From: Mucilaginibacter sp. SMC90 | Lineage (GTDB): Bacteria; Bacteroidota; Bacteroidia; Sphingobacteriales; Sphingobacteriaceae | Direction: 5' to 3' | DNA length: 64,000 nt | Assembly (NCBI RefSeq): GCF_022811725.1 | Contig: NZ_CP094527.1 | Location: 372,001 to 436,000 of the forward strand | In this document: piece by piece, positions 1-64,000 of the stretch | Layout: every line of letters starts with the position of its first letter | How positions within the stretch are numbered: the first letter of the stretch is position 1 | The notes under the pieces: generated by a model | The model's input: only the letters and a program-made list of their open reading frames with translations | Told to the model about the DNA's origin: nothing | Database searches by the model: none | Made by a program: the position numbers and the translations under genes

Positions 1-1721
1 TGCACAAATACTTCGGTGGCCGCCGCATGTTTGATCACATTGCTCAGCAATTCCTGTACAATACGATAAATTATGAGTTGCTCCTGCAAAGAAAGATCAT
101 GTTTGATGTTCATCATTTGTGATTCTATATGCATATGGGCTGTTGAAGCTGTTGCGCACAGGTCATTAAGCGCTGTTTCCAGGCCGGAACGCAGCAGGGC
201 CTCGGGCATCATATTGCGGGCAATTCGCCGTAGTTCGGTAACGGAATTATCCAGCTGAGTGATCACTTTATTCAGCGACCCTCCGGCCCCCTGATCAACT
301 TCCGAAAGGTTTATTTTTACCCCCGCAAGCATGCCGCCAAGACCATCATGCAGGTCGCGGGCAAGTCTCGCCCGCTCCCTTTCCTCTCCCTGAAGCAAAG
401 CCTGGGCAACGGCTATATGTTGTTCTTGCTGTAACGATCTGAGTTGTTGTTCGGCCCTGTATTTGCGCTGCCTGTAGAAATAAATAAATAAAAAGACTAT
501 CAGCATCGACAAGGAAAGACTACCCCAAAGAAAAAGCTGCTGCATTTTTGAACGCTGGTTCAACTGCAAAATCTCTTTTTCCTTTTCGGCATAATTGAAG
601 CGTGCTTCAAGCGCCTTTACCTGCACATCTGTCTGGGTTCCAACCAAACTGTCCGTCAGTCGGTTAAATTTTAGCAGCCATTGGTAAGCTTCCTGGGGGC
701 TGTTTAAAGCCGAATCTGTTGTTGCCAGCTCTCGCAATACCTGCCTCATGTTCTCCGGCATTTCTGCTACATAAGGCCTGTGATAAATTTTTAGCAATAT
801 TTTCTTCGCTTCGGCAAACTTTTTCTGCGCTTTATAAGTCTGAAACTGCTCCATCATAAGTGTGGTAACATCATAAAAGCGTTTCAGTGTATCACCGATT
901 TGGATACCTTTGTCAAGGCTGATCAGCGCCTGGCCCCAGTTTTTGATGCCATTATAATATCGCCCCTCGGCCCGGTAATAGGATGGTAAATGAATAGACC
1001 GGGGATAAAGGGTTAAAAATCGTTTGGCGCTGTCCAGGTAGGTTCTGGAAAGGGTGTAATCTGGTTTGCTGAGGTAATTATCAGCTATCTTGCTGTAGCA
1101 ATTTAACAGGCTTTCGCCGGTATCGCTGTTTTTTTCTTTAAATATAGCTATCGCCTTGTTGTAGTATAAGTTGGACCTGTCATAGTCAAAGATATTGCTG
1201 AACACAACGCCCAGGCTCATATAATAAGTACCGATATGACCGGTATCCCCTGCCTTGATAGCCATTGGTATAACCTTATTTAACAGTATGTCGGCAAATG
1301 AGCGTTCATTGCCGGTACGTTCTTCCAGGGCACCATAGTTATGCCAGGCTTTTGAATTGAGCGCGTAAGCCTCTCGCGAATGAATATTTCGTAAAAACTG
1401 GTCGGCCAGCAGGTATTCACGTTTGGCCCTCGGGATATCATACTCAAAATAAGCACTGGCCAGATAATAATGTGCCTGCCCCTGATAATAATCACCTGCC
1501 GGATTAAACTTCAGTGCATCCAATGCATAGCGTACGCCTTTGGCGCTGTCCAGATCTGCCCAGTACTGAGAAAGTAAGAAAAGTGTTTTAGCCCTGACCG
1601 TATCGCTCAGCCTCTTGCTTAGCAAAGTTTTCAGGCTGTCTGAATACCGTTTGTCATCAGCTTGCTGTCCCAGGCTAATGAGCGGTAACAGGAACAGGAC
1701 GATGAGTAAATATTTTTTCAA
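1..1721 (-). CDS. TPR sensor histidine kinase (HisKA_3 type), 3' end beyond window
   Basis: Membrane-anchored NarL-type sensor kinase, truncated by the left edge so the end of the ATPase domain is missing. A short N-terminal signal segment (KKYLLIVLFLLPL) is followed by about 330 residues of helical TPR-like repeats, a transmembrane segment near 1070-1000 (LFLWGSLSLSMLIVFLFIYFY region) and a HisKA_3 dimerisation helix with the motif RARLARDLHDGLGG, whose His is the phosphorylation site. An ELLSNVIKHA motif marks the start of the HATPase domain. The start is probably a TTG at 1721; no ATG gives the signal peptide. A partner LuxR-type regulator is expected outside the window. Ligand unknown. 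Confidence 0.85.
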   Translation of the reverse strand, partial: MKKYLLIVLFLLPLISLGQQADDKRYSDSLKTLLSKRLSDTVRAKTLFLLSQYWADLDSAKGVRYALDALKFNPAGDYYQGQAHYYLASAYFEYDIPRAKREYLLADQFLRNIHSREAYALNSKAWHNYGALEERTGNERSFADILLNKVIPMAIKAGDTGHIGTYYMSLGVVFSNIFDYDRSNLYYNKAIAIFKEKNSDTGESLLNCYSKIADNYLSKPDYTLSRTYLDSAKRFLTLYPRSIHLPSYYRAEGRYYNGIKNWGQALISLDKGIQIGDTLKRFYDVTTLMMEQFQTYKAQKKFAEAKKILLKIYHRPYVAEMPENMRQVLRELATTDSALNSPQEAYQWLLKFNRLTDSLVGTQTDVQVKALEARFNYAEKEKEILQLNQRSKMQQLFLWGSLSLSMLIVFLFIYFYRQRKYRAEQQLRSLQQEQHIAVAQALLQGEERERARLARDLHDGLGGMLAGVKINLSEVDQGAGGSLNKVITQLDNSVTELRRIARNMMPEALLRSGLETALNDLCATASTAHMHIESQMMNIKHDLSLQEQLIIYRIVQELLSNVIKHAAATEVFV

Positions 1722-1886
1722 GGTAATGACAAGCGTTTGTTACAAAGTTGCTTATAAATTTTTTCGAAAGCCACTAAGGAATACCATGATTTCTTATCAG
1801 GGTTTTCATGGATATTATTAAATCAATATTTACAGGGATTGTTTGCGAGGCCTGTTGTGGGCAATTTTGATAAAAACACTACGCTT

Positions 1887-2843
1887 ATGAAACCAACTTA
1901 TCTGATTACGCTTTTAGCCTGTCTTATCCCCTTAATATCCTGTAGTAAAAAAGATAATGCCGGCCCCGGCGGAGGCGGTAATTTCGGTACCGGCAGCATC
2001 TACTACGATTGGTCGGAAGGTGCCGGGCTGGCGGTGGTGTACCAGCTTGACCTCAACAACGCCGTACGGTCAAAAGCATTGTCTTATAATCCCGACCGGC
2101 ATGCCTGGGATATCAGCCGCGACAGAAGTAGAATGATCCAGTCGGTAGCTGATCCGGGCGATTATGACGGTGAAATTTACAGGATCATCAATATGAGCAA
2201 CGGACAAACCATCTCCGAATTTAAAAAGAAGGGAACAGAGCTCAGCAGTTTTACTGCGCCTTTATTTTCGCCTGATATGAGCCTGATAGCCGTTCCGCCA
2301 ACTTTTGACCGCGGATTACTGATTTTAAATGCGCAGGGACAACTACTGAAAGAAGTGGTGACCATTGCCGGTAATAAGATCAAAGGACATATTTGCTGGA
2401 TGCCGGACAAAAGTATCCTTTGTACCGTTGGCAATACCATTTATAGGTTGAATAACAGCTATACCTACGGCAATGTGATCGCGCAGCTTAACTTCAGCGA
2501 CTGGAACCATGTAACGGCAAGCAACGATGGCAGTAAGATAGCCTTTGCTGCAGGAAAGCATATATGGCTGATGGCGGCCAATGGCGATAATTTGAAGCAG
2601 ATCACCACAAGCAATAATGAAGAAGGGTATCCTGTATTTTCGCCAGATGGCCAGCACCTGCTCATCGGGACCGATTATGTTGGCGAAGGTAATGCCATAC
2701 AACGCTGGAAACTAACTATCATTCCGGCCGATGGAAAACAGTATAATGTAAATGATGGAGCGGATAGCCGTGTAATACCCATCAAGCTAAAAAACAGCGA
2801 GAGTACTCAGGAACTGAGCAATTATATTATGGAATGGCGTTAG
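1887..2843 (+). CDS. TolB/WD40-like beta-propeller lipoprotein
   Basis: Secreted lipoprotein of about 318 residues. The ATG at 1887 gives a lipoprotein signal with lipobox LISC, followed by a glycine-rich linker; an in-frame upstream start at 1839 would spoil this signal and is rejected. The mature part holds repeated blade-like segments (LFSPDMSLIAVPP, VFSPDGQHLLIGT) typical of PD40/TolB propellers, with SPDG signatures. No catalytic residues are recognisable, so a protein-binding or sensing role in the periplasm is the most one can say. It stands alone and converges with the GH97 gene over a bidirectional terminator. Confidence 0.75.
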   Translation: MKPTYLITLLACLIPLISCSKKDNAGPGGGGNFGTGSIYYDWSEGAGLAVVYQLDLNNAVRSKALSYNPDRHAWDISRDRSRMIQSVADPGDYDGEIYRIINMSNGQTISEFKKKGTELSSFTAPLFSPDMSLIAVPPTFDRGLLILNAQGQLLKEVVTIAGNKIKGHICWMPDKSILCTVGNTIYRLNNSYTYGNVIAQLNFSDWNHVTASNDGSKIAFAAGKHIWLMAANGDNLKQITTSNNEEGYPVFSPDGQHLLIGTDYVGEGNAIQRWKLTIIPADGKQYNVNDGADSRVIPIKLKNSESTQELSNYIMEWR

Positions 2844-2959
2844 ATTGAGTATAGGGTAATATCCAAAACACCCCAAAAGGAAAATATAAAAACACCTTAT
2901 CTTAAGGTAAAGAATATTCAGGGTAACTGATGCATTGCGTTAATTCCCGGTTGTATAAC

Positions 2960-3002
2960 AAAGCCAACAAGTACCTTCGTTTCAGGATACCTGTTGGCTT
3001 TG
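2960..3002. terminator. Bidirectional terminator between convergent genes
   Basis: Inverted repeat with arms AAAGCCAACAAGTA and TACCTGTTGGCTTT, one mismatch and a short loop, lying between the ends of two convergent genes (2843 and 3034). Confidence 0.7.
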
Positions 3003-3033
3003 CGCCGATGGCCCGTTTGCAAATACGAGAGAT

Positions 3034-4965
3034 CTAATTTATAAATTGAATGATAAAGCCGCCTTTGGGTGCCAAATTGTACGCCCAGTTAGAAATGGAC
3101 GAAGATGTTTGCACATTAAATTCCATTAACTGATCTTTCCCTTCGGATATAAGCCTGAACTTAGAAAACCCTTTACCAAGTTTTTTAAGGTCGAGGTTAA
3201 CAGGCAGTTTATTATTGGTGCCGTTGATACCCACGATATAGTGGAGTGCGCCTTTTTGCCTGGATAGTACTATGGCCTTACCTGGTTCTGCAACAAGATA
3301 ATCTGTTTTATCCCAGGTGGCGGGCATATCTTTAAGCAGGCCCTTAACCTCGGTTGGCAGTGATTCAAACACCTCTTTTGAATCGGCAAAATGGATAATG
3401 CCGGAAGTGTAGATCATGGCCATAGCGAGCTCATGAACAGCGGTGTTGACACGAGGGAATTTCCTCATCGTCAAAGCAAAAGGGGTATAGTCTGCCGGGC
3501 CTGCAACATTCCTGGTAAAAGGCAGCACGGTATTTTGCTCTGCCGCTTTCTCCGGGAACCGCGGCTCATAAAAATAACTTTCGGTACCTAAAATGGCTTC
3601 GGCTGTTAAATAATTGGGCCAGGTACGGTGCCAGCCTCTCGGGGCGGTAGTTCCATGCAGGTTTACCAGTAAATGCTCTTTGGCGGCATCTTCAAAAACG
3701 CCCTGGATAGCGGCCATTACTTCCTGCCTGTCTGAACACCAGAAATCTATTTTAACACCTTTAACACCCATTCCGGCCAGTTGCCTGAATCGTGCTTTCC
3801 TTTTTTCCGGATCAAAATACTCTGACGAGTAACCCCAAACCAATGGCTGGATACCTTTAGCTATGGCATGATCAATGATCTTGCCTTCTTGGTTAGCCCT
3901 TTCCCAACCGGCATCAAACAATGTATACCTAAAGCCAAACTCGGCCGAAAGGTCTGTAAACTCATTGTAGATTTTGGCAGAATGATCATCAGGATGTGAC
4001 CACCATGACCATGCCGCTTTACCTGTTTGAATCCACGATGTATCTTCAATTTTTGATGCAGGCGCCAGGTCGGTGATCAGGGTTGACAGCAAGATATCGC
4101 CAGCCTTGTCGCCGATGATGATGGTCCTCCACGGCATTGTCCACGGCAGTGTTGATTCGGGATAAGCATGTTCCTTATCGGCTAACGGCAGGGTGTATTT
4201 CTCATCTTTTTCGGCAAACGCTACCTGGTAAATGCCATCTTTAGCATCCGGACGCAAATGGCAGCCGGGGTACGAACCATCGGTTGCCGATTCGGCAATT
4301 AAAACCCAGTTTTTATTATCATTTACATTAAAAAGCGCAGGCATACACCAGCCTACCGATGGGTTACGTGAGCCATTAATGGGATCGCCCGATTTTACAT
4401 TGACATAGAAATCTTCATACCCCGGTTCGTATTTGCCAGCTTTGTTGTAGGGTTCCAGCCAGCCTTTGGCATTTTGCGCTATATGGAAACCGGTAACTTC
4501 ATCTTTTATGATACGTGTTTTTTTGTCGCCGTCGGTAAAGCGATAGCGAAACGCCACGCCTTCCTTGGTGGCAACCAGGTCAACTATCATCAGTGCACCC
4601 TGTTTGTTTTTAAAAGTTATGCTTCGGTGGTTTAGTTCATGATCAACACTTTTATTACTGGCTACTTTTAGCTCATATTGTTCCCTACTCTTTTGAATAG
4701 GCGAAACTTCAACAACGGATAAGCCGGTTGTAAAATCCTGATCATCGCAAACCAGGCCGAGGGGAGAAGCATCGATAATTACTTTGTTTCTTCGCGTTAC
4801 GTTGTAAGATAAATGTCCGTCACCGCTTAGCGATAAGGATATTTTGTTCAGCTGATCTTCAGATCGTATATCAAGTGCTTTTGTTTGGGCAACACCGTTT
4901 ACGGTAAAAAAGAACAAGCCGATAGCAATTAAGCCAAAAGTGTGATAGATAGTTTTTCTTTTCAT
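3034..4965 (-). CDS. Glycoside hydrolase family 97 (alpha-glycosidase)
   Basis: Secreted GH97 enzyme of 643 residues, the usual length, with a signal peptide ending near VNGVAQ. It contains the N-terminal beta-sandwich and the TIM barrel with the family hallmarks GVKGVKIDFW, LVNLHG and WPNYLTAEAILGTE. Asp407 in KIDFW falls where retaining members (the BtGH97b alpha-galactosidase type) have the nucleophile, and Glu462 lies 55 residues on, as the acid/base does in that enzyme. A retaining alpha-galactosidase is therefore more likely than an inverting SusB alpha-glucosidase. It stands alone, with no SusCD or regulator beside it. The substrate is inferred. Confidence 0.88.
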   Translation of the reverse strand: MKRKTIYHTFGLIAIGLFFFTVNGVAQTKALDIRSEDQLNKISLSLSGDGHLSYNVTRRNKVIIDASPLGLVCDDQDFTTGLSVVEVSPIQKSREQYELKVASNKSVDHELNHRSITFKNKQGALMIVDLVATKEGVAFRYRFTDGDKKTRIIKDEVTGFHIAQNAKGWLEPYNKAGKYEPGYEDFYVNVKSGDPINGSRNPSVGWCMPALFNVNDNKNWVLIAESATDGSYPGCHLRPDAKDGIYQVAFAEKDEKYTLPLADKEHAYPESTLPWTMPWRTIIIGDKAGDILLSTLITDLAPASKIEDTSWIQTGKAAWSWWSHPDDHSAKIYNEFTDLSAEFGFRYTLFDAGWERANQEGKIIDHAIAKGIQPLVWGYSSEYFDPEKRKARFRQLAGMGVKGVKIDFWCSDRQEVMAAIQGVFEDAAKEHLLVNLHGTTAPRGWHRTWPNYLTAEAILGTESYFYEPRFPEKAAEQNTVLPFTRNVAGPADYTPFALTMRKFPRVNTAVHELAMAMIYTSGIIHFADSKEVFESLPTEVKGLLKDMPATWDKTDYLVAEPGKAIVLSRQKGALHYIVGINGTNNKLPVNLDLKKLGKGFSKFRLISEGKDQLMEFNVQTSSSISNWAYNLAPKGGFIIQFIN

Positions 4966-5184
4966 AGGTTAATGGTGTGATGAGCTCAGGTGATCACCAC
5001 GTCAGGTTCATAATAATACGCTATAGGATTTGCCCGGCAAATGTTTAAGGGTAAATTATATCAAACACCGGGGCCCTTAAAAACAAAGTTAAACAACAGG
5101 CAGAGTTTAAAAAATGGACTATGTGTTCGCATAGATGGATTTTACTATCGTAAAAGAGAATTTTGCTTGGTTTCGGATGTGCTT
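4966..5184. other. Intergenic region upstream of GH97, no gene seen
   Basis: AT-rich spacer with short open frames only. They show no coding character and I give them no function. It ends at the tRNA-Asp-derived repeat block. Confidence 0.4.
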
Positions 5185-5250
5185 AAAAAAAGCTTTAAAC
5201 ACAAAAAAGCCTCAACTTTTTCAAGTTAAGGCTTTTAGCGGAATGGACGG
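5185..5250 (-). repeat. Left copy of tRNA-Asp 3'-end/terminator block (putative att site)
   Basis: A 66-bp block, one mismatch from 52534-52599, carrying the 17-bp core TTTAGCGGAATGGACGG, which is the 3' end of tRNA-Asp in reverse orientation. The core is followed on the minus strand by a rho-independent hairpin (AGCCTTAACTTG / CAAGTTGAGGCT type) and a T run. There is no tRNA body here: similarity to tRNA-Asp stops after the core. This is the expected relic of integration at a tRNA 3' end. Confidence 0.65.
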
Positions 5251-5436
5251 AACCGGAATTTCGGCGGAATCCAATATTCATATGCCTTATTTACAAGTAG
5301 TTGAAATCAAATCTTTTCAAGGTTACCCTAAATGGCACCCTTGCAATTTGGTTCTATTTTAATAGATTCTGGGGAAAGAACTCTCGGAACAAATTTAATA
5401 ACAAATATCAATAATAAAAATAAAAAATTTCACGAA

Positions 5437-5563
5437 GCCGGAGGCTCTGCGAAATATTGAATTCTTCGCGAGAATGTGCTTTTTTAGCAGTTAAATGGAG
5501 GTTTTTGATTTGCCTAAAATAAAATGGCTCGATGGTAGCCTTTAGAAAAATTCAATTACCGGA
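5437..5563. repeat. Left imperfect direct repeat of 39-kb cargo
   Basis: Contains GCCGGAGGCTCT, then TTCTTCG, ATGTGC, TTTTTAGC, a GAGGTTTTT-like run, GCCTAAAA, CTCGATGGTAGCCTTT and AATTCAATT in the same order as at 44832-44965. Overall identity is roughly three quarters by eye. Confidence 0.55.
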
Positions 5564-5711
5564 AGAGCTTCAAGGAAATTGGCGGCTGCCTGTACTTCGA
5601 CTATGAAGACATCTGCTGCACAGCAGAAAAAGAATTGTATAGTGAAAGTATGAGATTACATCGGCTGCATGGAACTATCCTAATTTCCGCAAAAGTGATA
5701 TAAATAAAATG

Positions 5712-5723
5712 TGAGCATTCTCA
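5712..5723. promoter_or_regulatory. CRP/FNR-type operator (site 1) of the aldehyde dehydrogenase promoter
   Basis: TGAGCATTCTCA, a TGA-N6-TCA palindrome within TGTGA-N6-TCATT. Its centre (5717.5) is 55 bp upstream of the centre of a -7 box TAATTTCG at 5769-5776, giving a predicted start near 5780 for the gene at 5821. Confidence 0.6.
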
Positions 5724-5820
5724 TTCCTGCGGCTGCCTTCCATCATTCCTGCGCTGCAAGTGTATTGTTAATTTCGTTCGTCAATCCTGATTTATAGGAA
5801 TTGATTTAAACATCAATAGC

Positions 5821-7224
5821 ATGGAAACAACAGTGAGAATACGAGCGATAAAAACAGTGAACCCTTTTAACAACGAAGTGGTTAAGACTTTTGAAACAAT
5901 GACCGATGAGCAGATCGGTTCAAAGATCGCGTTGGCGGTCCAGGCGTTCGAAATCTGGAAGAAAACAACCAAAGCAGAACGTGCACAACTATTGCACAGC
6001 GTAGCGCAATTGATGCGCAGCCGGATCAAGGAGTTAGCCGCGCTGGCTACGCTGGAAATGGGCAAATTGTTGAAAGAAAGCCGGGCGGAAGTGGAACTTT
6101 GCGCCGCTATCTTTGAGTATTATGCGGATAACGGTGAAAAATTCCTGGCAGACCAGCCGTTGGAGACGCCGGAAGGCTCCGCCTTCCTGAGCTATGAGCC
6201 GCTTGGCGTCATCCTGAGCATCCAACCCTGGAACTTCCCCTTTTACCAGATCACGCGTTCGGCAGCGCCGCACCTGATGGCGGGTAACACTATGCTCCTC
6301 AAACATGCGTCCAACGTGCCGCAATGTGCGCAGGTCATGGAAGATATTTTTATAGAGGCTGGTTTTCCTGAAGGTGTTTACCAGAATTTATTTATCCCCG
6401 GCAGCAAGATCGATGCATTGGTGGCCGATAAAAGAATCAAGGCAGTAACCCTGACCGGCAGCGAACCTGCAGGCGCTTCCATTGCCGCCGCAGCCGGAAA
6501 GTATATCAAGAAATCTACGCTGGAGCTCGGCGGCAGCGATGCCTTTGTTGTGCTGGATGATGCCGATGTGGAACAGGCAGCCGAAGCTGCAGTAAGGGGA
6601 CGTATCTGGAATGCGGGGCAGGTTTGCGTATCTCCTAAAAGAGTGATCGTTGAGGAAGCTGTCGCAGAAGCATTCCTGGAAAAAGTAAAAGCCAAATTTG
6701 CAGCCTTAAAAGTGGGCGACCCGATGGATGAGCAAACCGACCTGGCTCCATTGAGCAGTGAGAAAGCGGTGGAAGATGTCATTGGACAGGTTCAAAAAGC
6801 AGTTGAGCAGGGTGCGACCGTCCTGGCCGGCGGACACCGGATCGATCGTCCTGGCGCCTTTATGGAGCCGACCATCATGACCGACATCCAGCCGGGAATC
6901 GCTGCCTACGCAGAAGAGATCTTTGGTCCGGTGTTCATGTTTTACAAAGTAAAAGACGAGCAGGCAGCCATAGCGCTGGCAAATGCCACTGAATTTGGTT
7001 TAGGCGGCAGCGTGTTCAGTTCCAATGAGGAGCGGGCCGTCAATGTGGCCAGACAAATCGATACCGGTATGGTGTATATCAACCATGTCACCGGCATCGC
7101 ACCTGAACTGCCTTTCGGCGGCACCAAACATTCCGGTTATGGCCGCGAACAGTCGCCGGCAGCGATTTATGAGTTCGTCAACGCCAAACTGATCCGGGTG
7201 ACCACGGCGGAGAGCGCCTACTGA
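5821..7224 (+). CDS. NAD(P)-dependent succinate-semialdehyde dehydrogenase family protein
   Basis: Cytoplasmic aldehyde dehydrogenase of 467 residues, GabD1/Sad-like in length and N-terminus (KTVNPFNNEVVKTF). It oxidises an aldehyde, possibly succinate semialdehyde, to the acid. The catalytic Cys269 lies in NAGQVCVSPKR, the general base Glu235 in TLELGGSDAF, and the cofactor region contains PWNFPF and TGSEPAG. It is the first gene after operator site 1 and is followed 25 bp later by a universal stress protein, so the two are probably cotranscribed. The true substrate is not fixed by sequence; short aliphatic or toxic aldehydes are alternatives. The start ATG is preceded by no clear ribosome-binding site, as is usual here. 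Confidence 0.85.
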   Translation: METTVRIRAIKTVNPFNNEVVKTFETMTDEQIGSKIALAVQAFEIWKKTTKAERAQLLHSVAQLMRSRIKELAALATLEMGKLLKESRAEVELCAAIFEYYADNGEKFLADQPLETPEGSAFLSYEPLGVILSIQPWNFPFYQITRSAAPHLMAGNTMLLKHASNVPQCAQVMEDIFIEAGFPEGVYQNLFIPGSKIDALVADKRIKAVTLTGSEPAGASIAAAAGKYIKKSTLELGGSDAFVVLDDADVEQAAEAAVRGRIWNAGQVCVSPKRVIVEEAVAEAFLEKVKAKFAALKVGDPMDEQTDLAPLSSEKAVEDVIGQVQKAVEQGATVLAGGHRIDRPGAFMEPTIMTDIQPGIAAYAEEIFGPVFMFYKVKDEQAAIALANATEFGLGGSVFSSNEERAVNVARQIDTGMVYINHVTGIAPELPFGGTKHSGYGREQSPAAIYEFVNAKLIRVTTAESAY

Positions 7225-7249
7225 TCATCAAACGCTATTAAAAGATGTT

Positions 7250-8122
7250 ATGAAAACGATATTAGTTCTAACCGACTTTTCAATCAATGCCGACTATGTC
7301 GCGCATTATGCGCTGGAACTGGCGCAACAGCTCCGGGCAAACCTGCTGGTTTGTAATGTATACCAAGACAATGCTAATGAAAAGAGTCCTGACGAAAAAT
7401 CATGGCCGTTACGGGCCTGCGAGGAAGCCAGCATCAACGACCTGGGCGAACTGACAGCCCGGCTGAAGGCCAGGCGGAATAAACAGGATATTTCGTCAGA
7501 CGGGTTCAGACCGGAGATATTGCAATGCAGCCTGGAAGGCGTGGTGGATCAGCAATTAAAAGTACTGACCGCAAAACATGACCTGCTGATGGCGGTGATC
7601 AGTAATCACAGTGCTAACAACCTGAGCGGCGATTTCGGAAAAAACCATACTAAGGCAATCATCGAAAAGGCTGGAATTCCAGTGTTGGTGGTTCCTTACC
7701 AGGTCCGTTTTAAACCGTACCGGAACATTGTTTTCGCATCAGCCATGAACGCTGACGAGATACCCGTTTTACGCTCGCTGACCGATCTGGCCAAACATTC
7801 GGATGCAACGCTCCTGCTGGCCCATGTCGCCGCGGTTACCTCAGGTACCCGGCGGGCGCGATCCGCATTCGAAGCTTTCTGTGATCAGATCCCCGCCAGA
7901 ATTAATTATCCGAACATCAGTTACGCTAATATTAATGCCAAAGACGTAGCACGTGGGCTGAAAGAAACGACTGCTGATACTGCAGTAGACTTATTAGTAC
8001 TCGTGCATCGCCGGAGAAGCCGCTTTCAGCAACTGTTCGGCGGAAGTATCACCAGTAAAATGCTGACAAGGCCCTATAAACCATTGCTGGTCTTTCCGGG
8101 ATCAACAATAAACGCATCTTAG
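7250..8122 (+). CDS. Tandem universal stress protein (UspA x2)
   Basis: 290 residues, two UspA folds in one chain. The N-terminal domain begins KTILVLTDFSINADYVAHYALELA and ends with GIPVLVVPYQ; the second begins near residue 155 (YRNIVFASAMNADE) and ends KPLLVFPG. Cytoplasmic stress protein, function not defined at residue level. It follows the aldehyde dehydrogenase closely and precedes a strong terminator. One of four such tandem proteins in this island, which is unusual clustering. Confidence 0.85.
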   Translation: MKTILVLTDFSINADYVAHYALELAQQLRANLLVCNVYQDNANEKSPDEKSWPLRACEEASINDLGELTARLKARRNKQDISSDGFRPEILQCSLEGVVDQQLKVLTAKHDLLMAVISNHSANNLSGDFGKNHTKAIIEKAGIPVLVVPYQVRFKPYRNIVFASAMNADEIPVLRSLTDLAKHSDATLLLAHVAAVTSGTRRARSAFEAFCDQIPARINYPNISYANINAKDVARGLKETTADTAVDLLVLVHRRRSRFQQLFGGSITSKMLTRPYKPLLVFPGSTINAS

Positions 8123-8151
8123 CGCGTCCTTTAGATCATTCTCCATATAAC

Positions 8152-8189
8152 AATGCCTGTCTTCCCCCATGATGACAGGCATTTTTTTT
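8152..8189 (+). terminator. Rho-independent terminator
   Basis: Perfect 10-bp arms AATGCCTGTC and GACAGGCATT followed by a run of eight Ts, directly after the stress-protein gene. Confidence 0.85.
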
Positions 8190-8211
8190 GCCTTTTTTCA
8201 AGGTTTAGCCA

Positions 8212-8223
8212 TGATACAGATCA
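8212..8223. promoter_or_regulatory. CRP/FNR-type operator (site 2) of the YceI/porin operon
   Basis: TGATACAGATCA, arms TGAT/ATCA. Its centre (8217.5) is 55 bp from the centre of a perfect -7 box TACCTTTG at 8269-8276; predicted start near 8280, 15 bp before the ATG at 8295. Confidence 0.65.
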
Positions 8224-8294
8224 CATTTTGATCCAATGCCTATCATTAGCCGGACCATCTATCAGCCCTACCTTTGAGCAACAAATCAACAGAT

Positions 8295-8882
8295 ATGAAA
8301 AAGACAAACAAGCGAATTTCTATTATCCCCCTGATGATCGCGCTAACTATTTTTTTAGCCGTTCCAAGGCTTGTAAAGGCTCAGGCGAACTATAAGCTGG
8401 CTCCTGGCAGCACCCTTAAAGTACTGGGTTCCTCTAATGTCCATGACTGGACCATGACCTCCGGCGCGGCAGAAAGCCAGGCACAATTTGATCTGGCGAA
8501 CCATAGCCTGCCGGCTTTAACGCTCCGCGTACCGGCTACCAGCCTCAAGAGTGAGCACAGTTCGATGGACGACCGCACTTACACGGCGATCAATGCCAAA
8601 AAATACCCGGACATCAGTTTTAAGCTGACCTCCGCTACCGTACTTGCAGGCGATGGCAATACCTATCAGATCAAAGCGAATGGCGACCTGACCATTGCCG
8701 GCGTGACCAAGCCCATCACGGTAGAGGTAACGGCAGTCAATGCGGACAATGCCATCACCTGCAGCGGATCCAAAAAAATTCAATTAACCGACTATGGCAT
8801 TAAACCCCCAACTTTTATGCTGGGCGCCATGAAAGTGTATAATGACCTCACTATTCAGTTTAACCTTATTTATAAAAAGTAA
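8295..8882 (+). CDS. YceI family periplasmic protein (first copy)
   Basis: Secreted lipocalin-like protein of 195 residues. The ATG at 8295 gives a signal peptide ending VKAQA; the upstream in-frame start at 8274 lies on top of the -7 box and is rejected. It contains YceI features: VLGSSNVHDWTM, the MDDRTYTAINAKKYPDISFKL-like central motif, and GDLTIAGVTKPITVEV. YceI proteins bind polyisoprenoid or amphiphilic ligands in the periplasm; the ligand here is unknown. First gene of a tight run (8295-12335) under operator site 2, followed 2 bp later by an outer-membrane protein. Confidence 0.85.
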   Translation: MKKTNKRISIIPLMIALTIFLAVPRLVKAQANYKLAPGSTLKVLGSSNVHDWTMTSGAAESQAQFDLANHSLPALTLRVPATSLKSEHSSMDDRTYTAINAKKYPDISFKLTSATVLAGDGNTYQIKANGDLTIAGVTKPITVEVTAVNADNAITCSGSKKIQLTDYGIKPPTFMLGAMKVYNDLTIQFNLIYKK

Positions 8883-8884
8883 TC

Positions 8885-10231
8885 ATGAAAAAACTATACG
8901 TAACATTATGTGCAATTACGCTTTTCTCTTTCGGCGTTAAAGCGCAGGAAACGATCCAGTATTACCGCCCTAACGACCAGCGGGGAATTAACCAGTTCGA
9001 GACCAGCAAACAGGATACGGTTAAATTTACCGGCCTGAAAGTCAAGGTGGGCGGCAATTTTGAGCTGACCTTCCAGGCGCTGAAGCAAAGCAATACGGCG
9101 GCACCCTATATACCTACCGGCTATACCAGCAGCGTGACCAGTCTGCAGCCGCTGACACACGGCTTTACTTTACCCATGGCCAACCTGAACCTGGATATCC
9201 AGCTGGCCGATGGTGTGCGCATGAACCTGACACAGTATTTAGCATCCCGTCACCATGAGAACACCTGGGTAAAGGGCGGTTATATCCAGTTCGATAAACT
9301 AAGTTTTTTACACAGTGACCTCATCGACAACATCATGAAAAGCCTGACCATCCGGATCGGCCAGAACGATGTGGATTATGGCGATCAGCATTTCAGGCGA
9401 ACCGATGGCGGTAACACGATCTATAACCCCTTCATCGAGAATTACATTATGGATGAGTTCTCGACCGAACTCGGTGCCCAGTTCTATTACTTCCACAAAT
9501 CGGGATTGTTTGCGATGGGCGGTATCACCGACGGCCTGCTGAACGAGACCGTGGTCAAATCCACCAAAATAGACGTAAAAACGGGTCAGCCACTTCGATA
9601 TGAACCGGCGTTCGTAGGTAAGCTGGGCTTTGACAAGCAGATCAATAAAGATCTTCGGTTCAGGATCTCAGGTTCCGCCTATACCGTCAGCAGCTGTTAC
9701 AGCAATACGCTGATGAGCGGCGACCGTACCGGATCCCATTATTACAACGTGATGGAAAACGCGGCTGTTGCAGCAGCGACCACGCTGGATGACGCGATCG
9801 ATTATAATTTTACCTCCGGCAGGCTGAGCCCCGGCTTCAGTAACGAGATCCATGCTTTTATGGGTAACCTGTTCCTGAAATATCAGGGACTGGAATTTTT
9901 TGGAACGGCAGAAAATGTGACCGGCCGTACTGCAGCCGAAACCGGCAACCGCTGGGCTACCCAGTATGCCGGTGACCTGGTTTACCGTTTCCCTGCAGAT
10001 AAGGAAAATTTTTGGGTCGGCTTCCGTTACAATACCGTCAGCATGGCGCTGGCCGGCACCGGCGATGTGAAGGCTAACCGCGAGGCCGGTTCTTTCGGCT
10101 GGTTCCTGACCAAAAACGTCATGATGAAGGCAGAGTATATGAACCAGAAATACCTGGATTACCCGGCAAACAATATCCTGAACGGCGGCAAGTTCAACGG
10201 CGTGATGCTGGAAGCCTCCATCGGTTTTTAA
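8885..10231 (+). CDS. Outer-membrane beta-barrel protein (porin-like)
   Basis: 448 residues with signal peptide (MKKLYVTLCAITLFSFGVKAQ) and alternating hydrophobic/polar strands throughout, ending in ASIGF with the terminal Phe typical of outer-membrane barrels. The family cannot be named with certainty; an alginate/phosphate-porin-like fold is possible. It starts 2 bp after the YceI gene, so the two are certainly cotranscribed and probably act on the same envelope ligand. A second YceI-like gene follows two genes later. Confidence 0.65.
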   Translation: MKKLYVTLCAITLFSFGVKAQETIQYYRPNDQRGINQFETSKQDTVKFTGLKVKVGGNFELTFQALKQSNTAAPYIPTGYTSSVTSLQPLTHGFTLPMANLNLDIQLADGVRMNLTQYLASRHHENTWVKGGYIQFDKLSFLHSDLIDNIMKSLTIRIGQNDVDYGDQHFRRTDGGNTIYNPFIENYIMDEFSTELGAQFYYFHKSGLFAMGGITDGLLNETVVKSTKIDVKTGQPLRYEPAFVGKLGFDKQINKDLRFRISGSAYTVSSCYSNTLMSGDRTGSHYYNVMENAAVAAATTLDDAIDYNFTSGRLSPGFSNEIHAFMGNLFLKYQGLEFFGTAENVTGRTAAETGNRWATQYAGDLVYRFPADKENFWVGFRYNTVSMALAGTGDVKANREAGSFGWFLTKNVMMKAEYMNQKYLDYPANNILNGGKFNGVMLEASIGF

Positions 10232-10242
10232 CAAGCTGTTGC

Positions 10243-10650
10243 ATGAAGAAGATCATTACGACTGCGCTGATGGCCGGCTGCATCCTGTTCGTGATCAGCT
10301 ATGGAGGACTTTACCTGGGGGTAAAGTTTTTCCCGGGGCTGTTCGTCACTTATAATAACCCCTTGTTTAATTCCGATGGCAGCAGGGATGTCTTATTTTA
10401 CCTGCACGCGTTCATCATCAGCTTTGCCTTATCCTGGTTTTGGGATCGGTTTAAAACTTTATTCAAAGGACCGGTGGTATTGAGAGGGCTGGAGTTCGGG
10501 CTGGTTTATTCCCTGACCGCACTCTTGCCCGTGATGTGGATCTCTTTCAGCTCGCTGGATATTACCCTGGTGATGGTGGGCAGCTGGTTTTTCTACGGGC
10601 TGGCGCAGGCGATCATTGCGGGGCTGGTCTTTGCTAAAGTTAACCCTTGA
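10243..10650 (+). CDS. Small four-helix inner-membrane protein, family not recognised
   Basis: 135 residues with about four hydrophobic segments (ITTALMAGCILFVISYGGLYLG; FYLHAFIISFALSWFW; LVYSLTALLPVMWISF; LVMVGSWFFYGLAQAIIAGLVF). No catalytic motif seen. It sits 11 bp after the barrel gene and just before a second YceI-like gene, so it belongs to the same envelope operon. Function unknown. Confidence 0.65.
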   Translation: MKKIITTALMAGCILFVISYGGLYLGVKFFPGLFVTYNNPLFNSDGSRDVLFYLHAFIISFALSWFWDRFKTLFKGPVVLRGLEFGLVYSLTALLPVMWISFSSLDITLVMVGSWFFYGLAQAIIAGLVFAKVNP

Positions 10651-10663
10651 TCGATTAAACGCC

Positions 10664-11275
10664 ATGCAGTTTAAAAATAGCCTGTCCGGGATTTTACTGC
10701 TGCTGACCATCAGCGGCTTTACCCTAAAAACAAATGAGGGGATGAATGCGGTAATAAAAAGATGGGTAGTGAGCCAGACCAGTAATCTCAGCGTGAACGG
10801 CAGCACCAATGTGAACAAATTCACCTGCGTGATACCTGCTTGTCCCTTGCAGGATACCCTGACCGTTACCGGAAGTGCTGAACAAGCGGTCGTCTTATCC
10901 GGGCGGATCAAGTTACCGGTCAGCAGTTTTGATTGCCATATTTCCCCGATGACCCGTCAGCTCCGGGAAACATTGAAGGAAAAACAATTTCCGGTGCTTT
11001 ATATCCGGTTTTTATCCTTAAGCCAGCTGCCGGTGATGACCGCGGCACCCGCTGAAATCACCGGCCTGGTCGATATTGAAATTGCCGGCATCAGCAAACG
11101 TTTCGAGGTGGCTTACCAGCTGAGCCAGGACGCGCAGCAGATCGTCCATCTCCGCGGAACAAGGGTGGTTAATTTTTCGGACTTTAACCTCATACCACCG
11201 ACTAAGCTGGGGGGCATGATCAAAACAAGAGATGCGCTGAGCGTAGATTTTCAATTGAATATGAAAGAATTATAG
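10664..11275 (+). CDS. YceI-like periplasmic protein (second copy)
   Basis: 203 residues. The start at 10664 is chosen because it gives a hydrophobic N-terminus (NSLSGILLLLTISGF) and follows the preceding stop by 13 bp; the longer frame from 10616 overlaps the upstream gene. The C-terminal half matches YceI (EITGLVDIEIAGISKRFEVAY and the SDFNLIPPTKLGGMIKTRDALSVDF-like end). Divergent from the first copy. The two Cys in FTCVIPACPL may form a disulfide. Confidence 0.7.
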   Translation: MQFKNSLSGILLLLTISGFTLKTNEGMNAVIKRWVVSQTSNLSVNGSTNVNKFTCVIPACPLQDTLTVTGSAEQAVVLSGRIKLPVSSFDCHISPMTRQLRETLKEKQFPVLYIRFLSLSQLPVMTAAPAEITGLVDIEIAGISKRFEVAYQLSQDAQQIVHLRGTRVVNFSDFNLIPPTKLGGMIKTRDALSVDFQLNMKEL

Positions 11276-11297
11276 TAAAACCTTAAGCAAAAAATAG

Positions 11298-12335
11298 ATG
11301 ATACCTAAAACAATGAAAGCAGCCGTGATCCATGGATTCGGCCAGCCGCTGCAGATCGAAGAACTGGCGGTCAGAGCACCGCGCGAGAATGAGATCCTGG
11401 TCAAGGTCATCGCCTGCGGCGTATGCCATACGGACCTGCATGCCTGCCAGGGCGACTGGCCGGCTAAACCCAAGATGCCACTGGTGCCGGGTCATGAAGC
11501 CATCGGCTACGTGGCCGCCATCGGACCCGGCGTTCAGCATCTCAAAGAGGGCGACGTGGTGGGCGTGCCCTGGCTGTACAGCGCCTGCGGTTGTTGTGAT
11601 TACTGTTATACCGGCTGGGAAACGCTTTGCGAACAGCAGCAGAACGGTGGTTACAGCGTAGATGGCGGCTTCGCCGAATACGTGGTGGCAGACGCCAGGT
11701 ATGTGGCGCATTTTCCCGGAAATATCAATTTTACGGAGATGGCGCCGATCATTTGCGCCGGCGTGACGGTGTATAAAGGCTTAAAGCAAACGGACGCCAA
11801 ACCCGGAGAATGGGTGGCCATTTCCGGCATCGGCGGTTTAGGCCACCTGGCCGTGCAGTATGCCAAGGCGATGGGTTTGCACGTGGCGGCGATTGACATT
11901 GCTGATGATAAACTGGCGCTGGCTAAAAGCCTGGGTGCCGATCTTACCGTGAATGCCAAAGAAAATGATCCGGGCGCCTTCCTGAAAAAGCAAACCGGCG
12001 GCATGCATGGCACTTTGGTAACCGCTCCGTCCAGGATCGCCTTTAACCAGGGCTTGAGCACGCTCCGCCGAAAAGGGGTGCTGTCGCTGAACGGCTTGCC
12101 CGCTGGAACTTTCGATCTGTCCATTTTTGACACCGTGATCAATGGGACAACGATCCGGGGTTCGATCGTGGGCACCCGCAAGGACATGGATGAAGCCATA
12201 TCCTTTGCTGTGGAAGGCAAAGTAAAAGCCACGGTCAAACCGGCTAAGCTGGAATATATCAATACGGTTTTCGACGATATGAAAAAAGGCGATATCAGTG
12301 GCCGCATGGTGCTGGAGATCGCGAAGCCGCAGTAG
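11298..12335 (+). CDS. adhP: Zinc-dependent alcohol dehydrogenase (AdhP type)
   Basis: 345-residue medium-chain NAD(P)-dependent alcohol dehydrogenase. Catalytic zinc ligands lie in GVCHTD (Cys43) and PGHE (His66/Glu67). Structural zinc is held by four Cys in [17 protein letters not shown], and the Rossmann motif is [17 protein letters not shown]. It interconverts alcohols and aldehydes, complementing the aldehyde dehydrogenase at 5821. Last gene of the 8295-12335 operon. The start could also be the Met six codons on ([10 protein letters not shown]), which is the family's usual beginning. Confidence 0.88.
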
Positions 12336-12343
12336 TGATAGTG

Positions 12344-12412
12344 ATCCCTATAGCAGGTTCCTGGGAGGTGAGCAAAGCATAGTGCCGGCGATTTCCTGCC
12401 TGCTATAGGGAT
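12344..12412. repeat. Long stem-loop with perfect 14-bp arms
   Basis: ATCCCTATAGCAGG (12344-12357) and its exact reverse complement (12399-12412) enclose a 41-nt loop, between the alcohol dehydrogenase stop and the DUF983 start. There is no T run, so it is not a standard terminator; it could stabilise mRNA ends or act as a processing site. Confidence 0.6.
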
Positions 12413-12428
12413 TGTAACAATAACCGCA

Positions 12429-12827
12429 ATGTCAAAAACAGCAAGATCATGGGCTATGCGCCATGCTAAATGCCCGCGCTGCCGCAGGGGGAACATGTTC
12501 GAAGGCGGCTTATACCATCTCGGCTCCAATGGCATCAACCTGAACTGCCCCCATTGCAGGATGATCTTTGAAATAGAGCCGGGCTATTTTTATGCAGCTA
12601 TGTATGTCAGCTATGCCATGAATGTCGCTGAAGGCGGCCTGATATGGGTATCGACCTACCTGATCACCGGGAACAACGACTCGCCGTGGCTATATCTCGC
12701 CACGATCCTGGGCGGATTGGTCCTTTTGTCACCGCTGAATTTCCGGTATTCCCGTGTCGCCCTCCTTTACTGGCTGTCACCAAAAGTTCATTATCACCCC
12801 GAACTGGACGTAGCTGAAATTAAATAA
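12429..12827 (+). CDS. DUF983 family protein
   Basis: 132 residues. Two Cys pairs form a zinc-ribbon-like N-terminus (CPRCRRG and CPHCRMIFEIEPG), then the family signature GYFYAAMYVSYAMN and two transmembrane helices (WLYLATILGGLVLLSPL last). DUF983 genes often accompany heme-copper oxidase genes; heme A synthase lies 4 kb on. Biochemical role unknown. Confidence 0.85.
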   Translation: MSKTARSWAMRHAKCPRCRRGNMFEGGLYHLGSNGINLNCPHCRMIFEIEPGYFYAAMYVSYAMNVAEGGLIWVSTYLITGNNDSPWLYLATILGGLVLLSPLNFRYSRVALLYWLSPKVHYHPELDVAEIK

Positions 12828-12899
12828 GCGTACCCGTAGACCGGAGAAATTACCCGGATCAAACCGGGACTCAACGGATATTAGCTTAAATTTGCGCTA

Positions 12900-13034
12900 A
12901 TGAAAAAAGAAAAAAATGATTATTCATTCTGGACAAAATATAAAAAGTTCGCCGGAAATGAGATCTTGCTGTATGTGGTCATGGTGATCGGCATCATCGC
13001 TGGGATTGTGGTCATCAGTATTTTTAAAAAATAA
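12900..13034 (+). CDS. Small single-pass membrane protein, 44 residues
   Basis: Short open frame with a charged N-terminus (MKKEKNDYSFWTKYKKFAGNE) and one transmembrane helix (ILLYVVMVIGIIAGIVVISIF) ending KK. A perfect -7 box TAAATTTG lies just upstream (12887-12894), and a CCCGG-N6-CCGGG inverted repeat lies at 12853-12868. It precedes the bestrophin-like gene by 10 bp. Likely real; function unknown. Confidence 0.6.
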   Translation: MKKEKNDYSFWTKYKKFAGNEILLYVVMVIGIIAGIVVISIFKK

Positions 13035-13044
13035 GGAAACCAAA

Positions 13045-13965
13045 ATGATCATCAGGAAAAAACCCAACTGGTTCAGGATGCTTTTTGTATGGCGAGGCTC
13101 GGTATTGCCGAAGCTGCTGCCCCGCTTGTCGGTGCTTTTTTTATTTACGTCCCTCGTGGTTTACTCCAGGCCTTACCTCGACAGATATCATGGCGACTTG
13201 TCGACCAACATTTATACGCTTTTCGGTATCGCGCTGGCCATCTTCCTGGGCTTTCGTAATACCGTGAGCTATGACCGTTTCTGGGAAGGCCGGAAGTTAT
13301 GGGGCGCATTGCTCAACGATACGCGCTCCCTTGCGCGGCAGGTGCACAATTTTATCCCCAATGATGAAAAGCATACCGCTGAAAAAATCATTTTCATGAA
13401 GCAGATGGCGGCGATGGTGTATGCGCTCAATCACCAGCTGCGGTATACTGACGCCATGCCCGAGCTAAGTAAAATGCTCTCGTCGGAGTTGACGGACAAG
13501 CTGAAAGACGCAGAATACAAACCGGTCATCATCATGCGAGAACTGGGCGCACAGATCAATCAGTGGCGCAGGCGGGGAACGATAGATACGATCCTGCAGG
13601 CAGCGATGGACAGGAACCTGGCCAATTTCTCGGATGTGATCGGCGGCTGCGAACGGATAGCCAATACGCCGATCCCTTTTTCTTATGATGTGCTGTTGCA
13701 CCGCACTATTTATATCTATTGCTTTTTGTTGCCCTTGGGCTTTGCCGATAGCCTGGGCTGGTATGCCCCATTTATCCTTACTTTTGTGGCGTATACCTTT
13801 ACGGCCCTGGAAGCCATCGCAGATGAACTGGAAGATCCTTTCGGCAATATGCCCAACGACCTGGCTTTGGATGCCCTGTCTGCCAATATCGAACGCAGTA
13901 TTTCAGAGATCGAGGATATGCATATCGATCAAACCAAACCCGCCGATTCTTTTTATATCACCTGA
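13045..13965 (+). CDS. Bestrophin/UPF0187 family channel-like protein
   Basis: 306-residue membrane protein. The start at 13045 (MIIRKKPNWFRMLFVWRGSVLPKLL) is the family's usual beginning; the longer frame from 13006 overlaps the small ORF. Features include TLFGIALAIFLGFRNTVSYDRFWEGRKLWG, the YDVLLHRTIYIYCFLLPLGF segment and the IADELEDPFGNMPNDLALD acidic motif of bacterial bestrophins. Probable anion or cation channel in the inner membrane. Cotranscribed with the 44-residue gene. Confidence 0.85.
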   Translation: MIIRKKPNWFRMLFVWRGSVLPKLLPRLSVLFLFTSLVVYSRPYLDRYHGDLSTNIYTLFGIALAIFLGFRNTVSYDRFWEGRKLWGALLNDTRSLARQVHNFIPNDEKHTAEKIIFMKQMAAMVYALNHQLRYTDAMPELSKMLSSELTDKLKDAEYKPVIIMRELGAQINQWRRRGTIDTILQAAMDRNLANFSDVIGGCERIANTPIPFSYDVLLHRTIYIYCFLLPLGFADSLGWYAPFILTFVAYTFTALEAIADELEDPFGNMPNDLALDALSANIERSISEIEDMHIDQTKPADSFYIT

Positions 13966-13996
13966 TCCTTGCTATACGGCTGTTCCTGCTTAGCCG

Positions 13997-16246
13997 CTAC
14001 TGCTTCTTTAATCTTAAGGCGTTAGCGATCACCGAAACAGAGCTCAGGCTCATGGCTAAGGCAGCGATCATGGGCGATAGCAACAGGCCTGTGAAGGGAT
14101 AGAGTATCCCCGCAGCGACGGGAATGCCCAGCGCATTATATCCCAGGGCGAACAAAAGGTTCTCTTTGATGTTGCGCATGACCTGGTAGCTTAGCCGCCG
14201 GGCTTTTACAATGCCCTGGAGGTCACCCTTGACCAGGGTTATCGATGCGCTTTCGATCGCTACATCGGTGCCTGTTCCCATGGCGATCCCGATATCGGCC
14301 TGGGACAACGCCGGAGCATCGTTGATGCCGTCACCGGCCATGGCTACTTTACGGCCCTGGTCTTGTAAGCGTTTTACTTCGTTCAGCTTATCCTCGGGGA
14401 GCATTTGCCCTTTAAATCCGTCCAGTCCAAGTTCTTTGGCAACAGCGCCAGCCGTGTGTTCATTATCGCCCGTCAGCATGACGACCTGAAGGCCTTCCTG
14501 CTGTAAAGCCTTGATCGCTACCTTACTGGTCGGTTTGATCTTGTCGCTGATCACCACAAAACCAATGGTTTTTCCGTCATAAGCCAGGAAGGACACCGTC
14601 TTACCCGACCGCTGCTCCCGGGCCGCTTGTTCCCCTAGCGTTTCCGGCAGGCTGATCTTAAGCTGCGCTAATAATTTAACATTACCCAGAGCTGCGGTTT
14701 GCCCGTTTATCTTGCCGGTGACGCCTTTGCCAGTGATCGCCTCGAAAGCTTCGACAGGCAGGAATTCAACCGCTTTTTCTTTACCATAATTGACGGTAGC
14801 CTGTGCCAGCGGATGTTCACTGGCGCTGTTCAGTGAAGCGATATACTGCAACACTGCCGTTGCTTTTGCTCCTTCCATAGCCACAATTTTTTCCACTGAA
14901 GGCTTTCCCTCGGTCAGGGTTCCGGTCTTATCAACGATCAGCACGGCTATCCGGTTCATCTTTTCCAGTGATTCCGCGTCTTTGATCAGGATCCCCTGCT
15001 GGGCGCCCTTGCCGATACCGACCATAATGGACATCGGCGTAGCCAGGCCCAAAGCACAGGGGCAGGCAATAATCAATACCGACAATGCATTCACGAAGGC
15101 ATAAATATAGCGCGGCTCCGGCCCCCAAACGCTCCAACTGAGGGCCGTGATCAAGGCAATCCCGATGACCACCGGCACAAAATAGCCGGATATCCGGTCA
15201 GCCAGCTTTTGAATCGGCGCTTTGGATCGGCTGGCGCTGGCGACCATGGCCACGATCTGAGACAGCAGTGTATCCGCACCCACTTTTTCCGCCTGCATAA
15301 TAAAGGTTTGGTTACCGTTAATGGTACCGGCTACCACGTGATCCCCGGGCCGCTTGACCACTGGCAGCGGCTCTCCCGTGATCATGGCTTCATCAACCAA
15401 AGATCCACCTTCCTTAAGCAGACCATCCACCGGGATCTTCTCGCCCGGTTTGACGCGCAGCAGGTCTCCAGGCAGAACCTGGTCAATGCTGATCGTCTCT
15501 TCCTGCCCGCCAATTATTCGGATGGCCTGGTCAGGCGACAGTTTTAAAAGTTCTTTGATGGCCGTATTGGTGCGCGCATGCGCCCGGGCTTCCAGCATCT
15601 GTCCAAGCAGGACGAGCGTTAGGATCACGGTGGCGGCCTCAAAATACACATAGACCGCCCCATGCATTTTAAAACGCTCCGGGAAGATCCCCGGGAAAAG
15701 TAAAGCGATCACGCTGAATACCCAGGCCGCACCGGCGCCGATGCCGATCAGGGTGAACATATTATATTTCCCGGATAGCAGCGATCGCCAGGCCCGCTCG
15801 AAGAACATCCGGGCGGCGTAGAAAATGACCGGAAACGACAGTAAGAATTGCACACCGTCCCAGCCTTTTTTCGTCAGCAGGTGATGCAGCGGGTTGCCGG
15901 GGATCATATCGGACATCGCGATCAAAAAGATCGGCAGTGTAAACGAGGTCGCGATCTTCAATTTCCTGACCAGCAAGCGGTAGTTTTGTTCCTCCTCTTC
16001 GGTGCCGGTCGGCTGCAATAGCACCAGATCCATCCCGCAGATCGGGCATGCACCAGGCAGGCCAAGAATAATTTCCGGGTGCATTGGGCACGTATACTTC
16101 GCCAATTGCTGCAGCTCCGGCTGTTTGACCAATGGCATCCCGCACACCGGACAATTGCCGGAACGCTCATAAGTTTTTCCGGCCTGGCAATGCATCGGGC
16201 ATACATAGGTGCCGTGGTGTTGGTTTGTTGACTGGTGCTTTTCCAT
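13997..16246 (-). CDS. copA: Copper-translocating P1B-type ATPase
   Basis: 749-residue heavy-metal ATPase. The N-terminus has two Cys-rich heavy-metal-binding modules ([18 protein letters not shown] and [17 protein letters not shown]) instead of a ferredoxin-like CxxC domain, a common Bacteroidota form. It has TGEP (actuator, about 291), the CPCALG metal-binding transmembrane motif (about 395), DKTGTLTEG with phosphorylated Asp439, [12 protein letters not shown] and about eight transmembrane helices. It exports Cu(I), or supplies it for cuproenzyme assembly. It lies 105 bp downstream of heme A synthase on the same strand, probably one operon under operator site 3, which suggests a link to oxidase maturation as well as detoxification. 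Confidence 0.93.
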
Positions 16247-16351
16247 AGCTGATAAATCTAATTAATAATTTAAAAAATATATGCTCTCCAGACATCTGCC
16301 TGCTCCCAAATGTACCCTGGTTTCTCATTGACTTACGTCTTTTCCACAAGC

Positions 16352-17377
16352 TCATACCACTGGAGGCCGGCCCGGCTTGATCTTTTGCAAATAAAGCGCG
16401 GCAACCAGCGATAGCAGCAACAGGATCCCCGTTAACTGGTGAACTACGGCAAAATATAAAACTGAACGGAACATGCTATGGGTCAGGGACAAAACACCCA
16501 GGCAAACCTGAACACTGACCAGTACCAGCGGCGTCCAGCGCAAGGCGGATCCTTTAACGAAAAAGCTCCGCAACAGGATCAGTACAGTGATGAGGTAGGC
16601 AAGGCTGCGATGGACCACCTGGATAACAATGAGGTCATGTGTCAGCCGGTAGATTACCTGCCCGCCCCGAAACGGGTTTGGCGGGATCAAGGCACCGTTC
16701 ATGTCGGGCCAGGTAGGCGCACTTAAAGCAGCATGGGTCCCCGCCATGAACGCGCCATAGATCAGCTGTAAACCTAATAAGATCAGAATGAATGATAACA
16801 GCCGGTTCGTTCTGCTGCGGTATAACTTGCCATGAACGGTTGTTTTCATGAACAGCCAGAATAAGTAGCATAAAAGCAGTAAAGCACAGGAGAAATGGAT
16901 GGCCAGCCTGATATGATCGACGCGGACATTCGTATCGTTGAGCCCGCTTTGAACCATGATCCAACCTATGGCTCCCTGCAGGCCGCCCAAAGCGAAAAGT
17001 ATGATCAGCGGCCAGACCATTGACTTCGGAATCAGGCGCTTAAACAGAAAAATGGCAAAGGGCACAACAAAAACAATGGCTATAAGCCTGGCCCATTCGC
17101 GGTGCAGCCATTCCCAGAAAAAGATATGCTGGTAATCAGCCAGTGTAAAGCCGGTATTGAGCTTTTTGAACTGAGCGATCTGCTGATACTGTTCAAAACT
17201 GAGGCGCCATGAGCGCTCGTTCATTGGCGGCAGGGCACCCAGCAACGGCTGCCATTCGGTGATGGACAGTCCGGACCCGGTCAGCCGGGTAATGCCGCCC
17301 AGGATGATCTGGACCAATACTAACAGAACTCCCGCTGCCAGCCAGCGGGTCAGCCATTTGTTAACCGGGTTGCCCAT
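16352..17377 (-). CDS. ctaA: Heme A synthase (COX15/CtaA family)
   Basis: Eight-helix membrane enzyme converting heme O to heme A for cytochrome oxidase. It has the family signature GGITRLTGSGLSITEWQ near the N-terminus, FFWEWLHREWARL with a heme-ligand His, a second His in HIRLAIHFSCALL, and later HRSLAYL and HQLTGILLLL. The Met at 17377 is preferred to the Met at 17386, because the -7 box GATCTTTG (17394-17401, minus strand) predicts a start near 17390. 55 bp upstream of that box is operator site 3, shared with the divergent azurin gene. Followed by copA. Confidence 0.9.
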   Translation of the reverse strand: MGNPVNKWLTRWLAAGVLLVLVQIILGGITRLTGSGLSITEWQPLLGALPPMNERSWRLSFEQYQQIAQFKKLNTGFTLADYQHIFFWEWLHREWARLIAIVFVVPFAIFLFKRLIPKSMVWPLIILFALGGLQGAIGWIMVQSGLNDTNVRVDHIRLAIHFSCALLLLCYLFWLFMKTTVHGKLYRSRTNRLLSFILILLGLQLIYGAFMAGTHAALSAPTWPDMNGALIPPNPFRGGQVIYRLTHDLIVIQVVHRSLAYLITVLILLRSFFVKGSALRWTPLVLVSVQVCLGVLSLTHSMFRSVLYFAVVHQLTGILLLLSLVAALYLQKIKPGRPPVV

Positions 17378-17446
17378 AGATGTCAATAAAATGCAAAGAT
17401 CGCGGGATCATGGGATCAAAAAGCGTCATTGCATCATGTCATGGAC

Positions 17447-17458
17447 TGACTTTCATCA
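17447..17458. promoter_or_regulatory. CRP/FNR-type operator (site 3), shared by azurin and heme A synthase promoters
   Basis: TGACTTTCATCA, centre 17452.5. Rightward it is 33 bp from the centre of a -7 box CACTTTTG (17482-17489) before the gene at 17501; leftward it is 55 bp from GATCTTTG (17394-17401, minus strand) before the gene at 17377. Confidence 0.6.
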
Positions 17459-17500
17459 TTTTTTCCTGATGAACAATCGTCCACTTTTGTTAAAAACAAT

Positions 17501-18052
17501 ATGAGACATTTAAGCATCTTATTCATAGCCGCTGCTGCCCTATTGGCATCCTGTACCGGGAACGGCGACAAAAGCACCCGGGGCTCAACAGCTGACACCG
17601 GCCGTTTAGCCAAGGCAACGGATAAACCGACCGCGATAGCGACACAGAACAATCCCGCAATTGAATCGACACCCGTGAATAACCAGATCGAACTCACGGC
17701 CAGTGACCGGATGCAGTACAGCGATACCTTATTCAAGGTAAAAGCCGGTCAGCAGGTAAGCCTTAAACTGACCAACATCGGTAAAATGCCGAAGAACTCC
17801 ATGGGCCACAATTTTACGCTGCTGAAGACCGGGACGGATATAACCAAATTTGCCAGCGAAGGGCTGAAATACCGCGACCAGGATTATGTCCCCGCTGCGA
17901 TGAAAGATTCCGTGATCGCGCATACCCCGCTGGTCGGCCCGGGAGAAAGTGCCCGGATCAGCTTCGTCATTAAGCACAAAGGTTATTATGATTTCATCTG
18001 TACCTTCCCGGGTCATTACGGAAGTATGCGGGGCAAGATTGTAGCGGAATGA
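17501..18052 (+). CDS. Azurin-like type-1 copper lipoprotein
   Basis: 183-residue lipoprotein: lipobox LLASC, a Ser/Thr-rich linker to about residue 60, then an azurin domain. Copper ligands are visible as His in MGHNFTLL, Cys in ICTFPGH, His in PGHYGSM and the following Met. It is an electron carrier anchored at the periplasmic face of a membrane. It overlaps the PAS kinase start by 4 bp (ATGA), so the two are translationally coupled: a cupredoxin and a kinase made together. It is under operator site 3 and divergent from heme A synthase and the copper ATPase, so it belongs to the copper/respiration group. Confidence 0.88.
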   Translation: MRHLSILFIAAAALLASCTGNGDKSTRGSTADTGRLAKATDKPTAIATQNNPAIESTPVNNQIELTASDRMQYSDTLFKVKAGQQVSLKLTNIGKMPKNSMGHNFTLLKTGTDITKFASEGLKYRDQDYVPAAMKDSVIAHTPLVGPGESARISFVIKHKGYYDFICTFPGHYGSMRGKIVAE

Positions 18053-19149
18053 TGATGGATCAAAGCGGGAGCAGCAGGTCCGCGCGGCCGGTTCAGCAAG
18101 GCATTTTGATCGCCGGGAAGGATGGGCATATCCTGTCTGCCGATGAGACGGTCTGCGGGTTATTGCATTACCGCGCTGATGACCTGTATGGTCAGTCGCT
18201 ATGGGCATTGATCGGCTATCATCCCGGGCCTCCCTGCGATGAGACGCTGAAACACCGATCTCAGGCAGTAGTCTTGCCAAGGCCGGGCCTGCCTGCTTTC
18301 GTGGTGACACTGAGTACCCTGTCGCTGGCGCAGCAGGAGCTATTTGTCTGCACGATCCGGCTGCAGGAGGAGCAAGCTGAGGACCGGGTCGGCTTTTTGG
18401 CAAGTGCCGTAGATGCCCTGCAGCGGGCCAAAGCGGAGATGCAGCTTTCCCTAGACAAGGAAAAAGAGGTCAATCAGTTAAAAACGCGCTTTGTATCATT
18501 GGCTTCCCATGAGTTCCGGACCCCGTTAAGCAGTATCCAGTTGTCCGCAGCGCTCGTTGAGCGTTATTACGACCGGCTCGACCGCGATCAGGTATTCCGG
18601 CACCTGCATAAGATCCGGCTGGCAGTGGGCGCATTGACAGAGATCCTTGAAGATTTCCTTTGCCTGGAAAAGATGAACAGCGGCAGCATAGCGCCTGTAT
18701 ACGAGCAGGTCGACCTGCCCTTATTTTGCCGCGGGCTGGTGAGTGAAATGAAGCTCCAGGCCAAACCGGGGCAAGAGATGGTGTATGATCATGAAGGAGA
18801 ACAGACCTGCCTGGTGACGGATAAAAAACTACTGCGGCATTGCCTGTTAAATTTACTAAGTAATGCGATCAAATATTCGCCTGAAAATTTGCCGGTCAGG
18901 CTGACCACCCGTTTTTCCGGCCCCCATTGCGAGATCGATATCGCTGATCAGGGCCTGGGTATCCCTTTAGCGGACCAGGCAGGCCTGTTCGAACCGTTTT
19001 TCCGGGCGCACAATGTTATGGATATCCAGGGGACCGGCCTTGGCCTGAATATCGTCCGGCGCTATACCGAGCTGATGAACGGTAGTATCCGTTTTCAAAG
19101 TGAAGAGCACCGGGGTACCCTATTCACCTTAAGCTTTCCGGTCCGCTAA
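18049..19149 (+). CDS. PAS-domain sensor histidine kinase (soluble)
   Basis: 366 residues without transmembrane helices: PAS-like domain (about 15-125: GILIAGKDGHILSADETVCGLLHYRADDLYGQ), short coiled coil, HisKA with SHEFRTPLSSIQLSA (phospho-His), and HATPase with LLNLLSNAIKYSPE (N box), DIADQGLGIP and GTGLGLNIVRRY. Cytoplasmic sensor, signal unknown. Coupled to the azurin gene. Its 3' end overlaps by 26 bp the 3' end of a receiver gene on the other strand. Plausible partner of that receiver and of the receiver-CRP fusion at 32292-33347 (inference). Confidence 0.88.
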   Translation: MMMDQSGSSRSARPVQQGILIAGKDGHILSADETVCGLLHYRADDLYGQSLWALIGYHPGPPCDETLKHRSQAVVLPRPGLPAFVVTLSTLSLAQQELFVCTIRLQEEQAEDRVGFLASAVDALQRAKAEMQLSLDKEKEVNQLKTRFVSLASHEFRTPLSSIQLSAALVERYYDRLDRDQVFRHLHKIRLAVGALTEILEDFLCLEKMNSGSIAPVYEQVDLPLFCRGLVSEMKLQAKPGQEMVYDHEGEQTCLVTDKKLLRHCLLNLLSNAIKYSPENLPVRLTTRFSGPHCEIDIADQGLGIPLADQAGLFEPFFRAHNVMDIQGTGLGLNIVRRYTELMNGSIRFQSEEHRGTLFTLSFPVR

Positions 19150-19507
19150 GCAGCCCGCGGATACAGTCAAACAGCTCCTTTTCGTCGAAGGGCTTGATCA
19201 GGTACTCACAGGTGCCGATAGCCCTGGCGATCGCACGGTCAGCTGTTTCTGATTTGGCGGTAACAAAAATGAAGGGAATATCCCGGGTGCTGCTGTCTTC
19301 CAGCAGCGTACGGAAGACCGTATAGCCATCGGCTTCGCGCATGAGCACATCGCAGATGATCAGGTCAGGCAGGTTCGCTTGCGCCTGCCGGATACCTTCC
19401 AGGCCATTATCGGCGGTGATCACATGGTATCCTTCCAGATCCAGGAGTTCCGCGGTATTTTCCCGGATGTCTTCGTTGTCTTCAATCAGCAGGATCGTTT
19501 TTTGCAT
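19124..19507 (-). CDS. Single-domain response regulator (CheY-like)
   Basis: 127 residues, receiver domain only: acidic pocket ILLIEDNED, phospho-Asp in DLIICDVLM, the Thr/Lys switch in FIFVTAKSE and YLIKPFDEKEL. No output domain, so it works by protein contact or as a phosphate shuttle. Tail-to-tail overlap with the PAS kinase. No TGA-N6-TCA site is seen in its promoter region. Confidence 0.88.
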   Translation of the reverse strand: MQKTILLIEDNEDIRENTAELLDLEGYHVITADNGLEGIRQAQANLPDLIICDVLMREADGYTVFRTLLEDSSTRDIPFIFVTAKSETADRAIARAIGTCEYLIKPFDEKELFDCIRGLLSGPESLR

Positions 19508-19617
19508 ATCGTGGGCCGGCTATAAGGTATGAATAGCCAAAAAAACAAAAATTGCCCGACAGTTCGTTTGTCCATAATTCAGCAAAATTTGTTCTGAAGA
19601 CAGACCGCCGCTTAAAA

Positions 19618-20502
19618 TTACAGCTGATTTCTGAAGGTGGATGGTGATTCCCCGGTGTGCTTTTTAAAGAATTTGCTGAAAGCAGCCTGATCACTAAATC
19701 GCAATGCTGCCGCGATATCCGCGATAAGCAGATTGCCGTCACGCAAAAGCAGCTTTGCCTCGGCAACGATCGCCTCATCGATCAGCGTGCCTGGTGTTTT
19801 GCCGCAAGCGTTCCTGATCGCATGGATCAGGTATTTCGGGGTGATGAAAAGGGCATCCGCATAGAATTTCAGGTGGTGTTCCTGTTTGTCATGCTTCACC
19901 AGCAATTCACTGAATTGATGATGCAGGTCCTTGTACCGGCTGATACTATGGGGAATATCACCGGCATTTTTTTTGTAAAGAGCTGCCGCTTCATAAAGAA
20001 AAGTAAAAAAAAGTGTCCGGACGATCTCTGCATGGTAAACGGAATTATCTTCCGTTCGCTTTTCCAGGAGGATCTCATAGAGCTGCAGCAAGATCGCCGC
20101 TTCTTTTTCAGTTAACCGGATGGAGAATCCGACCTGTTCACTCAAATAGTGAAATGCGCCCAATAAGGACGGGCTGATATGATTCGCCAGTAGAAAATCC
20201 CGGGTAAAAAACAGGTACCGGCCTTTGCAATTTGGACTTACCTCCGTCAGCTCGACCTGCGTGCCCGGGGAAGCTGCTGTCAGGCAGTAAGGAACCAGTT
20301 CTATGGTATTATAGTTGACCTTACCTTTTAGCCAACCCGCTATGCAAATGAATAAAGAATAGTAATCCGGCCGGAACGGGGTCATTCCGCCGGTAAGCGT
20401 TTCGTCCCGGGCGATATAGTAGTCGGCGGCATACCAATGTTCGCCCTTTCCGGCCAATGTTTGCTGTATAGAGCTTAATGGTATTGATTTTTTATCATTC
20501 AT
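19618..20502 (-). CDS. AraC family transcriptional regulator
   Basis: 294 residues. N-terminal cupin-like sensing domain (LTGGMTPFRPDYYSLFICIAGWLKGKVNYNTIELVP); C-terminal double HTH with YADALFITPKYLIHAIRNACGKTPGTLIDEAIVAEAKLLL and IADIAAALRFSDQAAFSKFFKKHTGESPSTFR, the classical AraC recognition pattern. Alone between the receiver and phosphoketolase; targets unknown. Its own promoter lacks the island's operator, so it may respond to a separate signal. Confidence 0.88.
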   Translation of the reverse strand: MNDKKSIPLSSIQQTLAGKGEHWYAADYYIARDETLTGGMTPFRPDYYSLFICIAGWLKGKVNYNTIELVPYCLTAASPGTQVELTEVSPNCKGRYLFFTRDFLLANHISPSLLGAFHYLSEQVGFSIRLTEKEAAILLQLYEILLEKRTEDNSVYHAEIVRTLFFTFLYEAAALYKKNAGDIPHSISRYKDLHHQFSELLVKHDKQEHHLKFYADALFITPKYLIHAIRNACGKTPGTLIDEAIVAEAKLLLRDGNLLIADIAAALRFSDQAAFSKFFKKHTGESPSTFRNQL

Positions 20503-20658
20503 TCGTGATCGGCACTATTTAGCAAGATACAAATTAAAGCTCGCGTGGCCACTTTCGGTGCAACGGGATGATATGGAAAACGTTATTTATGCGTCAGCGT
20601 ATCACGCGGCAGCAAAGATGATGCATCGACCGAGATCTGTTGCCTCGTTATTAATTTT

Positions 20659-23031
20659 CTATTGCAAGCCCTTCCATTTCCATTCCAGGATCTCCGGCAT
20701 ATCGATGCCGTGCGTCCTAATGTAATTATAATGCTCAATCAGTTTATCCTTCATCTCCTGTTTCAGGTAGGCCGCGCGGTCACCCATTTGCGGCAAGCGG
20801 TCGATCACATCCTGGACCAGGCTGAAGCGGTCCATTTCATTCAATACCGTCATGTCAAACGGCGTGGTAATGGTCCCTTCTTCTTTGTAACCCCTCACGT
20901 GGATGTTGTGGTGATTGGTTCGCCGGTAGGTCAGGCGGTGGATCAGCCAGGGATAGGCATGAAAAGCAAAAATCACCGGTTTGTTCTTGGTGAACAGTGC
21001 ATCAAAGTCGGTGTCACTCAAGCCGTGTGGGTGTTCATGTTCCGGCTGGAGCTTCATCAGGTCAACCACGTTCACCACCCGGATCTTCAGTTCGGACAGT
21101 TTTTCTTTCAGGATGGAGACCGCCGCCAGCGTTTCCAGTGTAGGCACATCGCCCGCGCAGGCCATGACCACATCCGGTTCTGCGCCCTCGTCATTACTGG
21201 CCCAGTTCCAGATACCGATGCCCTTGGTACAATGCAGGGTCGCCTCTTCGATGGACAGCCACTGCGGCGAGGGGTGCTTGCCAGCGATGACGACGTTCAC
21301 ATAATGACGGCTGCGCAGGCAGTGGTCCATGACCGACAAGAGGCAATTGGCATCCGGCGGCAGGTAGACGCGGACAACGGAGGCTTTTTTATTTACCACA
21401 TGATCGATAAAGCCCGGGTCCTGGTGGGTGAAGCCGTTATGGTCCTGCCGCCACACATGCGAGGCGAGCAGGATATTCAGCGAGGCCAAAGGTCTGCGCC
21501 AGGCCAGCCCGGAGGTCACCTTCAGCCATTTGGCATGTTGGTTGAACATCGAATCAATAATGTGAATAAAAGCTTCGTAACAATTAAAAAGTCCGTGGCG
21601 CCCGGTAAGCAGGTAGCCTTCCAGCCAGCCTTCGCACTGATGTTCGCTTAGCATTTCCATCACGCGTCCTTCTTTTTTCAACAATACGTCGCCGGCTATC
21701 ATTTCCGCTTCCCATTGGCGTTCGGTCGCCTCAAAAACGGCATCCAGTTTATTGGATAGCGTCTCGTCCGGCCCGAACAGTCTGAAATTAGTTTGGTTCA
21801 GCCGGATCACATCCCTGATGAACCGGCCTAATACAAGCGTATCGCCCGGTCCGGCCGTACCCCGTTCGCTGACCTCCAACCCATAGTCGCAAAATTCAGG
21901 CATGTGCAGATCACGGAGCAGCAGCCCGCCGTTGGCGTGGGGATTTGCTCCCATTCGGCGTTCGCCCTCTGGAGCCAGAGCCGCCAGTTCCGGTAATAAC
22001 CGGCCCTGTTCATCGAACAGCTCCTGCGGCCGGTAGCTTTTCAGCCAGTCCTCCAGCTGGCGCAGATGCTCCGGATTTTTAGCCGGGTCGGAAAGCGGCA
22101 CCTGGTGGGCACGGAAGGTACCTTCTACCGCCAGGCCGTCTACCACTTTAGGACCGGTCCAGCCCTTAGGTGTTTTCAGGATGATCATTGGCCAGCAGGG
22201 TCTTTCGGCCCCGGGATCGGCTGCTGCATCTGCTTTGATGCTTTTGATCTCTTCCACGACCCGGTCCAGTAAGGCGGCCATCTCCCGGTGCATGGTTAGC
22301 GGGTCATCACCCGCGATCAGGTAGGGTTTCCAGCCGTAACCTTCGAACAGCGCCAGGAGCTCTTTTTCGGGGATTCGCGCCAGTACTGCCGGATTGGCGA
22401 TCTTGTAGCCGTTCAGGTGCAGGATCGGCAGCACCACGCCGTCGCTCAATGAATTGAGGAATTTGTTGGAATGCCAGGCAGTGGCCAAAGGACCGGTCTC
22501 CGCCTCGCCATCACCTACCACGCAGGAGACGATCAGCTCCGGGTTATCAAATACGGCCCCGAAAGCATGACTCAGGGAATAACCCAGCTCACCGCCCTCG
22601 TGCATGGAGCCGGGGCATTCCGGTGAAACATGGCTGGGGATCCCGCCCGGGAAGGAAAACTGGGTAAACAGTTTTTTTAGCCCGGCTTCATCCCGGGTGA
22701 TATTGGGATAGACCTCGCTGTAAGCACCTTCAAGGTAGGTTTGGCTGACCATAGCCGGCCCGCCGTGTCCGGGACCGGAAATATAGATCATGTCCAGCCC
22801 ATGTTTTTTGATCACGCGGTTGAGGTGCACGTAAATGAAGTTCTGCCCCGGTGTGGTCCCCCAGTGCCCAAGCAGCATGCGTTTAACGTGTTCTATTTTC
22901 AGTGACTCTTTCAGCAAGGGGTTATCATGCAGGTAGATTTGTCCCACGGAGAGGTAATTGGCAGCGCGCCAGTAGGCATCTACAGCCTGCAGTTCTTTTT
23001 CATTCATGATTCCGGGATTATTCATAAGCAA
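20659..23031 (-). CDS. xfp: Xylulose-5-P/fructose-6-P phosphoketolase
   Basis: 790-residue thiamine-diphosphate enzyme that splits xylulose 5-phosphate (or fructose 6-phosphate) with phosphate into acetyl-phosphate and a triose (or erythrose) phosphate. Visible: N-terminal [29 protein letters not shown], the [27 protein letters not shown] block, ThDP motif [19 protein letters not shown], and the C-terminal [14 protein letters not shown] region. Full length. It lies divergent from the 23160-26878 cluster that encodes Pta and AckA, with operator site 4 between them. Product acetyl-phosphate feeds AckA directly to give ATP. The exact start among Met 1, 3 and 9 is open. Confidence 0.93.
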
Positions 23032-23074
23032 GGGTTTGATGGTACAAAAATGCGGATAGCTGCAATAAATATTG

Positions 23075-23086
23075 TGACCGGCATCA
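23075..23086. promoter_or_regulatory. CRP/FNR-type operator (site 4), shared by phosphoketolase and the pta-ackA cluster
   Basis: TGACCGGCATCA inside TTGTGA-N6-TCACC, centre 23080.5. Rightward it is 55 bp from the centre of a -7 box GATATTTG (23132-23139); leftward it is 32 bp from CATTTTTG (23045-23052, minus strand) before xfp. Confidence 0.65.
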
Positions 23087-23159
23087 CCTTTGGATATGAC
23101 ACTGGTCCTTGAAAAGATAAGTAGCGCAGGCGATATTTGTTTTATAAAAATTCAGCAAA

Positions 23160-23528
23160 ATGAAAACAGCGAAGGATGAAGAACTGGGTGTGGAATTACA
23201 GGAATTGTACCTCACCGGCAAACAATGGTTGAGCGACCTGGAGTTCATGGAGGATGAAGAACGGTTCCTGGGCGAACAAGCGGCGGGCCTGATCATCGGT
23301 GGAAACATACTGGCCAGGCTCGATAATGCGGCCCTGAACCGTAACCTGCTCACGGCAGAAATCGCATGTTTCATGAACAAAATCGAGCCATTGACCGTTG
23401 ATACCAGCGGCAGCATCAGTCTACAGCTGGTGGAGGACTTCGTTTTATTGCAGAAGGCCGTACAGGACGCGCTGGCTGTGCTGAAAGGCATTAAGTACGC
23501 GCTGATAGCGGGGAAGCATGCCGCCTGA
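23160..23528 (+). CDS. Small helical protein, family not recognised
   Basis: 122 residues, predicted all-helical and acidic (ELQELYLTGKQWLSDLEFMEDEERFLGEQ, then LARLDNAALNRNLLTAEIACFMNKIE). No signal peptide or catalytic motif. First gene after the rightward promoter of operator site 4, and 19 bp before pta, so it is cotranscribed with acetate-pathway genes. It is similar in size and helical character to the protein at 33963-34346, which also follows an island operator; the two could be distant relatives (inference). Confidence 0.7.
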   Translation: MKTAKDEELGVELQELYLTGKQWLSDLEFMEDEERFLGEQAAGLIIGGNILARLDNAALNRNLLTAEIACFMNKIEPLTVDTSGSISLQLVEDFVLLQKAVQDALAVLKGIKYALIAGKHAA

Positions 23529-23547
23529 ACATTAATATAGCAACATT

Positions 23548-25647
23548 TTGACAAAAAGTATTTTTATTGCCTCTGCCGAGCCTTACAGCGGGAAGTCAAT
23601 GGTCGCACTGGGCCTGATGAATATGCTGCTGGGCAGGACCCAGAAGATCAGTTATTTCAAGCCGATAGTAACGCCCGGCGCTGAAGGTCAGACCGACAGC
23701 CATATCGATACCGTGCTCAGCCATTTTCAATTGCTGCAAACCTATGCTGAAGCCTGTGTTTTTACGCGTCAGCAAGCATTGGAACTGGTAAAGCAGCAGC
23801 GGCAGGGCGAAATGCTGGATACCATTATTGACCGTTTCAAATACGTGGAAGCTACCTCCGATTTTACCATTGTCGAGGGAAGTGATTTTGCGGGCCAGGC
23901 AACGGCATTTGAATTTGAGACCAACCGGCTGATCGCCAAAAATTTGAATGCACCTGTTGTGCTACTGGTTTCCGGCCGGCATAAATCCATCGCAGACATC
24001 CTGCAGGAAGCATTGAATTTTTTACGGGCCTATCAGCAGCTCGAGATCCAGGTCATCGCCCTGATCATTAACCATGTTCAGCCGGAACAGGCTAATGACA
24101 TCCGTGATTTGCTGAACGCCCAGCTTCCCGGCTCCGTCTTACCTGCGGTCATCCCTGCGGATAAAGCGCTGGAAAGCCCGACCGTGGCGGAGATATTTGA
24201 GCAGCTCAGCGGTCAGCTACTGTTTGGCGAAGACCTGCTGGAAAGCCCGGTAGATCACTTTGTAACCGGCGCCATGCAGGTGCCGAATTTTCTCAACTAT
24301 CTTAAGGAAAATGTCCTGATCGTCACACCGGGCGACCGGGGCGACATCATCATCAGTTCGCTCCAGGCAAACCTGTCAGCCAGTTACCCGCGTGTAGCTG
24401 GCATTGTGCTGACAGCAGGAACCGTACCAGAGGAGCCTGTCATGCGCCTGATCGAAGGCTTGCAGCATATCGTGCCGGTCATGGCCGTGACTACCGGCAC
24501 TTTTGAAACCACCAACAAGGTTGCCTCGGTACGCTCGCGGATCAGGCCCGGTCAAAACAAAAAGATCCAGCTCGCCATCGAAACCTTCAACCGTTATATG
24601 GATCTGGAAGCGCTCAATAAAAATATCATAACTTTTCATTCCAATGCCATGACGCCCCATATGTTCCAGTACCAGTTGGCACAATGGGCGAAACGTGAAA
24701 AGAAAACAATTGTATTGCCCGAAGGAAATGACGACCGGATCCTGCAGGCAGCGGCCCGGCTGGTCGCGCAGGATCTCGTCCGGCTGGTATTGCTCGGCGA
24801 TCCGGCAGAGATCTCGGCCTCTGTCAAACGCTTGGGTATCGATCTCGACCTGCAACAAATAAGGATAGTAGATCCTGCCCGGGCACCGCAGTATGAATCG
24901 TATGTCGAAACGCTGTATGATTTGCGTAAAAACAAAAATGTGACGCTGGAAATGGCCCGCGACCTGATGACTGACGTTTCTTATTTCGGGACGATGATGG
25001 TCTACAAAGGTGAGGCCGATGGCATGGTATCCGGCGCGGCCCACACGACTCAGCATACCATTCGCCCGGCGCTGCAGTTCATCAAGACCCGTCCCGGCAT
25101 ATCCACCGTGTCTTCGGTCTTTTTTATGTGCCTGGCTGACCGCGTTTCCGTGTTTGGTGATTGCGCGGTCAATCCGGACCCCACCCCGGAAGAGCTGGCG
25201 GAAATTGCGATCTCCTCAGCTGATAACAGCGCCAGGTTCGGCATCGAACCAAGAGTAGCCATGCTTTCTTACTCCTCGGGTACGTCAGGTACAGGCGAAG
25301 ACGTGGATAAAGTACGGCGCGCAACGCTGCTGGTGAAAGAAAGGCGGCCGGATATCAAGATCGAAGGGCCGATCCAGTATGATGCAGCGGTTGATCCCCT
25401 GGTCGGCCTTCAAAAGCTGCCCGGCTCGGAAGTGGCCGGACAGGCCAGTGTGCTGATATTTCCGGACCTGAACACTGGCAATAACACCTATAAAGCCGTG
25501 CAGCGTGAAACGGGAGCGCTTGCTATTGGACCAATGTTGCAGGGCCTGAACAAACCGGTCAATGACCTCAGCCGGGGCTGTACGGTGGAAGATGTGTTCA
25601 ATACGGTCATCATTACCGCCATTCAGGCGCAGGAAACGGGTGTTTAA
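23548..25647 (+). CDS. pta: Phosphate acetyltransferase (long form)
   Basis: 699 residues. N-terminal BioD-like P-loop domain (ASAEPYSGKSMVALGLMNMLLG), central DRTGG-like domain (DRGDIIISSLQANLS), C-terminal PTA_PTB catalytic domain (IVLPEGNDDRILQAA.. VSGAAHTTQHTIRPALQFIKT.. SYSSGTSGTGEDVDKV.. GPIQYDAAVD). It interconverts acetyl-phosphate and acetyl-CoA. The start is a TTG at 23548 (TTGACAAAAAGT); no ATG is available without losing the P-loop. Followed by ackA 16 bp later. The two plus the divergent phosphoketolase complete an acetyl-phosphate node. Confidence 0.93.
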   Translation: MTKSIFIASAEPYSGKSMVALGLMNMLLGRTQKISYFKPIVTPGAEGQTDSHIDTVLSHFQLLQTYAEACVFTRQQALELVKQQRQGEMLDTIIDRFKYVEATSDFTIVEGSDFAGQATAFEFETNRLIAKNLNAPVVLLVSGRHKSIADILQEALNFLRAYQQLEIQVIALIINHVQPEQANDIRDLLNAQLPGSVLPAVIPADKALESPTVAEIFEQLSGQLLFGEDLLESPVDHFVTGAMQVPNFLNYLKENVLIVTPGDRGDIIISSLQANLSASYPRVAGIVLTAGTVPEEPVMRLIEGLQHIVPVMAVTTGTFETTNKVASVRSRIRPGQNKKIQLAIETFNRYMDLEALNKNIITFHSNAMTPHMFQYQLAQWAKREKKTIVLPEGNDDRILQAAARLVAQDLVRLVLLGDPAEISASVKRLGIDLDLQQIRIVDPARAPQYESYVETLYDLRKNKNVTLEMARDLMTDVSYFGTMMVYKGEADGMVSGAAHTTQHTIRPALQFIKTRPGISTVSSVFFMCLADRVSVFGDCAVNPDPTPEELAEIAISSADNSARFGIEPRVAMLSYSSGTSGTGEDVDKVRRATLLVKERRPDIKIEGPIQYDAAVDPLVGLQKLPGSEVAGQASVLIFPDLNTGNNTYKAVQRETGALAIGPMLQGLNKPVNDLSRGCTVEDVFNTVIITAIQAQETGV

Positions 25648-25663
25648 TCTTTATCTTCGTTAT

Positions 25664-26878
25664 ATGTACATCTTAGTGATCAACTCGGGCAGCAGCTCTA
25701 TCAAATATCAACTTTTTCCTGTGGACGGCGATCAACCCGTTTGCAGCGGCCTGATCGAGCGGATCGGGCAGGACAACAGCAGGCTGACGCATCAAATTTT
25801 TAAGACAGGCGCTCAACAGGTCGTTAAACTGGAACAAGCCATCAAAGATCATGAAGCCGGCATGCAGGTCCTGGCGGGCCTGCTGACCCGGCCGGATATT
25901 GCTGTCATCCGGGATCCCGGCGAGATCGTAACCGTGGGCCATCGCGTGGTTCACGGCGGTGAAACGCTGACGGAGACCACGGTTGTCACAGCTGAAGTCA
26001 AAGAAAAGATCAAAGCGCTCTATCCGCTGGCGCCGCTGCATAACCCCGGTCATATTAAGGGTATCGAGGTCGCTGAAAAAATGTTCCTGCAGGCGGTCCA
26101 GGTAGCGGTCTTCGATACCGCCTATCACCGGACCCTGCCGGAAAGAGCCTTCCGTTACGCGATCGGTGAAAAGTTCTACCGCGAAGATGGCATCCGGGTG
26201 TATGGATTTCATGGCATCAGCCATCAATATGTTTCATGCGAAGCAGCAGCTTTCCTGGGCCGGCCGAATGCCAAACTGATCACGATTCACCTGGGTAACG
26301 GCTGCAGCATGGCTGCCGTCGAGGGCGACCGCTGCATTGACACCAGCATGGGGCTGACCCCGCTGGACGGCTTGGTAATGGGGACGCGTAGCGGCAGCAT
26401 TGATCCTTCAGTATTGCTTTACCTGCAACAGCAAAAAAATTATACTGCAGCAGAAATTACCGAGCTCCTTAACAAACAAAGCGGCATGCAGGGATTGACG
26501 GGGCACAATGATATGCGGGATATCAGCAAGCTTTATCAGGAGGGCGATCCGGCTGCCCGCCTGGCTTACGAGCTTTACACGTATCGCATTAAAAAGTTCA
26601 TTGGTGCCTACGCCGCGGCGATGAATGGGCTGGATGCGATCGTGTTTACAGCCGGCGTGGGCGAAAACGATGCGCTGACAAGGGAACTGGTCTGCCAGGA
26701 TATGGATTTCCTGGGTATCTGCCTTGATGGCCCCGCGAACAAGCGCCATGACACGGTCGCCCGGGATATTAGTTACCGGGATTCCCGGACGCGCGTGCTG
26801 GTCGTGCCGACGAACGAAGAACTGGCTATCGCCCGCGAATGTCGCATGCTAAGGTCCGGAGATCATCCCGCAACGTGA
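25664..26878 (+). CDS. ackA: Acetate kinase
   Basis: 404 residues. Converts acetyl-phosphate plus ADP to acetate plus ATP. The ATG at 25664 gives the canonical start MYILVINSGSSSIKYQLF; the longer frame overlaps pta. Motifs: VGHRVVHGGE, FDTAYHRTLPERAF, YGFHGISHQYVS, TIHLGNGCSMAAV, DTSMGLTPLDGLVMGTRSGSIDP, FTAGVGEND. Cotranscribed with pta. Confidence 0.95.
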   Translation: MYILVINSGSSSIKYQLFPVDGDQPVCSGLIERIGQDNSRLTHQIFKTGAQQVVKLEQAIKDHEAGMQVLAGLLTRPDIAVIRDPGEIVTVGHRVVHGGETLTETTVVTAEVKEKIKALYPLAPLHNPGHIKGIEVAEKMFLQAVQVAVFDTAYHRTLPERAFRYAIGEKFYREDGIRVYGFHGISHQYVSCEAAAFLGRPNAKLITIHLGNGCSMAAVEGDRCIDTSMGLTPLDGLVMGTRSGSIDPSVLLYLQQQKNYTAAEITELLNKQSGMQGLTGHNDMRDISKLYQEGDPAARLAYELYTYRIKKFIGAYAAAMNGLDAIVFTAGVGENDALTRELVCQDMDFLGICLDGPANKRHDTVARDISYRDSRTRVLVVPTNEELAIARECRMLRSGDHPAT

Positions 26879-26887
26879 CCAACGTCA
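26876..26887. promoter_or_regulatory. CRP/FNR-type operator (site 5) of the LOG-family gene
   Basis: TGACCAACGTCA (arms TGAC/GTCA), centre 26881.5, 33 bp from the centre of a perfect -7 box TACGTTTG at 26911-26918. The predicted start falls on or next to the ATG at 26922, so the transcript may be nearly leaderless. Confidence 0.6.
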
Positions 26888-26921
26888 TTATTTATTTCTG
26901 TCGCGCCTGGTACGTTTGTGA

Positions 26922-27644
26922 ATGGAGAATAAATCAGAGATCCGGTTCCTTGACGGACCACAATCACGCTGGAAGGAACTCAGGTTTACCTTTCAGACCA
27001 TGACTGAACTGATCCGCGGCTTCCGGGCGCTGCATTTTATAGGTCCCTGTATCACCGTTTTCGGTTCGGCCCGCTTTCACGAAGATCATCCCTTTTATGA
27101 ACAGACCCGCAAAGCAGCGGCAGCCTTTGCGCGATTAGGTTTTACGATCCTGACAGGGGGCGGTCCCGGCCTGATGGAAGCCGCAAATCGGGGTGCTAAG
27201 GATGTTGGCGGCAGGTCGGTCGGCTGTAACATCCGGCTGCCGGTCGAGCAGGAACCCAATTCTTACCTGGATAAATGGGTCTACATGAAGCAATTTTTCC
27301 TCCGTAAGGTATTGCTGGTCAAATACAGTTTCGCCTTCGTGGTCATGCCCGGCGGCTTTGGCACGATGGACGAATATTTTGAAGCGCTAACACTGATCCA
27401 GACGCATAAGATCAAAAACTTCCCCGTGATCATTTTCGGCAGGGAATATCACAAGGAACTGATCGCCTACATCGAAAACATGAAGGCCTGTGCTACGATC
27501 GGTGCAGATGATACTAATTTGTTCCTGGTAACGGATGATATTGATGAAGCGGTCCGCCTGATAAAAGAAAAGAGCATCAAGGAATTCGGTCTGAAACCAG
27601 TAAGCCGGCGCAAACCATTCCGCTGGTTGTTTGAAAAATGGTAA
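26922..27644 (+). CDS. LOG family protein (nucleotide 5'-monophosphate phosphoribohydrolase-like)
   Basis: 240 residues, Rossmann-like fold. Has TVFGSARFHEDHPFYEQTRKAAAAFARLGFTILTGGGPGLMEAANRGAKD and the family signature VMPGGFGTMDEYFEALTLIQT (PGGxGTxxE). LOG enzymes hydrolyse N6-modified AMP or purine monophosphates to base and ribose 5-phosphate. In this setting it could feed ribose phosphate into the pentose/phosphoketolase route (inference). Ends 2 bp before a convergent small gene. Confidence 0.88.
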   Translation: MENKSEIRFLDGPQSRWKELRFTFQTMTELIRGFRALHFIGPCITVFGSARFHEDHPFYEQTRKAAAAFARLGFTILTGGGPGLMEAANRGAKDVGGRSVGCNIRLPVEQEPNSYLDKWVYMKQFFLRKVLLVKYSFAFVVMPGGFGTMDEYFEALTLIQTHKIKNFPVIIFGREYHKELIAYIENMKACATIGADDTNLFLVTDDIDEAVRLIKEKSIKEFGLKPVSRRKPFRWLFEKW

Positions 27645-27646
27645 TT

Positions 27647-27961
27647 TTAATGGTTCATACAGTGCAAGGGGTGCCGGCTGTGGAAAAGACAATCATCGGC
27701 ATATTTCGCCGTTTTGAACAGGTCTGACTTTGGTTCGATCTCGAATCTTTGGCTATGCCGGAAACTGCGTTCTTCATACTCCCAGTCCAATACCAGTTCC
27801 CAGCTGCCTTCCTCCAGCTCAGTTAAGGGAATAGTTAATTCACGATCAGTGCCGGTATCGAAATGTCTGCCGACCGGCGTCTTTGGCGCCTGGCCGGAAA
27901 GCGGCCTTAAACGTAAAGTCCCTTGAAGGGGGTGATCAAAACTTAAGCGAAGTGATTTCAT
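27647..27961 (-). CDS. Small beta-rich FixH-like protein with Cys/His tail
   Basis: 104 residues. The core (LRLSFDHPLQGTLRLRPL.. IPLTELEEGSWELVLDWEYEERSFRHSQRFEI) resembles the soluble domain of FixH-type proteins, but no transmembrane anchor is present. The last 17 residues carry two Cys and four His, a possible metal site. Support as a real gene comes from a -7-like box TAATTTTA (27982-27989, minus strand) 32 bp from operator site 6. Assignment to FixH is tentative. Confidence 0.5.
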   Translation of the reverse strand: MKSLRLSFDHPLQGTLRLRPLSGQAPKTPVGRHFDTGTDRELTIPLTELEEGSWELVLDWEYEERSFRHSQRFEIEPKSDLFKTAKYADDCLFHSRHPLHCMNH

Positions 27962-28011
27962 ATAACTGCTTTTAACAGATTTAAAATTAAGTAGTTACAG
28001 CCTGAAAAAAG

Positions 28012-28023
28012 TGATCAATATCA
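28012..28023. promoter_or_regulatory. CRP/FNR-type operator (site 6), shared by two divergent genes
   Basis: TGATCAATATCA in GTGAT-CAAT-ATCAC, a perfect 14-bp palindrome, centre 28017.5. Rightward it is 55 bp from the -7 box CAATTTTG (28069-28076); leftward it is 32 bp from TAATTTTA (27982-27989, minus strand). Confidence 0.7.
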
Positions 28024-28095
28024 CTGTAAAACCTGATCCTAACCTGCCTTCGGCTCCATATAAAAAGGCAATTTTGTTAATACAAAAATGACATC

Positions 28096-28962
28096 ATGAA
28101 AAAGATCGCTGTACTGACTGATTTTTCTGAGCGTGCATTTAATGCCGCTGCATATGCCCTGTCTCTGGCCACTGAAATCCACGCCGATATATTATTGTAT
28201 AACTCTTTTCTGGTCCCGTCGGCGGAACCTTTGAGCGGACAGATCAGTTGGCCGGAGGAAGATTATGAAGCGATCAAATCCGGCTGTGAGGCGGATCTTA
28301 AGCTGTTCAAATCCAAACTGGAAGAACGGTTGGAAAATCTGCCGGCTGGCTTTCGTCCGGTGATCGAATGCCGTGCACAGGATGGTGCCTTTGAGTTGAC
28401 GATCGATGAATTTATTAGCGGAAGGGATATCATTCTATTAGTGATGGCGGATCACCATAAAGGCTTTGCATCGCTTATATCCGGCAATCACACCCACGAA
28501 GTGCTGGATCATACCATCTTGCCTTTGCTCATCGTACCTGAACAAGCGCGGTTCGAAAAGATCTGCAAGATCGCATTTGCTACAGACCTGGACAGGGATG
28601 ACCTGAATGTTGTCCAATCTCTGGCCAGCCTGGCCCGGCCGTTTAACGCGGAGATCCTGCTGACACATTTAGAAAAAACAGCCGCGGAAGATGATCCCCA
28701 AGTCGGGGACTTTCTGACCGAGGTAGGTAACAAGATCAACTATTCGCATATCTATTACCGACAGTTGATAGAACCGCATGTGCAGCAGGGCTTACATCAT
28801 ATGGCAAAGACCATTGACGCGGACGTCGTGGTCATGGTACATCGCCATAAAGATATTCTTAGCCGCCTGTTTGGGCGCAGCCATAGTCAACGGCTGGCTG
28901 AAAGTATAACCCTGCCGCTGCTGATCTTCCCGCATACAACAGATCCGCTTCCGGTCTTTTAA
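28096..28962 (+). CDS. Tandem universal stress protein (UspA x2)
   Basis: 288 residues with two UspA domains (KKIAVLTDFSERAFNAAAYALSLATEI.. LPLLIVPEQ; then ICKIAFATDLDRDDLNVVQSLASLARPFNAEILLTHLE.. LPLLIFPHT). The second domain carries VVMVHRHKDILSRLFGRSHSQRLAES, close to the equivalent segments of the proteins at 7250 and 30805, so these are paralogues. Monocistronic, under operator site 6, ended by a convergent terminator. Confidence 0.87.
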   Translation: MKKIAVLTDFSERAFNAAAYALSLATEIHADILLYNSFLVPSAEPLSGQISWPEEDYEAIKSGCEADLKLFKSKLEERLENLPAGFRPVIECRAQDGAFELTIDEFISGRDIILLVMADHHKGFASLISGNHTHEVLDHTILPLLIVPEQARFEKICKIAFATDLDRDDLNVVQSLASLARPFNAEILLTHLEKTAAEDDPQVGDFLTEVGNKINYSHIYYRQLIEPHVQQGLHHMAKTIDADVVVMVHRHKDILSRLFGRSHSQRLAESITLPLLIFPHTTDPLPVF

Positions 28963-29067
28963 TTTGAACAGCAAGATCTTCCTTCCTCGATTTGAAAAGT
29001 AAAGAACTACACGGCCAAAGTAGACAGCGGATTTTATTCGTAATTCGATGTAAAAATAAAAATTGGA

Positions 29068-29110
29068 CCTCGCTGGAGCAGCCCTGACAGGGTTACTGGC
29101 TTCAGCGAGG
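29068..29110. terminator. Hairpin terminator between convergent genes
   Basis: Arms CCTCGCTG (29068-29075) and CAGCGAGG (29103-29110) enclose an inner CCCTG/CAGGG hairpin, between the converging stress-protein gene and phosphorylase homologue. Confidence 0.6.
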
Positions 29111-29195
29111 AGAACTAAACAGCAATGAACATGATTCGGGTAAATCTTGATAGCTTTTATGATAATCTGCATAGGATGCAGCTCAAATTTGACTG

Positions 29196-30845
29196 CTACG
29201 ATCTATATAGATTTTCCTGATATTCCCTGGCCATTCTTCCTGACTCAAAAGCCGGTACGACATCGGTTGCAGCCCTTTTTACAATTGACAGCCATTCATT
29301 CGGATGATTATAATACATAGGAAGAACAAGGTTTTCCAGCGATTCCATCAGGCTGCCATTTTCCAGACGATCCTTTTCAATGACCGAAAGCTCATCCGGT
29401 GCTTTAGCGATCAGGAAACAGTTCTCTTTATCCCTGGCAAATTCCGGCACCCAGCCATCCGGCAGCGACAGGTTGATACTGCCGTTCATGGCAGCGGTCA
29501 TGCCGCTGGTTCCCGAAGCCTCATGATACATCCGGGGGTTATTCAGCCAGACATCCGATCCTTTTTTCAATAGCGCTGATAAGCCGAGCTCGTAACCTGT
29601 CAGCACAGCACAATTGGCAAAAGGTTTGGCCCGGCTGATGATCTGGTTGAACAAGCCGATTCCTTCACCGTCTTCCGGGTAAGGTTTTCCGGCCCAGATG
29701 AACTGTACGGGGTATGTCGTATTTTGGATGAAATTGAGAAACCGCTCCCAGTCCTGCATCACCAGGTCGGCCCGCTTGTACCCCGCAAAACGCCTGGCCC
29801 AGACAATGGTCAGCACATTTTCATCGAAAAGCTTGCCGCACTGGTCAGCCACGAGGTTAAACAGTGTGCGCTTCATCGCTTTTTTACGACTAACGATCGC
29901 TCCGTCATCGCCGTTACCGAGGGCAGCATCGATCGTTTGATCCGCCCAGTAAGCCTTATTCTGCGCATTGGTGATCGAAGTGATCTCGCAGACGCCAGGA
30001 TGGCTGCCCCACATCTGCCGGGCCACCTCGCCATGCAATTCGGATACACCGTTTGCCTTACGTGAGAACTTGAGCGCGGCCAGTGTATAATTAAAATAGT
30101 CGCTGTCCAGACCAAGCAGGGATTTAGCTTCATGAGCCTGCAAGTGGTAAAAGAAGGACATCTCTTTCAGCAGCCCATAGCTATGTGCTTCATTGCCGGC
30201 CATCTCCGGGGTATGGGTCGTAAAAACCACTCTTTTCCGCACTTCCTCCAGGCTTTTGTATTTGGCATGCAGGTAAAAGTTCAGCGAAACCGAATGGCCT
30301 TCATTCATATGGTAAACATCCGGTGTTATTTTTAAAATATCCAGCAGCATGGCGCCGCCGATGCCCAGGACGATGGTTTGCGCGATCCGGGTGGTCTCAT
30401 TCGGGTCGTATAGGCTATGCGTGATCGATTTAGATAACTCGTCGTTTTCCGGCACATCGGTACTCAGTAAAAACAGCGGTGCCGAGCCGAAGGTTTCCGG
30501 TTTCAGTAACCAGGCCTTCACATGGACGGGCGCATCATGCACCGTGACCGTAAAAACAATACCGGTATCGTGTAAGAACGAATAGTCTTTTTCAATAAAC
30601 TCCGGCTTCATCAGCCCATTGCCGTTTCGTACCTGGTCATAATACCCATATTTCCACAGCATGCCGATGCCCACCAGGTTTTGTTTCAGTTCATAGGCGC
30701 TCCGCAGGTGCGAGCCTGCCAGAAAGCCCAGACCGCCGCTGTAGATCTTCAGTGACTGATCAATGGCAAATTCCATGGAGAAATAAGCAACCGGGGTACT
30801 GTATTCAGGATCCGGCGTATAGCCGAAGATTTCGTTTATAGTCAT
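29196..30845 (-). CDS. Alpha-glucan phosphorylase homologue (GT35, short form) lacking the PLP lysine
   Basis: 549 residues, the short bacterial/archaeal phosphorylase type. Motifs: YFSMEFAIDQSLKIYSGGLGFLAGSHLRSA, VYHMNEGHSV, VFTTHTPEMAGNEAH, VWARRFAGYKRADL, FIWAGKPYPEDGEG, WLNNPRMYHEASGTSGM. In active phosphorylases the segment after SGT reads with Lys (GNMK / SGMK), which binds pyridoxal phosphate. Here residue 450 is Thr (codon ACC, 29496-29498), giving EASGTSGMTAAMNG. Without that Schiff-base lysine, normal phosphorolysis is doubtful, so it may be a non-PLP transferase, a regulator or inactive. The preceding stress-protein gene overlaps its start by 41 bp, so the two are translationally linked. 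Transcribed from site 7. Confidence 0.82.
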   Translation of the reverse strand: MTINEIFGYTPDPEYSTPVAYFSMEFAIDQSLKIYSGGLGFLAGSHLRSAYELKQNLVGIGMLWKYGYYDQVRNGNGLMKPEFIEKDYSFLHDTGIVFTVTVHDAPVHVKAWLLKPETFGSAPLFLLSTDVPENDELSKSITHSLYDPNETTRIAQTIVLGIGGAMLLDILKITPDVYHMNEGHSVSLNFYLHAKYKSLEEVRKRVVFTTHTPEMAGNEAHSYGLLKEMSFFYHLQAHEAKSLLGLDSDYFNYTLAALKFSRKANGVSELHGEVARQMWGSHPGVCEITSITNAQNKAYWADQTIDAALGNGDDGAIVSRKKAMKRTLFNLVADQCGKLFDENVLTIVWARRFAGYKRADLVMQDWERFLNFIQNTTYPVQFIWAGKPYPEDGEGIGLFNQIISRAKPFANCAVLTGYELGLSALLKKGSDVWLNNPRMYHEASGTSGMTAAMNGSINLSLPDGWVPEFARDKENCFLIAKAPDELSVIEKDRLENGSLMESLENLVLPMYYNHPNEWLSIVKRAATDVVPAFESGRMAREYQENLYRS

Positions 30846-32130
30846 CAGAAATATTATTGGGATTTATTTTATAAGGTTTATAGACAAAATCTGAGTGGGA
30901 CTGCATTTCGCGCTTCACTTTCTCGATATTCGCTTCGATCAGGTTAATATTCAGGTCTTCATAATGATCCATCCGGTATTGCAATAGTTCCGGGCGGCCT
31001 TCTTCGCCGCGGGCGATCAGCCCTTCGATATAAGCCCGTGCGCCGGCTTTTGCTTTTTCCATCGCCCGGCCGATATCGGTAAACAACCAGTACTTTTCAG
31101 CGCCGGGTTGTAAGGTAACCGCACCCGGTGATTTTGATCTCCACGCTTGGAGATCATTTGCTGAGATCACGCGAACAGTCGTATCCTTCTGATCTACCCG
31201 GAAATACCGATAATAACCATGGCCGGTTTTGCCTGGTTTATCGAGAAATGTAGGAATATCGGCCATAGGAAAAGGATAAACCAATAATGGCAGCGCCACT
31301 TGGTCCGCCAGGTTCTGGGTATGGCTGGAGCTGAAAAGAAGATCGCTGGCCTGCACTTGTCGATGGACCATGACCAGCAGATCCGGTTGATCCTTTTCCA
31401 GAACGGCGGTCAACCCTTTGTTTACCCGCCGGTCAGGAAAGTTACGGTAGCAAATATGCCGGTAACCGACCTGCAGCACCATGTCCTGCATAAAGGCGTT
31501 CACCCGCTGATTGTGTTCCGTATCGGACGGCTCCTCGGGGTCTACATTGACGATCGTGATATAGGCGTTAAAAGCTTCAGCCAGCCCGGCAACGGCATTG
31601 ATATAGCCGATGTCCCCCCGGTTAAGGTCAGTCGCAAAAGTAATTTTGTCCAGGTCCGCTACAGGGGCGTGGTCCGGTACCAGCAAAAGCGGAAGTCGCG
31701 CTGCATCGATCAATGCCCGGCAGTGGTTGCCGGGTATAAAGCTGCGGCTGGCCCCCGCGTTATGGGTAGCTGCTACCAGCAGGACAAGTTCTTTGTTTTG
31801 TTCCAGCAAAAGCAGCGCTGCGGTGACCGGGCCTTCTTCGCATTGCCAGCTGATAGCGGGCAATGCATCTTCGGCTTTGCTTTCTGATCTCAGTTCCTGT
31901 TCCAACTGCGCGCAGAGATTCTTCAGCCGGTGCTCCGCATCCTGTCTCATGCCTTTATAGCTATGCAGCACCGGTGTGATTTGCCCTGTTGCCAGGGTCC
32001 TGTCTGCAGGTACGCTGAAGGCATTAAACACAAGAACGCTGGCATTGATCTTTTGCGCCATATGCAGCGCGTAGCGTGCGGCGTGGACCGAGCGCTCAGA
32101 AAAATCGGTTAGTATCGCTATCGTTTTCAT
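30805..32130 (-). CDS. Tandem universal stress protein with unknown C-terminal extension
   Basis: 441 residues. Two UspA domains (1-145: KTIAILTDFSERSVHAARYALHMA..LPLLLVPDH; 150-290: DKITFATDLNRGDIGYINAVAGL..LPLLVYPF) are followed by about 150 residues absent from its paralogues (from about 300: GYYRYFRVDQKDTTVRVISANDLQAWRSK.. EKYWLFTDIGRAMEKAKAGARAYIEGLIARGEEGRPELLQYRMDHYEDLN). The extension is mixed alpha/beta and not recognised. Its last 41 bp overlap the phosphorylase homologue in another frame. Under operator site 7. A stress or ATP sensor attached to glycogen metabolism is a reasonable guess. Confidence 0.8.
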   Translation of the reverse strand: MKTIAILTDFSERSVHAARYALHMAQKINASVLVFNAFSVPADRTLATGQITPVLHSYKGMRQDAEHRLKNLCAQLEQELRSESKAEDALPAISWQCEEGPVTAALLLLEQNKELVLLVAATHNAGASRSFIPGNHCRALIDAARLPLLLVPDHAPVADLDKITFATDLNRGDIGYINAVAGLAEAFNAYITIVNVDPEEPSDTEHNQRVNAFMQDMVLQVGYRHICYRNFPDRRVNKGLTAVLEKDQPDLLVMVHRQVQASDLLFSSSHTQNLADQVALPLLVYPFPMADIPTFLDKPGKTGHGYYRYFRVDQKDTTVRVISANDLQAWRSKSPGAVTLQPGAEKYWLFTDIGRAMEKAKAGARAYIEGLIARGEEGRPELLQYRMDHYEDLNINLIEANIEKVKREMQSHSDFVYKPYKINPNNISDDYKRNLRLYAGS

Positions 32131-32179
32131 TGTTTGAATTTATCTTAGGCAAATTGACCAAAAAAAACGCGCTGATGGA

Positions 32180-32191
32180 ATGAGCGGCGTC
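32180..32191. promoter_or_regulatory. CRP/FNR-type operator (site 7) of the stress-protein/phosphorylase operon
   Basis: TGAGCGGCGTCA, centre 32185.5, 32 bp from the centre of a -7-like box TCAATTTG (32150-32157, minus strand). Predicted start near 32146, 16 bp before the ATG at 32130. Confidence 0.55.
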
Positions 32192-32291
32192 ACTTAAACT
32201 TGTGTCATGCCACACATTAAGATGCCTGCCGGCATCCTGTTACCGCTTTCGCCGACCATAGCGAAGAAAGAACCTCAGGAAAAGGCGCTGA

Positions 32292-33347
32292 TCAGTTTTT
32301 CATGGTTTCGAGACGTTTCAACTCAAGCACGGTGATCAGGCTGCCCGTTTTCCCGATCAGTCCCTCACTTTTAAAATCCGACAAGGTTCGGCTCACCGTT
32401 TCTGTAGCCATACCGGACAAGGCGGCCAGGTCTTCGCGGGAGATCCGAATGCCTTGATCGTTGGCTGGCTGTTGCCGGTATAGGCGGACCAATGTCTCCG
32501 CCATTTTCTTTCTGACTGAATCATAGGCCAGGTGTAACAGCTGTGCTTCGTTCTCACGGATCTGGCCGGCCAGCAGCTTAATGAACTGCCTCGATACATC
32601 TGGGTAGACGCTCAGCAATTCCTCCAGTTGCTCTTTGGGGATAAGGCACAGCTGGCTGTCCTCCAACGCCGTAGCCGTATCGTTATAAGCTTCCTCTGCC
32701 AGCATTGCCTGTATGCCCAGGTAACGGTCGGCCGTGTGCAAACCGGTGATCAGTTCGCGGCCGTCTTCGGCAAGCTGACTTGTCTTGACCCTGCCGCTTA
32801 ACACGACGTATAGCCCGTTACCCTTGTCGCCATCATAATAGATCACCTGGTTTTTCTTGAACAAGCGGCTTTTGCGTTCCTGGATGACCTTTTTCAACTC
32901 AGCGAGGCCATTGCTGCGGGAGATCAGCCTGCCCAGCTCATCCAGCGACTTGCTGTAGGCAGCCTGCTGCTGCGCTTTCTTTTTCAAACGGCTTTCGATC
33001 GCATTCAGCAGTTCCACGTCGTCAAAAGGTTTGGTCAGGTAATCGTCCGCCCCCATTTCCATGGCTTTGCGCAGGTCAACTCGTTCCGCCTTGGCGGTCA
33101 GGAAAATAAAGGGAATGGCAGCGGTCTCCGGTGTTTTATGCAGCAAATAAAGCACACCGTACCCGTCCAGTTCGGGCATCATGATATCGCAGAGGATGAT
33201 GTCGGGCAGGTGCCTTTTGGCCAGCTCTACGCCTTCTTTTCCATTAGCGGCAGCGTATACAGTGTGACCGGCCAGCTCCAATATCTCCACGACACTTTCG
33301 CGGATATCGCGGGTATCTTCTATAATTAATGTCTTTATACTACTCAT
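32292..33347 (-). CDS. Receiver-CRP/FNR fusion transcriptional regulator
   Basis: 351 residues. Receiver domain 1-120 (TLIIEDTRDIRES, phospho-Asp54 in IILCDIMMPELDGYG, FIFLTAKAE, DDYLTKPFDD), linker helix, cNMP-binding-type beta-roll (about 150-270), and CRP-type HTH with ISREDLAALSGMATETVSRTLSDFKSEGLI. The recognition helix ETVSR is FNR-like and suits a TGA half-site. There are no FNR-type cysteine clusters and the cAMP phosphate-binding motif is degenerate, so phosphorylation of the receiver is the likely input. The frame stays open to 33563, but that extension overlaps the upstream gene; Met at 33347 begins exactly at the receiver. Best candidate to bind the nine operators of this region (inference). 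Confidence 0.9.
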   Translation of the reverse strand: MSSIKTLIIEDTRDIRESVVEILELAGHTVYAAANGKEGVELAKRHLPDIILCDIMMPELDGYGVLYLLHKTPETAAIPFIFLTAKAERVDLRKAMEMGADDYLTKPFDDVELLNAIESRLKKKAQQQAAYSKSLDELGRLISRSNGLAELKKVIQERKSRLFKKNQVIYYDGDKGNGLYVVLSGRVKTSQLAEDGRELITGLHTADRYLGIQAMLAEEAYNDTATALEDSQLCLIPKEQLEELLSVYPDVSRQFIKLLAGQIRENEAQLLHLAYDSVRKKMAETLVRLYRQQPANDQGIRISREDLAALSGMATETVSRTLSDFKSEGLIGKTGSLITVLELKRLETMKN

Positions 33348-33417
33348 CAGTAACCGGCTTTGAGGTGGTAAAGTTACAATTCTGCCTAAACATTGCGTGC
33401 AGCTGAGCAACTCTTGA

Positions 33418-33864
33418 TCAATCGCTTCCAGTCTTTGCGTCAGTAAGCATCCGGTCCATTGACCATGGCCCAGAACCGATGACCATAAATTGCAGTAACA
33501 GGATAAGCACCAGTATGGACATCCAAAGTTCGGTACTGAAGTAAGCGGAAAGGATATTAACAAAGAACAAAGCCGACAGAACGAGCGGCAATTGCAGCAA
33601 TGCGGCCGCCCTTGTCCATAACCCGAGCAAGATCAATATACCTCCGGCCAGGTAAGCATAAGTAACCACGTTAATGATCAGCATGACCAGCGGTGAAGAA
33701 CTGGTTACGCCGGCATCCAACACCAGGTCGCGGATAGCCGCTGTGCGCATCAGCAACACGGACCCCTTTGCGACCAGGAAGATACCTAGTGCCATGCGGA
33801 CCAGGTCCAGTAATTTGGGATGATGGCGGTCACCCCAGCGCTCTATTTTTTCAACGATATTCAT
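33418..33864 (-). CDS. DoxX-like four-helix membrane protein
   Basis: 148 residues, four transmembrane helices (LVRMALGIFLVAKGSVLLM; LVMLIINVVTYAYLAGGILILLGL; AALLQLPLVLSALFFVNIL; ILVLILLLQFMVIGSGPWSMD). The arrangement is that of the DoxX/DUF417-like family, whose members are tied to quinone or thiosulfate redox in some species. It is 70 bp upstream of the receiver-CRP gene and 98 bp downstream of the helical protein gene on the same strand; a three-gene operon is likely. Confidence 0.7.
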   Translation of the reverse strand: MNIVEKIERWGDRHHPKLLDLVRMALGIFLVAKGSVLLMRTAAIRDLVLDAGVTSSSPLVMLIINVVTYAYLAGGILILLGLWTRAAALLQLPLVLSALFFVNILSAYFSTELWMSILVLILLLQFMVIGSGPWSMDRMLTDAKTGSD

Positions 33865-33962
33865 AATCTTGGTATTTGGGTTGTCATATGAGAAAGTCCG
33901 TTATTTTATTAGACTGTCAATTTGGTTGAATATATCACACCTATTTTGACGATATAACGATG

Positions 33963-34346
33963 TTATATCCAGCTCGCGGCAAAGCGGTTGAATTCATGGC
34001 GCAATTCATTGAACATTCTTTCTTCATTCAGGTAGCGTTCGTGTATCCGGCTATGCGCTGTAGCAATATTTTCAGGTACCCTGGTGCCGGTTAGTACCAG
34101 TTCCGCTGCGATATCCTGATCGTTGGCCTGAATAGTTTGCCGGAGTTCCTCCAGGTAATTGCCATGTATCAAAAATTGATTTTGGAAATGTTCAACCTTT
34201 TCCTGTATTTCCTGAGCCGTATTATCACCGGCAATCTCCTGTAGCCTTTCCTGGAGGATATGCAATTCTTCTTTATAAAATGCAAGTCCTCTTAAACAAT
34301 CATTGTTGAGATTCTTGATATATTTAATGTTGACATAATTTTTCAT
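33963..34346 (-). CDS. Helical (coiled-coil-like) protein, family not recognised
   Basis: 127 residues, all-helical, rich in Glu/Gln/Leu heptads (FYKEELHILQERLQEI.. IQEKVEHFQNQFLIHGNYLEELRQTIQ.. RIHERYLNEERMFNELRHEFNRFAASWI). No signal peptide or motif. A -7 box TAATCTTG (34351-34358, minus strand) is close to the ATG and lies 55 bp from operator site 8. Similar small helical proteins are made with pta at 23160. Function unknown. Confidence 0.72.
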   Translation of the reverse strand: MKNYVNIKYIKNLNNDCLRGLAFYKEELHILQERLQEIAGDNTAQEIQEKVEHFQNQFLIHGNYLEELRQTIQANDQDIAAELVLTGTRVPENIATAHSRIHERYLNEERMFNELRHEFNRFAASWI

Positions 34347-34403
34347 ACCACAAGATTACGGCGGATTCCCCCTCATTGGAATGACCGGCCGCAGCCGGGA
34401 TGA

Positions 34404-34415
34404 TGATGTCTGTCA
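34404..34415. promoter_or_regulatory. CRP/FNR-type operator (site 8) of the helical-protein/DoxX/receiver-CRP run
   Basis: TGATGTCTGTCA, centre 34409.5, 55 bp from the centre of the minus-strand -7 box TAATCTTG (34351-34358). A weaker match TGACCGGCCGCA (34382-34393, 5 of 6 conserved bases) lies at 33 bp from the same box. If this promoter reads into the receiver-CRP gene, the regulator would control itself. Confidence 0.55.
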
Positions 34416-34677
34416 CATTTCCAGATTGGTATTAAGCCTGTTATAGAAATAAACGGAAAACGCTCACCTGATTACGATAATATTTTCCAATGCGTTTCAC
34501 GCACCGCCAGATACTTAAATTGCCACTCCGCGCTGGCTGCCTTAGTTTGTGTGAACTTTCCATGGATAACTTTTCTTTTTTTCGTAATTAATAACATTAA
34601 ACATCTGTCATTCGGTAATTAAAAAGGCTAAGCAATGCCTTATATCTACAGAAAGTGACGTTAAACAAATCATGGGG

Positions 34678-34689
34678 TGACCCAACTCA
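34678..34689. promoter_or_regulatory. CRP/FNR-type operator (site 9) of the small ORF/stress-protein unit
   Basis: TGACCCAACTCA, centre 34683.5, 33 bp from the centre of a perfect -7 box TACCTTTG at 34713-34720. Predicted start near 34724, 18 bp before the ATG at 34742. Confidence 0.6.
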
Positions 34690-34741
34690 TTTTACGTATT
34701 CTCTTTTGCTGGTACCTTTGGTTAAGATTAAATTGATCGCC

Positions 34742-34849
34742 ATGAGTAAAGAACTATTAGATTTTTCCGACCAGATAGATGAATTGTTTGATCGGGGCCA
34801 GGGTGAACCGGACAACTTTTGGGAACTTCTATCTCATCTGTTCATATAA
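34742..34849 (+). CDS. 35-residue acidic peptide ORF
   Basis: MSKELLDFSDQIDELFDRGQ-type peptide ending ELLSHLFI, acidic and amphipathic. Too short to judge by composition, but its ATG is 18 bp after the start predicted from the -7 box TACCTTTG and operator site 9. Translation could couple to the stress-protein gene 75 bp on. It may be a true microprotein or a leader ORF. Confidence 0.45.
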   Translation: MSKELLDFSDQIDELFDRGQGEPDNFWELLSHLFI

Positions 34850-34924
34850 GCGTTTGTTATTAAGAGCCGAACGTTGATAGATTTTGCAATTGCCATTTTA
34901 CCCACTAACAAAAAAATAAAAGAT

Positions 34925-35746
34925 ATGATAACCCTGATCGTTGCTACAGATTTTTCACCATTGGCCGAAAATGCAGTAAACTATGCTGCCGGGCTGGCTA
35001 AACAATTCCAGGCCAGGCTGATCATTTTCAATGCTTTTACCCTTTCAGTTCCCGCATCCAATGCGTTACTTTCGGCGGCAGACTTCGAGGATATGCTGCT
35101 GGACAACCAGACCCGATTGCGTAAAAAGGCGGAATGGATTACTGCAAATTATGGTATCGAGGCCAATTATGAATCCGCATACGCGATGATAACCGATGAA
35201 CTGGAAAACCTCGCCGGCAAATATGACGCCGGACTGGTCGTGCTGGGCATGGAGCCGGAAAGCGTGTCCCAGGATGTATTTGGCAATACCACAACGGCAG
35301 TGATCAAAAGCCTGAAATGTCCGGTACTGGCGGTGCCTGAAGGAGCCCGGTTCGGGGGGTTTAAGAAAGTTCTTTTCGCCTGCGATGCGACGCACGAGCT
35401 GCCTGCGGGCGTTCTGCCCAGAATAAAAGAGATGGCACTGCTGTCAGCGGCTGAAGTTGAGGTCTTTTTTGTCGATCAGCAAGCCGGCGAACGTGACCCG
35501 GACGAAGCTGTTCTGGCTTCCGGGGAAGAGATCGTTGAGGGACTTGAAGGCGTTGCCTGTACCTATAAAAAAGTCAGATCGGCCTCCGTTATCAAAGGGA
35601 TCCGGGAGGAGATCGCCGGGATCAATGCCGATCTGTTGATCATGGTACCTAAAACGTACAGTTTTTGGTCATCCTTGACGCACCGCAGCAAGACCAGGAT
35701 GATGGCCTCGGGCTTAAATATTCCTTTACTGGCGATACCGGCCTGA
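34925..35746 (+). CDS. Tandem universal stress protein (UspA x2), divergent type
   Basis: 273 residues from the ATG at 34925, which begins exactly at the domain (MITLIVATDFSPLAENAVNYAAGLA); the upstream in-frame start at 34874 adds unrelated residues. The first domain has VVLGMEPESVSQDVFGNTTTAVIKSLKCPVLAVPEG, close to the classical G-x2-G-x9-G(S/T) ATP-binding pattern; the second is degenerate (KVLFACDATHELPAGVLP.. LLIMVPKTYSFWSSLTHRSKTRMMASGLNIPLLAIPA). More divergent than the other three. Confidence 0.85.
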   Translation: MITLIVATDFSPLAENAVNYAAGLAKQFQARLIIFNAFTLSVPASNALLSAADFEDMLLDNQTRLRKKAEWITANYGIEANYESAYAMITDELENLAGKYDAGLVVLGMEPESVSQDVFGNTTTAVIKSLKCPVLAVPEGARFGGFKKVLFACDATHELPAGVLPRIKEMALLSAAEVEVFFVDQQAGERDPDEAVLASGEEIVEGLEGVACTYKKVRSASVIKGIREEIAGINADLLIMVPKTYSFWSSLTHRSKTRMMASGLNIPLLAIPA

Positions 35747-35769
35747 CAGCGATCAGTTATCTTGTGAAT

Positions 35770-35970
35770 TCATAAGGACAATTGTTTTGCAAATTCAGAC
35801 GGCCTGGTCTTAGTCAGCTGGTAAAAGATATTACTGAAGGCAGATAGGTTATGATAACCGACCGTATGAGCGATCTCGCTGATCGATCTGTCGGTTCCAG
35901 CATCATTTCTATGGCTTTGACTTTAGCGGTGGTATGCGAAATGTCGCATTCATTGGCTAACGCACTAATG
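35770..35970 (-). pseudogene. AraC-family regulator remnant
   Basis: On the minus strand, pieces of an AraC DNA-binding domain are readable in two frames: ALANECDISHTTAKVKAIEMML in one, then after a shift EIAHTVGYHNLSAFSNIFYQ and LTKTRPSEFAKQLSL followed by a stop. The middle of the first HTH is missing. A frameshifted, internally deleted fragment, not a gene. Confidence 0.65.
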
Positions 35971-36433
35971 CAATTGGGGCTTCTGCGGCAAATGAACAGG
36001 TATTAGGATTTTCTAATGTTACATACCGGTAATCACTAAAAAGTTCCTGTTACAAAGTTTTCTTTCCTGGCCGTCTCGGGTCCGTAACGGCTAAAACAGG
36101 AAATTTAGTTTCCTGTGCTTTTCACAGGCGCTAGTTGTCTTTGAACAAACTTGCTCATAAGTCATTTAACTATGAGCAAAAATTCAAATTACACAATACT
36201 AATAATCAAGTTTGTTTCTGGTAAATCAGGTTACGAAACGCCGGGGTGAAAGAAACTGGAAGGCAGTAGGGTTGAATGTTGGCCTAAGCGCAGATGTTGT
36301 AAAAGAAAGACCTTTTGTTCGGACGCATGCTATCAGCGCAATAAAATAAGGCATTGTCCATTTGACAGGCCTTTTTGTCCGTTTCATTTATCCCGGCCCG
36401 TAAATATCCGGCATTAGGAGTTAAATTCACGTT
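35971..36433. other. Non-coding gap before the DUF2141 gene
   Basis: No convincing gene. It holds a hairpin with arms ACAGGAAA/TTTCCTGT and loop TTAG near 36095-36114, and a CATTTGACAGG-type segment near 36356. No TGA-N6-TCA operator was found here, which marks the end of the stress-regulated part. Confidence 0.4.
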
Positions 36434-36877
36434 ATGAAAAAATTAAACGCTTTGCTTTTCCCTTTTTTCCTGGCACTGTTAGTAATCAAGGTCGCTCCGG
36501 CACGCGCGCAGGAGGTACATATCAAAGTTACTGCGATCAGGTCGGCAAAAGGAAAACTGCTGTTCTCGGTTTTTAAAGATAGTCAGAGCTATACCAGCGA
36601 AAAGCCGTATAAGAAATTTGTTGTCGACAAAAAAGGGCTGGCAAACGGTACGCTGAAAACCAGCTACCAGCTAGAACCTGGCACATATGGGATTATCGTA
36701 GTAGACGATGAAAATGAGAACGGTAAGATAGACAAAAACTTTATCGGTATGCCGAAAGAAGGGTTTGGCTTTTCTGATTTCTTCCTGGGAAAATTAAAGA
36801 AACCGGCCTTCGACGAGTTTAAATTTGAGCTTAGCCCCGCGCATGATCAAATTATGATCAAAGTAAAATATATGTGA
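36434..36877 (+). CDS. DUF2141 periplasmic protein
   Basis: 147 residues with signal peptide (LNALLFPFFLALLVIKVAPARAQ). The family signature is clear: PGTYGIIVVDDENENGKIDKNFIGMPKEGFGFS. The DDENENGKID stretch looks like a calcium-binding loop. Secreted, function not established. Followed 37 bp later by the LytS/LytTR pair. Confidence 0.88.
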   Translation: MKKLNALLFPFFLALLVIKVAPARAQEVHIKVTAIRSAKGKLLFSVFKDSQSYTSEKPYKKFVVDKKGLANGTLKTSYQLEPGTYGIIVVDDENENGKIDKNFIGMPKEGFGFSDFFLGKLKKPAFDEFKFELSPAHDQIMIKVKYM

Positions 36878-36914
36878 TCAGTCCGCCGTTCCCTCAAAAA
36901 AGATACCTTCGTAT

Positions 36915-37937
36915 ATGTTCAAGACCTACCAGATCAAATGGTACTTTATCCTGACCGGTATATTGACCTCGGTCACCAGTATCAGCCTGGGGCTGCGCCA
37001 TGAAGGATTTAAATCGGTGAAATGGTGGGAATACCCACAGTATGCGTTCCAGGTCTCCCTGACGCTTTTTGCCTGCTGGATGGTCCACGGCTTTTTCCTG
37101 GTTCACCGGTTTAGCTGGCTGAAAAACTATCCGAAGCATTTTCTGAGCAATTTTACAGCGACCCTGGTTACATTTTTCCTGGCTTATTCTCTCTATGCGT
37201 TATTGCCTAATTCCCTGCTTAATGACAACGGCGTCACCTATGAAAGCTTATCCGATGTGATCGTTCATTTAATGAGTGCTTTTTTAGCGAGCATTGTTTC
37301 CTATGTGCTTTTTTACAGCATCTATACGAACGCCGAACTGCAAAATTCCAAGCTGGAGAACGAGCTGCTCGAGCAGGCGCATCTCCGCGCCCAGCTGCTT
37401 TCTCTGCAACAGCAGATCAGCCCGCATTTTTTATTCAATTCTTTGAGTACGCTAAAGACCATTGCCAGCGACCAGCCTACCAAAAACTATGTGGTTCAGC
37501 TGGCAGCCGTCTACCGCTATGTACTGAATTTTAACGAGCATTATCTTACGCCGCTCAAGGAAGAACTGGCTTTTATCAAGTCCTATCTTTATATCATGAA
37601 AGAGCGGTTTGAAGCGTCCCTGCTCGTGATCATCCATATCCCCGAGGAACATCTGGAGTTTATGATCCCGCCGCTTTCCCTGCAGCTGCTGATCGAGAAC
37701 GCGATCAAACATAACATGATCTCACCGGAACGGCCACTGCAGATCACGATCCTGACCAACGATTCCCCGGAACTGATCGTGACCAATAACCTGCAGCTGA
37801 AAAAAGTACCTGAAGAAAGCACCGGTACCGGCCTTAAAAATATCACAGAGCGCTACAAACTACTGATGCACAAACCTGTTCAGATCACTAATGACGGCAA
37901 TTATTTTGCAGTCACTTTACCTTTATTAAAAAAATGA
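36915..37937 (+). CDS. LytS-type sensor histidine kinase
   Basis: 340 residues. Four N-terminal transmembrane helices to about residue 135, a short coiled coil, then the His_kinase domain with QQQISPHFLFNSLSTL (phospho-His) and a HATPase with LLIENAIKHN and GTGLKNITERY. A -7 box TACCTTCG at 36904-36911 lies just before the start. It overlaps the regulator gene by 4 bp (ATGA). Confidence 0.9.
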   Translation: MFKTYQIKWYFILTGILTSVTSISLGLRHEGFKSVKWWEYPQYAFQVSLTLFACWMVHGFFLVHRFSWLKNYPKHFLSNFTATLVTFFLAYSLYALLPNSLLNDNGVTYESLSDVIVHLMSAFLASIVSYVLFYSIYTNAELQNSKLENELLEQAHLRAQLLSLQQQISPHFLFNSLSTLKTIASDQPTKNYVVQLAAVYRYVLNFNEHYLTPLKEELAFIKSYLYIMKERFEASLLVIIHIPEEHLEFMIPPLSLQLLIENAIKHNMISPERPLQITILTNDSPELIVTNNLQLKKVPEESTGTGLKNITERYKLLMHKPVQITNDGNYFAVTLPLLKK

Positions 37938-38695
37938 GAGTGATCATCATAGAGGACGAAGCCAAAACCGCTAAAGAGCTCAAGGGCATGCTGCTGGAGC
38001 TGGACAGTGAAATGATCGTTGAAGCGGTCCTGCCCTCTGTCGCATCGGCGGTGAAATGGCTGAAGGAAAACCCTGCGCCGGAACTGATCTTCTCTGACAT
38101 TCAACTGGGCGACGGTTTGAGCTTTGAGGTGTTCCGGGAAGTACAGACGGATGCGCCGGTGATCTTTTGCACGGCATTTGACGAATATGCGATCCGGGCC
38201 TTTGAATCGAACAGCATCGACTACCTGTTAAAACCGATCGAGGAAGCCATGCTGCAGCGCAGCCTGGAAAAGTACAGTCGCTTTAAAGACCATATGACCA
38301 GCGCTACCGCGTATGCCGGTAACCTGCATAAAGTGCTGGCGCAAATGGACACGGCCTACAAACAGAATATTCTAGTGCATTACCGGGAAAAGCTCATCCC
38401 GGTCCGGGTTGCGGATATTGCCTTCATCTATGCCTCCGGCGGCTCGGTCTGCCTGTATACCTTCAATGAAAAAAGCTACCCGGTTCAATATACCATCGAG
38501 CAATTGGAAACCCTGCTGAATCCCCAGCAGTTCTTCCGGGCCAACCGGCAATTTATTATTAACCGGGAGGCGGTACAGAATATCGAGCACTATTTTAACC
38601 GGAAACTTTATATCAGTACCAAACTGGCAAGCCCCGAAAAGATCATCATCAGCAAGATCAAAGCGCAGCCCTTTTTAAAGTGGATCGAACAATAA
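37934..38695 (+). CDS. LytTR response regulator
   Basis: 253 residues: receiver (RVIIIEDEAKTAKEL, phospho-Asp in LIFSDIQLGDG, FCTAFDEYAIRAFESNSIDYLLKPI) and LytTR DNA-binding domain (ILVHYREKLIPVRVADIAFIYASGGSVCLYT.. FFRANRQFIINREAVQNIEHYFNRKLYI). Translationally coupled to the kinase. Likely regulates the downstream RND operon, judged only by position. Confidence 0.92.
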   Translation: MRVIIIEDEAKTAKELKGMLLELDSEMIVEAVLPSVASAVKWLKENPAPELIFSDIQLGDGLSFEVFREVQTDAPVIFCTAFDEYAIRAFESNSIDYLLKPIEEAMLQRSLEKYSRFKDHMTSATAYAGNLHKVLAQMDTAYKQNILVHYREKLIPVRVADIAFIYASGGSVCLYTFNEKSYPVQYTIEQLETLLNPQQFFRANRQFIINREAVQNIEHYFNRKLYISTKLASPEKIIISKIKAQPFLKWIEQ

Positions 38696-38824
38696 GGTAA
38701 ATGTCCTGGTCACCAGAATTATGTTAAAACAATACTTATGCCTGCCGTCCTTCGGAAATGTCCGTTTCAACGCTGAATTTGTCCTTTTCATTCCAAAAAC
38801 CGGGCCTTGAAATCTAAACGCAGC

Positions 38825-38832
38825 TATTTTTG
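38825..38832 (+). promoter_or_regulatory. Promoter of the RND efflux operon
   Basis: Perfect Bacteroidota -7 box TATTTTTG with a TTG element 17 bp upstream (38806-38808). No CRP/FNR-type site lies at 32-33 or 55 bp. Confidence 0.5.
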
Positions 38833-38893
38833 TTACCATCATACCAAACACCGGCGATCCCAGCGGGTGAATGGCAGAATTCAATACAAAAAC

Positions 38894-40228
38894 ATGAAAA
38901 AATATAGCCTGTTGGCGCTGCTCAGCTTTATTCACATCTCTGTAATGGCTCAGCAGCAATGGAGCCTGAAGGAATGTATCGACTACGGACTGAAGAACAA
39001 CCGCTCCGGCGTGGTCTACGAGAATGAAAAGCTGGCCGCCGATGCCCAGGCTAAAGAAGCGCTGGCAGACTACCTGCCGAAGGTCAGTGTAAACGGCACT
39101 TTTGATGATAACCTGAAAGTTCAGCAGTCTATCATCCCGGCCGGAATCTTTGGCCCCGAGGCGGTCAAAGTAGCTTTCACCCAGCGGTATAATACCAACG
39201 GCGTGGCTCAGTTGGACCAGACGATCTATGACCAGTCGCTGCTGAACGGCCTTAAAGCCAATAAGTACAATAAGCAGCAAGCGGACCTGAATGTCAAAAA
39301 GAATGAAGAAACGATCATTTACGATATCAGCAACGCTTATTACCAGATCTACGTTTACCGGGAACAACTCCGGCTGCTGAAGGCAAACCTCGAAACTTTC
39401 CGCAGGCAAATGGACATCTCGCACCTGCAGGTACAAAAAGGGGTTACCCTGCAAAAGGATCTGGATAAAGTCACCGTCAATTATAACAACGCCGTATCGC
39501 AGATCCGGGTGGCAGAAAGCAGTCTGACGCTTTCAGAGAACCAGTTGAAATATAATATGGGCTATCCGATCAACTCGGTTCTACCCCTGGATACGGCATC
39601 CCGCAAGGAGGTGACTGCTCCCATGATGATCAATACTTCAACCGATGCTTTTTCGGCCGCTAGCCGGACGGATTACCAGCTTTCTGAGATTAATGCCAGG
39701 CTGCTGGCCATCGACCAGCAAAGGATCAAAGCCGGCGCTATCCCGAAATTAACCGGCTACGCCCGTTATGGCGCTGTCGGTTTTGGCAATACCCTGGGGC
39801 CGGCATTCAGTGACCTGAACTCCTATTCCGCCATCGGTCTGAAACTGAGCATCCCGCTGTTTGATTTTTATAAACGGAACGCCCAGTACAGCCAGGCGAG
39901 GTATAAAAGCCTCAACGCCGCTGAGAACCTGAAGCTGGACGAAGGTAAATACCAGCTGGAATATGAGAATGCCAGGACAAAACTGATCAAAGCCCAGGCC
40001 AACCTGGAAAACGACCGCCGGAATGTGGAACTGGCGCAGTCCGTATTTAAAACCACCGACCTGCAGTACAGCAAGGGGGTAACCGACCTGAACGACTGGC
40101 TCAACGCCCGATACGCTATCAGGGACGCGCAAAATAATTACCTTAATTCCCTATATAGTTTTTACCAGGCCAGACTGGACCTCGAGAAAGCTGCCGGCAC
40201 GCTTAAAACCTTCTATTCTTCACTGTGA
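38894..40228 (+). CDS. TolC-like outer-membrane efflux protein
   Basis: 444 residues from the ATG at 38894, which gives a signal peptide (MKKYSLLALLSFIHISVMAQ). Two outer-membrane efflux repeats of long helices and short strands are seen (LKECIDYGLKNNRSGVVYENEKLAADAQAKEALADYLPKV at the start). Exports substrates through the outer membrane with the adaptor and pump that follow within 5 and 7 bp. Confidence 0.9.
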   Translation: MKKYSLLALLSFIHISVMAQQQWSLKECIDYGLKNNRSGVVYENEKLAADAQAKEALADYLPKVSVNGTFDDNLKVQQSIIPAGIFGPEAVKVAFTQRYNTNGVAQLDQTIYDQSLLNGLKANKYNKQQADLNVKKNEETIIYDISNAYYQIYVYREQLRLLKANLETFRRQMDISHLQVQKGVTLQKDLDKVTVNYNNAVSQIRVAESSLTLSENQLKYNMGYPINSVLPLDTASRKEVTAPMMINTSTDAFSAASRTDYQLSEINARLLAIDQQRIKAGAIPKLTGYARYGAVGFGNTLGPAFSDLNSYSAIGLKLSIPLFDFYKRNAQYSQARYKSLNAAENLKLDEGKYQLEYENARTKLIKAQANLENDRRNVELAQSVFKTTDLQYSKGVTDLNDWLNARYAIRDAQNNYLNSLYSFYQARLDLEKAAGTLKTFYSSL

Positions 40229-40232
40229 ATCT

Positions 40233-41291
40233 ATGAAACGTAAATACATCATCGCCCTGATCGTTATTATTTTACTGGCACTGATTGTCTTCAGGCTGGC
40301 TTCCAATAAGCGTACGCTCGACAAAAAGAAGGAGCCGGCCAAGGATACTTTGGTGCGGATCCCGGTCAAGGTTGCCGCGGTTAAGGCAGAACGCCGGGAA
40401 TTGAGCATGTTGAAAACAGGTACACTGGCGCCGTTTAAAGAGGCTAAAGTACTCGCCACCACGGGGGGCACGATCCGGCAGCTGAGATTTAACCTCGGTG
40501 ATCACGTTAGTGAAGGTCAGGTATTGGCCGTGATCGATACGCGTTCAGCGCAGCTCGATCTGCAAAAAGCCGAAAGTGACGCCGCTAAATTACGTCGGGA
40601 TCTTGATACTTACACGGAACTATTGACAGGTCAGGCGGCCACCCAGGAAAAAGTGAACGAGATCCGCCAGAATTACCTGGACGCCGTCAACCAGGTCAAC
40701 CAGGTAAAAAAGCAGCTCAGTGATGCCTCGATCAAAGCGCCGACCAGCGGGATTATTTCCGAAAAGCCAGTAGAGCAGGGCGTTTTTGCGAATGCCGGCA
40801 CACAGATCGCCACCATCGTTAATCTTTCGCAGGCGAAGGTCCAGCTGAACCTGACGGAAAACGAGGTTTACCAGGTCAGACAGGGCCAGCCGGTGAAGAT
40901 CACGACAGATGTTTACCCCGGCCAGGTGTTTAATGGGCGGATCAGCTTTATCAGTCCGCAGGCTGATGAGACCCACAATTACCGCGTGGAGGTCATGGCG
41001 GCTAACAAAGACAGCAGCCCGCTCCGCTCGGGTACTTTTGTCTACGCCGATTTTTCCCGTCAAACCACGCAGGATGTACTGCTCATTCCCAGGGACGCGC
41101 TGACCCAAAGTGTAAAGGACGCCTCGGTTTATGTGGTTGAAAACAATGTGGTCCATCAAAAGCCGGTCAAGGCCGGGATCGAGATGAATGGCCTGATCCA
41201 GGTGGTCAGCGGCCTCAAAGCCGGCGAGATCGTAGTCACTTCCGGCCAGATCAACTTAAAGGACGGAACCCAGGTGATCATTTCTAAATAA
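40233..41291 (+). CDS. RND efflux periplasmic adaptor (HlyD family)
   Basis: 352 residues, N-terminal membrane anchor (YIIALIVIILLALIVFRLA), barrel-sandwich hybrid with GDHVSEGQVLAVIDTRSAQLDLQKAE, a helical hairpin, and KAPTSGIISEKPVEQGVFANAGTQIATIVNL closing the lipoyl domain. No lipobox Cys. Links the TolC-like protein and the pump. Confidence 0.92.
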   Translation: MKRKYIIALIVIILLALIVFRLASNKRTLDKKKEPAKDTLVRIPVKVAAVKAERRELSMLKTGTLAPFKEAKVLATTGGTIRQLRFNLGDHVSEGQVLAVIDTRSAQLDLQKAESDAAKLRRDLDTYTELLTGQAATQEKVNEIRQNYLDAVNQVNQVKKQLSDASIKAPTSGIISEKPVEQGVFANAGTQIATIVNLSQAKVQLNLTENEVYQVRQGQPVKITTDVYPGQVFNGRISFISPQADETHNYRVEVMAANKDSSPLRSGTFVYADFSRQTTQDVLLIPRDALTQSVKDASVYVVENNVVHQKPVKAGIEMNGLIQVVSGLKAGEIVVTSGQINLKDGTQVIISK

Positions 41292-41297
41292 AGCAAG

Positions 41298-44200
41298 ATG
41301 TCTATAACCGAGATTGCCGTCAAGCGGCCCCTATTAATCATTGTCGTTTTTACCGTCCTTTTTATCTTTGGAATCAAGTCTTATTTAGGTTTGAACTACA
41401 ACCTGCTGCCTAAGATCGACGTGCCCACTGTAACGGTGAGCACAGTTTATCCCGGCGCAGCGGCAGCCGAAGTAGAAACCTCGGTGACCAAGAAGCTGGA
41501 GGATGCCTTTTCGTCGGTAGAAGGACTCGATAAGATCACTTCTACCTCACAGGAAGGCGTATCAAGCGTAGTCGTGCAGCTGAAAGCCGGTACGGATATT
41601 GACCAGGCGGAACGTGATATCCAGCGCAAGGCGGACCAGGCGCAGAACGATCTGCCGGATAATATCAATAAACCCATTGTCAATAAGATCAACCTGGAAG
41701 ACGCGCCGGTACTCAAGGCCGGTGTAACCTCCCGGCAGTCGCCACGTGAACTGTATGACTTCGTGGATAAACAGATCCGCCCCCTGCTGCAAAACGTGGC
41801 CGGCGTGGGTCAGGTGAATATCATCGGCGGTGATGAACGGCAGATCCAGGTGAATATCGACCAGGATAAGATGAAAGCTTATGGCCTGGGCATCGGCCAG
41901 TTAACCGATGTCTTAAGCAAAGCCAACCAATCCTATCCGGCCGGCAGTATTGAAACCCGGAATCAGCAGCAGTCCATTCGTTTTGATGCCAACGTGACCT
42001 CTACCGAACAGATCGGTAACCTCATCGTGCAGCAGCGGCCAAATGCAGGCAGTGTCTACCTGAAAGATGTCGCCGAAGTGATCGATGCCACCGCTAAGAC
42101 GACGGCCATCAATCATATTGACGGCATTCCCTCTATCGGTATCCAGATCATCAAGCAGAGCGATGCCAACGCAGTAGAAGTAAGCAAGCAGGTAAGGCTG
42201 AAATTCGCTGATATCCAGGCGCAGTATAAAGACCAGCACCTGAACTTTGATGTCTCGTCCGATCAGAGCATTTATACGTTGAAATCAGCGGATGGCGTTA
42301 TGGAGGACCTGGGGCTGGCGATCGTGATCGTAGGGATCGTGATGCTGGCTTTTTTGCACAGCTTTCGCAGTTCGATGTTCGTATTGGTGGCACTGCCGTC
42401 ATCAATCATCCCGACGTTTATCGCGATGTACTTCCTCGGCTTCTCGCTTAATCTGATGACACTGATGGCGATGTCGCTGGTGGTGGGGATCCTTGTCGAC
42501 GATTCTATCGTAGTACTGGAAAACATCTACCGCCACCTGGAGATGGGCCGCGATAAAGAGACAGCTGCGCTGGAAGGCCGGAGCGAGATCGGTTTTACCG
42601 CATTGGCCATTACCCTGGTGGACGTCGTGGTATTCCTGCCGATCGCCTTTGCCGGAGGTATCATCGGGCAACTGCTGCAGGAGTTCTCACTCGTGGTGGT
42701 GTTTTCCACGCTAATGAGTTTATTTGTTTCGTTCACCGTTACACCAATGCTCGCGGCAAAATTCGGCAAGATTGAAAAGCTAAATGAAAAAAGCCTGTGG
42801 GGTAAACTTAATTTGGGATTCGAGCACTTTTTAGATGTATTGAAAGAAGATTACGGCAAATTGCTCGCCGTTGTGCTAACTAAAAAAAGATGGTTACTAT
42901 CGGGGGTTATCCTGCTCATTTTGGGGGCTGTTGCATTGGTGCCTTTCGGATTTATCGGCGCCGCCTTTATACCGAGCGCAGATCAGGGCGAATTATTGAT
43001 CACCCTGGAACTGGCTCCTTCCGCTTCGATCTATCAGACCAATATGATCACCCAGCAGGCCGAAAAGCTGATCATGAAACAACCCGAGGTAACGAAGGTA
43101 TTTTCCAGCGTCGGATTTGTTACCGGTAGCGTGGCCGGCACCACCAATAATAACAACCTGGCCGAGATCACTGTAACGATGGTTGATAAAAAGCAGCGTA
43201 ACATCACCGCTGAAGATTTTGGCGGGAAGCTGCAAAAGCAACTGAGCGCTGTGATACCGGGCGTTAAGATCACTTCCTCGCCAACTTCTATCACCGGGGG
43301 CGCCAACCAGGCGCCGATCCAGATCGCAGTTAAAGGGATCGACCTGAAAGCGGTACGTAAGGTTGCCGAAGCCTATAAAAAAATAGTAGCGTCGGTACCG
43401 GGCACCCGCTTTGTAGAGCTTTCCGTAAAAGATCAGAAACCGCAGGTAGAGGTTACCCTTAACCGCGAAAAAATGACCCTTCTGGGTATTGATGCCAGCC
43501 AGGTAGGTGCTGCCTTGCAAAACGCCTTCAGCGGCAATGATAAGAGTAAGTTTAAAGAGAATGGTAACGAGTACGATATCCTGATTAGTCTGGATAGTTA
43601 CGACCGGTCGGACATCAACAATGTCAGGAATCTTTCTTTCACCAATAGCGACGGCCAAAGCTTTGTACTGAGCCAGTTTGCTGAGGTTACCGAGGGTCTG
43701 GGTGAAAGTGTTTTGCAGCGCAGTGACCGACTGGGTGCCATCACCGTAAACTCCAATGTGGCCGGCCGCCCCTCGGGCTCTGTAACAGAAGACATTAAGA
43801 AAAAACTTCCGCAGGTACAATTGCCTGAAGGTGTATCAGTGGAGTTTTTGGGGGACGCCAAGAACCAGGCAGATGCCTTCGGTAGCTTGTTCTTTGCGCT
43901 GGGTGTGGCGATCGTGCTGGTTTACCTGATCATGGTGGCGCTGTACGAAAATGCGATCTACCCCTTCGTGGTTCTTTTTTCGATCCCCGTTGCCCTGGTA
44001 GGCGCTTTATTGGCTTTGGCGCTGACAATGCAGACCCTGAATATTTTTTCCCTTATCGGGGTGATCATGCTGCTGGGCCTAGTATCGAAGAACGCGATCC
44101 TGATCGTGGATTTTACCAATCATTTAAAAGCGCAGGGGCACCCGGTGATGGAGGCCCTGATAGAGGCCGGCAAGGAACGATTAAGGCCGATACTGATGAC

Positions 44201-44438
44201 TACTTTGGCCATGATATTGGGGATGCTGCCCATCGCCATAGCCAGCGGCGCCGGCGCCGAGATCAAGAACGGCATGGCCTGGGTGATTATCGGCGGGTTA
44301 ACCAGTTCAATGATCCTGACGCTGTTCGTCGTGCCTTCCATGTACCTGATCATTGAGCATATTTTGCTTAAATTCAAAAAGAAAAAAACCGGTGATGGTC
44401 AACTGCGCCTGGATGCCCATCATTTGCATAACCTATAA
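41298..44438 (+). CDS. RND multidrug/hydrophobe efflux pump (AcrB/HAE1 type)
   Basis: 1046 residues with twelve transmembrane helices. N-terminal SITEIAVKRPLLIIVVFTVLFIFGIKSYLGLNYNLLPKIDVPTV; proton-relay Asp pair in VVGILVDDSIVVLENIYRH; second-half motif LVSKNAILIVDFTNHLKAQG. HAE1-type drug or hydrophobe antiporter rather than a metal (CusA) pump; substrate not evident. Confidence 0.93.
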   Translation: MSITEIAVKRPLLIIVVFTVLFIFGIKSYLGLNYNLLPKIDVPTVTVSTVYPGAAAAEVETSVTKKLEDAFSSVEGLDKITSTSQEGVSSVVVQLKAGTDIDQAERDIQRKADQAQNDLPDNINKPIVNKINLEDAPVLKAGVTSRQSPRELYDFVDKQIRPLLQNVAGVGQVNIIGGDERQIQVNIDQDKMKAYGLGIGQLTDVLSKANQSYPAGSIETRNQQQSIRFDANVTSTEQIGNLIVQQRPNAGSVYLKDVAEVIDATAKTTAINHIDGIPSIGIQIIKQSDANAVEVSKQVRLKFADIQAQYKDQHLNFDVSSDQSIYTLKSADGVMEDLGLAIVIVGIVMLAFLHSFRSSMFVLVALPSSIIPTFIAMYFLGFSLNLMTLMAMSLVVGILVDDSIVVLENIYRHLEMGRDKETAALEGRSEIGFTALAITLVDVVVFLPIAFAGGIIGQLLQEFSLVVVFSTLMSLFVSFTVTPMLAAKFGKIEKLNEKSLWGKLNLGFEHFLDVLKEDYGKLLAVVLTKKRWLLSGVILLILGAVALVPFGFIGAAFIPSADQGELLITLELAPSASIYQTNMITQQAEKLIMKQPEVTKVFSSVGFVTGSVAGTTNNNNLAEITVTMVDKKQRNITAEDFGGKLQKQLSAVIPGVKITSSPTSITGGANQAPIQIAVKGIDLKAVRKVAEAYKKIVASVPGTRFVELSVKDQKPQVEVTLNREKMTLLGIDASQVGAALQNAFSGNDKSKFKENGNEYDILISLDSYDRSDINNVRNLSFTNSDGQSFVLSQFAEVTEGLGESVLQRSDRLGAITVNSNVAGRPSGSVTEDIKKKLPQVQLPEGVSVEFLGDAKNQADAFGSLFFALGVAIVLVYLIMVALYENAIYPFVVLFSIPVALVGALLALALTMQTLNIFSLIGVIMLLGLVSKNAILIVDFTNHLKAQGHPVMEALIEAGKERLRPILMTTLAMILGMLPIAIASGAGAEIKNGMAWVIIGGLTSSMILTLFVVPSMYLIIEHILLKFKKKKTGDGQLRLDAHHLHNL

Positions 44439-44454
44439 TCAACAATTGTTCACC

Positions 44455-44488
44455 TGCCCCGGCAGCATAATCTCCTGCTGCCGGGGCA
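44455..44488 (+). terminator. Strong hairpin after the RND operon
   Basis: Perfect 13-bp arms TGCCCCGGCAGCA and TGCTGCCGGGGCA with an 8-nt loop. No T run follows. Confidence 0.65.
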
Positions 44489-44545
44489 TGATAGCGCGTA
44501 AATTAAACCTGGTTTATAAAAAATTATTAATTACGCTGGACGTGT

Positions 44546-44698
44546 ATGCCTCAGAACCAAAACAGATCGCAAACGGATGATATGTCTATTATGAATATTC
44601 GCGGAGATCAACCTATTTCTTTAACGTTTACTACCGACGCTAACAGCATTAATAAACTTGCAGACCAAGTGATGGCTTTGCTTATTACAGTTCATTAG
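44546..44698 (+). CDS. Possible 50-residue ORF
   Basis: MPQNQNRSQTDDMSIMNIRG-type peptide ending VMALLITVH. Follows the RND terminator. No motif and no family recognised; an internal Met at 44582 would shorten it to 38 residues. Weak candidate. Confidence 0.25.
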   Translation: MPQNQNRSQTDDMSIMNIRGDQPISLTFTTDANSINKLADQVMALLITVH

Positions 44699-45160
44699 CC
44701 GCCCGCAAAATCGCTGGATCTCGTGATTCCAATTGTTAATTTATTCATATGCAGTGACAAGGACTGGCAAATGGCCAGCACCGCTATTGGACAGAAGTCA
44801 CCATACATTCGTGAATGGCGAACTATTTTAGTGCCGGAGGCTCTATAAAAAGTTTATTTCTTCGTGCAAAATGTGCGTTTTTAGCGTTTAAACGAGGTTT
44901 TTTGAATGGCCTAAAAAAGTGATAGCCTCGATGGTAGCCTTTTAGATTAATTCAATTTAACCGGATTTTATAGAACGATTTTGTAATGCAATTTACGTCG
45001 AAAAACCATTTAAAGCAAACAATAATTAATGCTTAAAAAAATAGAAAGATGTCAATATTGAATTAACAAGTAGGTAAAGAAATGACCTTATAAAGGTTTT
45101 GGGCAGATAACTCATTTAATTGATATCATATTGTTGTTGAAGCTAATCTAGATGCACTAT
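44699..45160. other. Gap containing the right cargo repeat, otherwise empty
   Basis: No gene seen. It contains the right imperfect direct repeat and marks a change to AT-rich sequence that lasts to about 49.6 kb. Confidence 0.4.
44832..44965. repeat. Right imperfect direct repeat of the 39-kb cargo
   Basis: Counterpart of 5437-5563, same orientation. Shared blocks include GCCGGAGGCTCT, TTTTTAGC, CTCGATGGTAGCCTTT and AATTCAATT in the same order. Confidence 0.55.
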
Positions 45161-46234
45161 TTAAATTGAGTGTTTTATACTTCTGATTTTAAATTTATTA
45201 TTCCGCGAGGAATCAAAAAGCTTCACATAATCGTCTATTGATAACCGTAAATTATCGGCTATTTCCTGATTGTCATATTGAAATTCTCTTTTTAATATAT
45301 TGACGATTTCATTTAATACTTTTGGTTCATCAAGATCGACAAATCCTGTTTCATTTTTTCTCTCATTTCGCCGCCCCAGTTCAATCATTAAATATTTATA
45401 TGTTGATTCTGTAATAAGCCCAATTGTTTTTGCTCTTCTAATAATAAACGCCTTTGATACACCCCAATAGGATTTTAACATGGCAAGTTTATTATAACTT
45501 AAGTTTTGTAGATCCCGGTAACAGTCTTTGTGGGGCATCAAAAATTCTGATGCAAAAGCATTTGCTTCATTTTCAAAGTCTCTCCATGGCTCAATTGAAC
45601 ACGGTATATGCATAACTAGGTGGCCTAACTCATGAGCAAGGGTATATTTCATTCGGTCATGTGGCATGTTTTTATTTACGAAAAGTATTGGTGTGCCTGC
45701 ATCTGTATACGCCGTTAGCCCATCAAATTTTTCTTCTTCCGAGTCATAAAAATAAACGATAATACCGCTTTCCTCAATATGGGTAACGATATCTTTTACC
45801 GGGCCAGGCGACAATCTATAAATCTCACGCATTCTATCAGCGGCAGCTTCAGGAGTCCAACCATCCGAGAGATTAAATGAATATTTAAGATATTCAGGTA
45901 GTTCAATATCTGTAAGGAAGTGGTCAATGCCTTTTAAAATATGTTTCACATCAGAAATAATCTTATCAAGTTTTTTTTGCGGAACTGTAGCTCGTTTTCT
46001 AAAATAGATATTTGCCAGTGGTGTATGTAATTCTTCTTGATAAAAAAAGCTCAACGGATAATTTAAGGCATCAGCTATCATCTGCGCTGTTGCTTGCGAT
46101 AAATTTAATTCTCCCTTTTCAATCTTTGATAAATTTGGTTGATTGATTTTTGGCAATAGTTCTGCCAATTGTTTCTGAGTTAACTCCCTAAAGGTTCGAG
46201 CCAACTCCAACATTTTAGGATTAAAACCATTCAT
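45161..46234 (-). CDS. XRE-family regulator with ImmA/IrrE metallopeptidase domain
   Basis: 357 residues. N-terminal HTH (ARTFRELTQKQLAELLPKINQPNLSKIEKGELNLS), C-terminal IrrE/ImmA domain with zinc motif HELGHLVMH and a downstream Glu in ENEANAFASEFLMP. Such proteins cleave a repressor in response to DNA damage or control toxin-antitoxin loci. The Met at 46234 is chosen because it starts the HTH and clears the upstream stop at 46254 by 19 bp; the longer frame overlaps that gene. AT-rich, clearly different composition from the cargo. Confidence 0.88.
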   Translation of the reverse strand: MNGFNPKMLELARTFRELTQKQLAELLPKINQPNLSKIEKGELNLSQATAQMIADALNYPLSFFYQEELHTPLANIYFRKRATVPQKKLDKIISDVKHILKGIDHFLTDIELPEYLKYSFNLSDGWTPEAAADRMREIYRLSPGPVKDIVTHIEESGIIVYFYDSEEEKFDGLTAYTDAGTPILFVNKNMPHDRMKYTLAHELGHLVMHIPCSIEPWRDFENEANAFASEFLMPHKDCYRDLQNLSYNKLAMLKSYWGVSKAFIIRRAKTIGLITESTYKYLMIELGRRNERKNETGFVDLDEPKVLNEIVNILKREFQYDNQEIADNLRLSIDDYVKLFDSSRNNKFKIRSIKHSI

Positions 46235-46253
46235 AAGTAGTAAATTAAAGAAG

Positions 46254-46883
46254 TTATTCCGCTTTCTTTTTGATTTTAACAACGCCTTCTTTGATCTTAG
46301 GCGATACTGGAACGATAGGCTGAACAGGCATCGTAACGATATTAGAACCATTTTTGTCATCTAACATCATTAAATCTGATATCCAAAGGGTTTTCTCGCC
46401 ATCGATACAAACCGCATACACACCAGTAAAATCTGACCAGTCTTCAGAAGCGGTATATCCTAAAAAAATATTAGGGAATACGTCTATATGAGAATTAGAT
46501 AATTGGTTATAAATGAGAACAGAATCAACAGTAGGAATATTGGATGGCCTCATTTGTGTATCTAATTTTTTTATAAAAATCCTTTCATTTCCTGCACCGG
46601 TAAGTTGAAATCGCTGTTTTGTAGCGTGGCCGCAAAGCTGGGGGAAATGTTTAATCAATTCCCCTTTTAAGAATCCGCTCATAACAACAGACGGAAGGTT
46701 TTTGTCTTGACTAATAGGTTCAATCGTTGAAAATATCTCCTTGTGTAGCCGCGCGAACGCTCTGGGAACCATGTCACGGAATGCTATTAGCACATCTAAA
46801 TTTTTGTTTTCAAAGTCTGCCTGAGCAGGTGCTTTTCTTTTTTGGAATTGAGATGCGTCGAACAGTGAACTTTGTATAAACAT
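46254..46883 (-). CDS. Hypothetical partner of the XRE-ImmA protein
   Basis: 209 residues, no family recognised. A polar N-terminus (FIQSSLFDASQFQKRKAPAQ) is followed by a mixed alpha/beta body and a Lys-rich C-terminus (KIKEGVVKIKKKAE). The Met at 46883 is preferred, because the alternative upstream Met lies inside a perfect promoter box TATCTTTG (46903-46910 region, minus strand). Operonic with the XRE-ImmA gene, so it could be its substrate, antitoxin or toxin. Function not known. Confidence 0.6.
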   Translation of the reverse strand: MFIQSSLFDASQFQKRKAPAQADFENKNLDVLIAFRDMVPRAFARLHKEIFSTIEPISQDKNLPSVVMSGFLKGELIKHFPQLCGHATKQRFQLTGAGNERIFIKKLDTQMRPSNIPTVDSVLIYNQLSNSHIDVFPNIFLGYTASEDWSDFTGVYAVCIDGEKTLWISDLMMLDDKNGSNIVTMPVQPIVPVSPKIKEGVVKIKKKAE

Positions 46884-47025
46884 GATTATGCTATTTGATT
46901 TCTCAAAGATAGACAAAAGAATATTTTTTACAAATTTATGTGAATATTTTTTTTAAAAAAATGTGCGAATAGATAGCTCACGGATATTAAGAGGGTCACT
47001 ATTAATTACGACAGAATAATAAAAC

Positions 47026-47454
47026 CTAAATATTAAGATTTTTGAAATCTCTCAGAGTAGTAAACTTGTTTAGATATTTGAAGGTTTGAGGTGGTGAAAA
47101 TCGGGGATGTATAAGTTTTATTGCACTTAATAAAATTTCAGCATCTAACTGAAAAACCTCGCTTATCTCAATTCCAACCGCTTTTCTATGATTTTTATAA
47201 TATTCATCAAAACTAACCTTATCAATCCCTAGATATTCTTTATGGCACAGCCACATCTCCTCTGGTGTACAAATCAGGATATTTTTAACAAATGCAATAG
47301 CTGTTACAGCCTTCTTAGGTTGAGTTGTATAAATAATTAAAGTGTCCCCTGGCGAAGCTTTAGGAACGGATTTGCGAAGTTCAATCGTTTTCCTGCCCGA
47401 TAGGATTTTCCTTACATATTTTTCTTTGATTGATATCAGAATTAGTTTACTCAT
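47026..47454 (-). CDS. ASCH/PUA-like domain protein
   Basis: 142 residues matching the ASCH-type PUA fold: ILISIKEKYVRKILSGRKTIELRKSVPKASPGDTLIIYTTQPKKAVTAIAFV. ASCH/EVE proteins bind modified nucleotides or RNA. Its start overlaps the end of the GNAT-PIN gene by 8 bp, so it is translated with it, which suggests that the two products act as a pair. Confidence 0.75.
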   Translation of the reverse strand: MSKLILISIKEKYVRKILSGRKTIELRKSVPKASPGDTLIIYTTQPKKAVTAIAFVKNILICTPEEMWLCHKEYLGIDKVSFDEYYKNHRKAVGIEISEVFQLDAEILLSAIKLIHPRFSPPQTFKYLNKFTTLRDFKNLNI

Positions 47455-49534
47455 TTGCTGCTATTAATCCGTTACCCATCGAATATAATTGCATAAAAGT
47501 AACGGTTTTAATTCTTAAAGGCGATTGAAAGTTATTATCAGACTCATTATTATCAGCTAATACCTGCTTTACCTTAGCAAGAGAAATAGCATTTGGGAAC
47601 GATTCGGAATCGCTAAATCTTAATACTTTAATTGGTTTTGCGGCAACACCTTTAACTAATTTTAAAATATCTCTTTTCCAGTTATAAACGCCAAATTTTT
47701 CATGTTTCTTATAGAGATCCTTTGCCGGACCAACAACAATTTCATTTAAATAAGAAGAACAGACTATTGCCTTTTGCCGTGTGGAAATATCATCGGCGCT
47801 TGCATACCATAATATTCTGGCCGGAGTTTTTTCCACGTTAGGATTTATATTCCTGTAATAAACGTTTTCTTTACTCCATATCAAGCTCGGCTGAACACCA
47901 AAAAGCTCAGACTTCGCTGCTTTTGTGTCAAAAAGTTCTTTTGCGTAGTATGGCTTTATCGGAATAATAAAACACGGGATTTCTGCATCCGTTATCTTTA
48001 AAGGCCAGAGTAGCTTCTCCAGAGTAAGCATGTTTAAATAAGATTCCGTATCTGTTTTTTGATCGATTGCATTTATTAGATCATCTAATTCTGGAATTTG
48101 CCCCCTAATATCTTTTAGTTCTTCTTTTATATCATTTGATTGATAAAGCCCGGATTTTATACCACGGATGTAGGTTGTTTTTTGTTGGAAGAAACCACAA
48201 GTAATTAATAGATCCTTTTCCAGATCCGTCAAAAAGGCATCCTCAATAACAATGAATTTTTTCTTTTTGGACAATGCCATTTTAACCAAATCATTCACAT
48301 TTTGAATAAAAATAGTCTGTCTCAACGAATATTGTTTTGTACGAATTATAGGCACATGGAAAATATTATCAGACTCATAATATCCAAATAAGGCGACAAT
48401 GTTTCCTCCTTCCTTTATCACCTGAACACAACCGGTAGGTTTTGCAATCAAATTGTTGATAGTAGAACTGTAAATAGATTTTTTCTCACCAGCACCATTA
48501 TTCAAAAAAATTAAATCAACATCCTGCCTTTCACCCGGTTTAAGTTTAGAAACAGAAAAGTTGTTACCTGATAATTTATTTGGATAATAATCTTCCGCAT
48601 TTATAGATAGGTCAATTTCCGAAATCAAAGTAGATGGGGTAACTATCTTTAATTGATAACGCTTGAGTATTGGTTTGGCTAGTTTTAAAATACCTTCATC
48701 CAGGGTAACAAAGTATGGAAAGCCAGATAAAATGGTTTCGGCAATTTGCCGCCTGTCAGAGCGATCGTTGTCCGAATTACCCGGAAAAATAGTTAATAAT
48801 TCCTGCTCAATTAATTTTATACTTGGCTTGTCAATATTTAATTCTGGGAAATCTTTTAAAAATGATCTGCTACGCTCTCGCCGTGTGGTATTAGCATCCC
48901 TAAATATTTCACTTGTTGTTTCAGAGGTTTGATAGTATTCAGTCTCTGTAACTAACCAGTCACTCTGTAATTGTGCAATTTCATCCCTAACAACATCTGT
49001 AATGGACATATCCATCAGTTTAGCGATAATATTAAAATCCAGAACAGCTTTAATCTTATCATTTTTTTGAATGGAAAAAAGATCTTCTTTACCAAAGCTA
49101 TACCACCAAATTACTAAGTGTACATTAGGATTATTTCCACGGCTAGGCAGCTTTCCTTTCGGTTGAAAATTATATCTTGTCCAAAATTTAATGGCTTGAG
49201 AGTAATCACTCCTGCAACTCAATTTAATTCCCCTTGCCTGATGTTTGAATTCTTCAACCAGTCTATCTAAAAGTTTCTCCGAATACCCTTGTCCTCTGAA
49301 CGATTTATCAATACATAAATGGACAATAGATAGCGTTTGGGTTCTGGCGGTATAGCGAAATTGTAAATAACCAGCTACATGTGTATCTACCAAAACAATT
49401 AATATCCATTTTTTTATTACGCAATCCCTAAATGCGTCTTTAGGCATTAGACCTAACGTGGCTCGGTTTAAGCCCCATATTTTATAAATATCTTCAAGAT
49501 GGTCAGTCTTTGCAAAAATTATTTTTGATTGCAT
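47447..49534 (-). CDS. GNAT acetyltransferase-PIN nuclease fusion with C-terminal extension
   Basis: 695 residues. GNAT domain 1-145 with acetyl-CoA loop RGQGYSEKLL (80-89). PIN-like domain about 160-310 with Asp166 in AVLDFN, acidic Glu near 198, Asp260 in SDRRQIAETI and Asp279 in FVTLDEGI: all four PIN acidic positions appear present, so nuclease activity is plausible. The C-terminal 370 residues include a segment (IPIKPYYAKELFD.. PSLIWSKENVYY.. ARILWYAS) reminiscent of PUA/ASCH folds. Coupled to the ASCH gene. AT-rich, island-borne. A toxin or defence effector combining acetylation and RNA cleavage is a hypothesis only. Confidence 0.7.
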   Translation of the reverse strand: MQSKIIFAKTDHLEDIYKIWGLNRATLGLMPKDAFRDCVIKKWILIVLVDTHVAGYLQFRYTARTQTLSIVHLCIDKSFRGQGYSEKLLDRLVEEFKHQARGIKLSCRSDYSQAIKFWTRYNFQPKGKLPSRGNNPNVHLVIWWYSFGKEDLFSIQKNDKIKAVLDFNIIAKLMDMSITDVVRDEIAQLQSDWLVTETEYYQTSETTSEIFRDANTTRRERSRSFLKDFPELNIDKPSIKLIEQELLTIFPGNSDNDRSDRRQIAETILSGFPYFVTLDEGILKLAKPILKRYQLKIVTPSTLISEIDLSINAEDYYPNKLSGNNFSVSKLKPGERQDVDLIFLNNGAGEKKSIYSSTINNLIAKPTGCVQVIKEGGNIVALFGYYESDNIFHVPIIRTKQYSLRQTIFIQNVNDLVKMALSKKKKFIVIEDAFLTDLEKDLLITCGFFQQKTTYIRGIKSGLYQSNDIKEELKDIRGQIPELDDLINAIDQKTDTESYLNMLTLEKLLWPLKITDAEIPCFIIPIKPYYAKELFDTKAAKSELFGVQPSLIWSKENVYYRNINPNVEKTPARILWYASADDISTRQKAIVCSSYLNEIVVGPAKDLYKKHEKFGVYNWKRDILKLVKGVAAKPIKVLRFSDSESFPNAISLAKVKQVLADNNESDNNFQSPLRIKTVTFMQLYSMGNGLIAANE

Positions 49535-49700
49535 GTAATAAAGTAGGATTCGTCTAAATTACACTAATTATTAATATGTTAAGAAGATACATTGTATAAT
49601 ACGGAGAAGTTGACCAGGTGATTCCGTGGCAAATTGACCACCTAAAGTGCTGGCGAACGAGCGCAGCGAACGCTGTAGAAGCGTTGTCAAAAGTAGTTAT

Positions 49701-50462
49701 TTAAAGTGTGTTTTGCAGATAGCTTTTTTCGGGCTCTGCCGGCCTTCTTTTTCTCATCGACTCTCCTTTCAGTTCCATCCGGTGCGCATCATGCACGATA
49801 CGGTCAAGGATAGCATCAGCGATCGTCTTTTCACCAATGACCTCATACCATTTACTGACCGGCAGCTGAGAGGTGATGATCAGCGATGTCTTACCGTGCC
49901 TGTCCTCAATGATCTCCATCAGTGCAGCCCTGCTCTGCGCATCAAAAGGCTGTATACCGAAGTCATCCAGGATCAGTAGTTGCTGGCGTTCCAGTTTGGC
50001 GACATCCTTCATGTAGGAACCATCTGCCTTGGCCATCTTCAGCTTAGCGAAGAGCTTGGGTGTACTGGCATAGAACACGCGGTAACCCAGTATGCAGGCC
50101 TGGTGTCCGATAGCAGAAGCAATGTAGCTTTTGCCGATACCGGTGCTGCCTGTGATCAGCAGGTTCTCATTACGGTCAATAAAGTGACAGTCTGCCAAAC
50201 GCATCACCTGGTTGCGGTCGATGCTGCGATCTGCATGATAATGAATGTTCTCTACCGATGCTTTATAGCGGAACTTGGCGTACATGATGGTACGCTCTAT
50301 GCGCCTGTTCTGCCGGTCGTCCCATTCGGCCTCTACCAGGTGAGCCAGCAGTTCATCAGTAGTGTATTCAGCGGTCTGGCCCGTTTCCAGGCAGCTTTTA
50401 AAGGCATGGTACATGCCAAAGAACTTCAGCTTGCGAAGTTTGTCCAAGGTGTTCGTGTTCAT
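49701..50462 (-). CDS. istB: IS21 helper ATPase IstB
   Basis: 253 residues. DnaC-like AAA+ ATPase: Walker A GSTGIGKSYIASAIG, Walker B LLILDDFG, C-terminal AILDRIVHDAHRMELKGESMRK typical of IstB. Helps IstA choose targets. Starts 20 bp after istA. Confidence 0.95.
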   Translation of the reverse strand: MNTNTLDKLRKLKFFGMYHAFKSCLETGQTAEYTTDELLAHLVEAEWDDRQNRRIERTIMYAKFRYKASVENIHYHADRSIDRNQVMRLADCHFIDRNENLLITGSTGIGKSYIASAIGHQACILGYRVFYASTPKLFAKLKMAKADGSYMKDVAKLERQQLLILDDFGIQPFDAQSRAALMEIIEDRHGKTSLIITSQLPVSKWYEVIGEKTIADAILDRIVHDAHRMELKGESMRKRRPAEPEKSYLQNTL

Positions 50463-50482
50463 ATCGATCTATTTATTAATGG

Positions 50483-52033
50483 TTATTTATAGTAGTTCTC
50501 TCCACGGATATTGTCATGGCTGGGCATAGGCAGTTCGTCAGCAAATAAGCTATCCTCGTAGCTGTCCATCTTGTTCTCCAGTATCTGCTGTATAGTCTTG
50601 TAGTTATAAACGCCATAACCGAGTGCACGCCTGCAGGCACTGGCCAGCCTTTCGTTACCTGCCTTACGCGCCAGGCTGAGGATACCGATACAGGAGCGGT
50701 AAGCTTGTTCCGGGTGTTGCTTCCGGTCCAGTATCTTCAGGATGTAAAGCCTCACATCCTCATGAATGGATGCCGCCCATTCCAGGAACTTATCGGGTGT
50801 CCATTCGGTCATAAAGCGGTGTGTCGAAGCCAGGTGGTCTTTATCCGTAGTATAGCTGTAAGGGCTTTTGATACGCCTGTGCATGGCAATGCGTTCGTAG
50901 TGGTAATAGACCTCTACGTTGGTGCGGGAATACAGCAGTTTGACCTTCCTGCCGATGAAGCGGTACGGTACGCTGTAGTAGTGTTTGTCGATACCAAGAC
51001 AAACATGCCCGTTCTTCATTACGGTGGCCTGGTGCTGCCGTTTGAACTCATAACGTAATGCCGGTAATGGCGAGAGAGCCTGGCGTTCTATCTCCTCGAA
51101 CTGGAGCTTTCTGCTGTAATTGCGGCCTTTCAGCGGCTGGCTGTTATGTGCTTCTAAAGCGACCTTGACCGCTGTGTTCAGTTCTGCAAGGGTATGATAG
51201 GCCTCTTTGCGAATAGGTGCGTAGATACGGCTGTAAACGATCTTAACAGCTCCTTCTACCAGTGCTTTGTCGCGAGGGCGGTACGCCCTCGCTGGTAAGA
51301 TGGTCGTTCCGTAATGGTCGGCAAAGTCGGCAAAGGTCTCGTTCAGTGTTGGCTCATAGCGGTTGCTTTTGGTAACGGCAGCCTTCAGGTTGTCGGGAAC
51401 GATGGCGGCAGGTACGCCGCCATAAAAGTGCAGGGCATTCTCGCAGGCTGCTATAAAGTCTTCTTTCTGCTGGCTCAGCACAGCTTCAACATAGGTCAAT
51501 TGACTGGCGCCAAGGATAGCAACGAACACCTCGGCCTCAATGACCTCACCGGTATCCTTGTCCGTTATGCTTAGCTTTTCACCGGCAAAGTCCACATACA
51601 GCTTATCACCGGCTTTATGATCCAGGTGCATTGTGGGGTTCACGCGGGCTTTCCACTGGTTGTAATAAAAGCAGAATTGGGTGTATTTGAACCCGTCAGG
51701 GAACTCTTTGATATAAGCTTCCCACAGGATGCGGCGGTTCATACCGACCCGCTTTAGCTCTTTATCTATTTGCGGGAAACATCGTTGCAGGGCTACCATC
51801 CGCTTGTCCGGAGGGCGTTCACTGCTTTTGCCAAAGAAGTCCTCCAGCTCTTTATCATTAAGGGTATTGATCTCTTCGAACGTAAAGCCGCTGGCATCGA
51901 ACGCAATAAGGTACTTCTTTGCGGTATTGCGTGACACGCCGGTCTGGGCCGCTATCGATAGCTTGCTGCGGCCCTGGCTGTACATCCTTAGGATCTGTCT
52001 TATCTTACTCATGCTTATCGTAGTGTTGGCCAT
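50483..52033 (-). CDS. istA: IS21 transposase IstA
   Basis: 516 residues. N-terminal HTH (SKIRQILRMYSQGRSKLSIAAQTGVSRNTAKKYL), DDE integrase core beginning LYVDFAGEKLSI, with VPDNLKAAVTKSNRYEPTLNETFADFADHYGTTILPARAYRPRDKALVEGAVKIV holding the second Asp and the Glu. Full length. Confidence 0.95.
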   Translation of the reverse strand: MANTTISMSKIRQILRMYSQGRSKLSIAAQTGVSRNTAKKYLIAFDASGFTFEEINTLNDKELEDFFGKSSERPPDKRMVALQRCFPQIDKELKRVGMNRRILWEAYIKEFPDGFKYTQFCFYYNQWKARVNPTMHLDHKAGDKLYVDFAGEKLSITDKDTGEVIEAEVFVAILGASQLTYVEAVLSQQKEDFIAACENALHFYGGVPAAIVPDNLKAAVTKSNRYEPTLNETFADFADHYGTTILPARAYRPRDKALVEGAVKIVYSRIYAPIRKEAYHTLAELNTAVKVALEAHNSQPLKGRNYSRKLQFEEIERQALSPLPALRYEFKRQHQATVMKNGHVCLGIDKHYYSVPYRFIGRKVKLLYSRTNVEVYYHYERIAMHRRIKSPYSYTTDKDHLASTHRFMTEWTPDKFLEWAASIHEDVRLYILKILDRKQHPEQAYRSCIGILSLARKAGNERLASACRRALGYGVYNYKTIQQILENKMDSYEDSLFADELPMPSHDNIRGENYYK

Positions 52034-52172
52034 TAGTGAAGTTGTTAAACCTCAAAAATAGGCCTGCTTCTACAGCATAAGCGGCTCGTTCGGGGTGGTC
52101 AGTTTCCTCCGAAATCAGGTGGTCACTTTCCCGCGGAATCGGTGGTCAGTTTGCGCCGAAATCAGGTGGTCA

Positions 52173-52405
52173 ATATCAGCGAATTCTCCAGATTAAACCT
52201 CATTCCTCCCACAAATCGTTGATTAATAGCTGATTAAATAGCTTCAAGGGTACCTAATTTCCAAAAAACAAATGGTACCCTCAACGGTACCCTTTTTGGC
52301 CTGGAAAACTTGATTGGATCTGATATGCTTTTTTGCAGAAAGCCGCCTAAAAAAGCCGTAAACGCAAAAAAGCCCTACTTTTCAGTAAGGCTTTTTGCTA
52401 TTTAG
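52173..52405. other. Gap between the IS and tRNA-Asp with GGTACC repeats and terminator
   Basis: Contains three GGTACC hexamers (about 52249-52307) in an imperfect inverted arrangement, then the tRNA terminator hairpin at 52370-52398 (arms AAGCC..TACT / AGTA..GGCTT with T run, minus strand). Similar GGTTACC/GGCACC sequence occurs beside the left repeat near 5320, perhaps recombination-site arms. Confidence 0.4.
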
Positions 52406-52479
52406 CGGAATGGACGGGACTCGAACCCGCGACCCCATGCGTGACAGGCATGTATTCTAACCAGCTGAACTACCACTCC
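52406..52479 (-). tRNA. tRNA-Asp (GTC)
   Basis: 74 nt. Acceptor stem GGAGTGG / CCATTCC, D arm AGTTCAGCTGGTTAGAAT, anticodon loop CTGTCAC with GTC, T arm CGGGTTCGAGTCCCG. No encoded CCA. Followed on the minus strand by its terminator. Confidence 0.95.
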
Positions 52480-52533
52480 TCCGTTTGGGGTTGCAAATAT
52501 ACAAACCTTTTTAATTTATGCAAATTGTAAAAC

Positions 52534-52599
52534 AAAAAAAGCTTTAAACGCAAAAAAGCCTCAACTTTTTCAAGTTAAGGCTTTTAGCGGAATGGACGG
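52534..52599 (-). repeat. Right copy of tRNA-Asp 3'-end/terminator block
   Basis: One mismatch from 5185-5250. It lies on the 5' side of the intact tRNA-Asp. Carries the same core TTTAGCGGAATGGACGG but no tRNA body, so it is the relic of another tRNA-Asp copy or of a second integration. Confidence 0.65.
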
Positions 52600-53042
52600 C
52601 TCCGTAACCCTGTCCATTTATATGCTGTTATTCAGTATTTTACCAATCTTCAACTACTGTGCTCCCGAATTTTTTCTGAGCAAGGACAATAGCATTCAAT
52701 ATCAAATGATACTGACAAAAATAAGAAAAACTGACAAATAGCAGCCAATTGTAATCATGATTAAAACATAGAGAGACATTATGAGTTGGTGTAATAGGCG
52801 GCCACGCTATTGAACTCACCATACCTTATTCATCACTTAAGCAACCAAAAGCGCTAGCCGGGTAAACTGTCAGGGCCGGGGCGCAACCGCTGAAAGCGGA
52901 CAACCCGCGCCACGCTTGTATAGCCTTGACTTTTTATCCCTGCGGTGGGCTATCTTTGCGTTATTGTTGAATAAGATAAATTGAATTTTATCGGAATTAT
53001 TTATGTTTAGAATAGACCATAGGATATTCACCTGGCAATATT
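52600..53042. other. Gap holding the first copy of a structured repeat
   Basis: No convincing gene. It includes the 164-bp repeat at 52797-52960. The few open frames here show no coding character. Confidence 0.4.
52797..52960 (+). repeat. Structured promoter-bearing repeat, copy 1
   Basis: About 164 bp, repeated at 56161-56325. Nested palindromes: GTCAGGGC..GCCTTGAC, GGCGC..GCGCC, and an inner CCGCTGAAAGCGG hairpin. It ends with CTTGAC, 20 bp, and a perfect -7 box TATCTTTG, i.e. a rightward Bacteroidota promoter. Confidence 0.6.
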
Positions 53043-54236
53043 CTATTGCACTTCCACTTCAACCGTTACGATCTTGTTTACCATATAAGTTCTCCGATCT
53101 TTATCATGCTGCATGGGCTGTGTATTTCCATTACTATCCGTTGCTCTTGACATTAACTTACGCCGCTGTTGTCCCGTCGGAACCTGCCAGTTATATTCCC
53201 AAAGCCGCCATGCGAACCTAACGGACTTGCCTAATAACTTTGCCGATTGCCAGGTTATACCTTCATCGAAGCTTACCTCAACTTTTGCTACTTCATTTTC
53301 TCCGCACCAGGCAGCACCATGCACCCTGTATTTTTTTCCAGCGGGCACCACCTCACTTAGAGCCGGTCTGGCAATCTCCGCTTTTACCTGTACCTCGGTC
53401 ACAGCGGTCAGTGTCGGCTGGTCATCAGTGCGTTTCCAGTAAGCATATTCCAGGGTTTGCCAATAACCTTCAAACGGTTTATCCACTGCTACTATCTTGG
53501 TAAGCCATTTTACGGAAGCCATACCATACCAGCCCGGAATGATAGCCCTTACCGGGTACCCATGCTCCGGGCTAAGCTCTTTTCCATTCATTTGATAGGC
53601 AATGACCACCTCCGCCTGCATCGCTTTAGTAAGTGGTAAACTTCTGGCAAAGTGGATAGCGCCGGGAGACTTGGGTTCTTCCGAGACTTCACCTTTGTCT
53701 GCGCCTTCCAAAATGATCTCTACTGTTCCCGGCTTTACCCCGGCCTTTTCTAATAATACAGAAAGTGGTACGCCGGTCCATTCTGCGTTTCCGACGGCAC
53801 CCTGTTCCCACAATAAGCCTTTCACCTTTGGAGCCAGGTTGGCTCGCCCGTTTCCGGCACATTCCAATGTTGCCATCACTTTTTTAGCAGGCAATGCACG
53901 TAACTCATCATAGGTTAGTGTAATCTCTTTATTAACATGCCCTCCGATCGTCATTTTCCACTCTTTTGCCTGCAATTTCGGAATGGGAAAATGAGTTCGA
54001 ATGAAGAATTGGTTATTTGGCGTGATTGCGCTTGATAGCATCGGAAAAGGAAATTCAAAATTGACCGGTTCTTTTTCTCTGATGATCAAGCCCGGGAATG
54101 ATGGTTCAGCTGCGTTATTTGTGTTTTTTGCTAAAGCGATACCCGGAATGAATGCGGTTGCCATGACAGGAAACGTTCCCTTCAGGAAAGCACGTCTTCC
54201 ATTGCCGTTCGGTTCACTGTTTTGCCCTTTGTCCAT
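53043..54236 (-). CDS. Sulfite oxidase-family molybdopterin oxidoreductase
   Basis: 397 residues. Twin-arginine signal GRRAFLKGTF, oxidoreductase molybdopterin domain with the molybdenum-ligand Cys126 in ATLECAGNGR, WTGVPLSVLLEKAGV, GYPVRAIIPGWYGMASVKWL, and the C-terminal Mo-co dimerisation domain (VEVSFDEGITWQSAKL, WRLWEYNW). Periplasmic. A SorA/plant-type sulfite oxidase or related enzyme; no cytochrome or heme partner gene is adjacent. Confidence 0.88.
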   Translation of the reverse strand: MDKGQNSEPNGNGRRAFLKGTFPVMATAFIPGIALAKNTNNAAEPSFPGLIIREKEPVNFEFPFPMLSSAITPNNQFFIRTHFPIPKLQAKEWKMTIGGHVNKEITLTYDELRALPAKKVMATLECAGNGRANLAPKVKGLLWEQGAVGNAEWTGVPLSVLLEKAGVKPGTVEIILEGADKGEVSEEPKSPGAIHFARSLPLTKAMQAEVVIAYQMNGKELSPEHGYPVRAIIPGWYGMASVKWLTKIVAVDKPFEGYWQTLEYAYWKRTDDQPTLTAVTEVQVKAEIARPALSEVVPAGKKYRVHGAAWCGENEVAKVEVSFDEGITWQSAKLLGKSVRFAWRLWEYNWQVPTGQQRRKLMSRATDSNGNTQPMQHDKDRRTYMVNKIVTVEVEVQ

Positions 54237-54443
54237 AATTGATCAATTTTGATTTGAGTGATAAGTAGTTAAGGTTTGGTATTACATTTTGTTTGCGGCA
54301 ATAGGCTCAAGGGTTACCAATAATTCAGCCTCTTAATTGCTTAAATTATATGCATAACGCAGGCACGAACACTAATAAGAAAAGATAAATCCCCTTGACA
54401 TGGTATATCATGTAGAGATGATTGCGTTAACTTTATCAATATT

Positions 54444-55991
54444 TTATCGCTTAAATCCCCTGTGTCTTTCCTTATCTTCATCCTTTGATACTTCGTTATT
54501 GTACATAACTGGTTGAAATGTTAGTTTTCCTTCTTCCGGCTCTGAAAAAGCATTGGCATTTTGTAACTGATATTGCATTTCATCCATGTTTGCACCAGTA
54601 ATTGTCGCACTGAATTGCTGGGCGCGGGATAACATACGAATATAGGCGGATGGTATTTGCTGGCGTGTTAATTTACGTAGCGCTCCCATATAATCTTCCC
54701 TGTAAACAGTTGGTATAATGATCCTGGTTTGTCCCGCCTTTACCAATTCTGCATTCATCATCACCCGAGCCAGTCGGCCGTTGCCGTCCAGAAATGGATG
54801 GACTTCACTGATCATAAACATCATGAAGGCTGCTTTTGCAAAAGGATCGTTCAAATTCCTATAAAAGTCAAAACCTTTTGTCAACGTTCCTTTTACTAAG
54901 CTTTGGTCAACGAAAAAAGTATCGCCTGCTCGGTTATTCTTATCTTTAAATTCTCCCGGCTTCTTTGATAAACGGGCACTAAGTAAAATCTTATGGCGAT
55001 ACTGCAGAACATGCAGCAACTGTTCTGCAGTTTGCGGGATAATTGACATTTCTTGATAGTTGCTCAACAACTTATAGGTACCCAAAATATCATGCGAATC
55101 CTCGTCGCGGGCTGGCAGTGGTGTTTCTGTCTGAATGATTTTCTTCGCTTCGCCAATTTCAAATTCTGTCCCTTCTATGTAGTTTGAAAAGTAAGCCTCG
55201 AAAAATGCAAAATTCCGAAAGGTATAACTTGATGAATTTTCCTCAGGTAAAGATGGAAATTCATCCTGCTGTAACTCTACAAAAAGTTTTTCAAAAAGTG
55301 ATACTCTATTCGGGTCATAAGGATGCCCGAATGTGCGGGCAATAGCTATGGGCGATGATAAAATGTTGGCATGGCCAGTTGCCAGTAAAGCGCTGATCAG
55401 CTTATTCATTTTATTAAACTCCTTTACCATCCCTATTCTGCCCGAAATCTCCCTTGCTTTGTCTCTTAGTTCATTCAACCCAGCCTCACCTTTTACCCTT
55501 GCTATCTTTTCCAATCGTTCTTCCAGTTCAGGTATGGTTAAAGTTTTTGATTCAGGTCCGGGTTTTCGGGAATCCTGAAAATTTTCGAGAAACGCCCGTG
55601 CCTGTTGCGAAACATATAAACCTAGAGTGAGCGGGTTGTCGCCATCAATATAATGAGGCCCGTCCATAATATTTAAGGTTACTCCTGGAACTTTTGACTT
55701 TCGCTTATAGCTGTAAGTCAAAAAAATATCACCGGTATTGGTTGGTTTAAACTCCAGTGCCGAACGGTGACTTAGTATTATTCCCGGATATAAATGGCCG
55801 ATAATGGAAAACAGGTTTCTTTTGACAATTTCTTCCGGAGAGTCAGTAAAATTCGGTGTATAAACGCGGGGGAGCAACTTACGAAGTTTCTTTTCTTTTA
55901 CCAATTGGCCGATCTGCCTGCTTAGGCCCGGTTCACTGCTTGAAAAAATAATTTCCTGTAAATGCAATGGCAAACTCTTATCCATAATCAA
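54444..55991 (-). CDS. Fic-domain protein with AbiEi-like N-terminal domain
   Basis: 515 residues. The first 130 resemble AbiEi-type antitoxin/winged-helix proteins (LSRQIGQLVKEKKLRKLLPRVYTPNF.. HLYPGIILSHRSALEFKPT). The Fic core follows, with active motif HPFLDGNGRLAR (398-409). An inhibitory-helix motif SNYIEG (269-274) matches (S/T)xxxE(G/N), so the enzyme is probably self-inhibited by Glu273. AMP or another nucleotide moiety would be transferred to a target protein. Three direct repeats lie just upstream. Starts at Met 1 or Met 3. Confidence 0.85.
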   Translation of the reverse strand: MIMDKSLPLHLQEIIFSSSEPGLSRQIGQLVKEKKLRKLLPRVYTPNFTDSPEEIVKRNLFSIIGHLYPGIILSHRSALEFKPTNTGDIFLTYSYKRKSKVPGVTLNIMDGPHYIDGDNPLTLGLYVSQQARAFLENFQDSRKPGPESKTLTIPELEERLEKIARVKGEAGLNELRDKAREISGRIGMVKEFNKMNKLISALLATGHANILSSPIAIARTFGHPYDPNRVSLFEKLFVELQQDEFPSLPEENSSSYTFRNFAFFEAYFSNYIEGTEFEIGEAKKIIQTETPLPARDEDSHDILGTYKLLSNYQEMSIIPQTAEQLLHVLQYRHKILLSARLSKKPGEFKDKNNRAGDTFFVDQSLVKGTLTKGFDFYRNLNDPFAKAAFMMFMISEVHPFLDGNGRLARVMMNAELVKAGQTRIIIPTVYREDYMGALRKLTRQQIPSAYIRMLSRAQQFSATITGANMDEMQYQLQNANAFSEPEEGKLTFQPVMYNNEVSKDEDKERHRGFKR

Positions 55992-55997
55992 AATGCT

Positions 55998-56088
55998 GCA
56001 AAAATTTCACCCTAAACTAATGAAACAACCCCTAAAAAGCAAAAATTTCACCCTAAATGGCGTTTTTTGACAAAAATCTCACCCTAAA
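55998..56088. repeat. Three direct repeats (iterons) upstream of the Fic gene
   Basis: GCAAAAATTTCACCCTAAA at 55998-56016 and 56039-56057, and ACAAAAATCTCACCCTAAA at 56070-56088. Spacing is 41 and 31 bp, close to four and three helical turns, so a protein could bind all three on one face. They lie within 100 bp of the Fic start, where the winged-helix part of the Fic protein may act as autoregulator. Confidence 0.65.
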
Positions 56089-56160
56089 TAAATTTTTATA
56101 GTATGTCTATCTATGCGTATAATGAAATAGAGACTTCAAAATTAATAGACTTCTTCTCGC

Positions 56161-56325
56161 TGGCCGCCATGCAATTGAACTCACCATTCCTTATTCATCG
56201 CTTAAGCAACCAACCGCGCGAGCCGGTTAAAATGTCAAGGCCGTGGCGCATCCGCTGAAAGCGGACAACCCGAGCCACGCTTGTATAGCCTTGACTTTTT
56301 ATCCCGGCGGCGGGATATCTTTGCG
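56161..56325 (+). repeat. Structured promoter-bearing repeat, copy 2
   Basis: Counterpart of 52797-52960. Here GTCAAGGC/GCCTTGAC and GTGGC/GCCAC pair perfectly around CCGCTGAAAGCGG, and the -7 box is again TATCTTTG (56316-56323), pointing to the fluoride operon. Confidence 0.6.
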
Positions 56326-56419
56326 GATAGGGGTGAAAAAGGGACCATTCTCCATCCTTTATCTAAATGACGGTTTTTAATTAATACTCAGGCCATTAGT
56401 ATATTACAGTATTAATATA

Positions 56420-56427
56420 TATCTTTG
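56420..56427 (+). promoter_or_regulatory. Promoter -7 box of the fluoride operon
   Basis: Perfect TATCTTTG, with predicted start near 56431, just before the riboswitch. Confidence 0.6.
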
Positions 56428-56436
56428 TTCATCTTA

Positions 56437-56493
56437 AAACGGAAATGATGTCTTCCGTTTAAAATAACCGCCTCGTGCTGATGACGTCTACAA
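56437..56493 (+). promoter_or_regulatory. Fluoride riboswitch (crcB motif)
   Basis: Stem AAACGGAA/TTCCGTTT (56437-56444 with 56453-56460) closes a loop whose GATGTC (56447-56452) pairs with GACGTC (56483-56488) to form the pseudoknot. Conserved AACCG (56466-56470), GCTGATG (56477-56483) and the 3' CTAC (56488-56491) all match the motif. It stands directly before an enolase/CLC operon, the expected target genes. A hairpin CAAGACC/GGTTTTG at about 56502-56520 may be the expression platform. Confidence 0.88.
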
Positions 56494-56539
56494 ATATTGC
56501 ACAAGACCATGCAGGTTTTGCGCGTAAAATTATTTGTAG

Positions 56540-56860
56540 GTGAAAAGATCAGCGTCTCTCTTTTACATTATTAAGCAAAATTCTGCCGGTTTAGGTTGCT
56601 ACCTGGTGCCATTATTCCTTTTTGGGCTAAGCCTTGGTAAAGCGGAGAGCTTCATCCTCATCAATTCTTTTTCAGGTGGCGGACACAATAAATTACTTCA
56701 GCTCTTAACAGAAATCAGCGGGGGCATGATACTGTCAGCTATTTTCGTACTGATCTTTGCGCGTACCCGGCCCGTGGGGACCATTTTGGCTGTTGCGATC
56801 CTTTTTATTGCCTGGTGTGTCTGTATCACATTGATAAATCTTAAATATCTTAATATATGA
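56540..56860 (+). CDS. Small membrane protein of the fluoride operon
   Basis: 106 residues, GTG start at 56540, about three hydrophobic helices (GLGCYLVPLFLFGLSLG; ISGGMILSAIFVLIFA; TILAVAILFIAWCVCITLI). Not a recognisable CrcB/Fluc. It overlaps the enolase start by 4 bp. Function unknown, but the riboswitch implies a role in fluoride stress. Confidence 0.65.
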   Translation: MKRSASLFYIIKQNSAGLGCYLVPLFLFGLSLGKAESFILINSFSGGGHNKLLQLLTEISGGMILSAIFVLIFARTRPVGTILAVAILFIAWCVCITLINLKYLNI

Positions 56861-58134
56861 AAATCAAACAATTTAAAGCGAGAGAAATCTTGGATTCGCG
56901 TGGCAACCCTACAGTGGAGGCTGAGATTGAACTCGAAAACGGGGCAAAAGCAAGGGGAATATCACCATCAGGCGCCAGTACCGGAGAAAAGGAAGCGGTT
57001 GAACTGCGTGATGGCGACGCTAAACGCTATAACGGGAAAGGTGTCGAAAAGGCCGTCGCTCAAATGAATGGCGAGGTTGCAGAAGTTATGTCGGCCACGG
57101 AGTTTGTTGACCAGAAAACATTTGACGAGTTGCTTATTAAGTTGGATGGTACTGAAAATAAATCACGATTAGGAGCCAATGCAATTTTGGCCGCCTCTAT
57201 TGCTTTTGCGCGTGTACAGTCTGTTTCAAAAAACATCCCTCTATATCGTCAGCTGATCGAAAGAGATATTTATACAATGCCTGTTCCGTGCATGAATGTT
57301 ATCAACGGCGGCAGACATGCTGATAATAATATCGATTTCCAGGAATTCATGATCGCTCCGCACAATGCGCCGTCCTTTAAGGAAAGCATCCGTATGGGGG
57401 AAGAAGTATTTCATAGCTTGCGCAGCCTCCTTAAAAGCAAAGGTTACTATACCGGTGTAGGTGATGAAGGCGGTTTCGCCCCAAATTTAAAATCTAACGA
57501 AGAAGCAATGGAGGTGATACTGGAAGCTATTCAGAAAGCGGGGTACAAACCGGGCGCGGATATCTCAATTTGCCTTGACCCCGCCACCAGCGAGATGTGG
57601 CAAAACGGTAAATACCTGTTTTATAAAAGCGATCAGCGTCAGATCACTACCGAAGAATTGGTTATGTTGTGGGATAGGTGGATCAAGCAGTATCCAATTG
57701 TATTATTAGAAGATGGACTGGGCGAGAATGACTGGAAGGGCTGGAAACAAATGACAGCTGCTTTAGGTAATATAGTTGAACTGGTGGGTGACGATATCTT
57801 CTGCACTAATCCTGCCATCATCACCGAAGGGATCAAGGAGGGTATTGGTAACAGTGTGTTGATCAAATTAAATCAGATCGGCACCATTACGGAAACGCTG
57901 GAAGCTGTGAAACTGGCACAGGCAAATAATTATAACTGCTTCATCTCTCACAGGAGCGGTGAAACCGAAGATACAACCATCGCAGATCTCGTAGTAGCTA
58001 CTAACGCGGGGCACATCAAAACCGGTAGCGGGTGCCGTTCCGAGCGGATCGCTAAATTCAATCAGTTACTACGTATAGAAGAAGAATTAGGCGCTAAAGC
58101 GTCGTTCGCTGGAATAGAAACTTTTAAAATATGA
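56857..58134 (+). CDS. eno: Enolase (fluoride-operon copy)
   Basis: 425 residues, 2-phosphoglycerate dehydratase. All expected motifs: REILDSRGNPTVE, SPSGASTGEKEA, NGGRHADNNIDFQEFM, GDEGGFAPNL, metal ligands in ICLDPATSE, LLEDGL and VGDDIF, catalytic Lys in VLIKLNQIGT, SHRSGETEDTTIADL. Enolase is a classical target of fluoride inhibition; this copy lies behind a fluoride riboswitch and is probably an extra, inducible copy. Confidence 0.95.
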   Translation: MKIKQFKAREILDSRGNPTVEAEIELENGAKARGISPSGASTGEKEAVELRDGDAKRYNGKGVEKAVAQMNGEVAEVMSATEFVDQKTFDELLIKLDGTENKSRLGANAILAASIAFARVQSVSKNIPLYRQLIERDIYTMPVPCMNVINGGRHADNNIDFQEFMIAPHNAPSFKESIRMGEEVFHSLRSLLKSKGYYTGVGDEGGFAPNLKSNEEAMEVILEAIQKAGYKPGADISICLDPATSEMWQNGKYLFYKSDQRQITTEELVMLWDRWIKQYPIVLLEDGLGENDWKGWKQMTAALGNIVELVGDDIFCTNPAIITEGIKEGIGNSVLIKLNQIGTITETLEAVKLAQANNYNCFISHRSGETEDTTIADLVVATNAGHIKTGSGCRSERIAKFNQLLRIEEELGAKASFAGIETFKI

Positions 58135-58141
58135 TCGGAAA

Positions 58142-59539
58142 ATGGACGACAATACGATAAACCTGAAAGAACATTACGCCATCCTAAAACAGCTCTTTAA
58201 ATGGACGGTGCTGGTAATCCCTATAGCGCTGATGGTCGGCAGTATGATCGCTTTCTTTTTATGGCTTTTGGGCGCCGCCATTCATTTTCGCTTCGCGCAT
58301 TTTTGGCTGCTCTTCCTGTTGCCATTAGCCGGGATACTTATTCATTTCATATATCAATCGGTAGGTAAATCCTCTGAAAAAGGAAATAATCTGATCATGG
58401 AACAGATCCATGAAGCGGGTGGAGGTGTACCTAAACGCATGGCCCCTATTATTCTGATCACCACAGTTATCACTCATTTATTTGGTGGCTCAGCCGGACG
58501 TGAGGGTACTGCGGTGCAGATAGGCGGCAGTATCGCTTCTATGTTTGGTAGCTGGTTCAAATTGAAAGGCCCCGATATGCGTATGATATTAACCGCCGGT
58601 ATGGCAGCAGGTTTCGGCGCTGTCTTTGGCACCCCTGTTACTGGTGCTATATTCGCGATGGAAGTGCTCACTATCGGTAAGATACAATATGACGCATTAA
58701 TTCCTGCCTTGATCGCTGCTGTTGTCGGCGATATGACCGTATCCGCCTGGCATGTTACCCATGTGCATTACCACATCGACACCCTACCGGCCTATGCGCC
58801 GCTTATAGTGTCCGATCTGTTTCATTTTGATCTGTTGTTGTTATTAAAGGTTATCCTGGCATCCGCGGCATTTGGACTGGCAAGTTATCTTTTTGCCGGC
58901 ATGGTGCATGAGATCAAGACTATCTGCGTTAAACTTTTTAAGCATAAATGGATGATCCCGGTATTTGGCGGCCTGCTTATCATCGGCCTTTATTTTATTA
59001 ACGGCAAGCCTGATTATTTAGGTTTAGGTATTGATGCGGAGCATCCTGGGGCAGTAACTATCCCCTCAGCTTTCCACAACGGCGGCTCGGATACCTGGAG
59101 CTGGCTCTGGAAAACCATCTACACCACCGTAACTTTAGGCACCGGGTTTAAGGGAGGTGAAGTTACCCCGCTATTTTATATTGGGGCAACATTAGGAAAT
59201 ACATTATCGATAGTGTTAAATGCCCCTGTAAGCCTTTTTGCCGCATTGGGATTTATCGCAGTGTTTGCCGGTGCTACAAATACACCACTTGCCTGTACTT
59301 TTATGGGTATCGAGCTTTTTGGTGGTGAACATGCGCTACTATTTGCCGTAGCTTGTTTTACCGCATATATCTTTAGTGGGCATTCAGGCATCTACAGTGC
59401 GCAGCGCATTGCTGTTCCTAAAATATCCGATGATCACTATGCCCATGAGGCTACGCTTTCAGAAGCTATGACGCGAAGAGGCTATTTACACCGGAAATTA
59501 AGCAAATACCGGATCTCTTTTAAAAAAGAAAAATCATGA
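58142..59539 (+). CDS. CLC-type fluoride/proton antiporter (EriC-F like)
   Basis: 465-residue CLC membrane protein. The filter motifs are not those of chloride CLCs: GGGVP instead of GSGIP, and GREGT instead of GREGP, the latter typical of the fluoride-specific branch; TLGTGFKGGEVTPLFYIGA is present. Position behind a fluoride riboswitch with enolase supports F- export. No CBS domains. Confidence 0.88.
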   Translation: MDDNTINLKEHYAILKQLFKWTVLVIPIALMVGSMIAFFLWLLGAAIHFRFAHFWLLFLLPLAGILIHFIYQSVGKSSEKGNNLIMEQIHEAGGGVPKRMAPIILITTVITHLFGGSAGREGTAVQIGGSIASMFGSWFKLKGPDMRMILTAGMAAGFGAVFGTPVTGAIFAMEVLTIGKIQYDALIPALIAAVVGDMTVSAWHVTHVHYHIDTLPAYAPLIVSDLFHFDLLLLLKVILASAAFGLASYLFAGMVHEIKTICVKLFKHKWMIPVFGGLLIIGLYFINGKPDYLGLGIDAEHPGAVTIPSAFHNGGSDTWSWLWKTIYTTVTLGTGFKGGEVTPLFYIGATLGNTLSIVLNAPVSLFAALGFIAVFAGATNTPLACTFMGIELFGGEHALLFAVACFTAYIFSGHSGIYSAQRIAVPKISDDHYAHEATLSEAMTRRGYLHRKLSKYRISFKKEKS

Positions 59540-59697
59540 GTAAAGCGGCGATAGTTGAACAGGCTTTTGGAAAACTACAGATACGTGCAGCCAAAGGAAA
59601 AGTACGGCCGGAAGGGCTTTTACACCACAGAAATGATCATGGCGGGAACACAGGGTTGAAAAGGATTGAACCGTCTGCTAATCGGAAGCATAACTGA
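59536..59697 (+). CDS. 53-residue ORF coupled to the CLC gene
   Basis: ATG overlaps the CLC stop by 4 bp (ATGA). Basic peptide MSKAAIVEQAFGKLQIRAAK, then KVRPEGLLHHRNDHGG and a Lys/Arg/His-rich end. No family recognised. The coupling supports translation. Confidence 0.45.
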   Translation: MSKAAIVEQAFGKLQIRAAKGKVRPEGLLHHRNDHGGNTGLKRIEPSANRKHN

Positions 59698-59780
59698 GGG
59701 AGTATAACGCGCTAAAGGCTGATGCTTTTCTGTTTTTTATATAGCTTTCGCCTATTAGTGGAAATAAAGTTTTTTTAATT

Positions 59781-60470
59781 ATGAAAATATTGATCGTTGA
59801 AGATGAGCCGGAACTGTTGCAAAGCATCCGTTTGTTCCTGACCGGTCAGAGCTACCGCTGCGAAGTAGCTAATGACTACGAAACCGCCTGTGAAAAAATC
59901 ATAAATGATATTTTTGATTGTATCATACTTGACATCTCACTACCTGGCGGTAACGGTTTTGATCTTGTTAAATTGATAAAAAAGCTTAAAAAAGATGATG
60001 GCGTAATAATCGTTTCAGCTTTCAATGAATTGGATAATAAATTAAACGGCCTTAAGCTTGGTGCTGATGATTACCTGGCTAAACCATTCCATCTGGCAGA
60101 ATTAAGCGCCAGGCTACATGCGATCATCCGCCGCCGAAATTTTAGTGGCGCTGAAGTTTTTGTGCATAATGAACTGCGTGTACAAGTCGAAGATAAAATG
60201 GTATTTGTGCATGATAAAGCACTTGTATTAAACAAGAAAGAATTAGACCTGCTGTTGTTTCTGATCTCCAACAGAAAACGTATTATCTCAAAATCGGCCA
60301 TTTCACAGCACCTGTCCCAAAATGAAAGTGGCTATTTCCGTAGTTACGATGTAGTGTATGCCCATATGAAAAACCTGAAAAAGAAATTGACCGATGCGGG
60401 CTGCCGTGACTACATTAAAACCATTTATGGTGTAGGTTATAAACTTGACTGCGATGAAGCTATTGACTAA
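59781..60470 (+). CDS. OmpR-family response regulator
   Basis: 229 residues: receiver (MKILIVEDEPELLQSI, phospho-Asp in CIILDISLPGGNGFDL, ADDYLAKPFHLAEL) and winged-helix domain (LVLNKKELDLLLFLISNRKRIISKSAI.. VVYAHMKNLKKKL.. IKTIYGVGYKL). Overlaps the kinase gene start. Confidence 0.92.
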   Translation: MKILIVEDEPELLQSIRLFLTGQSYRCEVANDYETACEKIINDIFDCIILDISLPGGNGFDLVKLIKKLKKDDGVIIVSAFNELDNKLNGLKLGADDYLAKPFHLAELSARLHAIIRRRNFSGAEVFVHNELRVQVEDKMVFVHDKALVLNKKELDLLLFLISNRKRIISKSAISQHLSQNESGYFRSYDVVYAHMKNLKKKLTDAGCRDYIKTIYGVGYKLDCDEAID

Positions 60471-61713
60471 AACCTCCAGGATACTGCTGGGTTACGCCAT
60501 TGTTGTACTGCTGGTGAGCATCCCCCTTTTTTATTTTGTGATCGAGCAATTGTATTATCAGGATATAGATGATGCTTTAAGGTTACGGAAAGAGGAGTTG
60601 ATCATCAGGACTAAAAAGTTACAGAGCGAGCGGGACATTGCACTATGGCTGGCTATGGATAACGATGTTAAGATCGGGGCATCTGCGCCACCACTCCGCG
60701 ATTCTATTTACCCCAAACTGTATCTGGACACCTTAGCGCATGAAATGGAACCATACCGCGAACTGGCAACATCGCTGCAAGTGAATCATAGAAGATATCG
60801 TGCTACTATTCGCCGATCTTTAGTCGAAAGCCAGGATCTCATTGTTGGCATTGCTGAAGTACAAGGAATCTTGCTGATCATCCTTTTCATCGGATGGCTA
60901 CTGATCAACAGGAATATATCTAAAAAAATATGGAGCCCATTTGACCAGATCATTGACTGGCTTCAAAACTATGAGGTTGATAAAGAGCAAACCTTGATCT
61001 ATACGGATTCGGGGGTCATGGAGTTCGACCAGTTGAACAGGGTAGTGAACGAATTGGTCAATAAAAATCAAAAGACCTACTCAGATCAAAAAAACTTTAT
61101 TGAGAACGCCTCGCACGAAATGCAAACACCTGTGGCCATTTTACAGTCTAAACTTGATCTGCTGCTTCAATCCCAGGGCCTAACCAGAGAGCAAGCGCAT
61201 CACCTGCAATCATCATATGAGGTAATTGAGCGTTTAACACATTTAAACCAGAGTTTGCTATTGTTATCCAGAATAGAAAATCAACAATTCCCTGACCTGG
61301 TTGAAGTGAGCATAAAAACGGCCGTAGCCAAGATACTTGACCACCTTCAGGCATTGATCGATGACAAACCGATCAGCCTTTCTGTTTATCTGAATGCAGA
61401 TAGAATGCTGCAGGGACACCCGGTCCTGATAGAAATATTACTCTCCAACCTCATCACCAATGCCGTTCATCACACACCCGCGAAAGGACATATCCATATT
61501 GCCATTACCGATCATTGTTTTTTGATCGAAAAATCGGGTACACCGCTTTCGTTCGATCATAGCCAACTGTTTTCCCGGTTCGGAAAAAAGAACACTAATC
61601 GCCAGGGCGTTGGTCTGGGTTTGGCCATAGCTCACGAGATCAGCCAGCTTTATCAGTTGAAGTTACACTATCAGTTCAGGGAACAGAAGCACCAATTCGC
61701 TATCGTTTTTTAG
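60454..61713 (+). CDS. Two-component sensor histidine kinase
   Basis: 419 residues from the ATG at 60454; the open frame also has a TTG 9 bp earlier. Two transmembrane helices (LLGYAIVVLLVSIPLFYFV; GILLIILFIGWLLI) flank a short periplasmic sensor; HisKA with ENASHEMQTPVAILQSK, and HATPase with LLSNLITNAVHH and GVGLGLAIAHEIS. Partner of the OmpR regulator. It may control the downstream propeller/TolC genes. Confidence 0.9.
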   Translation: MKLLTKTSRILLGYAIVVLLVSIPLFYFVIEQLYYQDIDDALRLRKEELIIRTKKLQSERDIALWLAMDNDVKIGASAPPLRDSIYPKLYLDTLAHEMEPYRELATSLQVNHRRYRATIRRSLVESQDLIVGIAEVQGILLIILFIGWLLINRNISKKIWSPFDQIIDWLQNYEVDKEQTLIYTDSGVMEFDQLNRVVNELVNKNQKTYSDQKNFIENASHEMQTPVAILQSKLDLLLQSQGLTREQAHHLQSSYEVIERLTHLNQSLLLLSRIENQQFPDLVEVSIKTAVAKILDHLQALIDDKPISLSVYLNADRMLQGHPVLIEILLSNLITNAVHHTPAKGHIHIAITDHCFLIEKSGTPLSFDHSQLFSRFGKKNTNRQGVGLGLAIAHEISQLYQLKLHYQFREQKHQFAIVF

Positions 61714-61769
61714 CATTTCAGAAATTTTTCAGAATGTCCGGCCACATTTGATCTGGTTAAAGCGACATT

Positions 61770-62741
61770 ATGAAAAGATATGGTTTACTGCTATCATTTT
61801 TATTATTAACAGGTGCAGCAAATGCACAGGAAAAGCTCAAATTAGTCCGTACGATAACCCTTCCAGCCGTTAAAGGAAGCTTTGACCTGATGGCTTATGA
61901 TATTGGTGGTCATCGCCTTTTTCTTTCAGCTCAGGACGATCATTCAGTGGAAGTGATCGATCTGCAAAAGGGTAAATTGATCAAAAGCCTGTCTGGCTTT
62001 AATGAACCCAAGTGGTGCTTTTTCGATCATGAAACAGGGTTGCTTTATGTAGCAACGGGTAAAGATGGTAAGGTTAGCGCTGTTGACAGCCATAACTTTC
62101 AAACCGTTAAAACTTATACTTTCCGGGAAAAATGCAATAATTTAAGGTATGATGCCCAAACACATCAGCTTTTTGTAGGTGTTGGCGATACTTTCGGCGC
62201 TATCGGAATTATCGACCTGCGGCAGCAAACGATCATTGGACAGATCCCGCTGGCGGGCTTCCCCAAACAGTTTGAATTGACCGCCCAGTGCATCTATGTT
62301 AATGTACCGGGTAAAGGGATGGTGCAGGTGATCGACCGCAAAACGTCGAAGATCATTGCCAAATGGAAGGTATCCCCATTAAACGACAATGTGCCTATGG
62401 TGCTTGACCGCGAACACCAGCTACTCTATATAGGATGTGCTGGTGGTCGTTTGGTTGTATACGATGTTTCAAGCGAAAAGCAAGCAGGCTCAATATCCAT
62501 ACATAAAGATGTGGATGGCATTTATCTTGACCCAAAGCGTCAACAGCTTTATGTGTCTTGTGGCGAAGGGTTTATAGATATCATTGGGGTTGATAAACAA
62601 CGCTTGGCCAGCATTGGCCAGTTAACAACGCGGGTTGGTGCAGGTACGTCATTATTCATCCCCCAGATCAATCGCTATGTGCTCGCAGAGCCTCAGACGA
62701 GCGATCAACCTGCCGCGATCCGGATCTACCAACCGATGTAA
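61770..62741 (+). CDS. Secreted YVTN-type beta-propeller
   Basis: 323 residues with signal peptide (RYGLLLSFLLLTGAANAQ). Repeated blades such as HRLFLSAQDDHSVEVIDLQKGKLIKSLSG, LLYVATGKDGKVSAVDS, QLLYIGCAGGRLVVYDVSS, QQLYVSCGEGFIDII. No enzyme motif. Stop and next start overlap by 1 bp (TAATG), so it is coupled to the TolC-like gene. Confidence 0.85.
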   Translation: MKRYGLLLSFLLLTGAANAQEKLKLVRTITLPAVKGSFDLMAYDIGGHRLFLSAQDDHSVEVIDLQKGKLIKSLSGFNEPKWCFFDHETGLLYVATGKDGKVSAVDSHNFQTVKTYTFREKCNNLRYDAQTHQLFVGVGDTFGAIGIIDLRQQTIIGQIPLAGFPKQFELTAQCIYVNVPGKGMVQVIDRKTSKIIAKWKVSPLNDNVPMVLDREHQLLYIGCAGGRLVVYDVSSEKQAGSISIHKDVDGIYLDPKRQQLYVSCGEGFIDIIGVDKQRLASIGQLTTRVGAGTSLFIPQINRYVLAEPQTSDQPAAIRIYQPM

Positions 62742-64000
62742 TGACTATGAGATACCTATTCATCTTTTTTATACTAATGTGCCTTTTCTCAGGATCACTA
62801 AAGGCGCAGTCAAAGTTGGATGATTTCCTTGAGCTGAGTTATACCAATAGCCCACTGCTCAATAATGCCAGGAATCAGCAAGTGGTCAATCAGGCAGAAG
62901 CAGAACGGATACGCGCATTAACCACCAAATTACAACTGAGCCTTAATGCTAATTATCTCTTCGCCCCGGTATATGTTACCGATGCCGGACACAAGGGCTT
63001 TGATATTAATTCCAGCGGCGCTACCAATTATTACGGATACGACCTTGGTACAACCAATGGCGGAAGCTTACAAGGATTACTGGTGGCGAACCAACCTTTG
63101 TTTGCAGGCCGGCGGGCCGATATTTTGGCAGCGCAGTCGCTGGTTAACGCACAGATCGATCAAAACACTGTAAAGTTAACCAGGCACGATCTGGAAAAGG
63201 CCATTACTGATCAATACATTTTATGCCTGCTCGATAAAAAGCAGGTAAGTAATTCCACCGCCAATATGAAGATCATAGACCAGCAGCGGCTGATCGTCAA
63301 AAAACTTGTGAATGCCAGTTTGCTTAAAAACTCCGACCTGATCTTATTAAATATCGAATACGAAAACAACCAGAATATTTTACTGACCTATCAGGCAGCT
63401 TATCACAAGAACCTGCTGGAATTGAGGATCATGAGCGGCAGCCGTGATACAACGGAGGTGGAATTGGCCGCGTTGGAACTAAAATTAAAAACACCGGTTG
63501 ACCGATCCGCATACCTGGAAAAATTCAGGCTGGATAGCCTTGGTCTGGTTGCGACCCAAAATGCTTTTGAAACCAAATACCGGCCGCAAATAAGTGTTTT
63601 TGGCAATACGGGGCTTAATGCCACACATTTCAATAATGTTTATGATCGTTTCGGGCTGGCCGCAGGTTTAAGCCTGACATGGAGCATCCTGGATGGACAT
63701 CAGAAAGAGATCAGCCGTCGTAAAACGACGCTACAGCTGCGATCCGTCGCTTTTAATAAAAGTACCGCGCAACTGCAAAATGATCTTCGTAAAAAGCAGG
63801 CGCTGGATGAACTGATGTCCTACGATGGCAGGGTAAAAAACCAGCAAAAACAGCTGAGCGATTACGAGTCTCTTCTAAGTAGCTACCGCACACAGATCAT
63901 CCAGGCCCAGCTGTCGGTGATCGATTTTATTAATGTTCTGAAGAACCGCACAACAGCACAGCGTGACCTGCTGCAACTGGAAACCAACCGAAACTTATTG
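62741..64000 (+). CDS. TolC-like outer-membrane efflux protein, 3' end beyond window
   Basis: At least 420 residues, open to the right edge. Signal peptide FIFFILMCLFSGSLKAQ, then long helical stretches typical of TolC (VVNQAEAERIRALTTKLQLSLNANY.. LVNAQIDQNTVKLTRHDLEKAI.. YRTQIIQAQLSVIDFINVLKNR). Start at 62741, or at the second Met at 62747. Adaptor and pump genes probably follow outside the window. Confidence 0.85.
   Translation, partial: MTMRYLFIFFILMCLFSGSLKAQSKLDDFLELSYTNSPLLNNARNQQVVNQAEAERIRALTTKLQLSLNANYLFAPVYVTDAGHKGFDINSSGATNYYGYDLGTTNGGSLQGLLVANQPLFAGRRADILAAQSLVNAQIDQNTVKLTRHDLEKAITDQYILCLLDKKQVSNSTANMKIIDQQRLIVKKLVNASLLKNSDLILLNIEYENNQNILLTYQAAYHKNLLELRIMSGSRDTTEVELAALELKLKTPVDRSAYLEKFRLDSLGLVATQNAFETKYRPQISVFGNTGLNATHFNNVYDRFGLAAGLSLTWSILDGHQKEISRRKTTLQLRSVAFNKSTAQLQNDLRKKQALDELMSYDGRVKNQQKQLSDYESLLSSYRTQIIQAQLSVIDFINVLKNRTTAQRDLLQLETNRNLL

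Follow-up and report, generated by a model that had tools for sequence, protein, structure and literature searches.

A single gene in the window (the whole 64-kb stretch of DNA that was analysed) encodes an AbiEi-like/Fic protein and stands directly behind an array of direct repeats. We propose that this gene is a self-contained toxin, inhibitor and autorepressor: its AbiEi-like half would bind the array, which lies over the promoter of the gene itself. The probability of this reading is, in our estimate, about 0.74. The Fic active site and the inhibitory helix are conserved, and the array accompanies the gene in most of the relatives examined, with its geometry kept and with its proximal end near a promoter box.

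The open frame covers 54444-55991 (-) and begins with TTG at 55991. This TTG start adds two residues to the 513 aa counted from the ATG at 55985, which is the likely start; relatives of the protein align from the Met at this ATG. With this start, the residue called Glu273 in the initial annotation is Glu271. The features of the gene are listed below.

54444..55985 (-), AbiEi-like/Fic gene, 513 aa from ATG, stop codon included in the coordinates
55842..55985 (-), winged-helix region, residues 1-48; predicted model with helix 19-30 and strands 35-38 and 41-43; AbiEi profile matches in relatives, and fold
55371..55838 (-), second AbiEi-like domain, residues 50-205; alignment of AbiEi 6y8q with residues 3-198 of the model, Z 10.5
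54558..55268 (-), Fic (AMP-transferase-type) domain, residues 240-476; Pfam Fic E 2.8e-13, structure matches
55170..55187 (-), class II inhibitory helix motif SNYIEG, residues 267-272 (Glu271), conserved in 26/26
54765..54800 (-), Fic active-site motif HPFLDGNGRLAR, residues 396-407, conserved in 26/26

In the window protein, Fic was the only Pfam family above the cut-off. Pfam and NCBIfam together gave Fic-type families only, plus one match to DUF7696 (0.097) that was taken as chance, and PADLOC on the whole protein gave Fic-type models only, with no AbiEi match. The Fic half (residues ~223-491) matched the structures of FICD, BT_2513 and SoFic with Z values of ~19-22. We aligned 26 orthologs over the whole length, 25 of which are 55-64% identical to the window protein. 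S267, N268, I270, E271 and G272 of the SNxIEG helix were invariant in all 26, as were H396, P397, F398, D400, G401, N402, G403, R404 and R407 of HPFxDGNGRxxR. The class II pattern, HxFx(D/E)GNGRxxR with an (S/T)xxxE(G/N) inhibitory helix N-terminal to it, is therefore present throughout the 26 orthologs. The initial annotation had placed a Fic active site and an inhibitory SNYIEG helix in one chain, and this invariance bears it out.

It had also described the N-terminal half as a winged-helix, antitoxin-like domain. We predicted the structure of the N-terminal 205 residues from 63 sequences (mean pLDDT 92). Foldseek alone yielded no significant match for this model, AbiEi 6y8q being at rank 2 (E 0.16). 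A Z comparison over 268 chains, made as a second look, gave the AbiEi antitoxin 6y8q as the best solved match (Z 10.5, rmsd 4.2, 169 aligned, residues 3-198), 3.9 Z units above the second-ranked row (Z 6.6). Rv2827c (1zel), another AbiEi relative, ranked third (Z 6.4). Ranks 2, 4 and 5 were nucleotidyltransferase-type proteins, which is consistent with the likeness of AbiEi itself to such enzymes, as described in the extracts of PMC7319586. Regarding profiles, with a cut-off of E 10, the PADLOC AbiEi model PDLC02269 matched 61 of the 63 N-domains, the best of them at 1.4e-7; the match of the window N-domain (the N-terminal 205 residues) to the AbiEi profile was weak (E 0.036). The N-domain profile compared with five standalone AbiEi-like proteins resulted in E 2e-5 and a probability of 77%. 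Pfam AbiEi_4 matched one of the 63 N-domains (E 0.086), and the other Pfam matches were scattered and weak, the commonest being DUF7343 (14/63, best 0.00059) and the DUF7696 model (10/63). Comparison of the N-domain profile with solved structures by sequence gave ten weak matches (best E 0.0093), nine of them Hsp70, which were taken as chance. On the strength of the fold match and the PADLOC profile matches, both AbiEi-type domains, the winged helix and the second domain, seem to be present and fused to Fic. The description of this half has thus held up, at the level of a predicted fold and of profile matches in relatives.

In the surroundings, no neighbour gene family occurred in 5 or more of 48 loci (3 kb on each side), so the AbiEi-like/Fic gene seems to stand alone. 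In the same count, no recurrent family came up that would be a separate AbiEii (DUF1814 nucleotidyltransferase) gene of the type IV AbiE kind. The next gene downstream in the window is oxidoreductase-like by eye. At two loci, a DUF6088-annotated gene was seen within ~1 kb of the Fic gene (L277, Bacteroides plasmid; L278, Hymenobacter plasmid).

The gene is carried by what looks, from its sequence, like a ~50-kb integrated element at tRNA-Asp, reaching from 52580 to ~102950. The DNA from 52580 to the window end is 100% identical in genome G276, where identity continues at 98-100%, with 93% in the last 948 bp, to ~102,950 (window numbering; L247-L249 lie beyond the window). In G255, the identity is 99.99-100% as far as the contig reaches, starting at 52914, where that contig begins. 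The tRNA-Asp at 52405-52479 recurs at 102,928 (window numbering) in G276, and a short copy of its end marks the probable left end of the element.

52587..52599 (+), GCGGAATGGACGG, 13-base copy of the 3' end of tRNA-Asp; the integrated element probably begins here on its left side

This copy at 52587 would be the attachment site. Recombinase-like and relaxase-like frames were recognized by eye near the right end. With the ends mapped in this manner, the AbiEi-like/Fic gene lies ~2 kb inside one end. Relatives were also found on plasmids, in 74 records of which 19 cover at least 80% of the query, and at 21 IMG/VR loci; a phage collection gave one partial match only.

Several further observations concern this region and its relatives. 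Broken or truncated AbiEi-Fic copies occur in several genomes (L072, L073, L074, L076, L077). A 164-bp direct repeat (90% identical; 52797-52960 and 56162-56325) flanks the Fic and oxidoreductase-like genes, and a third, weaker copy (80%) is found elsewhere in the genome. A fluoride riboswitch (RF01734, 45.5 bits) at 56432-56497 (+) precedes genes for a small membrane protein, an enolase and a ClC-type channel, assigned by eye, at 56540-59539 (+); by its look, 56432-59539 is a fluoride-resistance operon, divergent from the Fic gene. An IS21-type transposase-like pair (istA/istB, by eye) at 49701-52033 (-) lies just outside the integrated element.

The Fic class and its motifs suggest toxicity, with a cell target and a trigger for its release. 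As a rule, class II Fic proteins are kept in an inactive state, and some of them act in regulation. The Fic domain may accordingly serve another role, such as the regulatory modification of cell proteins, in a regulator without toxin function whose array is plain autoregulation. No partner gene was seen in the 48 loci, as such a regulator would have it. Carriage on the integrated element, on plasmids and on viral contigs, together with the broken copies, fits a toxin or defence module instead, and the catalytic motif is kept in all 26 orthologs. We consider the non-toxic role possible, with the odds against it.

Three 18-bp direct repeats TTTAGGGTGARATTTTTG, all on the same strand, stand directly upstream of the AbiEi-like/Fic gene. 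CAAAAATTTCACCCTAAA occupies 55999-56016 and 56040-56057, and CAAAAATCTCACCCTAAA occupies 56071-56088, with 41 and 31 bp from one start to the next. Counted from the ATG along the coding strand, TTTAGGGTGAAATTTTTG begins at -31 and -72 and TTTAGGGTGAGATTTTTG at -103.

55999..56016 (-), repeat 3, promoter-proximal, -31 to -14 from ATG
56040..56057 (-), repeat 2, -72 to -55 from ATG
56071..56088 (-), repeat 1, one base different, -103 to -86 from ATG
55999..56028 (-), candidate promoter TTG, 19 bp, AATTTTTG (one base off TANNTTTG); overlaps repeat 3; weak, single instance

TTG-19-AATTTTTG was the only promoter candidate found for the window gene. Three repeats at 41 and 31 bp immediately upstream had been noted before, and we recovered them at 55999-56088 with a length of 18 bp each. 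With up to three mismatches, the 17-base core occurs at only these three places in the 64-kb window; one of 100 window shuffles reached three matches (largest 5), clustering not being counted in this test. The 16-base core AAAWTYTCACCCTAAA has exactly three exact matches in the 8.13-Mb genome, all in the array. With up to two mismatches, it gave 50 genome matches including the three repeats, compared with 39 for a reversed-pattern control. The ortholog repeat word TTAGCGTGAAAAATTTGTG, also with up to two mismatches, gave five matches in four genomes: three in its own array and two at 44 and 47 bp upstream of a family member in other genome(s). Altogether, the search of five genomes with two repeat words revealed no widespread occurrence of the repeats without a Fic gene. 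Replication iterons were considered for the array and rejected, no replication gene being seen beside the AbiEi-like/Fic gene.

To follow the array in relatives, we used a named-genome scan with at least 590 pattern matches, 568 of which encode a relative by a cut-off of E 1e-3. From these 568, the 80 best were kept; by their titles, all are Bacteroidota except one Balneolales MAG. The kept relatives and the earlier loci comprised 97 distinct full-length genes (105 full-length reads minus 8 duplicates); L073 (truncated), L031, L032 and L061 (identical to the window gene), L157 (without N-terminus) and L072 (broken) had been excluded beforehand. The motif-free test counts direct repeats within 240 bp upstream: for a given distance, it asks for a pair of 18-base segments that agree in 14 or more positions. 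It took 94 of the 97 genes, three short upstreams being dropped, and a learned-motif test took 96.

A repeat at a lag of exactly 31 bp was present in 73/94 upstreams, as compared with 0.6 expected (20 dinucleotide-shuffle rounds, largest 3), and missing at this threshold in 21/94. Lags of 41 and 72 bp were found in 24/94 and 22/94 upstreams, respectively (0.8 expected for each). The coding sequence of the same genes, used as a control, gave 0 at lags 31, 41 and 72. The learned motif placed two sites 30-32 bp apart in 72/96 upstreams and the triad (31 and 41 bp, each within 1) in 32/96, with no site in 13/96; the coding control held one sense and two antisense sites in total. This motif also scored on the opposite strand of these upstreams, 65 times in all, because its core is partly palindromic. 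A first test on 27 loci found no repeat pair in five of them, namely L048, L068, L069, L070 and the truncated L073, and the clade with L048, L068, L069 and L070 displays no clear array. Since the loci are related by descent, the array counts do not represent independent events.

The arrays reach up to six or seven direct repeats in relatives. L045 has six copies with gaps of 32, 41, 23, 32 and 41, L065 has gaps of 32, 41, 22, 32 and 41, and L130 has five copies with gaps of 31, 41, 24 and 31. The repeat consensus is roughly TTAR-NNNN-AAAWWTTTG. An in-phase site pair with at least 3/4 block letters in common was found in 49/97 loci, a count made with no shuffle control and with an ambiguous register in some loci. 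These letters vary by lineage: GGTG in the window, CGTG in L041, CCAG in L045 and L065, and most commonly TGGA (13/49).

More distant relatives, 35-51% identical to the window protein, were collected from plasmids and IMG/VR contigs; the Variovorax, Alteromonas and two Rhizobium proteins are 37-39% identical to the Neorhizobium protein. We tested 21 of 33 such loci. The others were L256 (58% identical), the near-duplicates L260, L264-L268, L270, L271 and L273, the incomplete L276, and L288. L257 has a broken frame. Starts were annotated for six distant loci and estimated for the rest, the estimates used for L277 and L287 being further upstream than the annotation. Of the 21 upstreams, 9 (0.05 expected) had a repeat at a lag of exactly 31 bp, including those of Sphingorhabdus, Neorhizobium, Hymenobacter monticola and IMG/VR contigs. 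A lag of 30-32 bp was found in 13/21, which adds the Bacteroides plasmid, Variovorax and the two near-identical Rhizobium arrays; 8/21, including Novosphingobium and Alteromonas, lacked a repeat at 30-32 bp. The near-duplicates L264, L268, L270, L271 and L273 had 14-15/18 at lag 31. Proteobacteria are among the distant relatives that retain the spacing with a different sequence, and the letters of distant repeats can be unrelated to those of the window, for example TTTGTTGACATTAA and AAAATTAACAAAAGTTTGCA.

Other Fic genes served as a specificity control (30 loci by PF02661 in the same genus and six earlier loci, with the first ATG as start). HxFxxGNGR was present in 22/36 readings; L188 was without a reading, and L057, L059 and L060 belong to the second family described below. 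Only 1/36 of their upstreams had a repeat at lag 31 (L189, 14/18), and 0/36 at lag 41. The initial annotation took the repeats for the gene's own binding sites, and this putative assignment gains support from an array that goes with the family, is present at 1/36 other Fic genes and did not turn up elsewhere in the five genomes searched with the two repeat words. For standalone AbiEi-like genes, nine loci were taken by PF13338, six of them usable; L162 yielded no frame, the frame of L165 looked unrelated, and L158 has 88 aa only. None of the nine had a lag-31 repeat of at least 14 among its four top lags. Two standalone genes have other upstream repeats (L160, 17/18 at 33 bp; L166, 16/18 at 22, 43 and 56 bp), and arrays at AbiEi-type genes may thus be more general.

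A second Fic family, termed type B, comprises proteins of ~520 aa with a different long N-terminal half (L057, L059, L060, L227-L246). Its upstreams bear a tandem array, with an 18-base repeat at 24 bp in 20/23 (0.08 expected) and at 48 bp in 17/23; none of the 23 had a repeat at 31 or 41 bp. The Fic motif is kept in 23/23, reading HPYMDGNGR in L057, L059 and L060, and the inhibitory region SLSIERY keeps its Glu in 23/23. The N-terminal half of type B looks AbiEi-like by eye only: hhalign against the AbiEi half was not significant (E 0.17, 20 columns), and PADLOC on three type B proteins gave no AbiEi match at E up to 0.1. The 24-bp arrays of type B and the 31/41-bp arrays of AbiEi-Fic indicate that private arrays exist in two Fic families, with a fixed period particular to each. 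The initial annotation concerned a single instance, to which the constant 31/41-bp spacing among relatives and the type B family are added here. As an explanation, a promoter feature general to Bacteroidota was rejected, given the 1/36 among other Fic upstreams and the lack of 31- or 41-bp repeats at type B.

To place the array relative to the promoter, we inspected the 52 orthologs whose sites lie at -78 and -47. Conservation extends past the proximal repeat, with A at -25 (90%), T at -22/-21 (94/96%), T at -20 (71%) and G at -19 (75%). TTTG/TANNTTTG is the deduced Bacteroidetes promoter in the extracts of PMC6847099. The 52 orthologs share one array type, and 19 of them carry a perfect TANNTTTG, always at -27 to -25, as compared with a mean of 3.5 and a maximum of 7 in shuffles. 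Among the other 45 loci, ten have a perfect TANNTTTG, nine times at -27 (mean of 3.0 and maximum of 7 in shuffles). The proximal repeat of the orthologs (-46 to -28) sits just upstream of this -7 box, so that a bound protein would obstruct RNA polymerase.

With these results, we propose the following mechanism. The N-terminal half would be an AbiEi-type antitoxin, and the C-terminal half a class II Fic enzyme restrained by its own SNYIEG helix. The AbiEi half would occupy the direct repeats, one protomer per repeat, on nearly one helix face (~3 and 4 turns). The 31 and 41 bp are near whole turns (31.5 and 42 by arithmetic), which suggests contacts between the bound units. As the promoter-proximal repeat overlaps the promoter, binding there would switch the gene off and keep the enzyme dose low. 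Dilution of the protein or release of the inhibitory helix would then let Fic modify a cell target, presumably by AMPylation, leading to growth arrest. Protein and operator would have changed together, which would result in lineages with private arrays.

A further proposal, which we regard as unlikely, gives the DNA itself a role. The constant 31/41-bp spacing with its changing letters would mean that one assembly spans the repeats, and DNA occupancy would hold the AbiEi-Fic oligomer inactive, making the DNA a co-antitoxin. Gene and enzyme would both be released if the array were lost or if the protein modified its own AbiEi half, and the 24-bp array of type B would be a second solution to the same end.

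The joint change of protein and operator was probed by a co-variation test on 74 loci with at least two learned-motif sites (numbered by L035). The partial correlation of the repeat letters with residues 1-48 given Fic was 0.12 (permutation p 0.014), and 0.07 for residues 15-36. It was 0.34 for residues 50-205 given Fic (p 0.001) and 0.27 for Fic given residues 1-48 (p 0.001). In these 74 loci, the repeat letters were not closer to the winged helix than to other protein parts. In this test, the learned motif was biased towards the Flavobacterium type and did not pick up the repeat type of the window, and base-by-residue co-evolution is not claimed. A separate host-cell regulator, rather than the fused protein, could own the repeats: the letters do not single out the winged helix, and the link of array and gene is by association. 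Such a regulator would have further targets, which the confinement of the repeats to the family argues against, the window repeat core having no other exact genome match and TTAGCGTGAAAAATTTGTG being found in four genomes only at family members. In addition, most relatives and some of the more distant ones have the array at the gene, the window copy is carried by a transferred element, and the array is scarce at other Fic genes. We hold a host regulator to be quite improbable.

Alternatively, the repeats could be phased A-tracts, which would bend the DNA and enhance promoter activity without a protein of their own. The AT-rich core and the spacings near whole helical turns agree with this, and AT-rich motifs one and two turns upstream are described for Flavobacterium promoters in the extracts of PMC6847099. 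This reading has very little chance, because the non-A-tract part TTTAGGGTG is copied exactly three times in the window, the block letters shared within 49/97 loci differ by lineage (with the same lack of a shuffle control and some register ambiguity), some of the distant relatives have a ~31-bp spacing between repeats of different sequence, and other Fic genes of the same genus mostly lack an array.

If the proposed self-contained toxin, inhibitor and autorepressor exists, it is a widespread one-gene toxin-antitoxin-like module that joins an AbiEi antitoxin and a Fic toxin, types known from different systems. Its operator geometry would be kept over long distances despite sequence divergence. 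The family would then provide a natural series for the joint change of repressor and operator, and a direct test of whether DNA binding governs Fic toxins.

A search of the open-access literature, with subscription papers and preprints outside its scope, gave no description of an AbiEi-like/Fic fusion or of the repeats among the matches listed. FICD, SoFic and BT_2513 have the Fic fold, the inhibitory helix and the active-site motif in common with the window protein; the match is limited to the Fic half, and the AbiEi-like half is not seen in them. AbiEi antitoxins share the winged helix with a second domain, and several asymmetric ~20-bp sites before their own gene. According to the extracts of PMC7319586, Streptococcus agalactiae AbiEi (6y8q) binds two 23-bp sites before its own gene and Rv2827c (1zel) binds four, with no cross-binding between the two systems. 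These site numbers fit one AbiEi unit per asymmetric repeat. Type IV AbiE has a separate toxin gene and inverted 23-bp repeats, whereas the window gene has a fused Fic domain and direct repeats on one strand. CccR of Yersinia pseudotuberculosis, as portrayed in the extracts of PMC9755527, is a class II Fic toxin that represses its own gene via a DNA-binding domain of the same polypeptide. Common to both, as a prediction in our case, are a class II Fic domain, an inhibitory helix and a DNA-binding domain in one chain, and thereby the combination of toxin and regulator. The DNA-binding domain of CccR is a C-terminal HTH domain, which binds as a dimer to two inverted 10-bp boxes 26 bp apart (PMC9755527, extracts); here, in contrast, the DNA-binding-like AbiEi part is N-terminal, and the repeats are direct, at 31/41 bp. 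By analogy, the AbiEi, Rv2827c and CccR precedents support negative autoregulation by the AbiEi half on the array. CccR is the published relative in kind, and the AbiEi half, the direct-repeat ruler and the conservation of this ruler are the new parts.
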